Shown here one piece after another: positions 1 to 64,000 of a DNA stretch of 64,000 bases (its first letter is position 1; every line of letters begins with the position of its first letter). Under the pieces are notes generated by a model that saw nothing but the letters and a program-made list of their open reading frames with translations, made no database searches and was not told the DNA's origin. Made by a program: the position numbers and the translations under genes. The DNA comes from Absidia repens (lineage: Eukaryota; Mucoromycota; Mucoromycetes; Mucorales; Cunninghamellaceae): NCBI GenBank assembly GCA_002105175.1, contig MCGE01000008.1:620001-684000 (forward strand), in the 5' to 3' direction.

Positions 1-1209
1 AAGAAGCTTTGACACACTATGATAAGGCTTGGGAACTCGATACCACCAACATCACTTTTTTGACTAATAAAGCAGGTAAAAATCATCCTTCATTCTTCAT
101 CATGATTCACTCGTGTGATAGGTTGGCATTTATTTATTCATTTTTTCATCTCGTACACAACAGCTGTCTTATTTGAACAAGAAAACTATCAAGAATGTAT
201 CAAGGTCTGTGAAGATGCTGTTGAAAAGGGACGCGATCTCCGTGCTGACTACAAATTGATCGCAAGGTAAAGTTGACAAACGAGGGATATATGTTAGTAT
301 CTAATCTATTAGAAAACATGAAATAACTCACCGTATTTTTTTTTTAACTCTATAGAGCACTTCAACGTATTGGTAACGCCTACGTGAAGCTGAACGATCT
401 GGACACCGCCATCAAATACTACGGCAAATCTTTAACGGAACATCGAACTCCCGACACCCTCCAAAAGTTACGTGATACCGAAAAGGCCAAGAAGGAAGAA
501 GAAAAGGCTGCTTACTATAACCCCGAATTGGCAGACAAGGCGCGTGAAGCTGGCAATGCCTTTTTCAAGGAAAGCAAATGGCCCGAAGCTGTTGAACAAT
601 ACACTGAAGCGATCAAGCGCAATGACAAGGATGTCCGACCTTACTCCAACCGATCTGTCTGTTACTTGAAGTTGATGGCTATCCATGAAGCCGAAAAGGA
701 TGCTAACAAGTGTATTGAATTGGACCCCGAATTCGGTAAGAAAGCACAAAATACGATAGAATAGCAAAAGTGGCATTGGACTGACCTAATTTTTTTTAAT
801 CTGATTGTCTCATCATCATCATCTAGTACGTGGTTATATTCGTAAGGCTGCTGTACAATTCGCCAAGAAAGATTACCAAGAATCCATCGACACGCTCCAA
901 GAAGCCCAAGCTCATGACAAGGAAAACAAATCCAGTCGGGAAATCCAGCAACAACTTAACAAGGCTTATACGGCGATGAATCCTTTCTCTGGTGGAGGTG
1001 GTAGTGGTGGTGAACAATCTCAAGAAGAAGCTTTGAAGCGTGCTGCTCAAGACCCTGAAATCCAACGTATTCTCTCTGATCCTGTCATGCAACAAATCCT
1101 TCAACAAATGCAAGCTGACCCCAAGGCCGCTCAAGAACATTTAAAGAACCCCCAAATCGCTGCTAACATTCGCAAGTTGATGAACGCTGGTATCTTGCGG
1201 GTTGCCTAA
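1..1209 (+). CDS. STI1: STI1/HOP Hsp70-Hsp90 co-chaperone (5' partial)
   Basis: This is the C-terminal part of the TPR co-chaperone that links Hsp70 to Hsp90; the 5' end lies outside the window. Exons read 1-75 (codons start at position 3), 164-266, 356-735 and 827-1209, all with GT-AG introns. The translation enters in a TPR (EALTHYDKAWELD) and continues through ALQRIGNAYVKL and YYGKSLTEHRTPDTLQKLR. A second TPR block follows (AREAGNAFFKESKWPEAVEQ, then EFVRGYIRKAAVQFAKKDY). It ends in the STI1/DP domain (DPEIQRILSDPVMQQILQQM) with a terminal GILRVA. Order and motifs match the TPR2A-TPR2B-DP2 half of yeast Sti1 as I remember it. A Gly/Ser linker precedes the DP domain. The role (cytosolic client transfer from Hsp70 to Hsp90) is family knowledge. 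The stop is TAA at 1207-1209. Confidence 0.93.
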
Positions 1210-1765
1210 ACTTGGTAGATCGGATCACTGCGGGATGAAATAGAATAGTTATATCATTGTATAGTGTTAGTTTTGTTATGTAGTTTAGTATAATTATTAT
1301 TTTGATCATTGCTATTTATAATAAAGCTTGGAGCTTGTTTTGGGTGTGATCTCACTTTATTATATTATCAGTATATTGTTTATGATTTGCAAAGGCTAAA
1401 GAAAGAAATAGCTCGGGCATCATGCATGAATGGGTATGTGTTATTGTAAAGTTTGCATGAGAGGGCCAGATAGCTAGTCTCCTCATACAAGTAATGAATA
1501 AGCTATAGTGACTGGGCAGCATAATGGGAAGGTGTTGATGATCAAAAAAAAAGGGGGGATTGAGGGATACGAGGCTTAAGATTCAATGGCATGAAATTTA
1601 GGCAAAATATTGCAGTTACGAATGACATATCAGCATGTCGAAGTCATCTACCATCAGTCAATATAAAAAATAATCATGGAAACATTTATGAAGCAACCGT
1701 CAATCCATAAACATTTCACATTCAATAAATTATCTTTATCCTCGAGTCGTAACATGTTGTACACA

Positions 1766-1822
<57 letters not shown>

Positions 1823-2050
1823 TGTACCAACATCACAAAATCTTTCAACATACAATATATATCTGATTATATCTATTAAAAACTATTTTTTATTCAAAGC
1901 ATGTATTAAGAAAAAAAAAGGAAGTGGGGGGTATAAGAAATATATATAATGTAGTAATGAAGAAAAGAGTAAAGTAATGTACAAAAGTAAAAGAGGTAGG
2001 GGGTGCTATTCTAGTGTGGGGAGGTAGGTGACATAAAAAGGGGGGTACTA
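1210..2050. other. Intergenic stretch with AC/poly-A simple repeat
   Basis: Lies between two convergent genes (STI1 plus, F-box minus). An AATAAA-like signal near 1319 fits STI1 3' end formation. The stretch is otherwise AT-rich with a mixed AC/poly-A tract at about 1759-1820. I see no coding or RNA gene here. Confidence 0.6.
1759..1820. repeat. (AC)n followed by long poly-A
   Basis: An (AC) run of about nine units leads straight into an uninterrupted run of roughly 40 A. It is the longest homopolymer in the left third of the window and is probably length-variable. Confidence 0.9.
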
Positions 2051-3781
2051 TCATATAAAAGACACAGTATGATACCGGATTTCCTTCAATTGTTCGTTGT
2101 CTAATACCAAAATTGTTTCCATTCGATTGCTTGAATTCTTCCATTGTCGTTGCCATCGAGTGCCAGAGGTAGATCGCGGGCTACTAATATCACTAATGTC
2201 GTTGCTGATTGCTGTAGACGGTGAATTGATGATTTCTGTATCTGTGACCTTTTCATCACCTGCACCAGTATTGTTTGTATTATCACGGCCAGCATCCACA
2301 ATCCGTTGATTTTCTTCTTGATGGTGTACTATCGATTCCACGTCTAATCCATTGGAGGCATTCCGCTTCAATTCATCATGCTGATGTTTGTCGATTGCTG
2401 TGTAGGGTGCAGTTGATGGTTTCCTTATCAATAAAGCCGTCGCCAGAACCGGCGCCATTTTTGTAGTTTCCAGCTGTGTCCGTGTTCCTCTGTGATAATG
2501 TGTCATCAAGAAGGTATTGTTGTCATTGTTCTGAATCACGTTGTTGAAGGCTTGTATGTTGTAATTGAGTGCGACACGCTTTCGTGCGACAATAGCCAAG
2601 GCTTTGCGAACAACAGGAGGATGGTTGTCATGTGAGTGAGAAGGTCGCTTTGATTCGATTTGCACGCGTACCAGATGTTGACATTTATAGAGTACAAAGA
2701 GAAGTCCACCGTTTTTCCGTATTTCTTGCTCGTCTTCTTGCTGATCCTGTTGTTGTTGACGTTGGTGTAAACGAGGTCGCGTTGTTGTATAAGGTAACCT
2801 AGGTATACGCTGTGTCGGTGCTGAAGGACGAGAATTTGATGATGCCAGAGATGCAGAAGAAGAAGAAGAAGAAGAAGAAGAAGAAGAAGAAGGATACCAT
2901 TTCGTTTCCGATGAGAATCTGACAGTGAGGTCTTGAATCAGTGGCGCATATTTTGTCACGGCAAAAAGTGTCAGTGGACTATGATACCGAATAGAGAGTC
3001 TTTGTAGCTGGGAACCGTAAGACCTTATACAATCCACCAATGCTTGTTCCTTCACTTCTTGTAAGCCGATTTCCAAATCCATGATGTTGGGACAATGTTG
3101 TTGGATCACTTGAAGTGCATAATTGTTGGCCAGATAATGTTGATTGTGATTAGCGAGGAGGCGTACGTTGGTGAGCGAAGGGAAAATCGACAGGAGTGAG
3201 TCCACCGCCGCTTTTGAGAAATCTGTCCAGTAAAGTTCCAAGGTGGTGACAGAGAGACACTGTTGACACTTCAGTTCCCCAAGTTGTTCATATTGGTATT
3301 GTTGCCGAGATGTTGGCATATTGATGCTACTGGTGAGGCGTGAAACGGAGGGAAGGTCAGCGATGAGATCACAATAGCATATGGAAACATTGTTGAGATG
3401 AGGCAAGAGTGACAATATAGGAATAACATAGTCTACGGGTAACATATGAAAGTCCACCAAGGAAAGAGATCGCAAGTGGGGCAATTTAGACAATAACGGT
3501 CGGATGTCAAATAATAGGCGATACTGACCACTTTGCTTGCACTTGAGCACCAATTCCGTTGTATGATTTTGAAGAACCTGTCTGAGGACACCATCAGTTT
3601 TCTGTAAGCCTATTTCAAGTTGACGAATATGGGTTCTATAGCTAAGAACTACAGTGGCATACAAAACTGGAAGAGCGGAGGCGTATAACGACCGACATGT
3701 CAAAGATACTTGATTGACACTAGACTGAGGCAAAAGGCAGTAGACGTGGCAAAGAAGTTCAGATGGAAGACAGACCAACAT
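2051..3781 (-). CDS. F-box and leucine-rich-repeat protein
   Basis: Single-exon ORF of 576 aa. The N-terminus is an F-box (residues about 1-45, LPSELLCHVYCLLPQSSVNQ and SLTCRSLYASALPVLYATV). Degenerate leucine-rich repeats follow, e.g. LPHLRSLSLVDFHMLP, LPHLNNVSICYCDLI, LSVTTLELYWTDFSKAAVDS and CPNIMDLEIGLQEV. A poly-Ser tract (about residues 296-309, a GAA/TTC-type codon run near 2857-2892) is followed by Q- and T-rich low-complexity sequence to the end. F-box/LRR proteins are usually substrate adaptors of SCF ubiquitin ligases, with the F-box binding Skp1. The substrate cannot be predicted. The start ATG is the first in the F-box frame; no upstream exon is evident. Confidence 0.85.
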   Translation of the reverse strand: MLVCLPSELLCHVYCLLPQSSVNQVSLTCRSLYASALPVLYATVVLSYRTHIRQLEIGLQKTDGVLRQVLQNHTTELVLKCKQSGQYRLLFDIRPLLSKLPHLRSLSLVDFHMLPVDYVIPILSLLPHLNNVSICYCDLIADLPSVSRLTSSINMPTSRQQYQYEQLGELKCQQCLSVTTLELYWTDFSKAAVDSLLSIFPSLTNVRLLANHNQHYLANNYALQVIQQHCPNIMDLEIGLQEVKEQALVDCIRSYGSQLQRLSIRYHSPLTLFAVTKYAPLIQDLTVRFSSETKWYPSSSSSSSSSSSSASLASSNSRPSAPTQRIPRLPYTTTRPRLHQRQQQQDQQEDEQEIRKNGGLLFVLYKCQHLVRVQIESKRPSHSHDNHPPVVRKALAIVARKRVALNYNIQAFNNVIQNNDNNTFLMTHYHRGTRTQLETTKMAPVLATALLIRKPSTAPYTAIDKHQHDELKRNASNGLDVESIVHHQEENQRIVDAGRDNTNNTGAGDEKVTDTEIINSPSTAISNDISDISSPRSTSGTRWQRQWKNSSNRMETILVLDNEQLKEIRYHTVSFI

Positions 3782-4547
3782 GTTGCAAAAAGTGCAAAAG
3801 GGAATAAAATAAATAAAAAATTGAAGTTAAAAGGAAGAAAGAAAAGAAGACAAGTCCGATCGATTATCAGAATTTGGTTATTAAAATAGCCAAAAAAAAA
3901 AAAAAATAAGCTTGCTACATGTGACCCATTTTGCTTTTTAATGCCTCTGGCTTCTAAATGAATCAATGGGTATATTCTAAAAATTCCCCTGGAAATATGA
4001 TAGGCTGGAGGTTCCAAGTTTTTTTCCACTATACTAATACGGAACTACCTCCAGATAATTAAACAATTGGATATAATACCAAGTGAGGAATAAATTGGTG
4101 ATATTGAATGTATTCTAATACTATACTATAAACGAAAAAGGAAGCTGAAAAAGAACAATGAAAATTAACAATAGGAGTATCATATGAAGGTTACTGCTAT
4201 TTGATCTTTTCTCCCACCCTCGCACCCCCCGCTCATCACTGGATGACATATGGAAATGTACAGGAGTTCTTTCATGTCAGTTGTAATCATATTGGTAAAT
4301 GTGAGATCAGCCATATTCTTCCTCTTCTAGAATTACTCCTTTTTTTTTATCTTAAATGAAAGCGATCATGCACTCTCAAAGCGTATCATTCAATCATGCC
4401 TTTTAATAAGGCGAGGGAAAAAAACGAACTGTGTGGGTTTAAAACTCAGATCCCTGTCAATTCCGCTCGAAGGTTTTTTTTTTCGACCGCATTGACAGAT
4501 TATTTCTTCCGTGTTTTCTTTTTTCTTTCCCTTTGAAAAACGGAAAA
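3782..4547. other. Divergent promoter region, F-box gene and HSP78
   Basis: 766 bp between two divergently transcribed genes. It contains poly-A/T runs (3894-3906, 4339-4348) and a candidate heat-shock element at 4316-4332. No ORF with recognisable content was found. Confidence 0.6.
4316..4332 (+). promoter_or_regulatory. Candidate heat-shock element upstream of HSP78
   Basis: The palindrome TTCTAGAA (4325-4332) is a TTCnnGAA pair, and another TTC lies at 4316-4318. It sits about 215 bp upstream of the HSP78 start codon. HSF-binding elements are built of alternating nGAAn units, and mitochondrial ClpB genes are classic heat-shock genes, so the position makes sense. Short motifs of this kind also occur by chance. 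Confidence 0.35.
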
Positions 4548-6912
4548 ATGATAAAGAGCTTTGCTACACGACAATTGGGTGTACAACAAGCACATGCTCA
4601 TGCTAAGGAACGTATAGGGTCTTCAACACTGACTGTCATTACTCGTCGTTTTGATCGTTCATCCCTGCGACCTTATTCATTGACAAGACAACAGCAATCC
4701 CTCTGGACTCTATCAGCTCAATCTGTAGTAAAGTCACGAAAAACATTACCTTCTCTTTTTACCATCAGCAAACGTTTATATAATGGTAAAAACAAAAACA
4801 AAATGGCATATTACATATACAAAACTAATATTCTTTTCCTTCTTTATCTACTTAATAGGCGGTGGAACTCCAGGTGGCGGTCAAGGCGGTTTTCGTTTAA
4901 ATCCAAATAAAGAACAAGCTGAAGAAAAAGCATTGGAGAAATATGTAAGTGTGGTGCTACCAAGCAAGTGTTTTTAATTTAGTATGGCTGGCTGACTCTA
5001 ACTGACATCAATTCTAGGGACTCGACCTTACTGCAATGGCTGAAAAAGGAAAACTAGGTACGATATAAGACATAAGATTGATTATACGTCTAACATTTTT
5101 TTCATCTTCATACCACCTAGATCCTGTCATTGGAAGAGACGAAGAAATCCGCCGAACTCTTGAAGGTAATACCGATTTATTCGCACTACTGATTCAGCTA
5201 TCTATATATATACATATATACATCACATGGCAATACTAACATATAGTTTTTTTTTCGTTTTAGTGTAAGATTATTTTAGAGGATTGTTTATATGACTATC
5301 GTGTATTGATTATTTGGGATGTATGATACTTGAACATAGACTGGCTCGTCGAACGAAGAATAATCCTGTGCTGATCGGTGAAGCGGGGTAAGAAAAAAAA
5401 AGCATAGCATAAAACCCTTGATTGTCTTTAACATCTGCCTTTGAATTTGCATTTGCTGCAGTGTTGGTAAAACAGCCATTGCTGAAGTAAGTAAAACATG
5501 GTATGATTACTACAATAGGTTTCCAACTGATTATTTTTGTACAATTTTTTTTATTAGGGTCTTGCTCAACGCATTGTCGCCAATGAAGTACCGGAATCCA
5601 TTCAAAATAGAAAGGTGGTCGCTCTGGATTTAGGGGTAAGTGGTATTCTATCGCTGAATTTGGAATCAAAACAAATCATCATTATTAACATATATTATAT
5701 CCTTGCCAATATATAGAGTCTTGTGGCAGGTGCTAAATATCGGTAAGTGAGCAAAAGAGGGAACAGGTTGCAATTAATATATCTTACTCTTTTTTTCATC
5801 ATTTAATCTTCATTAGCGGTGAATTTGAAGATCGATTGAAAGGGGTACTTAAGGAAGTCACTGAAGCTGAAGGGCAAATCATTCTATTTATTGATGAAAT
5901 TCACACTTTACTTGGACTTGGTAAATCAGAAGGTGCTATGGATGCAGCAAATTTGATTAAGGTAAGGATTCGCAACAAATCCCTTCATCTCGCTCATCTC
6001 CTTGTATTCTTTTTTATAGCCTGCTCTTGCCCGTGGACAACTTCGTTGCGTTGGTGCAACCACAATTGATGAATATCGCAAGGTATGAAAAAAGACAATA
6101 ATATTTATTAATACAGATTCTGACAATTTCTATTTAACTTACAGTATATCATGTCTGACCCAGCTTTGGCCCGTCGTTTCCAGCAAGTCATGGTAATTAG
6201 TAAAAATTATCTCATCCAAGATAAGAGCTAACAAGCGCATTGTGTGAATTTCGGTTAGGTAAATGAACCCACTGTTCAAGATACCATCTCCATTCTAAGA
6301 GGTCTCAAGGAACGATATGAGATTCATCACGGTGTCCGTATTGCGGTAAAGTAAAAACAATGTGAAAATCCCAATTTTTACTCATCAATCATGACTGTTA
6401 GGATTCTGCATTGGTCTCTGCTGCTATCAACTCAAACCGGTATCTTACGGAAAGGTAAATTACCCAACCGCAAAAAGCAATCAAACTGAAAAAAACCGGT
6501 TGAGTATATAAAAAAGCTTACCTTCTCATTCAATAGGTTCCTTCCTGATAAAGCCATTGATTTGGTGGATGAAGCTTGCTCAAAACTTCGACTTCAACAA
6601 GAAAGTAAACCTGAAGCTTTGGAAAATTTGGATCGGCAAATCATGACAATGCAAATTGAATTGGAATCTCTACGCAAAGAATCAGACATTTTATCCGTTG
6701 AGAGAAGGGAAAAACTGGAATCGGAATTAAAAGCCAAGCAAGACGAAAGCTCAAGGTTAAATTCTATTTGGTCCAAGGAACGTGAAAAGCTGGAAGAAAT
6801 CAAGACTATCAAGCAAGATTTGGAACAGGCTCGTGTAGACTTGGAAACAGGTAAAAATTAGACGTTGAACTCGACACCAACACAGCGTCGATCTTATGTA
6901 CCATTCCTTCTT

Positions 6913-6948
<36 letters not shown>

Positions 6949-8766
6949 TCTATAGCTCAACGTAGTGGAAACTTTCAACGTGCTTCGGAATTACGATATG
7001 GTGCGATCCCTAATCTGGAAAAGAAGTTGCCCAGGTATAAAAAGCAATCTCCCTCCCCCACCCGTCAACTGAAAACGAGGTTTAATGGTTATTTTTATAT
7101 ATACATTTATCTTTAATATAGCTCTGATGATGAAAATGCTGATTCTTTCATTCATGAACGTGTTACATCTGATGATATTGCCCGTGTTGTATCCCGAATG
7201 ACTGGCATTCCTGTCCGGGTAGGTGGATAATTGGGTGGCGATTTATAAACTACTTGGACAAGCTCATCATATACTTCTCTTTTTATCACATAGAATCTTA
7301 TGAAAGGCGAAAGAGAAAAACTACTTCATATAGAAGATGTGTTATCGAAGCGTGTAGTGGGACAGCAAGATGCTATTGTGGTAAGTAATGGCTAGTCTGA
7401 ATATATTCCGTTAAATACCACTTTTTCACTGATTTATATTGTTGCTGAAATAGGCGGTCTCCGAGGCCATCCGGTTAAGCAGGGCAGGTCTTCAAAATCC
7501 CAATCGACCTATAGCCTCCTTCATGTTCCTTGGTAGCAGTGGTACTGGTAAAACGGAATTATGCAAAACCATTGCCAAATTTCTTTTTGACACCGAAAAT
7601 GCTATTGTACGAATTGATATGTCGGAATATATGTAAGTTGCCGCCTTTCCCTTGTGATGATCAATTTTATTCTATTACTGAATCCTGTTGTACGATACGC
7701 TTTATTTTTAGGGAAAAGTTTGCAATCAGTCGACTCATTGGATCTCCTCCCGGTTATGTCGGTCATGAAGAAGGTGGCGAACTGACTGAAGCCGTTCGAC
7801 GTCGTCCATACGCGGTGGTGCTATTGGATGAAATTGAAAAAGCCCATCGCGACGGTAAGAAGAAGAAGAAATAGCTCACGGTTCATCTAAATTAAATCAT
7901 ACTTATTATCTTTTTAGTCTCCAACATTTTACTTCAAGTTCTTGACGACGGTGTATTGACAGATAGTAAGGCAACTGAAAAAACAAGAACCTTACGAAAT
8001 GAGTGGTGCTTTTTTTTACTCATTTCCTGTTTGCACGACGATTTCTTGTAGGTAAAGGCCGGAAAATCGATTTTAAAAACACTATCATCATCATGACATC
8101 GAATCTTGGAAGCAGCGCATTACTGACTGAAGGTAGAAGTGATGATGTGGTAAGCAGTCGTGCGAGGGAATCTGTGATGTCTGCTGTCCGCCAAGCCTTT
8201 GCCCCTGAATTTATCAATCGCATAGATGAAATGGTAAAGAAAAAAAAAATCAAAAAATGAAAATGAAAACATCTATTGAATAATTTTTCTTTTATTATTT
8301 CTATTCTTATGAATAGGTTATCTTCAATCGACTTTCCAGATCGGCCTTACGACAAATTGTTGATGTTCGCTTAGGCGAAGTGGAAGAACGCGTGAAAGAC
8401 CGACGAATCAAACTCGATGTGGACATGGAAGCTCGTGATTGGCTAGGCGAACACGGATACGATTCGAACTATGGTGCTCGTCCACTCAATCGATTGATAC
8501 AAAAGTCGTTACTGAATCCTTTGGCCAGATTATTGATTGATGGCGGTGTCCGAACTGGGGAAACTGCACGTATCCGGGTGAAGCCATTGGAGAATGGTGA
8601 GACAACGCTTGAAGTGGAACGCAATCACGACGCTGGATCGGCTGAAATGGAAAATGGAGAACCGGTTACAGATGCCGCTCCTGTAGGTGAAGAAGAAGAA
8701 CTATTGGAAGATGAATATTTAAAGAAGAAGAAACAAGATGACGAAACTCCTGGTGCTAGTCTGTAG
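4548..8766 (+). CDS. HSP78: Mitochondrial Hsp100/ClpB disaggregase HSP78
   Basis: AAA+ disaggregase of the mitochondrial matrix (family knowledge), 853 aa in my model. Exons: 4548-4785, 4859-4944, 5018-5057, 5121-5165, 5264 (1 nt), 5340-5387, 5462-5486, 5558-5635, 5717-5742, 5817-5961, 6020-6082, 6145-6192, 6259-6345, 6402-6454, 6537-6850, 6956-7034, 7122-7218, 7294-7380, 7454-7632, 7712-7854, 7918-7965, 8052-8233, 8317-8766. The N-terminus is Arg/Ser-rich and acidic-poor, as in a mitochondrial presequence; the ClpN repeat domain is absent, as in yeast Hsp78. NBD1 has Walker A GEAGVGKT, Walker B ILFIDEIH and the pore motif GAKYRGEFEDR. A coiled-coil M domain (exon at 6537-6850) follows. NBD2 has Walker [10 protein letters not shown], pore motif [13 protein letters not shown], Walker [12 protein letters not shown] and sensor TSNLGS. 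The acidic, K-rich tail is unusual. The start is ATG 4548; an upstream in-frame codon at 4533 is TTG. Confidence 0.93.
5264..5264 (+). other. Candidate one-nucleotide exon of HSP78
   Basis: Upstream exon 5121-5165 ends in phase 1 (GAA G) and downstream exon 5340-5387 resumes as A CTG GCT. Exactly one more base (mod 3) is needed to read [22 protein letters not shown] at 5264 lies between a strong acceptor (branch-like TACTAAC at 5234-5240, poly-T, TTTTAG to 5263) and a strong donor (GTAAGA from 5265). The two introns would be 98 and 75 nt, normal for this gene. G+T+A makes Val, where homologues have Val or Ile. Confidence 0.7.
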
Positions 8767-9068
8767 TGTAGTAGTATTATTATAGCTTATTTTATCAAGA
8801 TGGCTGTTTATCTACTTCTGATTTTTACTTTTTACAATAAAAAAAGAATTATTATATATCTGGTTCGATTGTAATGCAAATCCTTTTTGTTGGATAGCTT
8901 TATTGTACGGCACAGTATGAATTTTGTTGTTTGACGGCGGTGGAAATTTACGCCTGAAATAGGGAAGCGGTGATTAAACTCCGCAATGCTCTGTACAAAC
9001 ATTTTGTGATCATCCTTATTCCCCCTTCTTTCACTCCTTTTTTTTGGAATATATAAAAATTACATACA
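8767..9068. other. HSP78 3' end and SURF4-like promoter
   Basis: 302 bp containing an AATAAA (about 8836) for HSP78 and a TATA-like stretch (TATATAAAAAT at about 9050) just before the next start codon. I see nothing else in it. Confidence 0.5.
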
Positions 9069-10011
9069 ATGTCAGACATCAAACAACAGCTGGAGGCCTT
9101 CAGCTCACAAGCGGAAGATGTAATGGATAGAGTGGGTCAACCTCTCAAGCCTTATATTCCTGCCATCTCACGATTCTTAATTGTGGCTACCTTTTTTGAA
9201 GATGCGCTTCGAATTGTCACCCAATGGTCTGATCAGTTATATTATATGGAACATACAAGGTATTTCCCCTCTATCTTGTCCCATCTCTTCCTTGGTCTCA
9301 ATGTTATTGTAAGTAATAGTTGCGATGTGATATGAACTGGGAATCCATAGCAGATGAATATATATGTCTGTGGTTCCTGTAGATAAGCGAACTGTTGTTA
9401 ATCTGTCTCTTCTTTTTTCATAGGCGATGCTTGGATGCTCTTCTCTGGTGGTGGCGAAAAAGCATCAAGATGTGGCGGTGTATGGTTTGATGGCTGTTGT
9501 GGTGTCTCAGGCACTGGGGTATGGGCTTGTGTTTGATATGCAATTTTTCCTTCGCAACCTATCAGTGATGGGCGGATTAATGATGGTACTCTCCGACTCA
9601 ATCGCCAAAAACAAGCAAATGTTTGCTGCCCTTCCTCAAATGACCGAAAGCAATCGTCGCACTTACCTACAATTGGCCGGTCGTATCTTGCTCATCTTTT
9701 TATTCATTGGCTCGGCGTTCCATGGCGAATGGTCAATGATGCGTGTATTTGTTTCGCTCTATGGGTTGGTGGCTTGCGTGATGGTGGCAATTGGCTTCAA
9801 GGCAAAATGGTCCGCCATGTTCCTTGTCCTCTTTCTGTCTGTCTTCAACGTTTTCATCAACAACTTTTGGTCCGTGTCGCATACTCACTACAAGCGTGAC
9901 TTTTTGAAGTACGACTTTTTCCAAACATTGTCAACAGTAGGCGGGTTTTTGCTCTTGGTCAGCACTGGACCTGGTGGATACTCTATGGATGAAAAAAAGA
10001 AAGAATTCTAG
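9069..10011 (+). CDS. ERV29: ERV29/SURF4 family ER cargo receptor
   Basis: Two exons, 9069-9308 and 9424-10011, giving 275 aa. The match to the SURF4/Erv29 family is clear: KPYIPAISRFLIVATFFEDA, RIVTQWSDQLYYM, VSQALGYGLVFDMQFFLRN, SVMGGLMMVLSDSI, LAGRILLIFLFIG and YKRDFLKYDFFQTLSTVGG. Several hydrophobic membrane segments are visible. The C-terminus KKKEF provides a di-lysine ER retrieval signal, as expected for a receptor cycling between ER and Golgi in COPII/COPI vesicles. The family packages soluble secretory cargo into COPII vesicles. The start ATG is the first in frame and precedes the conserved region by about 30 residues. Length is normal. Confidence 0.95.
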
Positions 10012-10027
10012 TGCGATAATAATATAA

Positions 10028-10067
10028 TATAGTATAGTATAGTATAGTATAGTATAGTATAGTATAG
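10028..10067. repeat. AGTAT pentanucleotide microsatellite
   Basis: About eight uninterrupted AGTAT units just after the ERV29 stop codon, within its likely 3' UTR. Confidence 0.9.
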
Positions 10068-11149
10068 GACGTTATATTTACTCTCCCCCTCATATCTCCT
10101 TCTTTCGCTTCTCGCCTTCCACTCATATATCTTTTTTGGTGATCCACTTTTGGACATCTCCATACCTAGATGATATATCATCTCCCAATAAAAAAAAAAA
10201 AAAAATTGTGTTGAAATATCATTTACATGTATATACGCCACTATAGTCATGAACTGCAAAAGCTGTTTATTACGCGGGGGGTTTGGTTTTTTTTTGGGGG
10301 GGGGAATAGTGACTATAGAGCAGTTCATAGAAAAGACAGAAGAACTTGGTTCACTGGAAACAAAGTTGCATGGTAAACTTTATTTTATCTATTAAAAAAA
10401 ATGACGTTGGACGGTCTCTGATTGAGAGGCCGAGGAATTACAACACGATGACATTGAATAAATAAATAAAAAGATGTGTAGATAAACTAAATACTTTCCA
10501 ATGCACTTCAACGGTCATATTTTTATGAGCTCATCACTGCTTCTTTATTACTCATCCTTCACTCTCTATTTTTCATGCATCCACCAGGACCATTTTGCAA
10601 TACCATTCAAAAAAATTCAGTAATCACCTCCCGAAATTTTTCAATGCCCAGTGTTATGCACATACGGTACAGCGTCCTACCGAAAGCTTCGCTTATTTTT
10701 GAAATTCCGCAAACCCTTCTTTTTGACATGAGGAATGTTAGGGACACATATAATTTTTGCACGTACTTTTCGAAAAATCTGGAGTTTGTTATAAACTTTG
10801 CATGTACTCATTCTGCACGTACACTACTCTGAAAACTTAAAAAAGCAACAATTATGATGTCCCGAGACATTATGGCTATAAGAAAAGCACAAAAATTTAA
10901 ACCCTCCAATTCGCGATTATCCATGGCCTTGAAGGTGGAGTTGTCATGTTGTCCAAGGGTAAACTATCCTACGATGTGTACAAACTACTCTACTAAATTG
11001 CTGCAAATACATATCAAGAGAAGAGAAAAAATAAACTGTAATATTTAATGGCGATGGCTTCTGTTAGTAGAAGAGAACATCTAAGTTGATGCTGTTATAT
11101 GGTGGTAATTGCTGTAGAAAAATTCGTCTCATGAGATACGAAAGCAGTT

Positions 11150-11700
11150 CAAAGTCCGCCTACATGAATGTTTATTTGCTCCCAATTTTTTTATTCTTTC
11201 CGCTTTTTCTTTTCTTTTTCCTTCTTTAATTCTTCACAATTGTCACTCCTATGGGTTATATTGGGATTAGATTAGTGTCAGAACTGGTTTAGAAAGGTTT
11301 TCAGATCAGGGATTACAAGATGCATGGGAAAACCCTTTCATTTTGGATTCAGGATCTGAGGACCCCATTATATGACTTCACTAGTTTAGTTTAGTTTAGT
11401 GTTAGTTTGTCTATGGTTTTTATCTACTACTGAATAAAGTATGTCTCTTATACTTGCTTCAATAAAAAATGTCCCATTAGTCTCTATCAAGTCTTGTGCA
11501 GTAGATCTCCTCTTTACCTCCATCATCCTTTTTTTTAGTGTTGATCGATGTTGCCCTCCAACAGTAATTAACCTTTCATTCTTTCTCTTACATTGTGTAG
11601 TATATTAGCTCCCATTTTACAAATTGTACCTTTAGACTAGTGCTGACCATTCTTCACATCTTATATCAGTCTCCGTCATGCTTTCTACAATAGATCCTTC
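11150..11700 (+). repeat. Dispersed repeat family DR1, copy A
   Basis: Contains the core shared by all copies: GATTAGTGTCAG, GGTTTTCAGATCAGGGATT, ACAAGATGCATGGG, CCCTTTCATTTTGGATTC (core about 11268-11360). A pyrimidine-rich tract and a CCGCC-ACATG start lie upstream; a TGAATAAAGTATGTC segment and further conserved blocks lie downstream. Outer borders are approximate. Confidence 0.75.
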
Positions 11701-12335
11701 CGCGAACATCCTTTATCACAATGAATCCCTCGTTGTTAGCTTTAGCATCTGCCAACATACTTCAATAAAATATTTTTTAAGCATCATATGACTCATTCGA
11801 TAGTAAATAATATCGCTGTTGTTGCTGTTTTGCGTGCTTTTCGTCAAATAATAGCTCTCCAATTCACCCGCTTTTACCACTTTGACCACTTTTCCCCATG
11901 TTTCTCAAGATATTCCTGCTCGACCAGTCATATAAATAAATGTAGATAGTTATATGTATGCAACCTTTCCTTTAGCACATTTTGCACTATTTTTCAGTTT
12001 ATCGATGACTGGTTGATAGTCATAAGTCATGAGAACATAGCCCTATTCTTGCTCTACCTTTCATATTAATTAATTAATCTCGATTGTGCCGCTGCCGTAA
12101 CCTTAACTAGAATAGACATATTGTTTATATCCAGCTCTTTGTTTTTGTTTTTATTTGCATGAGACGAAATAAATAAAAAATATAAAAACTGACGCCTAAA
12201 TTGACACTAGTTGAGCCCAAGGAGCCGCCTATGAGGGAGGTGTAAAATGATAGAGGTTTCTAATTTCATTAAAAACTACACTTCAACAATTTCCCCCCTT
12301 CCCACCCAGTAGGATGATTTAAAATTGAGTAGGGA

Positions 12336-12367
<32 letters not shown>

Positions 12368-12631
12368 GAAGAGGGCGGCGTATGGTGTAGTGCTCTATGT
12401 AGATCAATCAATTTAATACTGTATAAATCAGCCGAGGGCTTTTTTTATTGGGATAAACAATATGATAAGGGTAATAATTGATTTAAGTATATACTTGTAT
12501 GAGTAAAAAAAAAAAAATAAGAAGAGAAAAAGATATCTGAAGTAACCTCAAAAAAAAAAAAAGGAAACAAGGGAGGGGGAGGTGTAAAAATCAAAACTAA
12601 AAAAGTTGTCTATCAAAAAGATATATGTATA

Positions 12632-15600
12632 CTAAAGGAGATCTTCATGAGGGCCATCATCAGGGTCAGCTACCCAGATACAACCAGAATAATCCAATGA
12701 GGAAGGCGATACATCTTCCATTTCTTCGCCGGTGACCCATCGTCGCCATGCTTCAGAGAAGCCCTGTTCCAAATTTCTAGTCCAACGTTCGGTATCAAAT
12801 AATCGGCTTTGTTCCCTTGTCAAGAATAGCCGTTGTCGTAAATCCATCAATGCACCTCGACCTTGACGCATTCGACGATATGACAGTCTATCAGTATTCC
12901 TTGCATCGTGTTTCAATCCATAAAGTTGGTCAGCACTGGTGTAATGATACGATAATCCTGTTGCCCATTGCACCGCCCGGTCTTCATAAGCCTGTTCAGA
13001 TGGCACCACCATTTCATCGCCATAACCAGTTGCATAAGCAATACTTGCACCCACACGTGAGCACATTTTATGGTCATACTTTGGATAAGTAATCATCGGT
13101 GTACCAGACCAAAGAATATCGGCTGCAGTTGTATGTGCGTTGCATTCAGGCGTATCCAAGAATATATCTGCCACACGACCACGATGAATATGTATCTGCT
13201 TTGGTGCCACATCAGTAAACAAAATTCGTTGAGCCACTTCGTCGCCGGACCAATTGCTTGCGCATTTCTTCAAATGTTGCTCACCAGCAGGAGGGAACCT
13301 TAGAAGCCAAAGAACAGAGTTGGGGACTCTCTCTAAGATGCGGAGCCATAATTTGAAAGTGGATGGTTCTAGTTTGTACAGTTGATTGAAGTTGGCAAAG
13401 ATCACCACGTCGTCCGGCAAGCCAGGAAATACTTCATGTCGCATGCTCCAGCGTCTATTTTCTTCGTTTTTCCATCGCTGATCTGGCGTCATTGCTGTGT
13501 TGCTGTTGTTCCCGTTGTTGTTCTGTTTCAAATCAATTGCAGTGTCATCATCTTCCTGAAATCCTTGTTTGTGGTCGTTAACAAAATAAGAGTGCGGCAT
13601 ATAGATGAATTTTTCGGTGTACACAAAGTCATCCTCAGGTTCTTCTGGATCTACATCGCCTTCAAAATCACCATAGCTTTCACTGTTGTTGTTTGTTCGT
13701 TGTAGAGATTGTTGGCGGGTTCTGTAAATTTCACTAGAAACTGTTGCTGGAGGGCACACAATCGGGTCGGCCACAATATAATCCACCCATCCCCCGCCAA
13801 GAGTACCAGCAAATCCCATAAAAGAGCATTGGACTGGACATGGTCGTGCTGCAAAAATTTCATTCCTTGCGCCCTTTGTATACCCATTCAAATTGACCAA
13901 GACGTGGATACCATCCTTCACAATTTGCTGTACCACCTGCTGATTCGACCACTGTGAGACATCCAGGAAGTGCTCCGTTTCATTTTCAATTTTTTGGCGG
14001 TAGGAGGTTGAATCTGTTGGTGTCGTTGCATAACAATAGACATCATAACGTTGTCGGTCGTGAAATCCGAAAACTGATTGCATAAGATGTGCCAATGGAT
14101 GATTGTTGAAATCCGACGACACGTATCCGATTTTCAGTCGAGGACTTGGAGGAGGAGGAGGAGGATAAACATGAGAAGCCACCCAAGAAGACGTCAATGT
14201 TGAATGTGATATTCGCAACGCATTACGATGAGATATCAGGCGTATTTGCCTTGCCGATAGAGGGTATGTAAAGGTATGGAACGGCAAAACAGTAGGTACA
14301 GGTGGCGAAGAGAGACCGTCCGGAATTTGAGGTCGCTGATAATGTTGAGCATTCTGAGGATCCACAGTAATACTAGCTTGAGCGTACTCAGTTGCCACAA
14401 TGCCGCCAAATTCCTTGATATACCAGTGTCGCTGCATCCTTCGCATCACTCGTTCTAGCAGTCGAATAAGCCATCCACCTTCATTCTTTGATTTGTGTGA
14501 ATGTCGTGATCTCCATTGTTCGAGTTGCTGATGCCATTTGCTGAAACTGGTTGATGATGCTGGTCCATTGATGTTGTTGCCATTCACCATTGTTGTCGAT
14601 GCACAAGTAAATGTTGCCAGTAATTGAATGAGATGTTCACCTATCGTGGCACCTGACTGTAATTGTTGACTTGAGAGTTGCAATGCCTGTTGTCCCCAAC
14701 TACTTCCTTCCGTCAGCTGCTTGTCGACAATATCTACCAGCTTTTCCATCCAGCCAAAACGTTGCTTTTGCTTCAAACCCGCCGGTACAAATTTGCCGTC
14801 ATCATCCACAGTTGGTTCATTGGTTCCGTCGACCGTCCCTCTACCACGCCAATCACAAACACCCCCAAGAGAGTTCACGAGTCCACAGATAGCATCCACA
14901 AAACCAGGATTCGCTTGGACAGCCCGTCGGTAAAACTGTACAGAATCTTGCACACGCCCCTGATCCTTGATTGCATTCCCGAGATTGGCCAAAGCAACAT
15001 CGAACCTAGGATTGAATTCCACTGCTTTTTCGTACATACAAATAGCCTCTTGTAAGTGACCCATATCCTTCAATAACGAGCCAAGATTGGTATACAGATG
15101 GGGATGTTGAGCGTCCAGTTGAAGTCCATACATATAAAACTGCATCGCGCGCATTGTACCTGTGAGAGGCAGTGGTGGAGTTGATGAGCTGACTAGTTGC
15201 ACCGCATTGGAGCATACGACACCAGAGAGATTGCTGAGTATAATACCCAAATTGTTTGCTGTAGATGGACTAGGGTTTAAAGACAAGCTGAAATAGTATA
15301 GTGGTACCAGCATCGACAGGGTAGGACGGATGGTCGCTTTGTCGGCTTTCGGAGGAGAATTCATTTGATCTTGAAATAGTTTGGCCAGATTCAATAAGAT
15401 CGTAGACGTCGTTTGCATGGTTTGTCGTACGGCAGTTGACGTCACCAATGATTGTGTATTACCAGCATTGTTCGTATCGACAGGTGTTGTTTTTGACTGT
15501 GTATGTTGTTTGCTAGTATTTGCACAAAGTCCGACCAATCCAGGTAATAGACCCGCCGTGTGTGGAAACATCAATTGCATAACTTGCGTCACCTGATCTG

Positions 15601-17268
15601 GTTGCAGTAAAACAAGAGGAAGGGAGGTTGCATCAAGTGTTTTGCCCAATCGAGTAGCAGCCGCTGCCATCGTAGATCCGCATACCAATGCCAAAAGATG
15701 GATAATTGACACCAAGTTCGATCCACCGAAAACAAGTTCGAGTCCCTTTTCATATTCCAATTGAGCACCAGCAACATCACCTAATGCAGATCGCAAGTTC
15801 CCTTTTGCATAAAATAGATTTTGTAACCTTGGTATTTGTAAAGCCGGTAGTCGCCTGGGGGCCGAAATTCCACTTCCATTTTCACCTGAAGCCACAGCTG
15901 ACGATATTCCAGACTTGTAAAAGTAATTTTCCACGAATCCGCACACTTCAAGCGCTTGTCTAAATCGTGATACCAAGTCGGGCATGTGTTGTTTTTCTTG
16001 TGACGATGATGATGATGTAGTTATCATGTCAGATTCTAACTTGCTTGAACCGGCAAGTGTTGATGTAGATGATGAAGGTGTGGAGCAAAGTACACCAACC
16101 AGGTTTTCAACGGCATCCCAATACCCAGGCCTTAGTCGCACAGCTTGATACCACCATTTTTCAGCTTCAGATGTCCGACCAAGAACTCGTAGTGTTGTTC
16201 CAATATTACTCATGGCTTCGACATATTGAGGATCATACTTGAGAATAAGTTGGTTGAATTGCAGAGAGGAGATATAATCTTGATGAGAATAATAAACACA
16301 AGCCAATAATAAGATGGTTGGTAAATGAGTTGGATAGGCATCATGCATTGAGTGTAACAAAGAAAGAAGTAGCGGACTTGATGGTGTTGTCGAATAGAGT
16401 GTATGAGCATATTGAAGCAAACTTTCACGTAGTTCTGGAGTCCATTGTGTGTGCATAGGGAATGTTGTGGCAGGCGGTGAAGATGGTAATGACTGCTGCT
16501 GTATGCTTACATCTACTAAAAAAAATTCGTTACATAATCAAATAAAGAAAAAGAAAATAAGGACTCTTACCTTGAGATAATAATGAGGATTGAGTGTGTT
16601 TGAGTGCTTCATTATCGAGTCCACCCCCAGATTCCAGTTGACTTGAAGTTGCTGATTGGATTCGTTCTTTGAGTAGTTGTTCTATCCATAGAAAAAAAAA
16701 TTAGTCTGTTGCTAAAGAATCAATCAAAAAGGAGTTACCTTGTAAGGTTTTGCTACTTGAGCTATGGCCTGGTTGCTGCTGATTTGATTGATGCTGGTAC
16801 TGTTGCTGCTCCTGTTGATCAGGCTGGCATTGTTGCTGTGACTTTTGAGAGTGTTTAACAGCGCGACATGATAATTGTTGTTGTCGTTTGGGGCCATAAT
16901 AGTTGTTGACCCATCCATTTTCTTCTTCGTAGTTGTAGCTAGATAGAGTTGGTGACGGAGGTGGTAACATCACAGAGGGTATAAACTGAGATAAAAATGA
17001 TTGCTGCTGCTGTTGCTGTTGCTGAAGCGCTTGTGTATGCTGTTGTTGACTTTGCCTTGTCTGCGAATATACTGATGAAGACTGGTTGCTCCTGTAATGT
17101 TGTTGCCAAGAGCGTGTATTCGAGTCTCCAGAAACGTTGGTATCCTTATGCAAAAAGAAGAAAAAGGAGTCAATGGCTACTATATACTGAAGAAAACTGA
17201 GCATAAACCTTTACCAGTATCGGTTGTTGATTTTTGCCGCAATAAATGTTCTGAATATTATCATCCAT
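12632..17268 (-). CDS. O-linked N-acetylglucosaminyltransferase (OGT/GT41), TPR type
   Basis: Transfers GlcNAc from UDP-GlcNAc to Ser/Thr of nuclear and cytosolic proteins; plant SPY homologues use GDP-fucose, so the donor is an inference. My model has four exons (minus strand): 17268-17215, 17144-16739, 16681-16571 and 16515-12632, 1484 aa. The first two exons encode a Q-rich low-complexity head. TPRs follow, e.g. YVEAMSNIGTTLRVLGRTSE, HPHLYTNLGSLLKDMGHLQE and FDVALANLGNAIKDQGRVQD. The catalytic region shows YVSSDFNNHPLAHLMQS (the HP site matching human His498), GIHVLVNLNGYTKGARNE, FNQLYK (Lys842-like), VPNSVLWLLRFP and CNAHTTAADILWSGTP. Residues between the DPIVCPP and PHSYFV blocks form an acidic insert. 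The 1274-aa ORF from ATG 16456 alone could be a shorter product, but the splice sites upstream are good and keep the frame. Confidence 0.9.
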
Positions 17269-17970
17269 TTGTATACAGCTGGTCTGATGAGTGTGGTGCT
17301 GACGTTGGAGCATTGATAGCTTGATAGCAATCAATCAAAGTACCTGTGAAGGTATACGAGATATAAAGGAAAGATAAGGTATAAAATAAGCTAAATGGAT
17401 AGGTTGAAGACAAAAAGATCAAAGTGAATGGGGAAGAAGAAAAAAAAAGAGAATGCTTCTTGTGAATATTATCAAAAATACAAAGCATCGTAAGGAACAA
17501 AGAAAACGAAAAAAAAAATCACTAGAAGCGAAAATAATAACGTCATAAAATTTTGAGCCGCATATAAAATTGAAAAACTAACCATTTTGGGATTAGCGCC
17601 ATCAGGTACCAGTCAGGAATTTAGAGACCAAATTTTTCTCCCCCCCCCCAAGCTTACCTCGCCCACGCCCTTTCCCTGCGAATACCATCACCTTTTCTCT
17701 CTCTCTTTAAAAAAAATAAAAAAAAAAATAAAGGGAGAGAAAGAGAGATGAACAAGACAAATACGGTATGCCAAAAAATACAGCTGGCCAAAATTTCCTT
17801 CGATATAAATTTTTTTCGAGTCTACTTCTCCACCCCAGGCGGTATAATATATATATCTTACCTAGCATGGAGATATCTTTATCATGTCTGTATCCAGCTT
17901 CCAATTCCGCGCAACTACAAAACCATCAAAAATGATACTGGTACCTAGAATATGATGCTCTGGAGCTCGC

Positions 17971-18400
17971 TGACTTTGTCGACGTCAACACAGCTGTCGA
18001 ATGATAGGGGAATTCTTTATTCCAACGTCTAAAAATAGCGAAGATTATATTAAACAGTATTTATCATAATGACTAAAATTAACATAAGCGAATGTGAGAA
18101 TAGTAAAATGATAGAGACCACAATAAAATACAATTATCTGACTAATTTTAGTTTACCTCATATGATTATTAAATGCTATGATTTCGATGGCACTACAAAC
18201 AAAGGATCGTTATACCTTCCTGTACATTTCGACAACCGATAGAATCGATATAATAGTTTCGCCGAATTTAAACATTCTCATTTTACATTGTAGTGGTTTA
18301 TCTTTGAGTTTGTTTTGCGAGCATATCATGTCATTTGATGCATATTTTTGGTTGTCGATGTATTTTGTATTATAAATAAAGCACGATGTCGACAAAGTCA
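17971..18400. mobile_element. MITE-like element with 16-bp terminal inverted repeats
   Basis: The left end TGACTTTGTCGACGTC (17971-17986) and the right end GATGTCGACAAAGTCA (18385-18400) are inverted copies with one mismatch. They enclose about 400 bp of non-coding AT-rich DNA. The size and paired ends suit a non-autonomous DNA transposon. No clear target-site duplication is visible in the flanks (GCTCGC on the left, TATCGG on the right), so the element is old or the borders differ slightly. Confidence 0.55.
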
Positions 18401-19269
18401 TATCGGATGCGTGCTTGTTCGATATTACAATACTGCCTAGGTCTTGGTCCTTTTTTTTCACCAATTTCCTGTACACGGTTTATTATATCATACGTGGCAG
18501 ATCCACAATCCAACATAGATGGGTCCTAAATTGTTATTATGGCAACTGGTTTTTTTTATGCACCCATTACTGCCTTTTAATGCATCCACAATCGGCTTTT
18601 AAAATCGCTCAAGAAATGTTTTATTTTTTTGACACGGCACTGAGAACGACGATTGGCCGAAGTCGTCTCATACCCAACCGATTCTTTTTTTTTTTTTTCT
18701 GCACATTCGCACCTGCCTTTTTTACCGAACATACTAATACAATGTATGTATTATCCATTCAACAAGACAAACTAAGCTTATTACAAGCTAATGTTTAAAA
18801 TAAATGACATATTTTATTGAGATATAAAAAAATAAACTATGACCATTGATACTAAGCATCGTTAATGATATATCATAATAACTACGATAAGATGAGCCTG
18901 TAAAGGGTGCGTGGTGGATATAGAGTGTATGAAAAGTCTGTGAATATAAAGGGAGAGTGCTGGAGGAGAGCTAAAAATAGTAAATCAAGACTGTCTGGGT
19001 ATAGAGTGAACAATGCGTAAGATGAAGCAATCCCACTAAATAGGGCAAACTATTCGTTGAGTGCCAGTCACTCTACAGTGAAGAGTCGTAAACTAAACTT
19101 GACCTGACTATTCCATGTTGAGTGCAGGGCATCATGAGATAAAAAACCATGGTACCAATGTTGAATGGTGATGGATATAGTCATGAGAAGGGAATAACCA
19201 CGTTGATGATATTGTGAAATGTTGATGTAAAAGAACTGTCGCAAAAAAAAAAAAAAAAAAAAAAAAAGA

Positions 19270-19870
19270 CGCTAGGAGATTTCAAATCCCGCACACGTGG
19301 ATTTTTATTTACCTCCATTTTTTTTCGCTCTGCCTCTATTTCTTTTCAATTTCCTTATTTTTTCCTTTTTTTTTCCTTCACCATTCACCTTCTATGGGGT
19401 CACTGTGGGAATAGATTAGTGTCAGGACTAGCTTAGAAGGGTTTTCAGTTCAGGGATTACAAGATGCATGGGTAAACCCTTTCATTTTAGATCCAGGATT
19501 TTGGAATACCATTAGTTGGCTTTTGGAGCCATCATTAGCTTGGGTTAGTTTTAATTTAGGATCAGTTTGTCCATAATTCGTATCTACACCTAAATAAAAT
19601 TGTCTTCTTTTAACTGCTTCGATGAAAATGTTCCACAAGTCTCTTTAATATATTGCGCTTTACATCTATTTTTTACTACCACTCCTCCGCTTCCGTTCAA
19701 TTAGTGTTGACTATTGTTGAACTTGAATAACAAGTGTACATTTGGTCACTCTCATGCTGTGTTTAGTATCTTAGATTTCTTTTTACAGTCATCTCACTAG
19801 ATTAGTGTTGATCATTCTTCAGATTCCTCATCAGTCACTTTAAATGTGTATTTGCTTCAATAATGTGGGT
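19270..19870 (+). repeat. Dispersed repeat family DR1, copy B
   Basis: Begins with TTTCAAATCCCGCACACGTG (about 19279), followed by a pyrimidine-rich tract. The core GATTAGTGTCAGGACTAG, GGTTTTCAGTTCAGGGATT, ACAAGATGCATGGG and CCCTTTCATTTTAGATCC lies at about 19412-19500. Downstream blocks (CCATTAGTTGGC, AGTTTGTCCATAATT, TTAGTGTTGATCATTCTTCA) match copy A and copy C. Confidence 0.75.
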
Positions 19871-20431
19871 GTTTAGACTTCATTAAAAGTTTGGAGATCC
19901 CTTATAGAAATCTCTTTTTTATTGTACATCGTTAATTTATTCTACCCATTCATCTAGACTAGCACCTCTCTCAGCTACTATTAGCGGCCCCTGTTTTTAC
20001 ATCTTGTGATGAAATACGAGACTAAATAAAGTGACTTTATTATTTTAAATAATAATGAGGAAGAACAGAAAAAACCCAGTGGGTAAAAAAACCTTTGCTT
20101 TTTAAAAAAAAAAAAAAAAAAAACTGAGAATAAAAAAAATCATAGTCCAGTAATTAGATTCTAAAAAATCTAATTTCAGTACCAATAAAAAAAAATCTAA
20201 ATACTAGCTGTCAGTGTTGTGAAATTGAATTCCCGTTCAGGGACAAAAATAAAAATAGATTTTATGTGTCAAATGTGGGAGCACCCACATTCATTATTTT
20301 TTTTTATTTTCACTTTTTACTTCCAACACCTAATAAACACCACACATCTTCTTTCCTTTTAGTATAGTATTGACTATCATGATTCAATAAATAGCTTTTT
20401 TTATTTTGCAATGAACAATGGGATGGCAAAG

Positions 20432-20521
20432 CTATTCTACTGTGATAGGCTATTTTGCGTACTATTCTATTGCGGTAGACTATTCGACAAACTATTCTAT
20501 TGCGGTACACTGTCTGCGTTT
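20432..20521. repeat. 30-bp tandem repeat, three units
   Basis: Units begin with CTATTCTA at 20432, 20462 and 20492, an exact 30-bp period. Each contains TTGCGGTAGAC or a variant of it. The array ends about 60 bp before the first LTR copy. Confidence 0.8.
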
Positions 20522-20580
20522 GATGGGGCGGGTTTTTTATTATTTTTTTATTGGTCTGGAAAGCCTATAGCAGGTATTAC

Positions 20581-20888
20581 TGTTGTATTATTGAATAGAA
20601 TAGGACTTGTTATCAAGTATTGTGAAACTTTTGGATGATTCTTTATTTCTATTCAAATGTGTTGTCTTATTTATACTGATGTGATGGTATGTGGGTATGT
20701 GAAATAGGGGTGATGAATATGATAGGAATTTGTGTAGTGGGTGATTCGGGGTCTGAATTAAGTATTATGGAATGATCGCATATGCATGAACTAAGGTATA
20801 GGAATAAGTGTATAGATAAATATGAATATGTATATATGAAAAGGTATATGGTAGATGGAATGATAGGTAAATGTTTTGGTATACAACA
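20581..20888 (+). mobile_element. Solo LTR, copy 1
   Basis: 308-bp element with TGTTGTAT at the start and ATACAACA at the end, an 8-bp perfect inverted terminus of the TG...CA kind. The interior matches the copy at 22731-23039 almost base for base. The flanks ATTAC and TTAAC do not form a clean duplication. Confidence 0.75.
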
Positions 20889-21399
20889 TTAACCACATCA
20901 CTAATAAAAGGACGATTGATTCACATCAAATAAAAGCAATCAATATTCTCATTTTATTTTCGACTTTCGATTTTTTTTTATTTCATAACAGAATAATCTT
21001 TAACTCAAGTTAGTTTCTATCAAAAAACCCTATAATATATATTGTGCTCTACCACTAGTCCATGCATATATTTAACTACTGTATCTTGTGAAATGCCAAC
21101 TATATCATTTTATTAACAAGAACAACTGTTAAAAATCAATTACTAAAATTAGAAATACCATTCCGGCCTTTAATTTCCATCCATTAAAATCTTCCAATAT
21201 TGTTAGTAGATCCATGAACGTGTACAAGACAAATATAATCATCTACTTCACTATATCGAAGATACCTCCAATAATATTGATAAGTATTTAAAGATTCCAA
21301 GAAATGAAAAATTTTCAATCATAAACTTAATGAAATTTCAGTCAAGCCAAAAACGAAGGTAGTGACGGTCAAAACAAAATTGGCCATTACACAGGCTTC

Positions 21400-21510
21400 G
21401 GAGCTTAAAGCGGCGAAGAAAATTTTGGGCTCCGCTCTCACTGCCCCCTGGGACATTTTGGCAAAAGCGCGGCGAAGCCGCGCCTCTCCCGGCGCTTTTT
21501 TAGCGGATTT
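21400..21510. other. GC-rich hairpin island
   Basis: A GC-rich patch in otherwise AT-rich DNA, with GCGCGGCGAAGCCGCGC (a perfect 7-bp stem, 3-nt loop) and a smaller GCTTCGGAGC stem. It does not fall in a supported gene. Confidence 0.5.
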
Positions 21511-22544
21511 CCATGTTTTTTTAGCGGTATGGCGGGGTATTTCTGTGTGTGTATGTATGGGGATATTGAATGGGGGAAAAAAAAAAAAAATGGTATGAGT
21601 AGAAGGAGTATGTGACTAGAAAGCGGATCCAAGAAAACGTGGATGTCCAAGTATGTGTGTGGTTGAATGGTGGGCAATAATGTAGAGGCGGTTATTATGG
21701 CTGTAGGCTTTAGCTGTGAGCTTATAGGCGTAAACTTTGGAGCATTGTGCAATTAATTGTATGAGAGATGGATGGTTGGTTTGGTGGCAAAAAATGATTG
21801 TATAATATTTCTAAAGATGCATGGAAAATTTGAAGTTGAACGGTTTCGTAGTTCGTTTTATATAAAGCGAAGAAGAGTATATTGCAGGTTAATTGGATTT
21901 TGCAGGCTGTAAAGCCAGATGGGTGTGAATTCAACCGCCGCCGCCGGCAGTCTGGATTGTTGATCCAAAAAAAAAAAAAGCGTCGATTCATGCAAAAAAA
22001 AATTCACTCCCAGCTTTCTTGCTCTGTCGATGATATTTTTCTTTGTGAGTAAATGATGTCTATGTCAATGATATTAATAAAGCACGATTATATTGAATAT
22101 AATGGTGGGCAGCGTATTTTGATAATATAATTATAGTCGGATATCGCTATGGAATGATCTTGACTGAAAAAAAAGAAGGACTTTCGAGAATTGAACGACA
22201 GGAAAGATAATGAAGCAATTTTAAAAAGGTAAGAGGTGGATTTTCTTTTTTGAAAGAAAAAAGGTTGAACCATTAGTTCCTAGAAAATAGGTGATAGTAT
22301 GGTAGTGGACGAATAAATAAGATTAATCCGTGTTTATTTCATAATTATATAGTCAAAAAGAAGACCATCGTTGATTCTTTGATAAAAAAAAAAAAAAAAA
22401 ATGAAGGCGCAACCTGTTTTGGGATTGCTGACGGATCTGGAAATGGGATTTAGATAAGGTTGAATGGATTTTTTATGAAATGGACCCACCAATGATAATA
22501 TTGACTTCAGAGGATATAGTGAATGTAGACTGCCTGGTATGAAA

Positions 22545-23225
22545 CCTATTTTTTTTTTTTTTTGAAAGATAGTAGGAATCCCTTTTTCTTGATAGACAGC
22601 AGGAACCTTTTTTCTTTTTTTTTTTTTGAGACCACATGAATCCTTTTTTATTTTTTTTGAAAGATAGTAGGAACCTTTTTTCTTTTTGAAAAATAGTAGG
22701 AACCCTTGGTTTTTTTTTTTTTTTTGATAGTGTTGTATTATTGAATAGAATAGGACTTGTTATCAAGTATTGTGAAACTTTTGGATGATTCTTTATTTCC
22801 ATTCAAATGTATTGTCTTATTTATACTGATGTGATGGTATGTGGGCATGTAAAAATAGCGGTGATGAATATGATAGGAATTTGTGTAGTGGGTGATTCAA
22901 GGTCTGGATTACGTATTATGGAATGATCGCATGTACATGAACCAAGGTATAGAAATAAATGTATGGATAAATATGAATATATATATATGAAAAGATATAT
23001 AGTAGACGGAATGATAGGTGTATGTGTTGGTATACAACAGATAGACCACAGGAACCTTGTTTTTTTTTTTTTTTTGATAGACAGCAGGAACCCTTTTTTT
23101 TTTTTTTTTTTGATAGACAGCTGGATCCCTTTTTTTTTTTTTAGACAGCTGGAACCCTTTTTTTTTTTTAAGACAACAGGAACCTCTCCTTTTTTTGGAT
23201 CTCCCTCTTCTTTTTTTTTTCACGA
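22545..23225. repeat. Array of GATAGACAGCAGGAACC units spaced by T-runs, split by an LTR
   Basis: About ten degenerate units of the form GATAGACAGCAGGAACCC followed by 9-16 T lie at 22545-22730 and 23040-23225. The solo LTR at 22731-23039 interrupts one of the units. Unit variants include GAAAGATAGTAGGAACC and TAGACAGCTGGAACCC. Confidence 0.75.
22731..23039 (+). mobile_element. Solo LTR, copy 2, with 5-bp target duplication
   Basis: 309 bp, TGTTGTAT...ATACAACA. It is flanked by GATAG on both sides (22726-22730 and 23040-23044), the direct duplication expected from a retroviral-type integrase. No internal retrotransposon sequence remains, so it is a solo LTR left by recombination. Confidence 0.88.
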
Positions 23226-23292
23226 AATGGCTTCATCAGATCTCCAAAAGACCAGACGATGGTTTTAGTTTAGAGATGCAGAAGCTTTGTGA

Positions 23293-23589
23293 TGTTGTAT
23301 TAGTAAATGAAATAGGACATGTTATCAAGTATTGTGAAACTTTTGGATGATTCTTTATTTCTATTCAAATGTGTTGTCTTATTTATACTGAAGGTACGTG
23401 GTTATGTAAAAATAGGGGTGATGAATATGATAGGAATTTGTGTAGTGGGTGATTCGGGGTCTGAATTACGTATTGTGGAATGATCGCATATGCATGAACG
23501 AAGGTATAAGGATAAGTGTAAGGTTGAATATGAATGTATATATATGAAAAGATGTATGGTAGATCGATGATAGGTGAATGTGTTGGTAT
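23293..23589 (+). mobile_element. Solo LTR, copy 3 (3' end degraded)
   Basis: Starts with TGTTGTAT and follows the other two copies (GGTGATGAATATGATAGGAA, GGTGATTCGGGGTCTG, ATGATCGCATATGCATGAA). After TGTTGGTAT it leaves the consensus (TGAAATGG in place of ACAACA), so the right terminus is lost or mutated. Confidence 0.75.
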
Positions 23590-24746
23590 TGAAATGGTTG
23601 TAATAATAAAAAGACAAGAGTAAAAATGAGTGATACAATTGATATGGTTGTTTATTTAATTGATAAAATGTCAAGTCTTTTTATAAGAAAATGAAGATAT
23701 TTGTGGCTGTGGATGGGAGCATGATAACGGTGTATTTGAGACTACGGAGAATTGAGGCTGTGTGCTATCTGATGTGTTGAATGACAAGTGTGAGAATAAG
23801 TGGGGAATTCAGGGGTAAAAAATAGAATGAAGAGATAAGGCGGATACACAAATGGTGATGGTATAGATATTTTTAATGTACATATTGTTGTAGTTAAGAT
23901 TTTTTGTAAAATAATAAATAAAAAAATAAGTAAGATGAGAATGTTGATAACCTTTATTTGATATAAATCAAGCATCTTTTTATAAGGATGTAATTATGGT
24001 ATGAAACAATATAACTATTAGTACGGTTTGATATAATAAATGGGTTTCTTTTGCAAAGATATGAAAAAGTGAAATCAGATCATGACATCCATATATGATC
24101 TGAGCCCTTGCATTGTAGCGCTAGATTTGGATTTATTTTTATTTCACTTGCACTGTGCATGATTTACATCAATGTCACATTTTATTTTATTTTATTGCTA
24201 CATTCATATGCAAAATACAACAGTTTCATTCTCCCTCTTTCCGCCTTTCTCTTCTCTTACTCGCCTCTGGTACGCATGTGCTACTAGGCTCAACGTTTGG
24301 ATTGCACCGCAAAAAACCTCTGGCCTATAAAGCCAAAGTACCATGTCATTACCACCATCAGCATGTGTCGGTCATCTTTTTCGCCCTCCTATACTAGCGG
24401 CGGCCATGTATACCGTGAAATCATGCTTTTTCATTATTGACGCAATTTTTTTTTAAATGAGGAACACCAGCACTTTTGGAAAATGAATGCTCCTTATATC
24501 AACATCATTTATGACCGCCTGAATTTATTTTGTTCAATGCCCTAAATTATTCCTTACCCGTCCCAATTTATTTTTTTCCCTATCCCAAGTTTATTATGCC
24601 ACCGTCTTTACTTTATTTTACCTGGGTCTCAATTTAAAGCTAATAAACGCTTTGGCGCACCGCTGAAGCTTTTGTAAATCCATCGATCTATTGGGTGTCA
24701 GAGTTTACTGAGTGTGGGTGCTGATGAGATAGGATTAGAGCCTCCG

Positions 24747-24953
24747 CCATGTCGCACGATGGTGGACAGCCCCCTTCCGCGGACCGACTGCCGTCCTCAG
24801 CGCGTCGTCAATGCGTACTTTTTTGTGTGTTGAAAAAAAAAAATTGGGTAGGAGCTAGGTAACTTCACCATTTCGCACTTTTGGTGGGCAGCCCCTTGGG
24901 GCTCGAAATGTCGTGCTCAGCGCTCATTAATTGTGTGCGTTGAAAAAAAAATA
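24747..24953. repeat. Degenerate direct duplication of about 100-120 bp
   Basis: Two blocks in the same order: a TCGCAC...GGTGG(A/G)CAGCCCC segment, then GTGCTCAGCGC or CCTCAGCGCG, then a GTGTGTTGAAAAAAAAA or GTGCGTTGAAAAAAAAA end. The first block ends near 24842 and the second near 24951. Confidence 0.55.
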
Positions 24954-25009
24954 TAGAACAGTGTTTAGGTGTGAAAAAAGTCTATTCAGTCTCCGCACAC
25001 ATCATTTTA

Positions 25010-25450
25010 TTTTTGGGGTGCCAATTTTTTTTCCCACACTTCCTTTCTTTCTTCTTTTTTTTTTTTTTTCCTTTCATGAACGTCCGAATGATAAGATGGC
25101 AAAGCTCATCGGGGTACTGGAGATCTAGGATTAGTGTTAGAACTCGAATTAGAGGCATTTTTAAAAATGCAAAACAAACATCATGGGGAAACCCCTTCAT
25201 TTTGGATTCGTCAAATCTAACTTCCACTAGATTAGCATTCACTGTAGAATAGTACCGTTAGCTTAGGTTGATGTCAGTTGTCACAGTTTATACCGCATAC
25301 ATATCTGAATTGAATATGTCTTGTCTTTTTATCATTAATCTCTTTCATGTCTTTTATCGCCTCATTGAATGGGCATGAATAAAATCCGGTGTATGTGTGT
25401 GTATGTAGAAAGAAAAGTATGTGCTTGTGTGAAAAATGTCCACTACAGAA
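25010..25450 (+). repeat. Dispersed repeat family DR1, divergent copy
   Basis: The core is recognisable but diverged: GGATTAGTGTTAGAACTCG, CATGGGGAAACCCC and TTCATTTTGGATTCG at about 25130-25210, preceded by a pyrimidine-rich tract and followed by an AATATGTCTTGTC-type block. Confidence 0.55.
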
Positions 25451-26284
25451 TATTTTGTTGTTCGTCTCCTTTGCATTTCGCAATTGAGTGGATTATATAG
25501 GGTAGCAATAGTACGGTTAGTGCTAATGCTAATTATTCTGGGGCGGGATTAACTACTGGTGACTCAAAAGGAAAAAAATGCGTAGATATTGATCTAGAAA
25601 TGCCAGTGGCCCGATATTGCAAAATCATAGACGTGAAGTTCGATAAGAATGCTATTAGTCTAAAAAAAAAGACTATAGCGTATTTTACCTCTGCATTTCC
25701 GACTATATAGAGTTGCAATGGTGTGTACAGTATATGTTTACTATAGTTACCTGAAAAAGTATTGGCCTTGGTGACAGACATGGGAAAAAAAAAAAAAAAT
25801 AGCGGTGACATCAATACGGTATAAATACCTTCAAAAAAAAAAAAGAATAATTATTATTATATTTAATCACTTTTTATTATCTTTAATCATTAATAAATTC
25901 ATTATAAAGGTTTTTAAAACCTCCCAACTTGTTGGCTATCTATTATTCCACACTTTGGTATATTTTTATTATATATTTGGACAGCTGAGTCTGACTCTCG
26001 CTTCGCTATTTTTTTGACTTGATCTAAGTCACTACTTAATTTATCGACCTTATTATTTTCATCTTTGAAAATAATACATCCTCACTTGGACCCTATACTA
26101 TCTTCAAGCCTTTGAAGCTACTGTCGAGGATCGGCCTCTGACCACCCCCTGACCTCTGACCATCTCTGACCTCTAACCATCTCTGAGCGAGTAAGGCTGG
26201 CCTCAGTCCAAATCTTGGATCTCAGATCACTTTTTCCCTCTTCTCTTGTCTCGCCTCGCTTTCTACCAACTTTATTTTCTTTAT

Positions 26285-26380
26285 TTTTTTTAGTATAAAT
26301 ATCCCACCCTTTTTTATTATCCTTTTTATTTTTCTTTAGTTTTTTTTCAGTTTTCTCATATTATCAAATAAAACTTAGTA
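26285..26380 (+). promoter_or_regulatory. TATA-box-containing promoter-like or LTR-like stretch
   Basis: TAGTATAAATATCCCACCC at about 26291 is a good TATA context. An AAATAAAAC signal follows about 75 bp later. TATA plus a close polyadenylation signal is the arrangement in many LTRs, but no paired copy or terminal TG...CA was identified. No gene follows it. Confidence 0.3.
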
Positions 26381-26888
26381 CAAAGGTTATTATACCATCA
26401 AATTATCTACTGTTTCTATTGGATTATAGAAACCCTCTATTATTTTTGACTACAAGTCCTCTTTTTATTTTATTTTTACTGTGTGTTATACACTTATTTT
26501 TATTGAACCAACAAAGGTCAATACTTTTTATTTTTATTTTATTTTACTTTTCCAAGTTTATTTTTTATAAACTTTCTCTACAGTTGGACTTTATCTACAA
26601 AAGCTCTGGTGCTCACTACTATCTATTCTATTTTTGTCCGAATCAGGAACAAGATATTTCAAATTCCGCCCAAGGAACAAAAGCTCTAAACAAGCAAAAG
26701 CTATACTAAAGGATAACTCAAGACATCCTATTCAACCCAGAAAAACATAAAAAACCTACAAAAACACAATCCAGTTGGACTAAAATCACAAATTTAGCCG
26801 CAACACAGGCTTCATACCCAATTTAGCCGTAACAAAAGAGACACCGTAATCAATGTCCGATTCATCCAAAAATGTTGCAAAAGGGAAT

Positions 26889-26960
26889 GCCCGCTATCAG
26901 AATCGAACTGATGACCTTCTGCTTACTAGGCAGACGCTCTGCCAACTGAGCCAAGAGGGC
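26889..26960 (-). tRNA. tRNA-Thr (anticodon AGT)
   Basis: 72-nt cloverleaf on the minus strand without intron. The acceptor arm GCCCTCT pairs with AGCGGGC with one mismatch. The D arm contains TGGCTCAGTTGG (A box) and the T arm contains AGTTCGATTCT (B box). The anticodon stem TCTGC/GCAGA encloses loop CTAGTAA, so the anticodon is AGT (inosine-modified in vivo), decoding Thr codons ACU and ACC. A TTTT terminator lies a few bases downstream (minus strand, about 26881-26885). Confidence 0.93.
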
Positions 26961-27299
26961 GGATATGTTGCGAAAATTAAGAAGATATTGAAAAACCATT
27001 TGCCGCTTTCGGCATAACTGTTTAACCGGAATATCTGGATCACTCCTGACGAATCAAATTTATCCGATCGTCACCTTCCTTTAATTATCAGGTCTTCGGA
27101 AAAAAGAATCTTTTTAAAAATTATCAATTTCTTGACCAACATGGGATGATAGAAAAAAAGGTTTTGAATAATAATAGACATAATAATGAAGTTTTATTGG
27201 TGTGATAAAAGATAAAAAGGACCGAATCTTGATTAGAAATAAAACAGAAACATCGCTTTCTATCGCCATGTACATGGCACCTTTCGCCTTGGTCACCAG

Positions 27300-28130
27300 T
27301 GCAATCTGTTGCGGTATGGAATCAAATATATGGCCAAAATATTTCGGTTCACTACCATTCCAAGTACAATTGGGACCCACAATAACAGTACCAACGGGAA
27401 AACGAAACGGCATCATTATTGTGGGTAATATCATTATTCTGTTGTTTGTAGTCATACTATATCTAGTAATACAACAGTCATCTAAAACTTTTTTTTTTTG
27501 TTTTGTTTCTTGTTATCGAAATGCAAAAGGTTATCAGGGAAATGGTCAGTGCTGCAGTGCACATAACCCATTTCAATTCCCGCCCACGTGGATTTTTTTA
27601 TTTTTATTTACATCCCAAATTTTTTGGCCGTTCTGTTTCTTTTCGCTTTTTTTTTTTTTTTTCCTTTTTTTTTCTTTTTTTTTTTTTTCTTTTTTTTTCT
27701 TCATCATTCTAACTTTTTTGAAGCTACGGTGATTTAGATTAGCGTCAGGATTAGTTTAGAAGGGTTTTCAGATTATGAATTATAAGGAGAACTTCCTTCA
27801 TTTTGGACTCGGGATTCATAACCTCCATTAGTTGACTGTCTGGAGCCTTCATTAGCTTAGCTTAATTTATTTCATCCATAGTTTGTACATACAATTGAAT
27901 AAATTATGTCTATTTTTTGCTTGCTTCATTGAAATGTGTCCCATTAGTCTTTCTCATTTTTTGTGCAAGAGATCCCTATTTACCATCGTCCCCTTACCAA
28001 AGTGTTGACGATTTTTTTGCTTCATTATAAAAAATATCCGTTTTGCCTTTTTCATACCTGTACTGTAATATTAGTCTACTTCTTACAATTGTACATTTTG
28101 ATTAATGCTGGCCAATCACCAACTTCTCCG
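27300..28130 (+). repeat. Dispersed repeat family DR1, copy C (longest)
   Basis: Shares with copy D (39540-40220, minus) a left block including ACGGGAAAACGAAA and GTAATA(T/C)CATTATTCTG, then the CCCGCCCACGTG segment, pyrimidine tract, the core at about 27735-27815 and downstream blocks. Its left block lies inside an open frame starting at 27202 that encodes a hydrophobic helix (IIIVGNIIILLFVVILYLV). Confidence 0.7.
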
Positions 28131-28172
28131 TTAGGTTAGGCAGACGACCTACCAATTGAGCCAAGGTGACTG
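28131..28172 (-). pseudogene. tRNA 5'-half fragment
   Basis: On the minus strand the sequence reads like the 5' half of a tRNA: CCTTGGCTCAATTGGTAGG and GTCGTCTGCCTAAC, close to the tRNA-Thr at 26889-26960 through the D arm and the start of the anticodon arm. The anticodon 3' stem, variable region and T arm are missing. It abuts the end of DR1 copy C, but copies A and B lack it, so it is probably not part of the repeat. Confidence 0.45.
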
Positions 28173-28913
28173 ACATATTTGGGTGTTAACATAGTAAGGT
28201 GCAAAGTTGACAGGATAGTATATCTGGTCCTATACAATTAGACTGTCAGTTGAATGAAGTTTATCTTGATAATGATTGAGGTATATTACGGTACTTGGTG
28301 CAATCGGTTTTGCTTTATTTAGTTTTACTTTATGGTATATTTTTGACACTACAAGTAACGGAGCACTATATTTCCTCTTGAAACTTTCTGGTTTGCTGTT
28401 TCTGTCGTTTGTCCTGAAAACATGCATAAAATCTTAAGACATGAAAACTGAAAATTGATGCGACCCAGGAAAAAGTTGAGATATGACTATTTCAATTCCT
28501 ATTTTGACCCGCTTCTTAACTTTTTATCATAGTCGGTTGTTGGAGTCTTGCCTTGGGATTTCTCACTGGTGCCAGGGTATTCCCGTAGCATCTCCAATGG
28601 GTTCTCAACATAAGATTTTTCCTTTTTTTTTTTTTTTTTTTTTTGACCTTGGAGAAACCACCTGAGCTATTTTTTTTTTTCTTCGTTCACTCGCAGTAAC
28701 GAGGGTTGTGAAGGTTACAGGTAAGCTTTGAAGTGGAAAGTTAATTATTTTGCGAAATGAAAACTAATTCCTTTTTTGGTAGGACAGGCACCAAGTCAAA
28801 AAATAATTTCAAGATCAGAAAAAGTCACTCTGTTGATGTGTCCATTTTTGTTCAAAGCCAATTTTTCTAAACCTCTTCTCCTACTTACCTTTATTTTACC
28901 AAACTGAATTATA

Positions 28914-30723
28914 ATGAGTGGCCAGGACTATATTGGGTCGAAAATATCGGTAATTCCTATACGAAGCCTCCAAATTTAGATGTTGTTTCCTGACATGTTT
29001 TGAAACTTTTTTTTTTCTTCTAGCTCATAAGTCTGAGCGACATTCGATATGTAGGCACGCTCCATAGCATCAACACCAACGATTCAACGGTTTCTTTGGA
29101 AAACGGTAAGATAAAACAGAGTACTAAAATTCCAAGCTACTCATACCTTTCCTTCTTCCAATATTATTAGTTCGATCCTTTGGAACTGAAGGTCGGCGTG
29201 GTAATTCTGTTGATGAAGTGGCCGCTTCCGAAACAGTATTTGATTTTGTTGTTTTTCGTGGCTCTGATATCAAAGACTTGCAAGTGTTTGAAGCTCCTGT
29301 AAAACCTGCTGCCCCCCCTCCTCCCCCTCCATCAAGGACTCAAGGTATGGTTGACCCATCTATGCGAGTAAGTACATATTTGAGAAATATTTGTCCGTTT
29401 TGCCCGCTCATCCCTTAATGATATAATAGCAGTCTTTGGAAGGCTACCCGCCACCAGCTATGAATCCTTACATGATGCCCCCTTATCCTCCTCAAGCTCA
29501 TCAAGCAATGTATTGGCAAAATCCCATGTACCCAGGTCAGCAACCACCCATGCCTCCTCCTACTTCGCAACAACAACAACAGCAACAGCAACCACCACCA
29601 CCACCACAGCAACATCAAATGCCCTCGGCTACTTCTTTACCTGCCCAATCACCAGCGCCTTCGCGTCAGGCGCCAATCCCTGTGTTAGATGGATCTCTCC
29701 AGGAACAGTCTTCTGCCGTACAATCAACGCCTACAACTGAACAAGTGGATCAACAAGAAATTGACGGTGCGGCTGTGGAAAATTTAGCTAAACAAGTCAG
29801 TGAATTGGATGTAGATACGAAGGAAGTAAACGAAGCATTGCTATCATCACAACACCAAAAAAATTATCGCACTGGACGTCAAAACAATAACAACTATCAT
29901 CGTCAAAACAACGCCTCCACGTCGACCACCAACGGGGCGCGCAATCAACAAAACGACAAACATCAGCGTATCAGCATTCCTCAATCAGACTTCGATTTCG
30001 AATCTTCCAATGCGAAATTCCGAAAGAATGATTTGCTCAAGGAACTGCAAAAAGATGGCGATGATGACGACGATAAACATGTTGACAATGATGAAAAGCA
30101 ACCTCACCAGCAGCCACAAGTAGAAGAAGAGGTGATCATTCCCCCCAACGACGAAGATTTTTACAACAAGGTAAAGCATATATCAATGCCACTGTAAATT
30201 TATATTCACCTCGCCTTATTTCCGTATATGTAGTCCAAAAGCTTTTTTGATAACATCTCTTGTGAATCTAAGGAACGTCAAGATCAGCAAGACGGGTAAG
30301 AATACAACAACAAGATAAGATGTAATGTTCTTTATACTCATGAGCAGTCCCGCCTTTTTTTTTTTTTTTTTTTTACTTGAAAAATTGAATAGTAGCTTCG
30401 ATCGTCGTGGTAAATTCCAAGAAGAACGAAGACTCAATTTGGAAACCTTTGGCCAAGCTTCAGTTGATCAATCAAGGTTCCGCAACTTCCGTGGTCGTGG
30501 TGGCTATCGTGGTGGCTACCGTGGAAATCGCGGTGGCGGTGGCTATTACCGGGGAGGCAATCGCAACAACAACTACAACAACAGCAACAACAACAGAAAC
30601 AATGCCTACGGCCATAAAGTAAATGATGAGATAGGAAAATAGTATTATTCCAAGGAATATTTTTTACTCATGGGTGTCTTTTCTCTTTTGCAGGTTCAAC
30701 AACAAGTCGAATATCAACAGTAA
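28914..30723 (+). CDS. SCD6: SCD6/LSM14 family RNA-granule protein
   Basis: Translation repressor and P-body/stress-granule component (family role). Seven exons: 28914-28949, 29024-29105, 29171-29367, 29430-30170, 30234-30295, 30393-30618 and 30694-30723, 457 aa. The N-terminal LSm14 domain reads DYIGSKISLISLSDIRYVGT, then LHSINTNDSTVSLENVRSFG and TVFDFVVFRGSDIKDLQV. The centre is P- and Q-rich (YPPPAMNPYMMPPYPP). The FDF region contains SDFDFESSNAKFRKNDLLKE; the FFD box is NKSKSFFDNIS and the TFG box ERRLNLETFGQ. The end is RGG- and N-rich (FRGRGGYRGGYRGNRGGGGY), typical RNA-binding tail sequence. The last exon has only nine codons (VQQQVEYQQ). Domain order and length are normal for the family. 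It lies tandem to HBS1/SKI7. Confidence 0.94.
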
Positions 30724-31223
30724 CTGACGCAACTGGACCATGGATACCTACCCCCCTTTTTTTTTCTTGATTGACTACTTGCACTCTCTTTCCTTTTTTA
30801 TTTGATTCATCTCTTTTATTTATCATTCCTTCCCTTTTTTTTTTTTTTTTGCTATTACTTTATTAGTATCCTAGTCTTAATTTTTTTTCTTTGTAATATA
30901 GTTTGAAATAAAGAAAAAACAAAACCCTTTATTTTTTTTTTTTGTTGTATCATATCATATTATTTTTGCATGAGAAAAAGTTGAATGTATGTGAAATAGT
31001 CCTGGCATAAATGTTGGACCTGATCTTCTCTCAACGATAAATGTACTGTACAAGAAAAGTTGCATTCCTACACTCTGCTTTGTTCGGGGTAATATCACAG
31101 TCAATAATTTTGCATGGTTTTTAAATTCCGCACTCATTTCGATTTTTGAAACGCGCGAAGTAGAATTTTTTATTTATTTTCGGTTTTTACCTTTTCAACA
31201 GAACACCCAGAAACGATTATTAA
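30724..31223. other. SCD6 3' end and HBS1/SKI7 promoter
   Basis: 500 bp with poly-T runs, an AATAAAG signal at about 30906 and AT-rich DNA. No further feature seen. Confidence 0.5.
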
Positions 31224-33086
31224 ATGTCACGACACAGAGCAGTTAGAAATTTGGACCTTGAAGGTAAAACAGAGAAAACTAACTAACAAACAAACAGATA
31301 GTATATTTACAGTGACGCTGATGTTTGATACCTTCCACACATAGATGTTCTCGATGAAGATCAAATTGAAAACGACGACTACGACGAAAACCAACGTACG
31401 GAAGAAATATATACACATAAAAGCAACAGAGAGTCAATTAAACTGTCTAACAAACTTATTATGATATTTATATTTAGTGGATGAATCGCAACTATCGAAT
31501 GAAGATCTTGATGCTTTAGAAGAAGGTTTGGACTATGTGTATGGTGTGATTGGCACTGATATTCCGCTGACCGATATTGAAATAAAGGAAGCTTTATGGT
31601 ACTACTATTTTGATAAAGATGAAACTGTGAACTGGGCTTTAGGTAAGTAAAAAAATGTATACATATGATCTGCTTGAGTGGGTACGTTAACGACCCTATC
31701 GTGCTTGTAATCGTATAGAAAAAGTGGCCACTATCAAAGCTGAACAAGACAAGCAAAAAGCCAAGGATGCGAAGAAACAGGCCGCAGCAACTAAAGGTAA
31801 AAAGAAATACAGTCGAATGGCAGAAGTGTTGGGATGGTGGTGGCTTTTCATTATTATTATATCATACAATCCCCTTATTATACATCTTTTTCTTTCCAAC
31901 TTCCCCTTCTCTTATTACAATATTTATATCTCATTCTTTGATCATACACACACTCACACACACACACCAACTTTTTTACATGATGGTTGAACTTGATAGG
32001 TGTGTAAGCCATGTTGATTCTTAACTCTTGTTGACTTTTACTTACTTTATTTGTCCTTGTTATTTTGTAGCTACAAGAAAGCCTTGCTATCGAAGACCTC
32101 CTTCGAAAATGTATATGGAGTCGTTATCACAAAACCCACCAACTCAGTCATCATCAGCAGATATCACCACCAAAGCATCATCACTGTCTCAATTGGCTAG
32201 TAGAAGCAAACCATCATCTCCTTTGGCTAGTTTACGGTCCACCACTGGGTCGAAGAACACACTTTCGTCTTTGGCGGCAACATCCACCACCAACGCATTG
32301 TCAACGTCAGCAAAACTGGACAAAACATCTTCTATCAAGAACGGCGCCTCTTCTCTTTTATCTTTGGCACAAAAATCAGCAGGTCAACGCAACATGTCAG
32401 CTTTACAAAATCTCGCCAATCGCCAGAAATCTTCTTCACCAACATCATTATCTTCCTTATCAAAGCAAACGTCAACAGGCAATTCCACCACCGGGGATAG
32501 ATCACATTCCAACACTTTGACTCATCTAGCTTCTCAGTCAAGAACCAACAAATTACCTTCCTCCCAGACCTCTTTATCCTCGCTGGCATCATCATCGAGG
32601 AATGCCAGTAAACTATTGGGATCATCAGCGAAGCAATTAAATGAATCATCCAATACTGAAACGCCATCACCAGCTGCGACAACTGACAACAAGCAAATCG
32701 AACAGCGCATAAAGACAGCAACGATTAGCAAGCCTGACATAGATAGTAAAACAGCAACAGCAGTGACATCATCCAACGAAAATCATTTTGATGAAATGAT
32801 CAGCAAAGCGACAAAATCAACAGTGAACCCATTGATTGCCCCGCCATCGCCTGCAGCTGTGTTTTTATTTCAACCTCACGAACAAAGACCCTCATCACTC
32901 TCCGCTGATATCAATATGGCTCTTCCTAATTCTCTGGCTCAAGCATTTTATGAAACCATGTCATTATCCTCTGTGTCCAAAACCAAGCTATTCAAATTCG
33001 ATGCTCCCAGCCCTGATGATATTGTGATGACAGCTCAATCCCAACGAGGCAGCAACAAACCCAAGAAAACGGATCCAGTGTCTTGA
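31224..33086 (+). CDS. SKI7: SKI7-like exosome/SKI-complex adaptor (alternative splice form)
   Basis: Shares exons 31224-31263, 31345-31395, 31478-31642 and 31719-31796 with HBS1, then uses the exon 32071-33086 with its own stop, 449 aa. Both alternative exons start in the same phase (AAA G joined to CT or CC). The long exon is Ser/Thr-rich low-complexity sequence (many SSLSSLA-like repeats). It ends in [20 protein letters not shown], which resembles the short motif I recall from SKI7-type isoforms of HBS1 genes in plants and animals. SKI7 links the cytosolic exosome to the SKI complex. No GTPase domain is present in this form. The isoform itself is inferred from sequence; the splice sites and motif are seen directly. 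Confidence 0.72.
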
Positions 33087-35617
33087 ACGGTGGCTTTACC
33101 CTTTGTTTTTTTTCACCTTCTATTATCCCTATTTACTGTTTATTATTCCTTTCTTCTTTTTATGTTACTTTATTTTATTTTACTTTATTTTATATTTTAT
33201 CAAATACAACTTTACCCACATTTATATTTTCTATTGCCATCATCATCCACCAAACCACATATATGATCACATACCTCATTCTCATTTATTATTTTACTCT
33301 AGCCAAAACAACCGCACTTCCTCCAAAGAAAGTATCAACACCAAAACAAATCAACAGAGACAACGACGTGGAATATTTATCAGATGACGAATACGACAAG
33401 CAAATGAACCAAGACATGGCTTCACTTGGATTCAAAGACAACAGCGCTAGCAACTCTATGACAAAGCCGAAAGCAACCATTTCGACAGCACCATCAAAAC
33501 TGAAAGGTCTGGACTCTAATTTGACAACGCCATCAGGGACACCTACCTCGAGCCGTGCAGCTTCACCATTAGCAAAGATTCCCGCATCAAAACGCATCAA
33601 TGTCATCGAAGAATACGCCAAGCGCTCAAATGAAAAACCAAGCATGAATCTTGTTGTTATTGGTAAATGAAAATCGAAGGGAGAGAAAAAGCCAATACAT
33701 CACTCATTTGCTTTGTTTTGCTTTTTGTAGGTCATGTGGATGCTGGCAAATCAACTTTGATGGGTCACTTTCTGTACGATCTGGGAAGCGTTAATGAACG
33801 TGTGATGCAAAAGTATGAACGTGACTCCCAAAAAATTGGAAAAGGCTCCTTTGCCTATGCTTGGGTACTGGACGAAACTGGCGAAGAACGTGACAGGTAA
33901 AAGGGATCACAAAAAGAAAAAGAAAGAGATAGCATATCAACAGCGAAATTCATAAACTGGTGTTTATTTATTGTCTAGGGGAATTACGATGGATATTGCT
34001 ACGAATTACTTTGAAACACCACATCGGCAGTTTACTTTATTGGATGCCCCTGGTCATCGTGATTTTATTCCAAATATGATATCGGGGACTTCACAGGCGG
34101 ATGCTGCTATTCTTGTCGTCGATGCTGCCACTGGTGGGTTTGAATCTGGATTTGATGCGAATGGTCAAACAAAGGAACATGCCTTATTGGCAAGAAGCCT
34201 TGGGGTGCAGCAGTTAGTCATTGCAATTAACAAGCTGGATATGGTAAGTCCCCTCCCCCCCTTTTTTTTTGGGTGATTGGTATACTGAATTGCATCTTTT
34301 ATTGCATTTAGACGGGATGGGATCAAGTACGATTTGACGAAATTGTTGCCAAACTGGGTGCTTTCTTGTTACAGGCTGGTTATCGAAAAAACAACATCAC
34401 TTATGTACCTGTATCTGGACTTACTGGGGAGAACTTGGTTAAAAAATGCGAAACTACTGAACTGACCAGCTGGTATGATGGTCCCTGTCTTTTGGATGTG
34501 ATTGGTAAGTATTAGGCTTAGTATCTACCGAAAAGAAGGTGCTTCCATTTTGCGGCGATTCACCCGATTTTCTTTTCTTTTTGTTAATTTTGTAGATTCA
34601 ATCACACCTCCTGTGCGATTGTTGGATAAACCATTTCGAATGGGTGTCTCTGATTTCTTCAAAGGTGGTATAGGCAGCAGTGGTGGTATTTCTTTGGCAG
34701 GATCGATTGATTCAGGTAGCGTGCAAGTGGGCGAGCAGGTGATGGTGGTACCTGGGAACGAAATAGGTGTGGTGAAGACACTCCAGGTGAATGACGAAAC
34801 AACCAATTGGGGTGCTGCTGGAGATTCCGTGTTGATGACCTTATCTGGCCTAGATATTCTGAATTTAAGGTAAAAAGGAAGAGAAAAAAAAAAAAAAAAA
34901 GGAAAAAGAAAGGAACAAGGACAGGCCTAATTGAAAATTCCTTTTATTATTGCGTATGTAGTACCGGCTGCGTTCTCTGTACACCCCTTCACCCTGTTCC
35001 TATTACAACCTCGTTTACTGCTCAGATTGTTGTGTTTGATGTACGAATTCCTATTACGTCTGGATTTCCGGTAAGTCATTTGTTGGTAGCAGTAAAAGGG
35101 ACTCAAAAACCAGAAGAAAACTATGATTGACATCTTCTTTCTTCCATTTTGTTTAAGGTTATTCTTCATCATCAAAGCTCAAATGAACCTGCCTCTATTG
35201 TAAAACTTCTCAGTGTATTGGATAAATCGACTGGTGAAGTGATTAAACGGAATCCTAGGTAACGTTCAAAAAAGAAAACACCACGTTGAAGAGAAAGTCT
35301 AGACATTGGCCCGCGTGGCCATCCATGCATACTTGTATTAAACAAAAAGCGTGTTTTCCCTATATAGACATTTATCGAAAGGTGCTACAGCAAAAGTCAA
35401 GATTCAATTATCCCATCGGTCCATCCCACTGGAAACATTCAAAGACAACAAGCAACTTGGTAGAATCATGCTGCGAAAAGGCGGTGAAACAGTTGCAGCT
35501 GGCGTGGTAGATGAAGTAATAATCATGAAAAAATTGTACATTATATGATAGTGTTTAACTAACAATTTTCCTTTTTTTCAACACTTTACTCTTTAGATTC
35601 TTACCTTTGGTTCCTGA
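31224..35617 (+). CDS. HBS1: HBS1, ribosome-rescue GTPase (HBS1 splice form)
   Basis: Translational GTPase that acts with Dom34/Pelota on stalled ribosomes. Exons: 31224-31263, 31345-31395, 31478-31642, 31719-31796, 33303-33662, 33731-33896, 33979-34243, 34312-34504, 34596-34869, 34962-35070, 35158-35258, 35368-35515 and 35597-35617. The N-terminal HBS1 domain has [20 protein letters not shown] and [10 protein letters not shown]. The GTPase domain has G1 [10 protein letters not shown]2 RGITMDIA, G3 DAPGHRD and G4 NKLD; domain 2 starts at [15 protein letters not shown]. The last intron is a judgement: splicing at 35516 gives ...VVDEILTFGS, resembling the usual ...VVTEI end, while read-through stops at 35546-35548 (...[14 protein letters not shown]). 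This form skips the exon 32071-33086. Confidence 0.9.
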
Positions 35618-36727
35618 TTATCTTATTTAGCCATTTTTAGACAATAGCCTCATTTTACTCCCATTTTAGAGTTTTATTCATGGATTGACGATACACATAC
35701 AATAAAAACCATCATGTCCTTAGTTTTTTTTTTTTTTTTTTTTGTTGTCCCTTTTTTTACTTTTTATTTTCTTTATTGCGATATTCAATGTCCTCTTTAT
35801 CATGACTAATGTTAGTCGGCATTATGATTATAATACATTTCGGGGATGTATTTGATGTGTTGGCAAGTGGGTTTCAAGGGAAGCGGGAAGAGGTGGGAAG
35901 AGACCACAGACTATGTACATCCATGTTTTTTTTTTTTTTTGCTGATTGATCACAGGGAAGCATAAAAATAAAGTACCTATGAATGGTGAAATTCGTCTGT
36001 CTCTCTGGTTCCTGTTGTGCAACCGGGAAAGGGGAATAGCATATGTATACGCTTCTCAGATTTCTATCACTAAGACTATTCAAACTGAAAATTCCGTTAC
36101 TGTTCTGTTGATCTTCGACCGCCGGTTCCTTCTTACACATGGAAAAAAAACCCTGCATGGATTTTTTTTTTCGGATCCTGCTACACATTTATCCAAGCAT
36201 CTACAATAATAGATTCTGTCACCAATGGGCATAAAATAAATAAATAATAAGCATGCAACTAGTGCAGTGGTTTGAAAAACCTGGTAAATAATAGCTTGTT
36301 AGTTAAAAAATTTTAGACTGTTTTTTTCTTTTTTTCATTTGTTGCTCCTTGGCAGTAGTAATAATGATATGATGATTTTGAACCCACCCTCCTATTTAAA
36401 GTTCATGGAGATTGAATTACGTTAATGGATCTTAATGAATCGACAGCAGCAATAGGATAGAGTGATCGTCGCTTTGAAAAATCTCAATGTAGCACAGAAA
36501 TCAATCAGTGGAAGGGTGGAAACATTCTACGCTGAGAAAACAAAAAAAATTATTATTTTGACATGTTTTTTATATTAGGTTTGTCCTTAGTTCTTTATTC
36601 TCTTCTTTCTCTTTTCTTTCTCCAACCCCCCTTTTCTTATACCCACCCACCCACATTCACTTTTCTCCTTTCCTTTTTATTATATATATATATATATATA
36701 TAATACTCTATCCCTTCTATATCATAC
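35618..36727. other. Intergenic spacer with poly-T runs and TA repeat
   Basis: 1.1 kb between HBS1 and the fucosyltransferase-like gene. AATAAAA at about 35700 may end HBS1 transcripts. A (TA)n run at about 36681-36702 lies directly upstream of the next start codon. Minus-strand ORFs here are low-complexity and unsupported. Confidence 0.5.
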
Positions 36728-38524
36728 ATGACCTTCCTTTATTCACCTCGATCATTAAAGCGTAATCGGCTTTTGAAAAAAATATCATTGGTGTGTTTGG
36801 TTTTATCATTGGGGGTGCTTTTCTATCTCGCTAAAAATGGACCTGACAATGAACTCCGATCAACATCATTTTCTTCCTCTTCCTCATCCATTCAACATCA
36901 ACGCTATCATTTACACGAACAAGAAAACAACAAGCCATACCTGAAAAATCAGCAAGGTCAGCAAGATGAACAATTCGACATCGATGTTACTGTGCCTCGC
37001 CATGCCATACTCGACTCCCTTCGAAAAGCGAAAGAAAGCAGACTCTCAAGAATCAACCAACAAAACAATGCTGATGAACAACGTCCTTTAGCAAAGATAG
37101 ATCAGCCAATACAACACCACCAACAGCAATCACCGCCAGCATCTCAAGCTATTGCTGAATCAAAAAATCAAACAACAGTGCTGGAAGACAAAGTGTACAA
37201 GTCAAGTCGGGATGATCTCTACTTACCTCATGGGGATGGCAAGGATCCTGAAGAAAAATATATTGGCTTTTACCCTCACTCTGGCTTCCACAATCAAAGA
37301 ATTGCCCTGGTGAATGCTTTAATGCTCGCAGAACGGCTCAACCGCACTTTGCTGATGCCTCCTGTCATGCTAGGTAGCCCAATTCATTGGAGGAAACATG
37401 ATTCATTGGATTCTTACCACCGGCGCACCTCCAAGGCTTCACTTGATCATTGCCGAAATTACCTCGAATCTCCACCACCACCACCACCATCAACGACGAA
37501 TGATACATCCTCCATTAGCGAACAATGCCGGCAATCCTTCAGATATACCAGTTTACGATGGGACCGACTTTTTGACTTGGACAAGATCAAACAACGGGTA
37601 CGGATTCGATACAGAGATGATTATGAACGCGCCTACTTGGAACGCAACTATGACATTAGTCGATCGGATATTTATTACGTCAAGGACAACTTACTGTATG
37701 ACTACCGCATTGTGGAGACGAATCGACTGAGCAACAAGAATCCAGTCACGGTGGGGAAGTATCAACGTATCATTGCGATGGATGAATTGGAAGCTCGGCA
37801 AGAACGGATGATCAGTTTTGGGTCCTTGTTTGGTAATGGCAGGGTGATTGTCAATGACCAAATGCCAACACTCGACTATTTCAACCGACAATTGACCTTC
37901 CAACGAAAAGCACTCCCGGGCCTCTTTGATGAAATGGATCGTATGTTGGGTATTCTCGGCGGTCCCTTGTCATATATCTCTATTCATGCGCGTGTAGGTG
38001 ATAGTATCTTTGAACGGTATGCACCCGAGGTGATGGAAAAGCTTTGGTCGGATCTCCAAATGTATATGCCTTTGTTGGAAAATGGAAAAAACGAAAACAA
38101 GGTTGGTGGACAACAGGAACAACAACAAAAGTGCTATCAGGTACAACCGCAGAGCACTAGTGGGGATGGATCATCGATGATATTGGGCCCTGCTGTGGAT
38201 TGGGATAGACAATTGGTTCTTGGCAATCGGCCGTTGGTGATGTTTATGGCCACCGATACACCGCAACCCCGTGAACACGAACTTTTCAAGAATATTTATG
38301 ATACCTTCCCTTGCGTGGTTACATTGAATGATCTGTTTGACTTTGCGGAATCTCCCTTAGCGACAATGGTAAACCCTGAAGATGGCGTGAATTATGGGAA
38401 ATTCTTGATTCCTTTCTTGGATGGTCTTATGGCAAGTCGTGCTCAATCCTTCTCTGGTTCCATGTGGAGTACTTTTAGCAAATATATTCAATTTCTACAC
38501 CATGTCTATATGACTTCAGATTAG
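36728..38524 (+). CDS. Type II membrane protein with O-fucosyltransferase-like domain
   Basis: Single-exon gene, 598 aa. A short cytosolic Lys/Arg-rich tail precedes one membrane anchor (residues about 18-36, KKISLVCLVLSLGVLFYLA). A Q- and N-rich stem runs to about residue 175, so this is the layout of a Golgi glycosyltransferase. The lumenal domain carries GFYPHSGFHNQRIALVNALM and LAERLNRTLLMPPVM, then YISIHARVGDSIF and VMFMATDTPQ, with an end at FSGSMWSTFSKYIQ. These motifs match the GDP-fucose protein O-fucosyltransferase superfamily (PF10250-like), where the HxRxGD block is part of the donor site and the N-terminal GxxNQR block is typical. The actual substrate and linkage are unknown. An insert of Q-rich sequence lies between the HARVGD and ATDTP blocks. 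Confidence 0.82.
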   Translation: MTFLYSPRSLKRNRLLKKISLVCLVLSLGVLFYLAKNGPDNELRSTSFSSSSSSIQHQRYHLHEQENNKPYLKNQQGQQDEQFDIDVTVPRHAILDSLRKAKESRLSRINQQNNADEQRPLAKIDQPIQHHQQQSPPASQAIAESKNQTTVLEDKVYKSSRDDLYLPHGDGKDPEEKYIGFYPHSGFHNQRIALVNALMLAERLNRTLLMPPVMLGSPIHWRKHDSLDSYHRRTSKASLDHCRNYLESPPPPPPSTTNDTSSISEQCRQSFRYTSLRWDRLFDLDKIKQRVRIRYRDDYERAYLERNYDISRSDIYYVKDNLLYDYRIVETNRLSNKNPVTVGKYQRIIAMDELEARQERMISFGSLFGNGRVIVNDQMPTLDYFNRQLTFQRKALPGLFDEMDRMLGILGGPLSYISIHARVGDSIFERYAPEVMEKLWSDLQMYMPLLENGKNENKVGGQQEQQQKCYQVQPQSTSGDGSSMILGPAVDWDRQLVLGNRPLVMFMATDTPQPREHELFKNIYDTFPCVVTLNDLFDFAESPLATMVNPEDGVNYGKFLIPFLDGLMASRAQSFSGSMWSTFSKYIQFLHHVYMTSD

Positions 38525-39539
38525 TGTTAGCATTAATAATAATATTAGTGATTTAGTATTTTTTCGTAGTTATTTTATTTTTTTATTTATATGTCTCTTT
38601 TTGTATCATATCATACCATCTTTTGTTTTTCTCCTCCCCCTCTCTTCATATTATACACAACATTGCCCCCCTTTTTTTGTTAATTAATTAGAACCTTCAC
38701 ATCATTTATACAGACTTTTTTTTTGTTTTTTGTTTTTACAAACTTTATAATAAAAAAAAAAAACCAATACAATCAGATATGTTGTCTTCATGTCTTCATA
38801 TGTTTTTCAATTGATTTTGTGGGTGGAGCTCGGATAATCTCACATCACTCCCAAATTCAAAAAATAGGATCTACTTATTTTATCACTCACACGCAAAAAT
38901 TTAGTTGAAATTTCCACGTCCCTGAAGGATGCGGTCCACCTAATCTGACAAGCAACCATCAATTTGATGCTGTTACCTACTATAACCAAAATCTTTTATT
39001 CCTTTTTAGCTTTTTAGCTTTTTTTTATTTTTTATTTTTCAATCATTCACGTTTATTATACATTATTATATTATTACTCTGTCGTAACATTAGTGGGGGG
39101 GGGTTGTTATGACACTGTGCTAAGTAGACAGCAGGATAAAATATTCTACAGTATAGTGGCAACTGCACACACTTTAGGATCTAGAATCATTAACATAATT
39201 GGTTGACTAGTAACAAAGCCCACTATTGATATCAAGTGACTTTGGGCTGTCGATCAATTGTTGGAAAGAAGTCATAGTGGATGAAATAGAAAGTAGGTGT
39301 TTCATAGGGCACTCATAGTCATAATTATGACTTCTTCATTATATAATGGGTCGGAGAAGGAGTAATAAAAATAAAATACTTTATTCAAGGGAAATAGCAT
39401 ATACAAGTAAAGAGCGCGGGGTTTATTGTACTGTATACAGTACAAAAGATCCAATGGAGGAAACATTAGAGAGGCTATTGAGGGGATTGAAGAATGGTCA
39501 ATAAAAAAAGGACAATTGTAAAAAAGAGATAATATACTG

Positions 39540-40220
39540 TGTAAGGCAGACAAGACATGAGAAAGACTGTAAATTAATTTATTTTATTAAAGCATAACAG
39601 CTACAACACTAATCTAAAAGGGCTATGGCATGAAGAGATCTATTGAAAAGACATGAGAGAGACCATTGGGAACATTTTTTATTTAAGAATGTAAAAATAG
39701 ACAATTTTATTGGATGTAGATATAAACTAGGACAAACTAACGTAAGCTAAGCTAATGACGCCTCCAAAAAACCATTCAATGGTGGTCTTGGACCTTGAAT
39801 CCAAAATGAAAGGGTTTCCCCATGCATGTTGTAATCCCTGAGCTGAATCCCCTTCTGAACTAGACCAGACACTAATATAAGATCACAATAACTTTGGGTA
39901 GCCACAATTGTGAAGAAAAAAAGGAAGGAAAAAATGAAAGAGAGCGAAAATAAACGAGGGAGTCAATAAAAATTCACGTAGGCGGGATTTTAAATATTTT
40001 CTGTGGCTCCCACCGTTGAACTGCCGTTCTGGTCATTCCCCTGACTCTTTTCTTTAGTAGCCTTTTCCAATTCGATAAAAAAAAAAAAAAAGAATGGTCC
40101 AAAATACCATTGTATTCTAGGTATGGCATGATTACACGCACCAGAATAATGGTATTACTCACGATAACGATGTAATTTCGTTTTCCCGTAGATATCGTTA
40201 TTGTATAGGTCCCTACTGTA
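39540..40220 (-). repeat. Dispersed repeat family DR1, copy D
   Basis: Minus-strand copy. The core reads on the plus strand as TTGAATCCAAAATGAAAGGG, TTTCCCCATGCATGTTGTAA and TCCCTGAGCTGAATCC (about 39795-39880). The CACGTAGGCGGGATTTTAAAT block lies at about 39975. The outer block at 40120-40210 matches copy C. Its outer end touches the foldback. Confidence 0.75.
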
Positions 40221-40222
40221 CA

Positions 40223-40504
40223 GTACAGTGCCCTAACAAAGAAAATGCACACTTTTTGAGATACCGCTTGGAAGTAACCAGAACCGTAAAAATGAACAGC
40301 CATATTGCTCCTACTTCTACGCTAGCTTTATGGTAGGCGATTGCATGTGCTTTTTGTATAGTTGTTAAAGCCATTGTTTGAGTAAAAAAGAAAATACCGT
40401 ATACGCGTAGAAATAGGAGCAATATGGCTTTTCATTTTTACGGTTCTGGTTACTTCCAAGCGGTATCTCAAAAAGTGTGCATTTTCTTTGTTAGGGCACT
40501 GTAC
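40223..40504. repeat. Foldback: 100-bp inverted repeat arms, 82-nt loop
   Basis: The left arm 40223-40322 and right arm 40405-40504 are reverse complements with two mismatches that I can see (AACAGCC versus AAAAGCC, and CTACTTC versus CTATTTC). Landmarks are GTACAGTGCCCTAACAAAG, GGAAGTAACCAGAACCG and CCATATTGCTCCTA. The loop is 40323-40404. The transcript would form a long near-perfect duplex. Short GTACAGTAC-like palindromes continue on both sides. Confidence 0.93.
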
Positions 40505-41294
40505 AGTACTGTACTGTATTAGCTTTATTCACTTTAGTTCGGTCGAAAGTATTCCCAATACTTAAATCAAAGAACCAGAGCTTAATATCAACACTTCGTA
40601 GTGACATAAGCTTCTCGGCTGCTTAATTTGTTTATCTTATATAATCGCTCCTTGTAATTTGGTATATGTATGTATGTAGAAAAGAACAGATGTGTGTGTG
40701 TGTGAAAAAAATGTCGATGCTGGGCCTCCTTTGCCAGCTACGCCATGTCACATTTCTGTGATCAATCTTCCTTAATCTTTAACCGTCATGATCACCACTC
40801 TGTCTTGACTCCAAAAAAAAGGGGGAGGAGGCAGTTCGGAGGAGGTTCTTGAGAGTTAAAAAATTGGACGTGATGAACCCAGTAATGGGCGTATAACAAT
40901 AGGCATAAAAATAGCTACCGTAATAACACCTTCATGTTATATATTATATCTTTACCTTTTGTGATAAAAAAAGGAAAGTAATCTTGGAGAAGCAAATATA
41001 TTCACCAGTTTTTTTTTTTTTTTTTTTTTTTTTTTGAATGTCCCGAGCCTTGCGAAATATTTTCAGGAACAGCATGTGGGGGTCTTCGGCAAGGAAAAAA
41101 GAAACTTGTCAAGAGGCTTTCCTCTCGACGTTTTTTCATCTTCAGTAATTGAATAGCACTGGGTGCAGAATATTACAAATTATATATTTAACGTGGCAGG
41201 AGAGTGCTAATAGATCATGGATCACATACCATTCATAGAGTCTCTCTGGTCTTCAATACAAGATACTGTGGAGAGCAGGTGTACCTATCTTCCG

Positions 41295-41331
<37 letters not shown>

Positions 41332-41662
41332 GCTTGAAAAATTTAATGGACTAGAACACTAGTTACTCTTTCTTAAAAAAAGCATTGTAAAAAAGAGTGT
41401 ACAGAAGTCCTGTATTTGATTCTAAGCCTGGTCACTTGCATCTTCGCCCAATTTTTTAATCGCCGACGATAAAGAAGGGGGAAAAAGTGTTGAGCCACGC
41501 ATGACATTTTTATTTTTATTTCTTTGGGAATACAACTCCTTTTTTTTCACTCTTCTTTGTTTCAAACAAAAAGCCACACCGTCTTATTTTTAGTTCAGCC
41601 TATTTTTTTTATATTTATTATATCTTTCTTATTTATTCTTTGCTATCAATGCATTCTTAGTT

Positions 41663-44018
41663 ATGGGCAACAATACTAGTACACCGGTGGTCACTTCCTT
41701 AGGTCAGTTGACACCCAGAAAAGAACACTAGTACAAAGCTCATAGACATTTCTTATGTGGAAACAATGAAGCTAACATTTATTTATTTCTATGGAAATAG
41801 TCAGCATGGACGACTTCCAATCGCTTCAAGTCATTGGTGAAGGGGCTTTTGGCAAGGTGAGAATAGAATTGATCTCCTGTTGGTTGAGCCGTATTTCGCC
41901 ATGTGTGTTCTGCGATTACTTACTTTTTTTTTTTACTAATATAATAATTAGGTCTGTATGGTTAAGCAGGTGCGTCGACAAGAAAACTATGCTCTGAAGG
42001 TGATATCCAAAGCTAGCTGCGTCAAAACGAAGAGAACGCGACACGTCGTTCGTGAAAGAATGCTTCTGGAACAGCTGGACCATCCGTTAGTTTGCAACCT
42101 GAGGTATGCTTTCCAAGACGAACACAATCTTTATATGGCAATGGATTTAATGTAAGTTATACTGCACCTGCTTCTTCTCAACTCCCTATTAACGTGCACT
42201 AATTTGTTTATCAAGGCTTGGTGGCGATTTGCGACGTTGTATAGATCAGAACGGACCTCTTCCCGAAAACTTGACTCGGTTTTGGATGACTGAACTAATT
42301 TGTGCTGTCAAATATCTACATTCAAAAGGAATCATGCACAGGTAAGTCTTCTCACTTTTTCCTTTTGCACAGTGAATTTCTGGTGTTGTCGGATACTAAC
42401 GATTGTTTTTATTTTTGTATACAAAAACAAAGGGATATCAAACCTGAAAACTTGCTTCTTCACAGTGATGGTCACCTTCATTTGACTGATTTCAACATTG
42501 CAACTCGGATACGGCGCCCATATGATGGCTTACTTACTTCTTTATCTGGGACTCTGGTTTATTTTGGTAAGAGATTCATTTAGAATAAAAAGGATGAAGG
42601 TGGGCGTCTGTGTACTACCGCCGCCGTTACTAAAAATACCTCTTTTTTTTTTGCAGCTCCCGAATTGGTCAAGGGCTATGGATACACTGAGGATGTGGAC
42701 TGGTGGGGTGTCGGCATTACTTTTTATGAATGCATTTATGGAAAGGTAAAGGAAATGGACCATATAATGGACAGTAGACCCTACGATATAGTTGCGCCCT
42801 CTCAATGTCTTTTCATTTTTTTTTTTTAACAAAAAACCTCTATTTAGCGTCCGTGGCGTGAACGTGAAGGAAAGGACGATATTTTAAATCAGATTGTGCG
42901 TGGCCATATACCTTATCCAATGTTGGCCGATGGTACCGTATCTATGAATTGTCTTTCTGTCTTACAAGGGGTAAGCATAAAAATCTACAGCTTGGATTTT
43001 ATTTTTTATTTCTATAAATATTTACTAATCGCCATTCAAGTTTTTGGAAACCAATCCGACATACAGATTAGGTCATGGCACCAATGGCTGGGAACAGCTT
43101 TTACAACATCCATTTTTTGGCAACGTTTGTTGGCAGGACTTCAACAAAAAACAAGGCATACCACCATCCAACATCAACCTCCAGCATTATATCTCATCAA
43201 CGTTGCTTCTCAGTGATGCTAAGAATCATACAACCATTACTCCACCAGCAATATCTACGGAAGGAAAAAGCGAATTGCTACAATTGTCAACTATCGCGTC
43301 ATCACCCAGCTTATTGCCTTCACCAGCTTCATCAAGACCATCCCATTGTGCATCATCCACCTCATCCTCCATTTGTAAAAACAACAATTTTCGACAGCAA
43401 CAAGACGGCAAGGACGAAAACGAAGGCTGGCTAGCTGCGGCTTATGATTACTTTTTGGCTCCATCACCGGCAAAACCCCAAAACAATCACGATCTCCACG
43501 GTATTATGCACGATGACCGATATACTCAGCAAATACATGAATTGGAAGCTGCATTTACTTTGTTTGACTGGACCATGTACGATGATTATCAAGGGTTAAT
43601 GGACAAAACTACTTTTTCCGTTGGATCGCCACCGTCTTGGGTCAAGCCTGCATTCAACGATGCTGATAATGGCAGGGTATTGCCAATGCCGACCATCTCT
43701 ACCGACTTGCCTATCCTGTCTGCTGGTGCCACTACTACGACTTGTGATGACGATACACTGATGACGCCGCCAACAACACCCATCTCGGCTGGATTTCCAC
43801 CAGTGTTTGGTCTTGTACCTCATGATGACTATCCTACACCCAATGCTTTCACCTCTCACCAGTTCCAACCACAACAGCAACTACAGCAAAAGCCAATGTT
43901 TCGTCAGCCTTCGTTGAAAAAACGGAGACGATCTAGCACGAAATACTTCAATGAACGACGGGATTGGGAACGACGGAAAAGTATGGGAACGGCTGCAAAA
44001 TTGGCCAACATTGGATGA
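41663..44018 (+). CDS. YANK/STK32-like AGC-family protein kinase
   Basis: Ser/Thr kinase, eight exons: 41663-41702, 41801-41856, 41952-42151, 42216-42341, 42433-42566, 42657-42745, 42848-42970 and 43041-44018, 581 aa. The first exon encodes MGNNTSTPVVTSL, a likely N-myristoylation signal. Kinase motifs are GEGAFGKVCMV (P-loop), ALKVISK (Lys), RERMLLEQLDHPLVCNL (helix C), MHRDIKPEN (catalytic loop) and TDFNIATRI, where DFN replaces DFG. APELVKGYGYTEDVDWWGVG and GKRPWREREG follow. The DFN motif, LGGDLR hinge, myristoylation start and HPFFGNVCWQDFNKK end match the STK32/YANK subfamily. The C-terminal 270 residues are Ser/Thr/Pro-rich and end in a basic RRRSSTKYFNERRDWERRKS segment. Targets are unknown. 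Confidence 0.88.
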
Positions 44019-44615
44019 ATGAGGATGTCTGTGATATGTAGCTATTTTTTCTTTTTTCTTTTTTACACCTTGTTTATTCATCACCTTTTTGTATATATTT
44101 ATATCATCTATCTGTTTTTTTTTTTTTGTTTTTTTTTGAATAAAAATGCTTTGCTGTCACCGTCTGGTGCTTTTTGAAACCAAAGACATGAAAATTTTCA
44201 GTTTGTTTTTTATAGAAATGAAGATTGTGAACATACAAATTGGGGGGGGGTGAGGGGCGTGGTTTTATAATGTTGTGTCTTTGGGAGGGAACATTATCAA
44301 TTAATTGCATGTCAAGCAAAATCAAAAAGAGGTATAGGCAAATGGAATACGTACACTGATATTAATTTATACATATGAGTTGATGCAATTTTATTTCAGG
44401 AAGGTGGACGGGGATGAAGGGCAAATAAAGCAAATGTGAACAAATATAAGTCGTGCAGATGTTAGCGCTTTTTAAAAGTAATAAAAAACTTCAAACTATA
44501 CTAAGACAATACCGTCACTAAAGCAATGTTGATCAGTCCCACCAAACAAAAAAAAACAAAACAAAAAAAAACAAAACAAAAAAAAAACACAAGTCCTAGG
44601 GTAGAAGTAGGCATA

Positions 44616-44954
44616 CATAGCTGATAAAAAATGCAATGTTTCCACTTCAGGTAGCAGATAAAAGATGCAATGTTTCTACTTTTGATAGCTGATAAAAAAT
44701 GCAACGTTTCCACTTCAGGTAGCAGATAAAAGATACAATGTTTCTACTTTTGATAGCTGATAAAAAATGCAACGTTTCCACTTCAGGTAGCAGATAAAAG
44801 ATACAATGTTTCTACTTTTGATAGCTGATAAAAAATGCAACGTTTCCACTTCAGGTAGCAGATAAAAGATACAATGTTTCTACTTTTGATAGCTGATAAA
44901 AGATGCAATATTTCCACTTCAGGTAGCAGATAAAAGAAGCAATATTTCCACTTT
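44616..44954. repeat. Tandem array, 68-bp period made of two 34-bp half-units
   Basis: GATAGCTGATAAAAAATGCAA recurs at 44684, 44752 and 44820 (68-bp spacing). Each 68-bp unit consists of two related halves, one with CGTTTCCACTTCAGGTAGCAG and one with ATGTTTCTACTTTTGATAGC. About five full units are present, the outer ones more diverged. Confidence 0.9.
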
Positions 44955-45514
44955 GAGCACCAAGGCAAAATAGGAAATAGATAACTCTCATATAGCGAAT
45001 TTTGCACTTGTTTTTTTCAGCGTATATATGGCTCCTTGCCCCATCCTTGGAGACCTTGCGCCTAGTTGACAGTTCTAGACCGTTTCATATGCAACATGGT
45101 ATTATTTCCGTTCTACCATTCATATAATCAACCAAGACTATATTGTCGACGTAACAGCTCCACTAGACTCGGCATATTGTATATATGGTGCGGCTCACTT
45201 ATAATGTCAAATATTAGGCATGATCCTAGAAAGCTGATAGTTTGTTAAAAAATGGCCACCTCAAAAAAATAATGTATAAACATGATAATTCAGACCTTTA
45301 AGAACAAAACTTGTACATCGGTAATAAAAAAAGAAAAACTTATCAGCCTTCAAAAAAAGAAGACTTTGGCTGGTTGGCCTAGGATTTGAAACGTATCTGA
45401 TGTACTAAAAAGGAAAATTTATTTTGTAAAACACCGCGAAAACTGTAAAATATTATACAGAAAACAAGGTCCTGTTTTTTGCTCGTTCCCGCTCCCATAT
45501 CAAGCGTAGCTAAT

Positions 45515-45542
45515 AGATGTAGATGTAGATGTAGATGTAGAT
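45515..45542. repeat. AGATGT hexanucleotide microsatellite
   Basis: Four to five AGATGT units in a row, in intergenic DNA. Confidence 0.85.
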
Positions 45543-45714
45543 TGTAAGACTTGCAAATGAGGATTAGTTTATGTATTTTTATTTACTATTTGTACAATAA
45601 AAAGTGCCGTCCCTTCTTTTTTGTTGTTGTTGTTGTACGGACACACACCCGTTTGTATTTTTCTGCTTATAATAAGTCCATGTATATACATTTGGTAAGA
45701 CAATCAAACAATGA

Positions 45715-45960
45715 TAGAAAAAGGCAAGACAAAGTTTATTCAGTAGTAATTATAACAATGACAACCAATACTAAACTAAGATGAAGGTTAATCTAATAGT
45801 GGTCCCGAATTCTGGATCCAAAATGAAAGGGGTTCCCCATGCATCTCGTAAGACCTGAACTGAAAACCCTTCTAAACTAGTCCTGACGCTAATCCCAGTT
45901 GAACAACATCCCATTGAGATCAATGAAATGGCGGTGACTTGAGGGAAAAAAAAAAATAAA
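45715..45960 (-). repeat. Dispersed repeat family DR1, copy E
   Basis: The minus-orientation core is at about 45800-45897 (GGATCCAAAATGAAAGGGG, TTCCCCATGCATCTCGTAAG, CTTCTAAACTAGTCCTGACG). An A-rich pyrimidine-tract complement follows at 45945-45985. The CACGTG block at the far end is not evident, so the copy seems truncated. Confidence 0.7.
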
Positions 45961-46094
45961 AGAAAGGAAGGAGGGAAAAAAAAAGGCTTTAAAAAAGGTA
46001 TTTTTCAAACTGCGATTGAAGCCATAAATTTGAAATGAAAATTGAAAATTTGACATTATAAGCGAGCCGCACCATAGTGGATGAATCATAAAGC

Positions 46095-46325
46095 ATATGT
46101 GTAATACGCCAACTAATGGTGGTCCCAAATCCTAAATCCAAAATGAAAGGGTTTCTCCATGCACGTTGTAATCCCTGTGCTGAAAATCCTTCTAAACTAG
46201 TCCTGACACTAATCTAAGTCCAACATAACACCATACAAATTGAATGGTGAAGAAAAAGTGAAGAAAAAAAAAATTGAAGAGAGGAAAAATAAAACTTCAC
46301 GTGGGCGGGATTTGAAATCCGTCAA
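46095..46325 (-). repeat. Dispersed repeat family DR1, copy F
   Basis: The core at 46117-46215 (TAAATCCAAAATGAAAGGG, TTCTCCATGCACGTTGTAAT, CTTCTAAACTAGTCCTGACA) is followed by the A-rich tract and CACGTGGGCGGGATTTGAAA (about 46300-46320). It lies 300 bp from copy E in the same orientation. Confidence 0.8.
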
Positions 46326-46751
46326 AAGAGAGAGACATTTGTATTCCATACGGCAGGTGTCAATATTTGCTGTCACAATGGCCATCCCTATAAAATATTA
46401 TTGTATTCACTAGACTGGATATAGTGCGTGTATATATTTTATTGTTTGCATTACCTATGTATGGTTGAAAATCGACATAAAAGTTTAGATGACAGCCAGA
46501 TTTGGACTCAGTCATAGTATCTTCCTCCTAGCGGACCACAAATCACTACATTCTCAACTGCTTGAATGAGATCAGGGATTCAATCAAAACAATAATAATC
46601 AAGACATAGAGACAGTCATAAAATATAATAGATAATGATAATTTTTATTGATGGTCAAGTCAAAATACGATAGCAATAAGGTGTGTATGTGTAAACAAAA
46701 AAAAAAAAAAAAAAAGCAAGGCAAAGCTATCGTAAATGAAAGTAAACTAAC

Positions 46752-48146
46752 CTATATAGTCCTATGTATACGGTTGTAGGATATAGGTAATAATGAGGAT
46801 TCTACAATAATTGCGGTGACACGGTATGGGTCAATATTGGAGGCCTATAGTTAAATCCGAGCAACAAAAAAACATGTTAGGGATTTACATACACATATAT
46901 ACATATATCTACATATAATTGGCTTACCGGACGTCGATCTTCCATATATCCCTTTCCTTCCTTTCCAACATGTCGAGGAATACGAACCGAAGCACGGCGG
47001 TTAGCAATACCATAGGAGAAAGCATCGATGTGTCCAGTGGCATGATAGCCAGTTAGTCGCAAATCATTGTCTTCACCATATGCAGCAAGATCTTCAAAAT
47101 GGTGCAAGCTCATTCGATCAATGGCGTCCTCCATCACAGCCAGGCCACCGTCTTGACGCATTGCCAGGGTTGAGTAGTTAGTATGACATCCCGCCCCATT
47201 CCAATCGCCCTGTACCGGTTTTGGATGTAGTGTGACCTCAATCCCAAAGTCCTCCGCTACCCGTTCCAAAAGATATCTTGCTACCCACAGTTCATCCCCC
47301 ATACAAATGCCTTCACAAGGACCAACTTGGAATTCAAATTGACCAGGTACCACTTCCACATTCACACCAGAAAGGTTGATACCAGCATACAAACACGCTC
47401 GATAATGTGCTTCGACAATGTCACGTCCAAAAACCGTCGTTGCACCTACACCACAATAATACTGTATAAACATAAAAAAAAAAAACAACAACAAGGGATG
47501 GTTAATGTCCAGAATGTTATGTTTGTCTTCTGTGCCCTACTTTTCCCTATTGCAACCGGCATTTTTTTTTTAAAAAGAAAAGGGTGAGTAAAAGAGTTGT
47601 GAAGTTTGGATCATCATTCAAACATATACGCATATCTATATATACCTGAGGTTCTGGGAATCCATGCTGAGGCCATCCAAGCGGTTTATCAATTTTCTTG
47701 TCAATCAGCATGTATTCTTGTTCGATACCAAACCAAGGGTGTTCATGTGCATAGGCGGCCATGGTGTTTTTACAATGGTAACGATAATTGGTAGGGTGAG
47801 GCGTGCCATCCGGTAAATAAGTATCACAAAGAACCAGCTTATTTTTGGTGGTCGAAAGACAAGGACGCAAAGGGTCGTCAAACATTGCCACAGGTCTTAG
47901 AAGAAGGTCGGCATCGTGACCCTGAGCTTGGCCAGTAGAAGAGCCATCGTAGTTCCATTCCGGTATATCATCCACAGTGATCTCCACAGCCGTAGCAGTG
48001 ACACTACCAATGGCCAAATCCAAGGTGCGTGTTTTTGAGCGGATGCCATTATAACCGTCAATCCATATATATTCCACTTGTATTTTATTCTTTTGGTCCA
48101 GGCGAAGGTATTTACTTAATAGTGTTGCATTGCTGGGTATCGCCAT
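46752..48146 (-). CDS. GLN1: Glutamine synthetase
   Basis: Makes glutamine from glutamate, ammonia and ATP; cytosolic, central to nitrogen assimilation. Exons on the minus strand: 48146-47646, 47546-47541 (six-nucleotide microexon), 47461-46928 and 46844-46752, 377 aa. The N-terminal grasp region includes [19 protein letters not shown] and [18 protein letters not shown]. The catalytic region shows [27 protein letters not shown] and [20 protein letters not shown]. The end reads [20 protein letters not shown] followed by about 16 more residues. Without the microexon the protein would read FPEPQYYCGVG, missing two residues of the conserved PQGxYYCGVG motif; the microexon GGA AAA restores G-K. 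The ATG at 48146 begins a normal N-terminus. Confidence 0.94.
47541..47546 (-). other. Candidate six-nucleotide microexon of glutamine synthetase
   Basis: On the minus strand the order is CAATAG, GGAAAA, GTAGGG, giving an acceptor, six bases (Gly-Lys) and a donor. The flanking introns would be 99 and 79 nt, both typical, instead of a single intron of 184 nt. The inserted Gly is at the conserved position of the PQGPYYCGVG-like motif. Confidence 0.7.
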
Positions 48147-48773
48147 GATAATAATGAGGGTATGTGCTATGTATATATGAGTATTGATGAAGAGGAGGGG
48201 GGAGAAGATGAAGGAGAAAAAAAATAGTTGGTAGTTGACTTTTCCATTTTCTTATCTTCAAAAAAAAGAGCGAAAAAGATAAGCCAAATCCTTCATCCCA
48301 AAAAAATCTAATCTTTTGCCTGTGCCTATCCTGCGACGGAGTATCAAATTGGCTACATGATGATGATGATCAATCTACGGGCTTATCGTATGTGCACCTG
48401 AAGTCTCAAGATATTGCACAGGATAAAAAAGAGGCATCCTTTTGATTGGGCACATAGAAATCAAAGAACAAGCCATTTTAATTGCCTATCATGCCTTGAG
48501 AAAGTAACCCTAAATAATGATAATAATAGTAAACCCCGCACTAACAAAAGGATATGCACACTTTAAGATCAAAAAGTTTATTTTTATTTGTTTGAAGATA
48601 TACTTGTATAAAAAATCAAAATAAAGGCAGAGGAAAACAGGAAGGGAATGATAAATATGTAAGTGTGTCAAAATTGATTTAATGTGAGAGAGGATATAAG
48701 ATAAAGCATATGAATGCATACACTAAACTAAACTAAACTAAACTATATACGTATAAGTAGGAAGAAGAAAGAT
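48147..48773. other. Glutamine synthetase promoter and tetraspanin 3' end
   Basis: 627 bp, with the minus-strand glutamine synthetase gene on the left and the tetraspanin stop on the right. A run of CTAAA units (48723-48744) and AT-rich sequence are present. Nothing else was recognised. Confidence 0.5.
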
Positions 48774-50157
48774 CTAGGGTCGTCTATGTTGCAATCCTTG
48801 AGAGGCCACATTCAACGAGCTTCCAGTAGGTGTGCCAGCAACAATACCTTGATAATCCAACCGATAAAGCTTGGGAGGTAGATTCTTACCAAACTTCCGG
48901 TTGATGTGATTTGCGCAAAGAAGACCAGAAAACACGACAAATAGGATCAATGGAATACAAGAGAAACCACCAATATACGTGTATGTCAGGAAGCTGATAG
49001 TAAACTGTTGATACTTAAAGCGACATCCAGGTAACAGTGTTCTTGGGAAACACTTGTTGGAGTTTTCGTGGAAATCCGAAAACATCTTGTATCCACAACA
49101 ATGAAGCTATAAATATTTATAACAAGTATAAGTAAACAACGTTCATCCCAGTCCTCATCCCCCGTTTTTTTTTTTGTTTTTTTTTTCTTACGTTGGCTTG
49201 GATACGAGATCGACCATCCGAGGTCAAATCATAATGCCATTGTTGTGACAATTTCCCTTCAATGTTCCATTTATTTTTTCGATAAGCCGTGTATCCAATG
49301 GAAGTAATGGTACCAAAGCACACCCAAAGTAACAAGTTGTAGACAGCAAGGATTGGCCGGTTATTTAACATGATACCCACATAACCGAGCAATGATGTGA
49401 AAAGGCAAATCGCACCTGTCGCCAAAATAACTAATAAAGATATACATTATTAATATGATAAAAATTATTATGTGATCGTTTCATTTTTTTTTTTTTTTTT
49501 GGGTACAGTCATGACTAACTTACGATCCAGAATCACCTTTTCACCGACAATTACCACATCCGCACGCTGGTATACTACAAAATGAAGAGCAAAGGAAATG
49601 AGCCAAAATTCGAAAAAATTAGAAAACCAAGACTTACATTTGAAATACGTCAGTAAAGCTGCCAACAAGAGACCCAAACCAATGCAAAATAACTATATTA
49701 CATCATAAAAAGGGAAAAAGGTGTCAGTATGTTTTATGATCGATTACTATATATATATATATATAATATTTATTTATTTGAAACCTACAACCGAATTAGA
49801 GAACAATAACCACCATTTATGTAGAGTCCAGCGTTGTTTCTTCTTCATAGTATCGGGGACGTGGTGTTTCATAACGTGTAAACTGGTGGCATCAACAGAA
49901 GATTGTGACACTCCGCCAAGAGACTGTCTTGATTCCGACCTCATCCACGGTAAAACGGGTTCAGGTAAATCATCGCCAGAATCCCATAACTGTTCGTCGC
50001 GTAGTTGCTGTTGGTATGATTGGTGCTGTTGTGTCCTTGAAGATGAGCTATAGGCTGCTGAATGTCGCGCTTCGGTGATGCCGGTAGTGTGAGTGGTGGA
50101 CAATCGACTGGCCGACATTTCGACTGGAGGAGGTGGTGGTGTCGAAGATCGATCCAT
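48774..50157 (-). CDS. Tetraspanin-like four-TM membrane protein
   Basis: Five exons (minus strand): 50157-49789, 49692-49638, 49574-49524, 49430-49192 and 49106-48774, 348 aa. A long cytosolic N-terminus (about 110 residues, Ser/Gln-rich, MDRSSTPPPPPVEMSASRLS) precedes TM1 (LLFSNSVLFCIGLGLLLAAL). TM2 (LILATGAICLFTSLLGYVGI) and TM3 (ILAVYNLLLWVCFGTITSIG) follow. The large loop has LHCCGYKMFSDFHENSNKC and RTLLPGC, including the CCG motif that defines tetraspanins. TM4 is GGFSCIPLILFVVFSGLLC. Fungal tetraspanins act in membrane-domain organisation and polarised growth; the precise role here is unknown. Confidence 0.86.
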
Positions 50158-50632
50158 TGGAATTGGTTCCTTAATATCTTACAAAAAAAAACAAACAAAC
50201 AAAAAGAACGAAAAAGAAAAGAAAAGAGAAGGGAAAAAAAAATATAATAAGATAAAAAGAAGAGAGAGAAGATGGATTCGGGATCAGAAGTATAAAAAAA
50301 AAAAAGTTTATTTATAGTGATCAAATGCGATAAAAAAGGGAAAATTATAGCCAGTAGAATTCATCAGATGTAAAAATAAGTCCAGCTGATTTGCTAGTCT
50401 TTTTTTGTAAGGGGTTCAAAAATGTAAAGTTTTTATTTTTCTGGTTTTTGGTAAAGAATAAAGGAATATATATGATATGAGGCTGGGGGTAAAATAAAAA
50501 TATAAATGCGATAGTAGGATGATAGGGTGATAAGCTAAGCTGTGTTAGGGTATAAATCGATTGAAGAAGTAGAAAACTAACTAACTAAAAAAAAAGATAT
50601 AAATAAAATGAAATACAGACACATATTCTAAT
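50158..50632. other. Tetraspanin promoter and EI24-like 3' end
   Basis: 475 bp of AT-rich DNA with A-runs, between two minus-strand genes. AATAAA-like signals on the minus strand near 50600-50610 could serve the EI24-like gene. Confidence 0.45.
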
Positions 50633-51769
50633 TCATTTAATTGTTGCACCATACGATTGTTGTGGCTGTTGCTGATAATAAGGTGACGGTGATGATGAAG
50701 GATATCCACCAGTATATCCTTGAGTTGCTGAAGGATAAGGAACTGCCTGATACGGTAAAGATGATGATGATGATGAATGATGCTGTTGTTGTTGCTTTTG
50801 TATAGCAGCAATATCACGTTCATTTCGTTCATATTCATCCGCAACCCAAAGAGCAGCTCCAACAATATTGGTCCACATAAAAATCAAGTTGAATAGAGGA
50901 ATCAGTTCCAAAGCCACTGCGACTACGCCAAATTGACAATATTCCTCACGGTGTCGCCAAGCATGTCGTCTTGAATCCCCAATACTGAATCCTCGGAATT
51001 CCAAATCATAATGGATCATGGCGCCCCAGCTATTATAACAATAAGGTTAGTATTGAAATCAGAATATGATATCAATATATACCAAACAAAACTTACCATG
51101 CAGGCCATCCATTGATATAACATGCTAGAACAGTTCCAACCACTGGCACAAGATGTAATGGTGCAGTGAGAATCAGCACTAAAATCTACATGATTATAAT
51201 GATAAAGAAGAGTCACTAAGTAAAAGGTAACTTCTATCCCGTACAATATCCCTTACTTGTGCCAAGACCAAGAACCAAACAAATATAATCCCCGAGCCTA
51301 TTCCGCGACAACACAAAGTGAGTCCACTCACAGGCACACGAGTTTCAAACATTCTTGATAAACCTCTTGCTTTCAAAGTTGCATCAAAGAGTGCGTCTTG
51401 GAAGATGGGAATCAAGATTGCAAAAAAGATAACGTCGATAATGGCGGATTCTAACAAGACAAATATCACCGAGACTAGCCAAGCAAGCCAAGCTGGACAA
51501 TTGGCATTGATCAAAGCATGGGCCTGTAAAGGAAGTAAAAATACAAAACAAAGCACCAAGGATATAATACCAAAGATAAGGGTCAAAAGAAAAGGACATA
51601 TAGTTTTAGCCCAGAGCTATTATTATACAGGGGAAAAAACATTTAGTATGGTGTATTTATTATAAAGTAGAGCCACATTTTGGATTTAATACCTTCAGTA
51701 ACATACCTGAGGATGAGCCACAAAGAAGAAAATACCCTGAACAGGATAGGTAGATCGTAGAGCCACCAT
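50633..51769 (-). CDS. EI24-domain (DUF540-type) multi-pass membrane protein
   Basis: Four exons (minus strand): 51769-51707, 51616-51257, 51185-51097 and 51029-50633, 302 aa. The N-terminus is MVALRSTYPVQGIFFFVAHP. Membrane segments include ICPFLLTLIFGIISLVLCFV, WLAWLVSVIFVLLESAIIDV, GSGIIFVWFLVLAQILVLIL and VAVALELIPLFNLIFMWTNI. The overall pattern, including LTAPLHLVPVVGTVLACYIN and a late NIVGAALWVADE helix, fits fungal EI24/PF07264 proteins such as yeast Rrt8-like ones. Those are linked to lipid droplets and spore-wall work in yeast, but the role here is open. The C-terminus is a cytosolic H/Q/S/P/Y-rich tail. Confidence 0.75.
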
Positions 51770-52328
51770 GAGTTGAGTGATTCTTTATTTTTTTCGAGTG
51801 AAAAAAGGAGAAGCAGGAAAAAAAAAAGGTAGTGAAAGAAAAAAGAGAAAGAGCAATTTCATAAATCTAGGATTTAAATTAGCGCTTCAAATCCAGATGT
51901 GCCACCTCAGTGCAATAGGCGTTTCCCACACGTACATATCAACATGTCAAAACCGTAAAAAAAGGTTGGGAGTACCAAATCATAGTCTTTTGTAGATCCT
52001 CCATCAATGGATTATTTATATTTTACTGCCAATTTTTTTAAAACCCACTTCCGCCTAATAATTTTGCATTCTTTCGCTTTTAACATGGGTGATGGAAGCT
52101 AAAAATGAAAATAGGTCGCTCTGCGATAACAATAGCGGGGCCGACTATGAAAAAAAAAAAAGACCGAAACCCCATTATATAATTTGTTCACATTTTTTAT
52201 TTCTCGTTTTCTTTTTCTTTTCTTATTTCCGCCCAGCCACTTTTTTAGCTTCAAAATAAGCAAACAAACAAACAATAAACTAACAACCGTGTAATCATCA
52301 TCACATAACCTTTTGATTTGGAAAAGCA
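51770..52328. other. Divergent promoter of EI24-like gene and PKA catalytic subunit
   Basis: 559 bp between two divergent starts. It is AT-rich, with a TATATAATTTG stretch near 52175 about 150 bp upstream of the kinase start. No ORF of note. Confidence 0.5.
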
Positions 52329-54184
<1,856 letters not shown>

Positions 54185-54543
54185 TTTACTTATTATTTAT
54201 TCTCTCTCCCCTCCATCATTTACTGATTATATATTGTTTGACTCACTTAGTTTGTCTCCCTCTTTTTTTTTTTTTTTTTTGGCCTGTCTCTTTTAAAATA
54301 AAAAAAAAAAAACTCTTTCTTATCACCAGGCATTGAGTTTGAAATTATGAACATCATTTGTCTTAAACATTTTATTGAGGTACACTGTAGGGTCGCGCTT
54401 TAGACTTTTTGTTGGTCTCACACACTTCTTTTTTTGGAGGGAGGACGATCCCCACGGACTTTGAAAATTGTAAATATCCCCCTACTGCCTCTTTTTTTTT
54501 ATTTTTTTATTCTATTCTACCATATGTATAGGTAGCAGAAGTC
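54185..54543. other. PKA-C 3' region and esterase-like promoter
   Basis: 359 bp with two poly-T/A tracts, including AAAATAAAAAA at about 54295. Nothing else recognised. Confidence 0.45.
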
Positions 54544-56000
54544 ATGCTATCTCACCATTATTGTGTACCGAAGAAAAGATTGACACTATTGATTTTGGTG
54601 GTCGTAATTCTGATATGGCTTTTTAGCTTTTTCTCGAACAATAACAGCACTATCTCAAGTCAACAACAACACCTTCTTCCTTGGTATCGCCATTATCATG
54701 ATCCTTTCACAACCAACAGCACTACTTTCACTTGGACCCTCACAGGATTGAACAACAACAACAATCGATCCATGGATGACATGATAGTATACGCCGAACA
54801 AGCAATGCGACGGGCCTTAGCGCAAGATTACCAGGGCATCATCCCAGGAAGTGGTCTGACCACTGATCACCAAGTCAAACAATTCCGATCTCAAGTAGAA
54901 TGCTGGACACAACAACAATCGCATGCCGAAAACAATGCTGATGGTAGTGGTTCCTGGAAATACCGTCCCAAATCCCAGTCTTCTCTCATGCCCCATTTTC
55001 AGGATCCTCGCTTTGGCCAATGCGACCGTCGATGGCAACGGCTCCACCCAAACACCCCACGGCCAGAAACTCAATACCAATGGGTACCTCCTTCTCGTTG
55101 TCCTCTTTTGTCTGACACCATTCAAACAGACCAATGGTGCGATATCATAGACGGCCGTCATACTCTTCTCGTTGGTGATCTGGTGCAATATCAATTACAT
55201 GATCTTTTGCTGGATGCATTACGTCTAGGTCCAACTGTCTGTTATGGCGAATTAAGTTGCAAAGGTAATATATATACAAAAATGCTAGGGAATCCAAATG
55301 GATTAGTGTGTGTCTTCTTGTATTTATTTCGTATGAACTCACTCATATGTGTGGATGGTTCGGCGGGGGGCGGCGGTGTATGTGTGTGTGTGTGTGCGTG
55401 TATTATATAGATCATACAGTGTGTCCATTGCCAAAGAAAGCTCGTTTACGTTATATCCGCAATGATGTGTTGTCTAAAACCACTCGTGTCAATCTGGCCC
55501 ATGGCAAACCAACCACCAACATCGTTGAATGGCCTTTTATTGGTAAACGGCCGTTAGAATCATTCAAGATCGTCATGCTGAACCGATCGCCAGTGGTAGA
55601 AGATGATATGACGTTTGTACAACAACTTGTAGCGACCATGGCGGAAATCCGGAAAATCCAACCCGAGGCCTTGATTATCTACCGATCTTCGATTATTGGC
55701 CACCCTTATTGTGATGAAGCGCAAGGACCCCTCGTGGAGGATGGCGATCGGAAATATCGGCAACATTTGCCTTTTGGATGGAGTGAACATCATCGAAGGA
55801 ACAGCTTGGCCCAGGCGGTGGTGGAAAATGCTGGTGGTGTTTTTCTTGATATGGCCTATAGTATGGATCAGCGTCCTGATGGGCATGTAGGCGGCTCAGA
55901 TTGCTTGCGTTATTGTATGCCTGGTCCATTGGATTCCTGGGCTTTGTTATTCTACAATGTCTTTTTGGCTCTTGGTGTACCATTTTCCTCTCCTTCATAG
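54544..56000 (+). CDS. Type II membrane PC-esterase-like (SGNH/TBL) protein, catalytic Ser replaced
   Basis: Two exons, 54544-55264 and 55411-56000, 436 aa. A short tail and membrane anchor (LTLLILVVVILIWLFSFF, residues 13-30) precede an N-rich stem. The region CDRRWQRLHPNTPRPETQYQ leads to LLVGDLVQYQLHDLLLDAL, the position of the GDS motif of PC-esterase/TBL proteins (PF13839-like). Here Asp is followed by Leu instead of Ser. The C-terminal block DCLRYCMPGPLDSWALLFYN matches the DxxH-type motif region (DC-C-PG-DSW) of this family; the DSW spacing is normal, but the His is not obvious (RYC). PC-esterase proteins O-acetylate or deacetylate cell-wall glycans. Loss of Ser suggests altered or lost catalysis; the family assignment is moderately sure. 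Confidence 0.75.
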
Positions 56001-56559
56001 TTGTTACAAGTAGTCCTTATCATTAGTATCAGTAGTAGTATTAGAAATAGTCGCTATTTTTTTTTTTTTATCATTTTGTACACAATAAAGAACAAAATAG
56101 TTTACCCTTTCCTTTTTTTTTTCTTACGTTTCATCATCATACATTAAAGAACAAAATAGTTTATCCTTTTTTTTTTTTTTGCCTTTTTTCCCATAATACC
56201 ATTGACATATTTCCGACCCACCCATTTTTTTTTTAGCAACACGTGAATTTGACATTGCGTTTTATGGACAAATCATATCCCTCCCTTTTTATCAAACCTT
56301 CCATGCCATTCTATTTCCATTGCAGCGCTTCACATTCATCATACATCATATCATCATTTTAAGGGGTTTCAATATAGAGTTGGTTGTTTATTTTTTCAAA
56401 GATACAGTATTAAATAAAGAAAAAACAATAAATGACTTTTTTTTTGTGTGAGAGTGAATGTGAAGTTGGGGAAAAAGAGAATAAGGTGAATAAATGGGGA
56501 TAAAAGTAACTAACTAAAAACTAAAAAAGGGAGAAGTTGGAGGATGGGGTTCTAAAAAT
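56001..56559. other. Convergent 3' regions, duplicated poly-A-signal motif
   Basis: 559 bp between two convergent genes. The string AAAGAACAAAATAGTTTA occurs twice (about 56086 and 56146), each next to a T-run, which looks like a local duplication of the 3' end. AATAAA signals are present for both genes. Confidence 0.5.
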
Positions 56560-57862
56560 CTAAATCTTTTTGGATTTGGGTTGCTGGGAGGCGGCAGCGG
56601 CAGCGGTGGAGTTCGCGGCAGCCGCCTTCTTCTTCAAAGACTTGTTCTTGTTGTAGGTGATACGATAGAAGTTGATGAAGAGCAAGAGGTAAGAGCTAAG
56701 TAAAGCACAACCGAAGATAGCAGAGGTTTCAGTACCAGCACAAGAACCCATGTTAGGCATATGAGGGTAGTAGGTGTAGGCAAAGTAAGTGTAAGTGCAG
56801 AAATAAATGGCAAACAAATCAATGACAAATTGGACAATTTGCATGGTAGTCAAATAACGCTTCCACCAGATCTTAGCACCAGAGGCAGTACGGAAGTAGT
56901 AATAGTACATCAACACGTGGACGGTCAAGTTCAATACAATAGGCACCCAAGACTACATGTATATGAAATAAAGCAAGTTAGTTAGATGATTAAACATAAA
57001 TCAAATTAATTCGCATGTGATAAATAAATAATATCAACCAGCTAAAGGCTAACCAGCACCCCTATTGATCAATCATGTAACCTCCTTTTCCCCTGTCGCC
57101 CAGCTCCTTTTCCTTACCACTGATGTTTGGCCACCTAATTGAGTGTAGCAAAGAACCATGGTAAGACTGTGATGATAGTAATGGAGGAATTCTACAGTAA
57201 TCAAATGAAAGATTAGTTATTAACATCCCTTATATCCACATGCATGCTCCTTTTCTCGACCCCCAAAAAATAAATACTATCCTTACCAAGCTTCTTCTTC
57301 TTGAGAACAAGGAAGATAGTATCAATGAGTTCCCAGTATTTGACAAGGTAGTTGAGATAATACAATAATTCAAGAGGTTGAGTCCAAGCATCAGTAGCGC
57401 ATACGGCATGGAGTAAACCCTTGTGGTAAAGAATAGGGAAAATGTTTTCAACCATCAAGACCAAAAGAGCACCAGATACCAAAGTCAGCAACAAGTTGTG
57501 GATTTGGAAGAAAAATTGGAGTCGTTGGGCAGGAAGATTTTGCATCAGGTAGCGACCACCAAAGATAACAATAAAGTAAGTAATACAGCTCGTCACAACT
57601 AAAACAATAAATTCATATAAGCATATACGGGCGATAAATGTGATGATGGTGATGATGATGATGATGATGAAGTGATGACGATAGATGAAATATATATATA
57701 TTTACCTTCATTGACAGTAGACAAAGGTGTGACACCGGGAGTAAACACGAAATCAGTAGCCTTTTGACCAGTGACAGCTTGATAGACTTGTTCAAAATAA
57801 GGATAAAGGCGAAGACCAAAAGGAGTTTCTGGCGTGAATTGAAGTGACTTTAAAACCTCCAT
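56560..57862 (-). CDS. ELO-family fatty acid elongase
   Basis: 3-ketoacyl-CoA synthase of ER fatty-acid elongation. Exons on the minus strand: 57862-57706, 57598-57287, 57191-57118 and 56952-56560, 311 aa. Motifs include GRYLMQNLPAQRLQ, KYWELIDTIFLVLKKKKLEF and LHYYHHSLTM (the HxxHH box, encoded across the exon 2/3 junction and in exon 3). SWVPIVLNLTVHVLMYYYYF and a late TMQIVQFVIDL segment also match. Several TM helices are visible. The C-terminus, Ala/Lys-rich, ends KSKKI, a plausible K-x-K-x-x ER retrieval signal. Substrate length class (e.g. polyunsaturated versus very-long-chain saturated) cannot be told; the motifs QLGGQTSVSW and CYTQLGG are the typical yeast-like forms. Confidence 0.93.
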
Positions 57863-58235
57863 GGTTGAAAAAAGATTTCTTACGAAAAAAAAAAGAAAAG
57901 GATGAAGAAGAAAAGAGAGAGGGAGAAATGGAAAAAACAGGAACAAACAAATATAAGTGGGGGTTAAAAAATAAAACATTACATTTACCGTCTGTCGGTC
58001 TTGTCTCCCGAAAAAAATTTTCCACCTGTCATTTTCGACCCCCGCCCTGTCAGACATCAGACAGAGCCAGGCAAAGATCCAGGTAGAGGAAGTGTGTAAC
58101 TTGGAAAAAAAAAACAAAAGAAAACGCACAGTATAACAAAAAAGAAGACATCAAAGAATAAACGTGCAAAAATAAAGAAGAGGTTTTTTTTTATTGGATG
58201 TATTGTAAAATTAGAGGTTCTAAACTAATCACGCA
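57863..58235. other. Elongase promoter and EF-hand gene 3' end
   Basis: 373 bp between two minus-strand genes. Purine-rich runs on the plus strand (57880-57930) correspond to a pyrimidine-rich promoter stretch. No further feature. Confidence 0.45.
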
Positions 58236-58855
58236 TTAGATACCGCCTTTTCCATGGTATAATTGACTTTGCATATATTCTTCCCAGGAGATCATGCCAC
58301 TATAAAAATTTAAATAACAGAGAAAGCATTAAATATCATCAACCAATTAGCAGTGAATACCAAACTTACTCGCCATCCAGATCATCTTCACCGAGTACAT
58401 GATCTACCATCAATGTAATATCTTCCAAAGAGACATGTTTGGTTGGGTCTTCTTCACTATCATGATCAAAGTCCGAGAAGGCTGCACGTAATTCATGACC
58501 ATCCAAATGACCATCACCGTTCTGGTCGTGCAAGACAAACAGGTAGAATATCATATCTTCCTCACTCACTTGTGCCGCCTTTTCACCGTCCTTTGCCAAA
58601 ATATCCAAATGTTCTTGTATGTGTCTAATAAATAAACAGTAGTTCAAGTATGATATGATAAGTAATAGTAATAGTTGCTGAGACGACTCCTTTTTTTTTT
58701 TTCTATACATACTGTCGATTCGTTTTTTCGGAACCATAGTTGGAATGGTCTTCTTCGTTAAAACGGTGAGCTGTTCCTGGTCCAGCAGAGACAGAATATG
58801 TGAAGCATAATAAAGTGATGACGGATAGTAAAAAGAGTGTAAGTCGTTGTTGCAT
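58236..58855 (-). CDS. MCFD2-like secretory EF-hand protein
   Basis: Three exons (minus strand): 58855-58713, 58624-58370 and 58299-58236, 153 aa. A signal peptide (MQQRLTLFLLSVITLLCFTY, cleavage likely near SVSA-GP) is followed by a short linker. Two EF-hands are visible: loop one HDQNGDGHLDGHE (residues about 84-96), loop two EDDLDGDGMISWEE near the end, interrupted by an intron after GGC GA. Layout and size resemble MCFD2, the Ca-binding partner of the ERGIC-53 lectin in ER-to-Golgi cargo sorting. That identity is inferred. The presence of an ERV29-type cargo receptor in the same window fits the pathway but not proximity. Confidence 0.85.
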
Positions 58856-59191
58856 GATTGAAGGTAAAACCTTTTTAAAATGTAGAGAGAGAAAGAGAGG
58901 AGAAATAAAGAAAATCTAGGGAAGCTATTCAGAAGAGCGCTGACGTGGAGCGTTTCATTGGTTGGGCTTTTCAAGCTCTTATTTTTTAAATGCCGTTCAC
59001 CTCGAATTTTTTTTTTTTTTTTTGCTTTTCTGCTGCCATAAAATATGCAGTACAATTTCGTGGCCACCAAAAAAGGAAGACCCAAAGGTAAACAAAAATA
59101 TTTGTTTTTGTCTTTTTCCTTTTTCTCTCTCTTTTTCTTTTTTTTTTTTTGACAAAATTTAACAACGCTTTTATTTCATATTGTGCTTGAC
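58856..59191. other. Divergent promoter of EF-hand and RhoGAP genes
   Basis: 336 bp with T-runs at 59008-59023 and 59136-59149. Nothing else recognised. Confidence 0.45.
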
Positions 59192-60925
59192 ATGAAGGAT
59201 CGTGACCATGATCAAGTGGACAAAAAACGGCAAAAGAATCCTTTAGCTTTCTTCTTCCGGCACAAACCCTATTTTCTATGTGGTGGTAACTATAAATCAG
59301 AAGGTAAATCCATCATAATTGAAGCAAAATATGCGATTGCTAATTTATTGTTGTTATTTATTAATATAGTACCATTTATGATCAAAGGCATCTTTGGGGC
59401 ACCTTTGGAATGTGCAGCACAGTGCGGAACATTAACACCGTATGGCTTATCTGTACCTGACCCTGTCAATCGTTGCTTTACCGAAATCTTGACGAGAGGA
59501 CTACGCGTGGAAGGTCTCTTTCGATTATCTGGAGCAGCAATGGAAGTGGAACAACTACAAGAGCAATTTGATCAACCTCCAACGTATGGAAAATATTTGG
59601 ATTTAACGAAGAATGATATACATGCTATCACCAGCCTTGTCAAGAAATATCTACGCCATTTACCTGACCCGGTTATCCCAACAGCATATCATCAACAATT
59701 CCTACAATTACAAGGTACATAAAATCTTTATAGAACTGTAATATTATGATACGGTATGGTATGAGTTGACATATATATATATCTGTTTTCTCAAACTATA
59801 GTGGATTGGAAACATGGCGATCGAGACTTGGTATTTGAATGGGCCAGGATGATTAAAAATGAGTTTCCAACAACTCATTACCATGTGATGCATTATATTA
59901 TTCTGGTAGTATCTTGGATCCAACATTATCAGCACCTGAATCTCATGAACCCTGAAGCTTTGGCGGTGGTATTAGCTCCCATTTGCTCTGGCCTCGAAAA
60001 AAATATCAGCATCGGAAGTGGCAACAAATCACTAGCAGGTGACAGCAAATGGCTTCGAGGGGGCAATGGAAATCAGTACTACTATCAGCAACAACAACAA
60101 CAGCAACAACCATTACAGCAACATCTTTTAGAAAGCGTGGATCAAATTGTAGCAGCAAACTTGAAATGGACGACTGTCTGGACTTTATTGATTCAGCATC
60201 ATGATATATTATTGGATTATTGGCGGCCTACTGATTCAAATGGAGGGAATTATCATTATACAGCGGCGGCGGATTTGGGTGCAAGAGGTAGAAGCGGTCT
60301 CGGTTCCAATCCTATTTTCTGGCAAAGGCATTCTGTCCCTTCATCATCAATAGAATCTGGCATAGATACACCTTTGCCTTGGACACAATCGACTATGACT
60401 GTACCTGAAGAAGATATGATGATGAGTAGTGTCAATCATGATGACGACGATGACGACGATGACAAAGACAATGATACTCAACAAATGATAACAGACCGTC
60501 CTGTTGGAGCATCACCATCCCTACCACCAACAGCAGCAGCACCGGTAACATCAGGCAGCGATGAACGATATGGTGTGATTGTCATGCGAAAGCAGCAGAA
60601 TTACAGGCGAAGGCATTTGCCTGGTGTGGCAAAAGACGACGAACACATCTATTTGTACGATACCCCGCTACCACCATTACCTATTCCAGAATTGCATTCA
60701 CGTCATACAACCACCAATGATAATGCTGATGGTGACACGGACAACACCGTGACTGATGGAACGACCAGTGGATACAACATTAACAATAATCACAAAACTA
60801 TCACCAGTAGCAGCAACAACAGCAGCAACAGCAACAGCAAGAACAAGAAAAAGCGCTTCATCTTACGGAGACCCAAATCCATTGCCTCTCTTCAACCGCG
60901 TGTCAAAACATCCTCACTCTTTTAG
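59192..60925 (+). CDS. RhoGAP-domain protein
   Basis: GTPase-activating protein for a Rho-type GTPase. Three exons: 59192-59303, 59370-59714 and 59802-60925, 526 aa. The RhoGAP domain runs from about residue 45 (GIFGAPLECAAQCG) to about 240. It includes VEGLFRLSGAAMEVEQLQEQ, where the Arg of LFRLSG is the catalytic arginine finger, then LTKNDIHAITSLVKKYLRHL with PDPVIP. It continues with HVMHYIILVVSWIQHYQHLN and MNPEALAVVLAPICSGLEKN, a typical end. The C-terminal half is low-complexity with Gln, Asp and Asn runs and ends in a basic NKKKRFILRRPKSIASLQPR segment. The 66-nt first intron is in frame without a stop, so a retained form would also be readable. Target GTPase unknown. Confidence 0.9.
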
Positions 60926-61469
60926 TCGGTCCTACTTCCCCCTACTTTTTTGTCTATCATCATCATCATCATTAGTATTACTATTTATTAATATATCATT
61001 TCCCCTCCTCCATATTAGTATTATCATTATTATGTTATTGTATCTCTTTGTAGTTAGTATTCATTTATCGCCCTTCCCTTTGTTTTTTATATTTTTGTTG
61101 TTGTTGGTTAATTGAATAATAAAGTTTGATTCTTTCATACCATTTTTTACAGATTATCATCAGTGCCGGGAATGGAAAAATCAAAGATGGAGGGGGTTGG
61201 CTGGCATTGGAATGGACCATGAAATCTATCGCCGATTACCTTTTATGGAAATGGACTTTAGATCGCACCCTCCTCCCTCTCCATGCCTTACTCATTTTTA
61301 CCTGTGATGTATATGTGATAAGATTATCTTACTGATTTTTCGATCTACACATCGAAAAATCTTTTTTGTATAAAATACCCCTCCATCTTTCTGTTTTTTT
61401 TTTTTCCTGCTTTTTTATTCTCAACTCCCTTTATCTTCTACCTTTTATTTTTTCTATCCGACATACACT
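60926..61469. other. RhoGAP 3' region and LYS20/21 promoter
   Basis: 544 bp; AATAATAAAG near 61115 fits RhoGAP polyadenylation. A short inverted pair GATTTTTCGAT/ATCGAAAAATC (about 61335-61361) could form a hairpin. No gene recognised. Confidence 0.45.
61335..61361. repeat. Short perfect hairpin
   Basis: GATTTTTCGAT and ATCGAAAAATC are 11-bp inverted copies with a loop of about 5 nt, located about 110 bp upstream of the homocitrate synthase start codon. It may be a regulatory palindrome or chance. Confidence 0.5.
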
Positions 61470-62923
<1,454 letters not shown>

Positions 62924-64000
62924 AAAAAGCTACCCCCCCTTTTTTCTCAATTCTTTTCTCCTCAATCATACCTCATTCTTTTTTTTTTTTTTTATTCATC
63001 CATATTTTTGATTTACATTTTACCTTTCACTCATACACACAACAGCAGAACAACTCGATATAGTATTCTTCCTCCCCTTTTACATCACTTCCTTTTTTGT
63101 ATCTATTTATTTTCAATAAAAAAATCTTATTTTTTGCTCTACATTTTTATTGGAATGGAATGTGGAGAAGGAGGGTGGGAATTGATGGCTACTGTAGATT
63201 ATCTATATGTTGCAGTTCAACAAGAACATAGAAATTTTTAGGTCTTCTGGAGAATATTAAAGATCTTGTTTTTATTTGACAATAAAAGGTTTACCCACAT
63301 AATATGATGGTAAATGTGGAAAGGAACAAAGATTCATTGTGGAGTGTTTTTTGTTTTTATATGTATTTGAAGCTGGTCGAGTTTGGTTGATGGGTTGGGA
63401 AATTGTAAATAAGATGTTTTTCCCGGAAAATTGGCATGTTTATGGTGGTGGTAGTGGGGGAGGGAGGTGAAACTATATATGCCTTCCAGTGTATCTTCAA
63501 TCATCATAGTTTTATGCACTCATCTCTGCTTATTTTTCATGCACCCTTCACTACCCTTTTCCCCTCTGCGTTTACCACAGTTATCCATTTTAAACCATTC
63601 AAGTAATCCCTCACCCCAGTTTTGAAGTTCAGTACGTACAGGAAATAAAGTAGATTACATCTATCTTTCCTTTTTTCTTTACTGCTGCACGTACACCAGC
63701 TTTTTTTTTTTTGTACACCCTTGTACTATAGAGTGTGGATACCCCCATTATACAAAACAAACTAAACGAATGAGAGACCGTGTAAAAGCAATAGATAAGA
63801 CATATTTTATTCAAACGTAAATATAATCACAGTATAACAACTAAGCTGAATTGGTTTAATGGTAATAATATGGCATATATCTAAACGTAGGGCGGATTGG
63901 GGTAGTGTGTGGATAAGTGTGGAGTATGTGAGGGTGGGGGTAAGAGTATCTTGTTGCAGAATAAACCTGAAGTCAGATAAACTAGTCCATCAAAAAGGTT
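62924..64000. other. Right-end intergenic DNA
   Basis: 1.08 kb after homocitrate synthase. AATAAAAAA near 63115 fits its 3' end. The block 63510-63720 resembles 10530-10830 (ATGCA(C/T)CC, ACCATTCAA, AGTAATC-CTC order). No gene is evident before the window ends. Confidence 0.5.

What the first reader, a model, noticed from the sequence alone, without database searches (positions are those of the whole stretch)
5166..5339. A single-nucleotide exon in HSP78
Seen: the exon before (ending GAA G, 5165) and the exon after (starting A CTG, 5340) are both fixed in frame by the highly conserved [15 protein letters not shown] and [16 protein letters not shown] blocks. Joining them directly shifts the frame and meets a stop. 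Retaining any piece between other AG sites (5246, 5279) gives the wrong frame or a stop. Only one base, T5264, sits between a near-ideal acceptor (TACTAAC, poly-T, TTTTAG) and a near-ideal donor (GTAAGA). The two introns become 98 and 75 nt; all others in the gene are 56-105 nt, while a single intron of 174 nt would be an outlier. The inserted base completes GTA = Val, where homologues carry Val or Ile. Established: one-nucleotide exons are almost unknown; one case in Arabidopsis has been reported (from memory). Inference: the two introns are removed separately, possibly in a recursive-splicing manner because the exon is too short for exon definition.
Basis: partly seen in the sequence, partly recalled or inferred. 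Interest (0 to 1): 0.88.

Follow-up and report, generated by a model that had tools for sequence, protein, structure and literature searches.

The report
Single-nucleotide exon in fungal HSP78
A mould's gene for a mitochondrial protein-repair chaperone seems to contain an exon only one letter long, without which the protein cannot be read, and many deposited gene models of related fungi break at the same spot, which suggests that this tiny exon is old.

Summary
The window lies in the contig that carries the deposited Absidia repens HSP78 protein. The gene (4548-8766) reads through 853 codons only if T5264 is kept as a one-base exon between introns of 98 and 75 nt. It is the only AG|N|GT/GC site in the 174-nt stretch. 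Of 490 one- and two-intron solutions tested, it alone keeps both conserved flanks with no added residue, and it restores the Val of homologues. Both inner splice sites are strong; 0 of 4000 shuffles matched them. The deposited protein differs from my model at one residue, Gly for Val, which needs one extra base at a non-GT-AG junction. Val or Ile is intact in 16 of 69 deposited Mucoromycotina and Glomeromycota models, against 49 of 50 from other early fungi. The faults often show the same phase mismatch, so an old shared exon is likelier than an assembly error. It is a new member of a known kind (plant APC11 and VPS55, Fusarium CYP621A). No RNA of A. repens and no genomic DNA of relatives was available, so the ancient origin is indirect.

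The parts
4548..8766 (+). HSP78 gene (mitochondrial ClpB-type chaperone), 853 codons, 22 introns counting the two around T5264
   Evidence: open 853-codon model; deposited A. repens protein, 853 aa; ClpB/Hsp104 chains in the PDB, E down to 3.6e-266
5121..5165 (+). upstream exon, ends in phase 1 (GAA G)
5166..5263 (+). intron A, 98 nt, donor GTAATA (score 4.68; the other donors of this gene 3.07-8.71), acceptor TTTTTTTCGTTTTAG (score 10.42; the other acceptors 0.52-10.94)
5234..5240 (+). TACTAAC branch-point-like motif of intron A, branch A at 5239
5264..5264 (+). single-nucleotide exon T, middle base of the Val codon G-T-A (residue 137)
5265..5339 (+). intron B, 75 nt, donor GTAAGA (score 8.54), acceptor GATACTTGAACATAG (score 2.36); best branch-like motif TATTGAT, a middling match, as in several other introns of the gene
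5340..5387 (+). downstream exon, starts in phase 2 (A CTG GCT CGT CGA ...)

Best explanation
T5264 is a real one-nucleotide exon of the A. repens HSP78 gene. Shown from sequence: two canonical GT-AG introns of normal size flank it, and it is needed to complete the Val codon of the conserved [15 protein letters not shown] block. Inferred: the two introns are removed one after the other, because the acceptor of intron A and the donor of intron B are one base apart and could hardly be bound by the U2-side and U1 machinery at once. The bases before the second donor read AGT whether or not intron A has been removed (intron A ends TAG, the upstream exon ends AAG), so either order leaves usable sites; intron A first, with its perfect TACTAAC and strong acceptor, is the likelier order. 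Skipping is disfavoured because it would pair the weaker outer sites across 174 nt, beyond the size of the other introns in the gene, and would give an early stop. Inferred from deposited models of relatives: the same phase-1/phase-2 break sits at this codon in many Mucoromycotina and Glomeromycota, so the exon is probably ancestral to them.
For: Whole 853-codon frame only with T. Of 70 single-intron and 420 double-intron solutions, 7 keep both anchors and only this one adds no residue; it is the only AG|N|GY site. Inner sites strong: acceptor 10.42, donor 8.54, 0 of 4000 shuffles. Intron lengths become ordinary. The in-genome paralogue (HSP104-like) has the same block in one open frame with GTG Val; the solved homologue 6d00 has Val. 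The deposited A. repens protein comes from a contig of the same length, 1,913,450, and equals my model at 852 of 853 residues, Gly for Val at 137. In this DNA that Gly is obtained by borrowing G5166 or G5339 at a non-GT-AG junction, which is what a transcript with one extra base would give when forced onto the genome. Deposited relatives: Val/Ile in 16 of 52 Mucorales and Umbelopsidales, 0 of 1 Endogonales and 0 of 16 Glomeromycota, against 29 of 29 Mortierellomycota and 20 of 21 other early fungi. In 22 of 30 faulty models the residue just before the L[ASC]RR block is Arg or Ser, as expected if AG|N is read through in phase 2. P0047 (Phycomyces) and P0121 (Rhizopus azygosporus) begin the junk with Gly-Asn or Gly-Lys (G|GTAA read through) and end it with Arg or Ser. 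Two cDNA-like contigs that resemble Mucorales have Val (P0011, P0017).
Against: No RNA of A. repens and no genomic DNA of relatives was available. Intron B has a weak acceptor and only a middling branch motif, both within the range of the gene. 16 of 52 Mucorales/Umbelopsidales models have Val intact; I cannot tell whether those genes keep the one-base exon or have fused it. In 8 of 30 faulty models the residue before the block is not Arg or Ser. Models are not independent (several per species, shared ancestry). The depositors' own model has Gly, not Val. The genome-wide pattern shows no excess of one-base sites.
Confidence: 0.93

Rival explanations
1. A single 174-nt intron, with a one-base deletion error in the assembly near one exon edge.
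For: One missing base is a common kind of assembly error (recalled); a 174-nt intron is possible in fungi.
Against: The rest of the 853-codon gene has no frame error. The 174-nt length is 8.6 SD out for this gene. The one interior AG|N|GY site is strong. The same junction fails in deposited models of many other species.
Confidence: 0.04
2. A real non-canonical splice (GT...TA or TA...AG) that adds one G and makes Gly, as the deposited A. repens protein implies; 8 other Mucorales models and one of Rhizophagus irregularis also have Gly.
For: Gly at the codon in the deposited protein and in 10 of 69 Mucoromycotina and Glomeromycota models.
Against: Val or Ile stands there in 49 of 50 other early-fungus models and Val in the two cDNA-like contigs that resemble Mucorales. 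Phycomyces has three deposits with three solutions: Val, Gly and an insert. Borrowing the G of either splice site gives Gly automatically.
Confidence: 0.02
3. A longer microexon or another donor: 10 nt (5247-5256), 4 nt (5282-5285), 16 nt (5270-5285), or the GC donor at 5197 alone or with a microexon.
For: These leave the frame open and keep both anchors.
Against: They add residues to a block where homologues have none, and each uses at least one donor scoring from -8.49 to -0.94, against 3.07-8.71 for the other donors of the gene. The 10-nt reading also uses an AG only 7 nt past the branch A.
Confidence: 0.01
4. A spliceosomal twin intron of [D1,2] type: after removal of intron A, G5165 and T5264 form the first two bases of an outer donor, and no base is kept.
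For: The geometry is nearly identical: an inner intron directly followed by T.
Against: It gives ...RRTLETGSSNEE and a stop, and its outer donor GTGTAA scores -0.59 against 8.54 for GTAAGA.
Confidence: 0.005

Closest known systems
Single-nucleotide exon of Arabidopsis APC11 (PMC4674806, outline and first of three parts read; PMC8831610, passages read)
   Same: Nuclear spliceosomal one-base exon between GT/AG sites, needed for the frame, missed by annotation, present in most land plants.
   Different: Different gene and kingdom; proved by cDNA, mutagenesis and RNA-seq, whereas here the case is by sequence and comparison.
One-nucleotide exon of Fusarium CYP621A (PMC12940212, 2026, outline and first of three parts read)
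   Same: Fungal nuclear gene, one base as the middle of a codon (phase 1 to phase 2), in a conserved motif, combined intron more than twice the median size.
   Different: P450 orthologues of Fusarium species, base G, with RNA reads; here a housekeeping chaperone of a Mucorales mould, base T, without RNA, and deposited models that suggest a wider spread.
1-nt microexon of plant VPS55 (PMC8831610, passages read)
   Same: Conserved one-base exon with conserved donor, missing from annotations.
   Different: In some plants transcripts with and without it coexist; here leaving it out gives an early stop.
Spliceosomal twin introns, [D1,2] type (PMC12403724, abstract start in search listing)
   Same: Two U2-type introns in immediate succession that need consecutive splicing.
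   Different: A twin intron keeps no base between its parts; the product would be out of frame here.
One-base exons between self-splicing introns of mitochondrial genes (PMC5436844 abstract; PMC12308204 passages)
   Same: A single base as exon.
   Different: Group I or group II introns of organelles, not spliceosomal introns.

Membership tests
Nuclear single-nucleotide exon | One base directly between a canonical AG and a canonical GT | tested here: met
   TTTTAG|T|GTAAGA at 5264, the only such site in 5166-5339
Nuclear single-nucleotide exon | The base is required for the reading frame | tested here: met
   853-codon frame with T, early stop without
Nuclear single-nucleotide exon | Flanking introns look competent: sizes and sites as in the rest of the gene | tested here: met
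   98 and 75 nt against 56-105; all four sites within the range of the other 20 introns; branch motif strong in intron A, middling in intron B
Nuclear single-nucleotide exon | The base is present in mature mRNA | not testable with these tools
   No RNA of A. repens held; Val in two cDNA-like contigs resembling other Mucorales is indirect
Nuclear single-nucleotide exon | Conserved in related species (seen in the plant and Fusarium cases) | tested here: inconclusive
   53 of 69 Mucoromycotina and Glomeromycota models lack Val/Ile at the codon, phase signatures in many, but no genomic DNA of relatives
Spliceosomal twin intron [D1,2] | No base kept between inner and outer intron; joined donor works | tested here: not met
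   Product stops early, donor GTGTAA scores -0.59
Zero-length-exon recursive splicing site | Donor regenerated with no base added to the mRNA | tested here: not met
   Removing all 174 nt shifts the frame

The most novel reading that the evidence does not exclude
The one-base exon in HSP78 was present in the common ancestor of Mucoromycotina and Glomeromycota and has survived in many of them, while Mortierellomycota lack it. That would make it one of the oldest and most widely shared single-nucleotide exons known, and the cause of the wrong or truncated HSP78 model in most of the deposits listed here. The faults in Calcarisporiella and in one Spizellomyces model hint that a tiny exon at this codon could be older still.
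Probability: 0.6. Interest if true: 0.75.

Novelty: new member of a known kind. Interest (0 to 1): 0.66.

Why it matters
If confirmed by RNA it would be the second fungal nuclear gene with a single-nucleotide exon, as far as my searches of one open-licence library show, and the first outside the ascomycetes. It sits in a core mitochondrial chaperone with a near-invariant protein block around it, so the loss of one base is easy to score. If it is shared across Mucoromycotina and Glomeromycota, ordinary short-intron fungi have spliced an exon of one base correctly for a very long time, which would make the lower limit of exon size and the order of splicing testable in easily grown moulds. It would also explain a systematic fault in public gene models.

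Tried and rejected
Single 174-nt intron, retention, other GT or GC donors and AG acceptors (introns of at least 40 nt), longer microexons and the twin-intron reading were enumerated or tested and rejected.

Other one-base exons in the genome: CTAAC-N(8-30)-YAG-N-GTAAGW has 11 sites, against 17, 7 and 11 for two, three and four bases (several of the last 11 are copies of one repeat). The pattern read backwards has 62, 68, 54 and 85. So there is no excess. Around the 10 other one-base sites I listed the longest open frame on each side; I read them by eye only, scanned none against a family library and followed none further.

No fungal locus showed among those listed and I used none.

Control by other introns: of 52 Mucorales/Umbelopsidales models the junction at codon 137 was broken in 21 of the 49 that span it, by a loose test that passes the 9 Gly models and three faulty ones (P0007, P0031, P0032). 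Eighteen other junctions were broken in 0 to 9 models (most at intron 6, the next one, and 7 at intron 22). Introns 1 and 16 lie in poorly conserved stretches, were broken in 30 of 32 and 43 of 52, and say nothing.

The pattern miscounted P0111 as broken (its block reads LTRR); one search uses a wider pattern. One search counts 78 of 84 other or unnamed proteins as Val/Ile; two of the remaining six have Val or Ile when read (P0150, P0188), three start downstream (P0055, P0061, P0205) and one lacks the anchor (P0187). The Arg/Ser count was set against an assumed background of 15%.

Papers: PMC12940212 and PMC4674806 (outline and first of three parts); PMC8831610, PMC12409088 and PMC12308204 (passages); PMC5436844 (abstract); PMC12403724 (listing only).

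Full report
What is there. The window lies in contig C78 (1,913,450 bases) of a 47.4-Mb genome. The deposited protein P0001, named Absidia repens, comes from a contig of the same length, so the organism is very probably A. repens, a mould of the Mucorales (order recalled). The gene is HSP78: the conceptual protein has 853 residues and matches ClpB and Hsp104 chains, the best over residues 90-810. With the 22 introns the frame is open from ATG 4548 to the stop ending at 8766.

The junction. The exon 5121-5165 ends GAA G and the exon from 5340 begins A CTG. Joined directly they read [16 protein letters not shown] and stop; with the 174 nt retained they stop too. One base is missing modulo three. 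I enumerated GT/GC-AG solutions within 5121-5387 with introns of at least 40 nt: 70 with one intron and 420 with two. Seven keep both conserved anchors; only the one-base exon T5264 adds no residue. In the 174 nt there is exactly one AG|N|GT or AG|N|GC site, TTTTAG|T|GTAAGA. The finding said that other retained pieces fail; in fact six other open solutions exist, but all add residues, and each needs at least one donor scoring -8.49 to -0.94 where the other donors of the gene score 3.07-8.71.

Strength against chance. Scored by matrices from the other 20 introns, the acceptor of intron A (10.42; others 0.52-10.94) and the donor of intron B (8.54; others 3.07-8.71, median 8.12) are among the best; the outer donor (4.68) and outer acceptor (2.36) are middling to weak but within range. 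TACTAAC stands with its branch A 24 nt from the acceptor end. Intron B has only a middling branch motif, as several other introns have. No shuffle of 4000 reached both inner scores; 3 reached the lower quartile, 107 the weakest real sites, and 15 the lower quartile when any exon of 1, 4, 7 ... 31 nt was allowed. Genome-wide, a pattern chosen after seeing the site occurs 11 times on both strands of 47.4 Mb, about 2e-5 per 174 nt on one strand. It is no commoner than the same pattern with two (17), three (7) or four (11) bases, and rarer than the pattern read backwards (62), so this pattern gives no sign of a genome-wide class of such exons.

The residue. With T the codon is GTA, Val. The in-genome paralogue (HSP104-like) carries the block in one open frame with GTG at that codon. 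The solved Calcarisporiella Hsp104 (6d00) has Val. Among the 205 proteins listed in three searches, grouped, Val or Ile stands at the codon in 29 of 29 Mortierellomycota models, 20 of 21 other early-fungus models and 78 of 84 other or unnamed proteins (two more on reading). Calcarisporiella P0059 (faulty) and a plant protein P0035 were left out of the groups. The lists are the best 120 hits per search, so they are not a census.

What the relatives' models show. In Mucorales and Umbelopsidales 16 of 52 deposited models have Val or Ile; 9 have Gly and 27 are broken by an insert, a frameshift, a lost piece or a start downstream. The single Endogonales model and the 16 Glomeromycota models are also faulty (together 1 Gly, 16 broken). 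The contrast 16 of 69 against 49 of 50 has a Fisher value of 3e-18, descriptive only because models share ancestry and some species appear more than once. The faults carry information. Where junk stands before the LARR or LSRR block, the last junk residue is Arg or Ser in 22 of 30 models, as expected when AG|N is read in frame: the downstream exon starts in phase 2. In several models the junk begins Gly-Lys or Gly-Asn, as expected from G|GTAA: the upstream exon ends in phase 1. Phycomyces P0047 and Rhizopus azygosporus P0121 show both ends. The deposited A. repens protein is my model with Gly for Val at residue 137 and no other difference. The G of the donor or of the acceptor, borrowed at a non-GT-AG junction, gives that. 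A transcript alignment that had to place one extra base would produce this; that cause is inferred, and I did not see the record's coordinates. Phycomyces has three deposits with three solutions: Val, Gly and an insert. Two contigs, P0011 (801 aa from a 3315-nt contig, 98.3% identical to the Lichtheimia ramosa model P0042) and P0017 (828 aa from a 2627-nt contig, nearest Thamnidium at 89%), have Val. I take them as cDNA-like from their lengths; the source codes lgn and jgi are not explained by the tool.

Results against. 16 of 52 Mucorales/Umbelopsidales models are intact and may lack the microexon; 8 of 30 faulty models do not end in Arg or Ser; P0059 and P0115 look as if the upstream exon ended in phase 0 there; no locus of relatives' genomic DNA was found.

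How it works. Shown from sequence: one base between strong sites, ordinary flanking introns, frame dependence. Inferred: because the sites are one base apart the two introns must go one after the other. The donor context AGT|GTAAGA is the same before and after removal of intron A, since both intron A and the upstream exon end in AG. Intron A first is likelier on site strength. The weaker outer sites and the 174-nt distance disfavour skipping. The kept base is the middle base of a Val codon, where any change alters the residue, which would help to hold it in place. In Fusarium CYP621A the one-base exon is also the middle base of a codon (PMC12940212, first part read).

Known cases. Arabidopsis APC11 (PMC4674806), APC11 and VPS55 in land plants (PMC8831610), Fusarium CYP621A (PMC12940212), and organellar cases with self-splicing introns (PMC5436844 abstract; PMC12308204 passages). 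Searches for single-nucleotide exon and synonyms, and for microexons with Mucorales, Mucoromycota, Glomeromycota or hsp78, listed no report of this one; only one open-licence library was searched. It is therefore a new member of a known kind. The bolder reading, an exon shared since the ancestor of Mucoromycotina and Glomeromycota, fits the models but needs relatives' DNA and RNA.

Noticed in passing
P0045, P0046, P0047, P0049, P0054, P0119: Six deposited Mucorales HSP78 models carry an extra Pfam domain (PF01263, aldose 1-epimerase by recall), which suggests fused gene models and a shared downstream neighbour in those species.
   Followed up: no
window 9069 onward: Downstream of HSP78 another coding region starts at ATG 9069 (MSDIKQQLEAFSSQAED...), by recall a SURF4/Erv29-like protein.
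   Followed up: no
window 6915-6947: A run of 33 T inside intron 15 of HSP78, the longest intron of the gene (105 nt) and the only one for which the branch-motif scan found no candidate.
   Followed up: no
P0115 (Spizellomyces) and P0059 (Calcarisporiella): Both models carry junk at the same codon but begin Val-Ser, as if GTA AGT were read through in phase 0, and end in Arg before LSRR; this could mean a two-base exon or another arrangement there.
   Followed up: partly
G000:C67:1937613-1937645, G000:C1:2220015-2220057, G000:C32:80469-80502: Other sites with branch motif, acceptor, one base and strong donor; the open frames around them were listed and read by eye only, and none was followed up.
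   Followed up: partly
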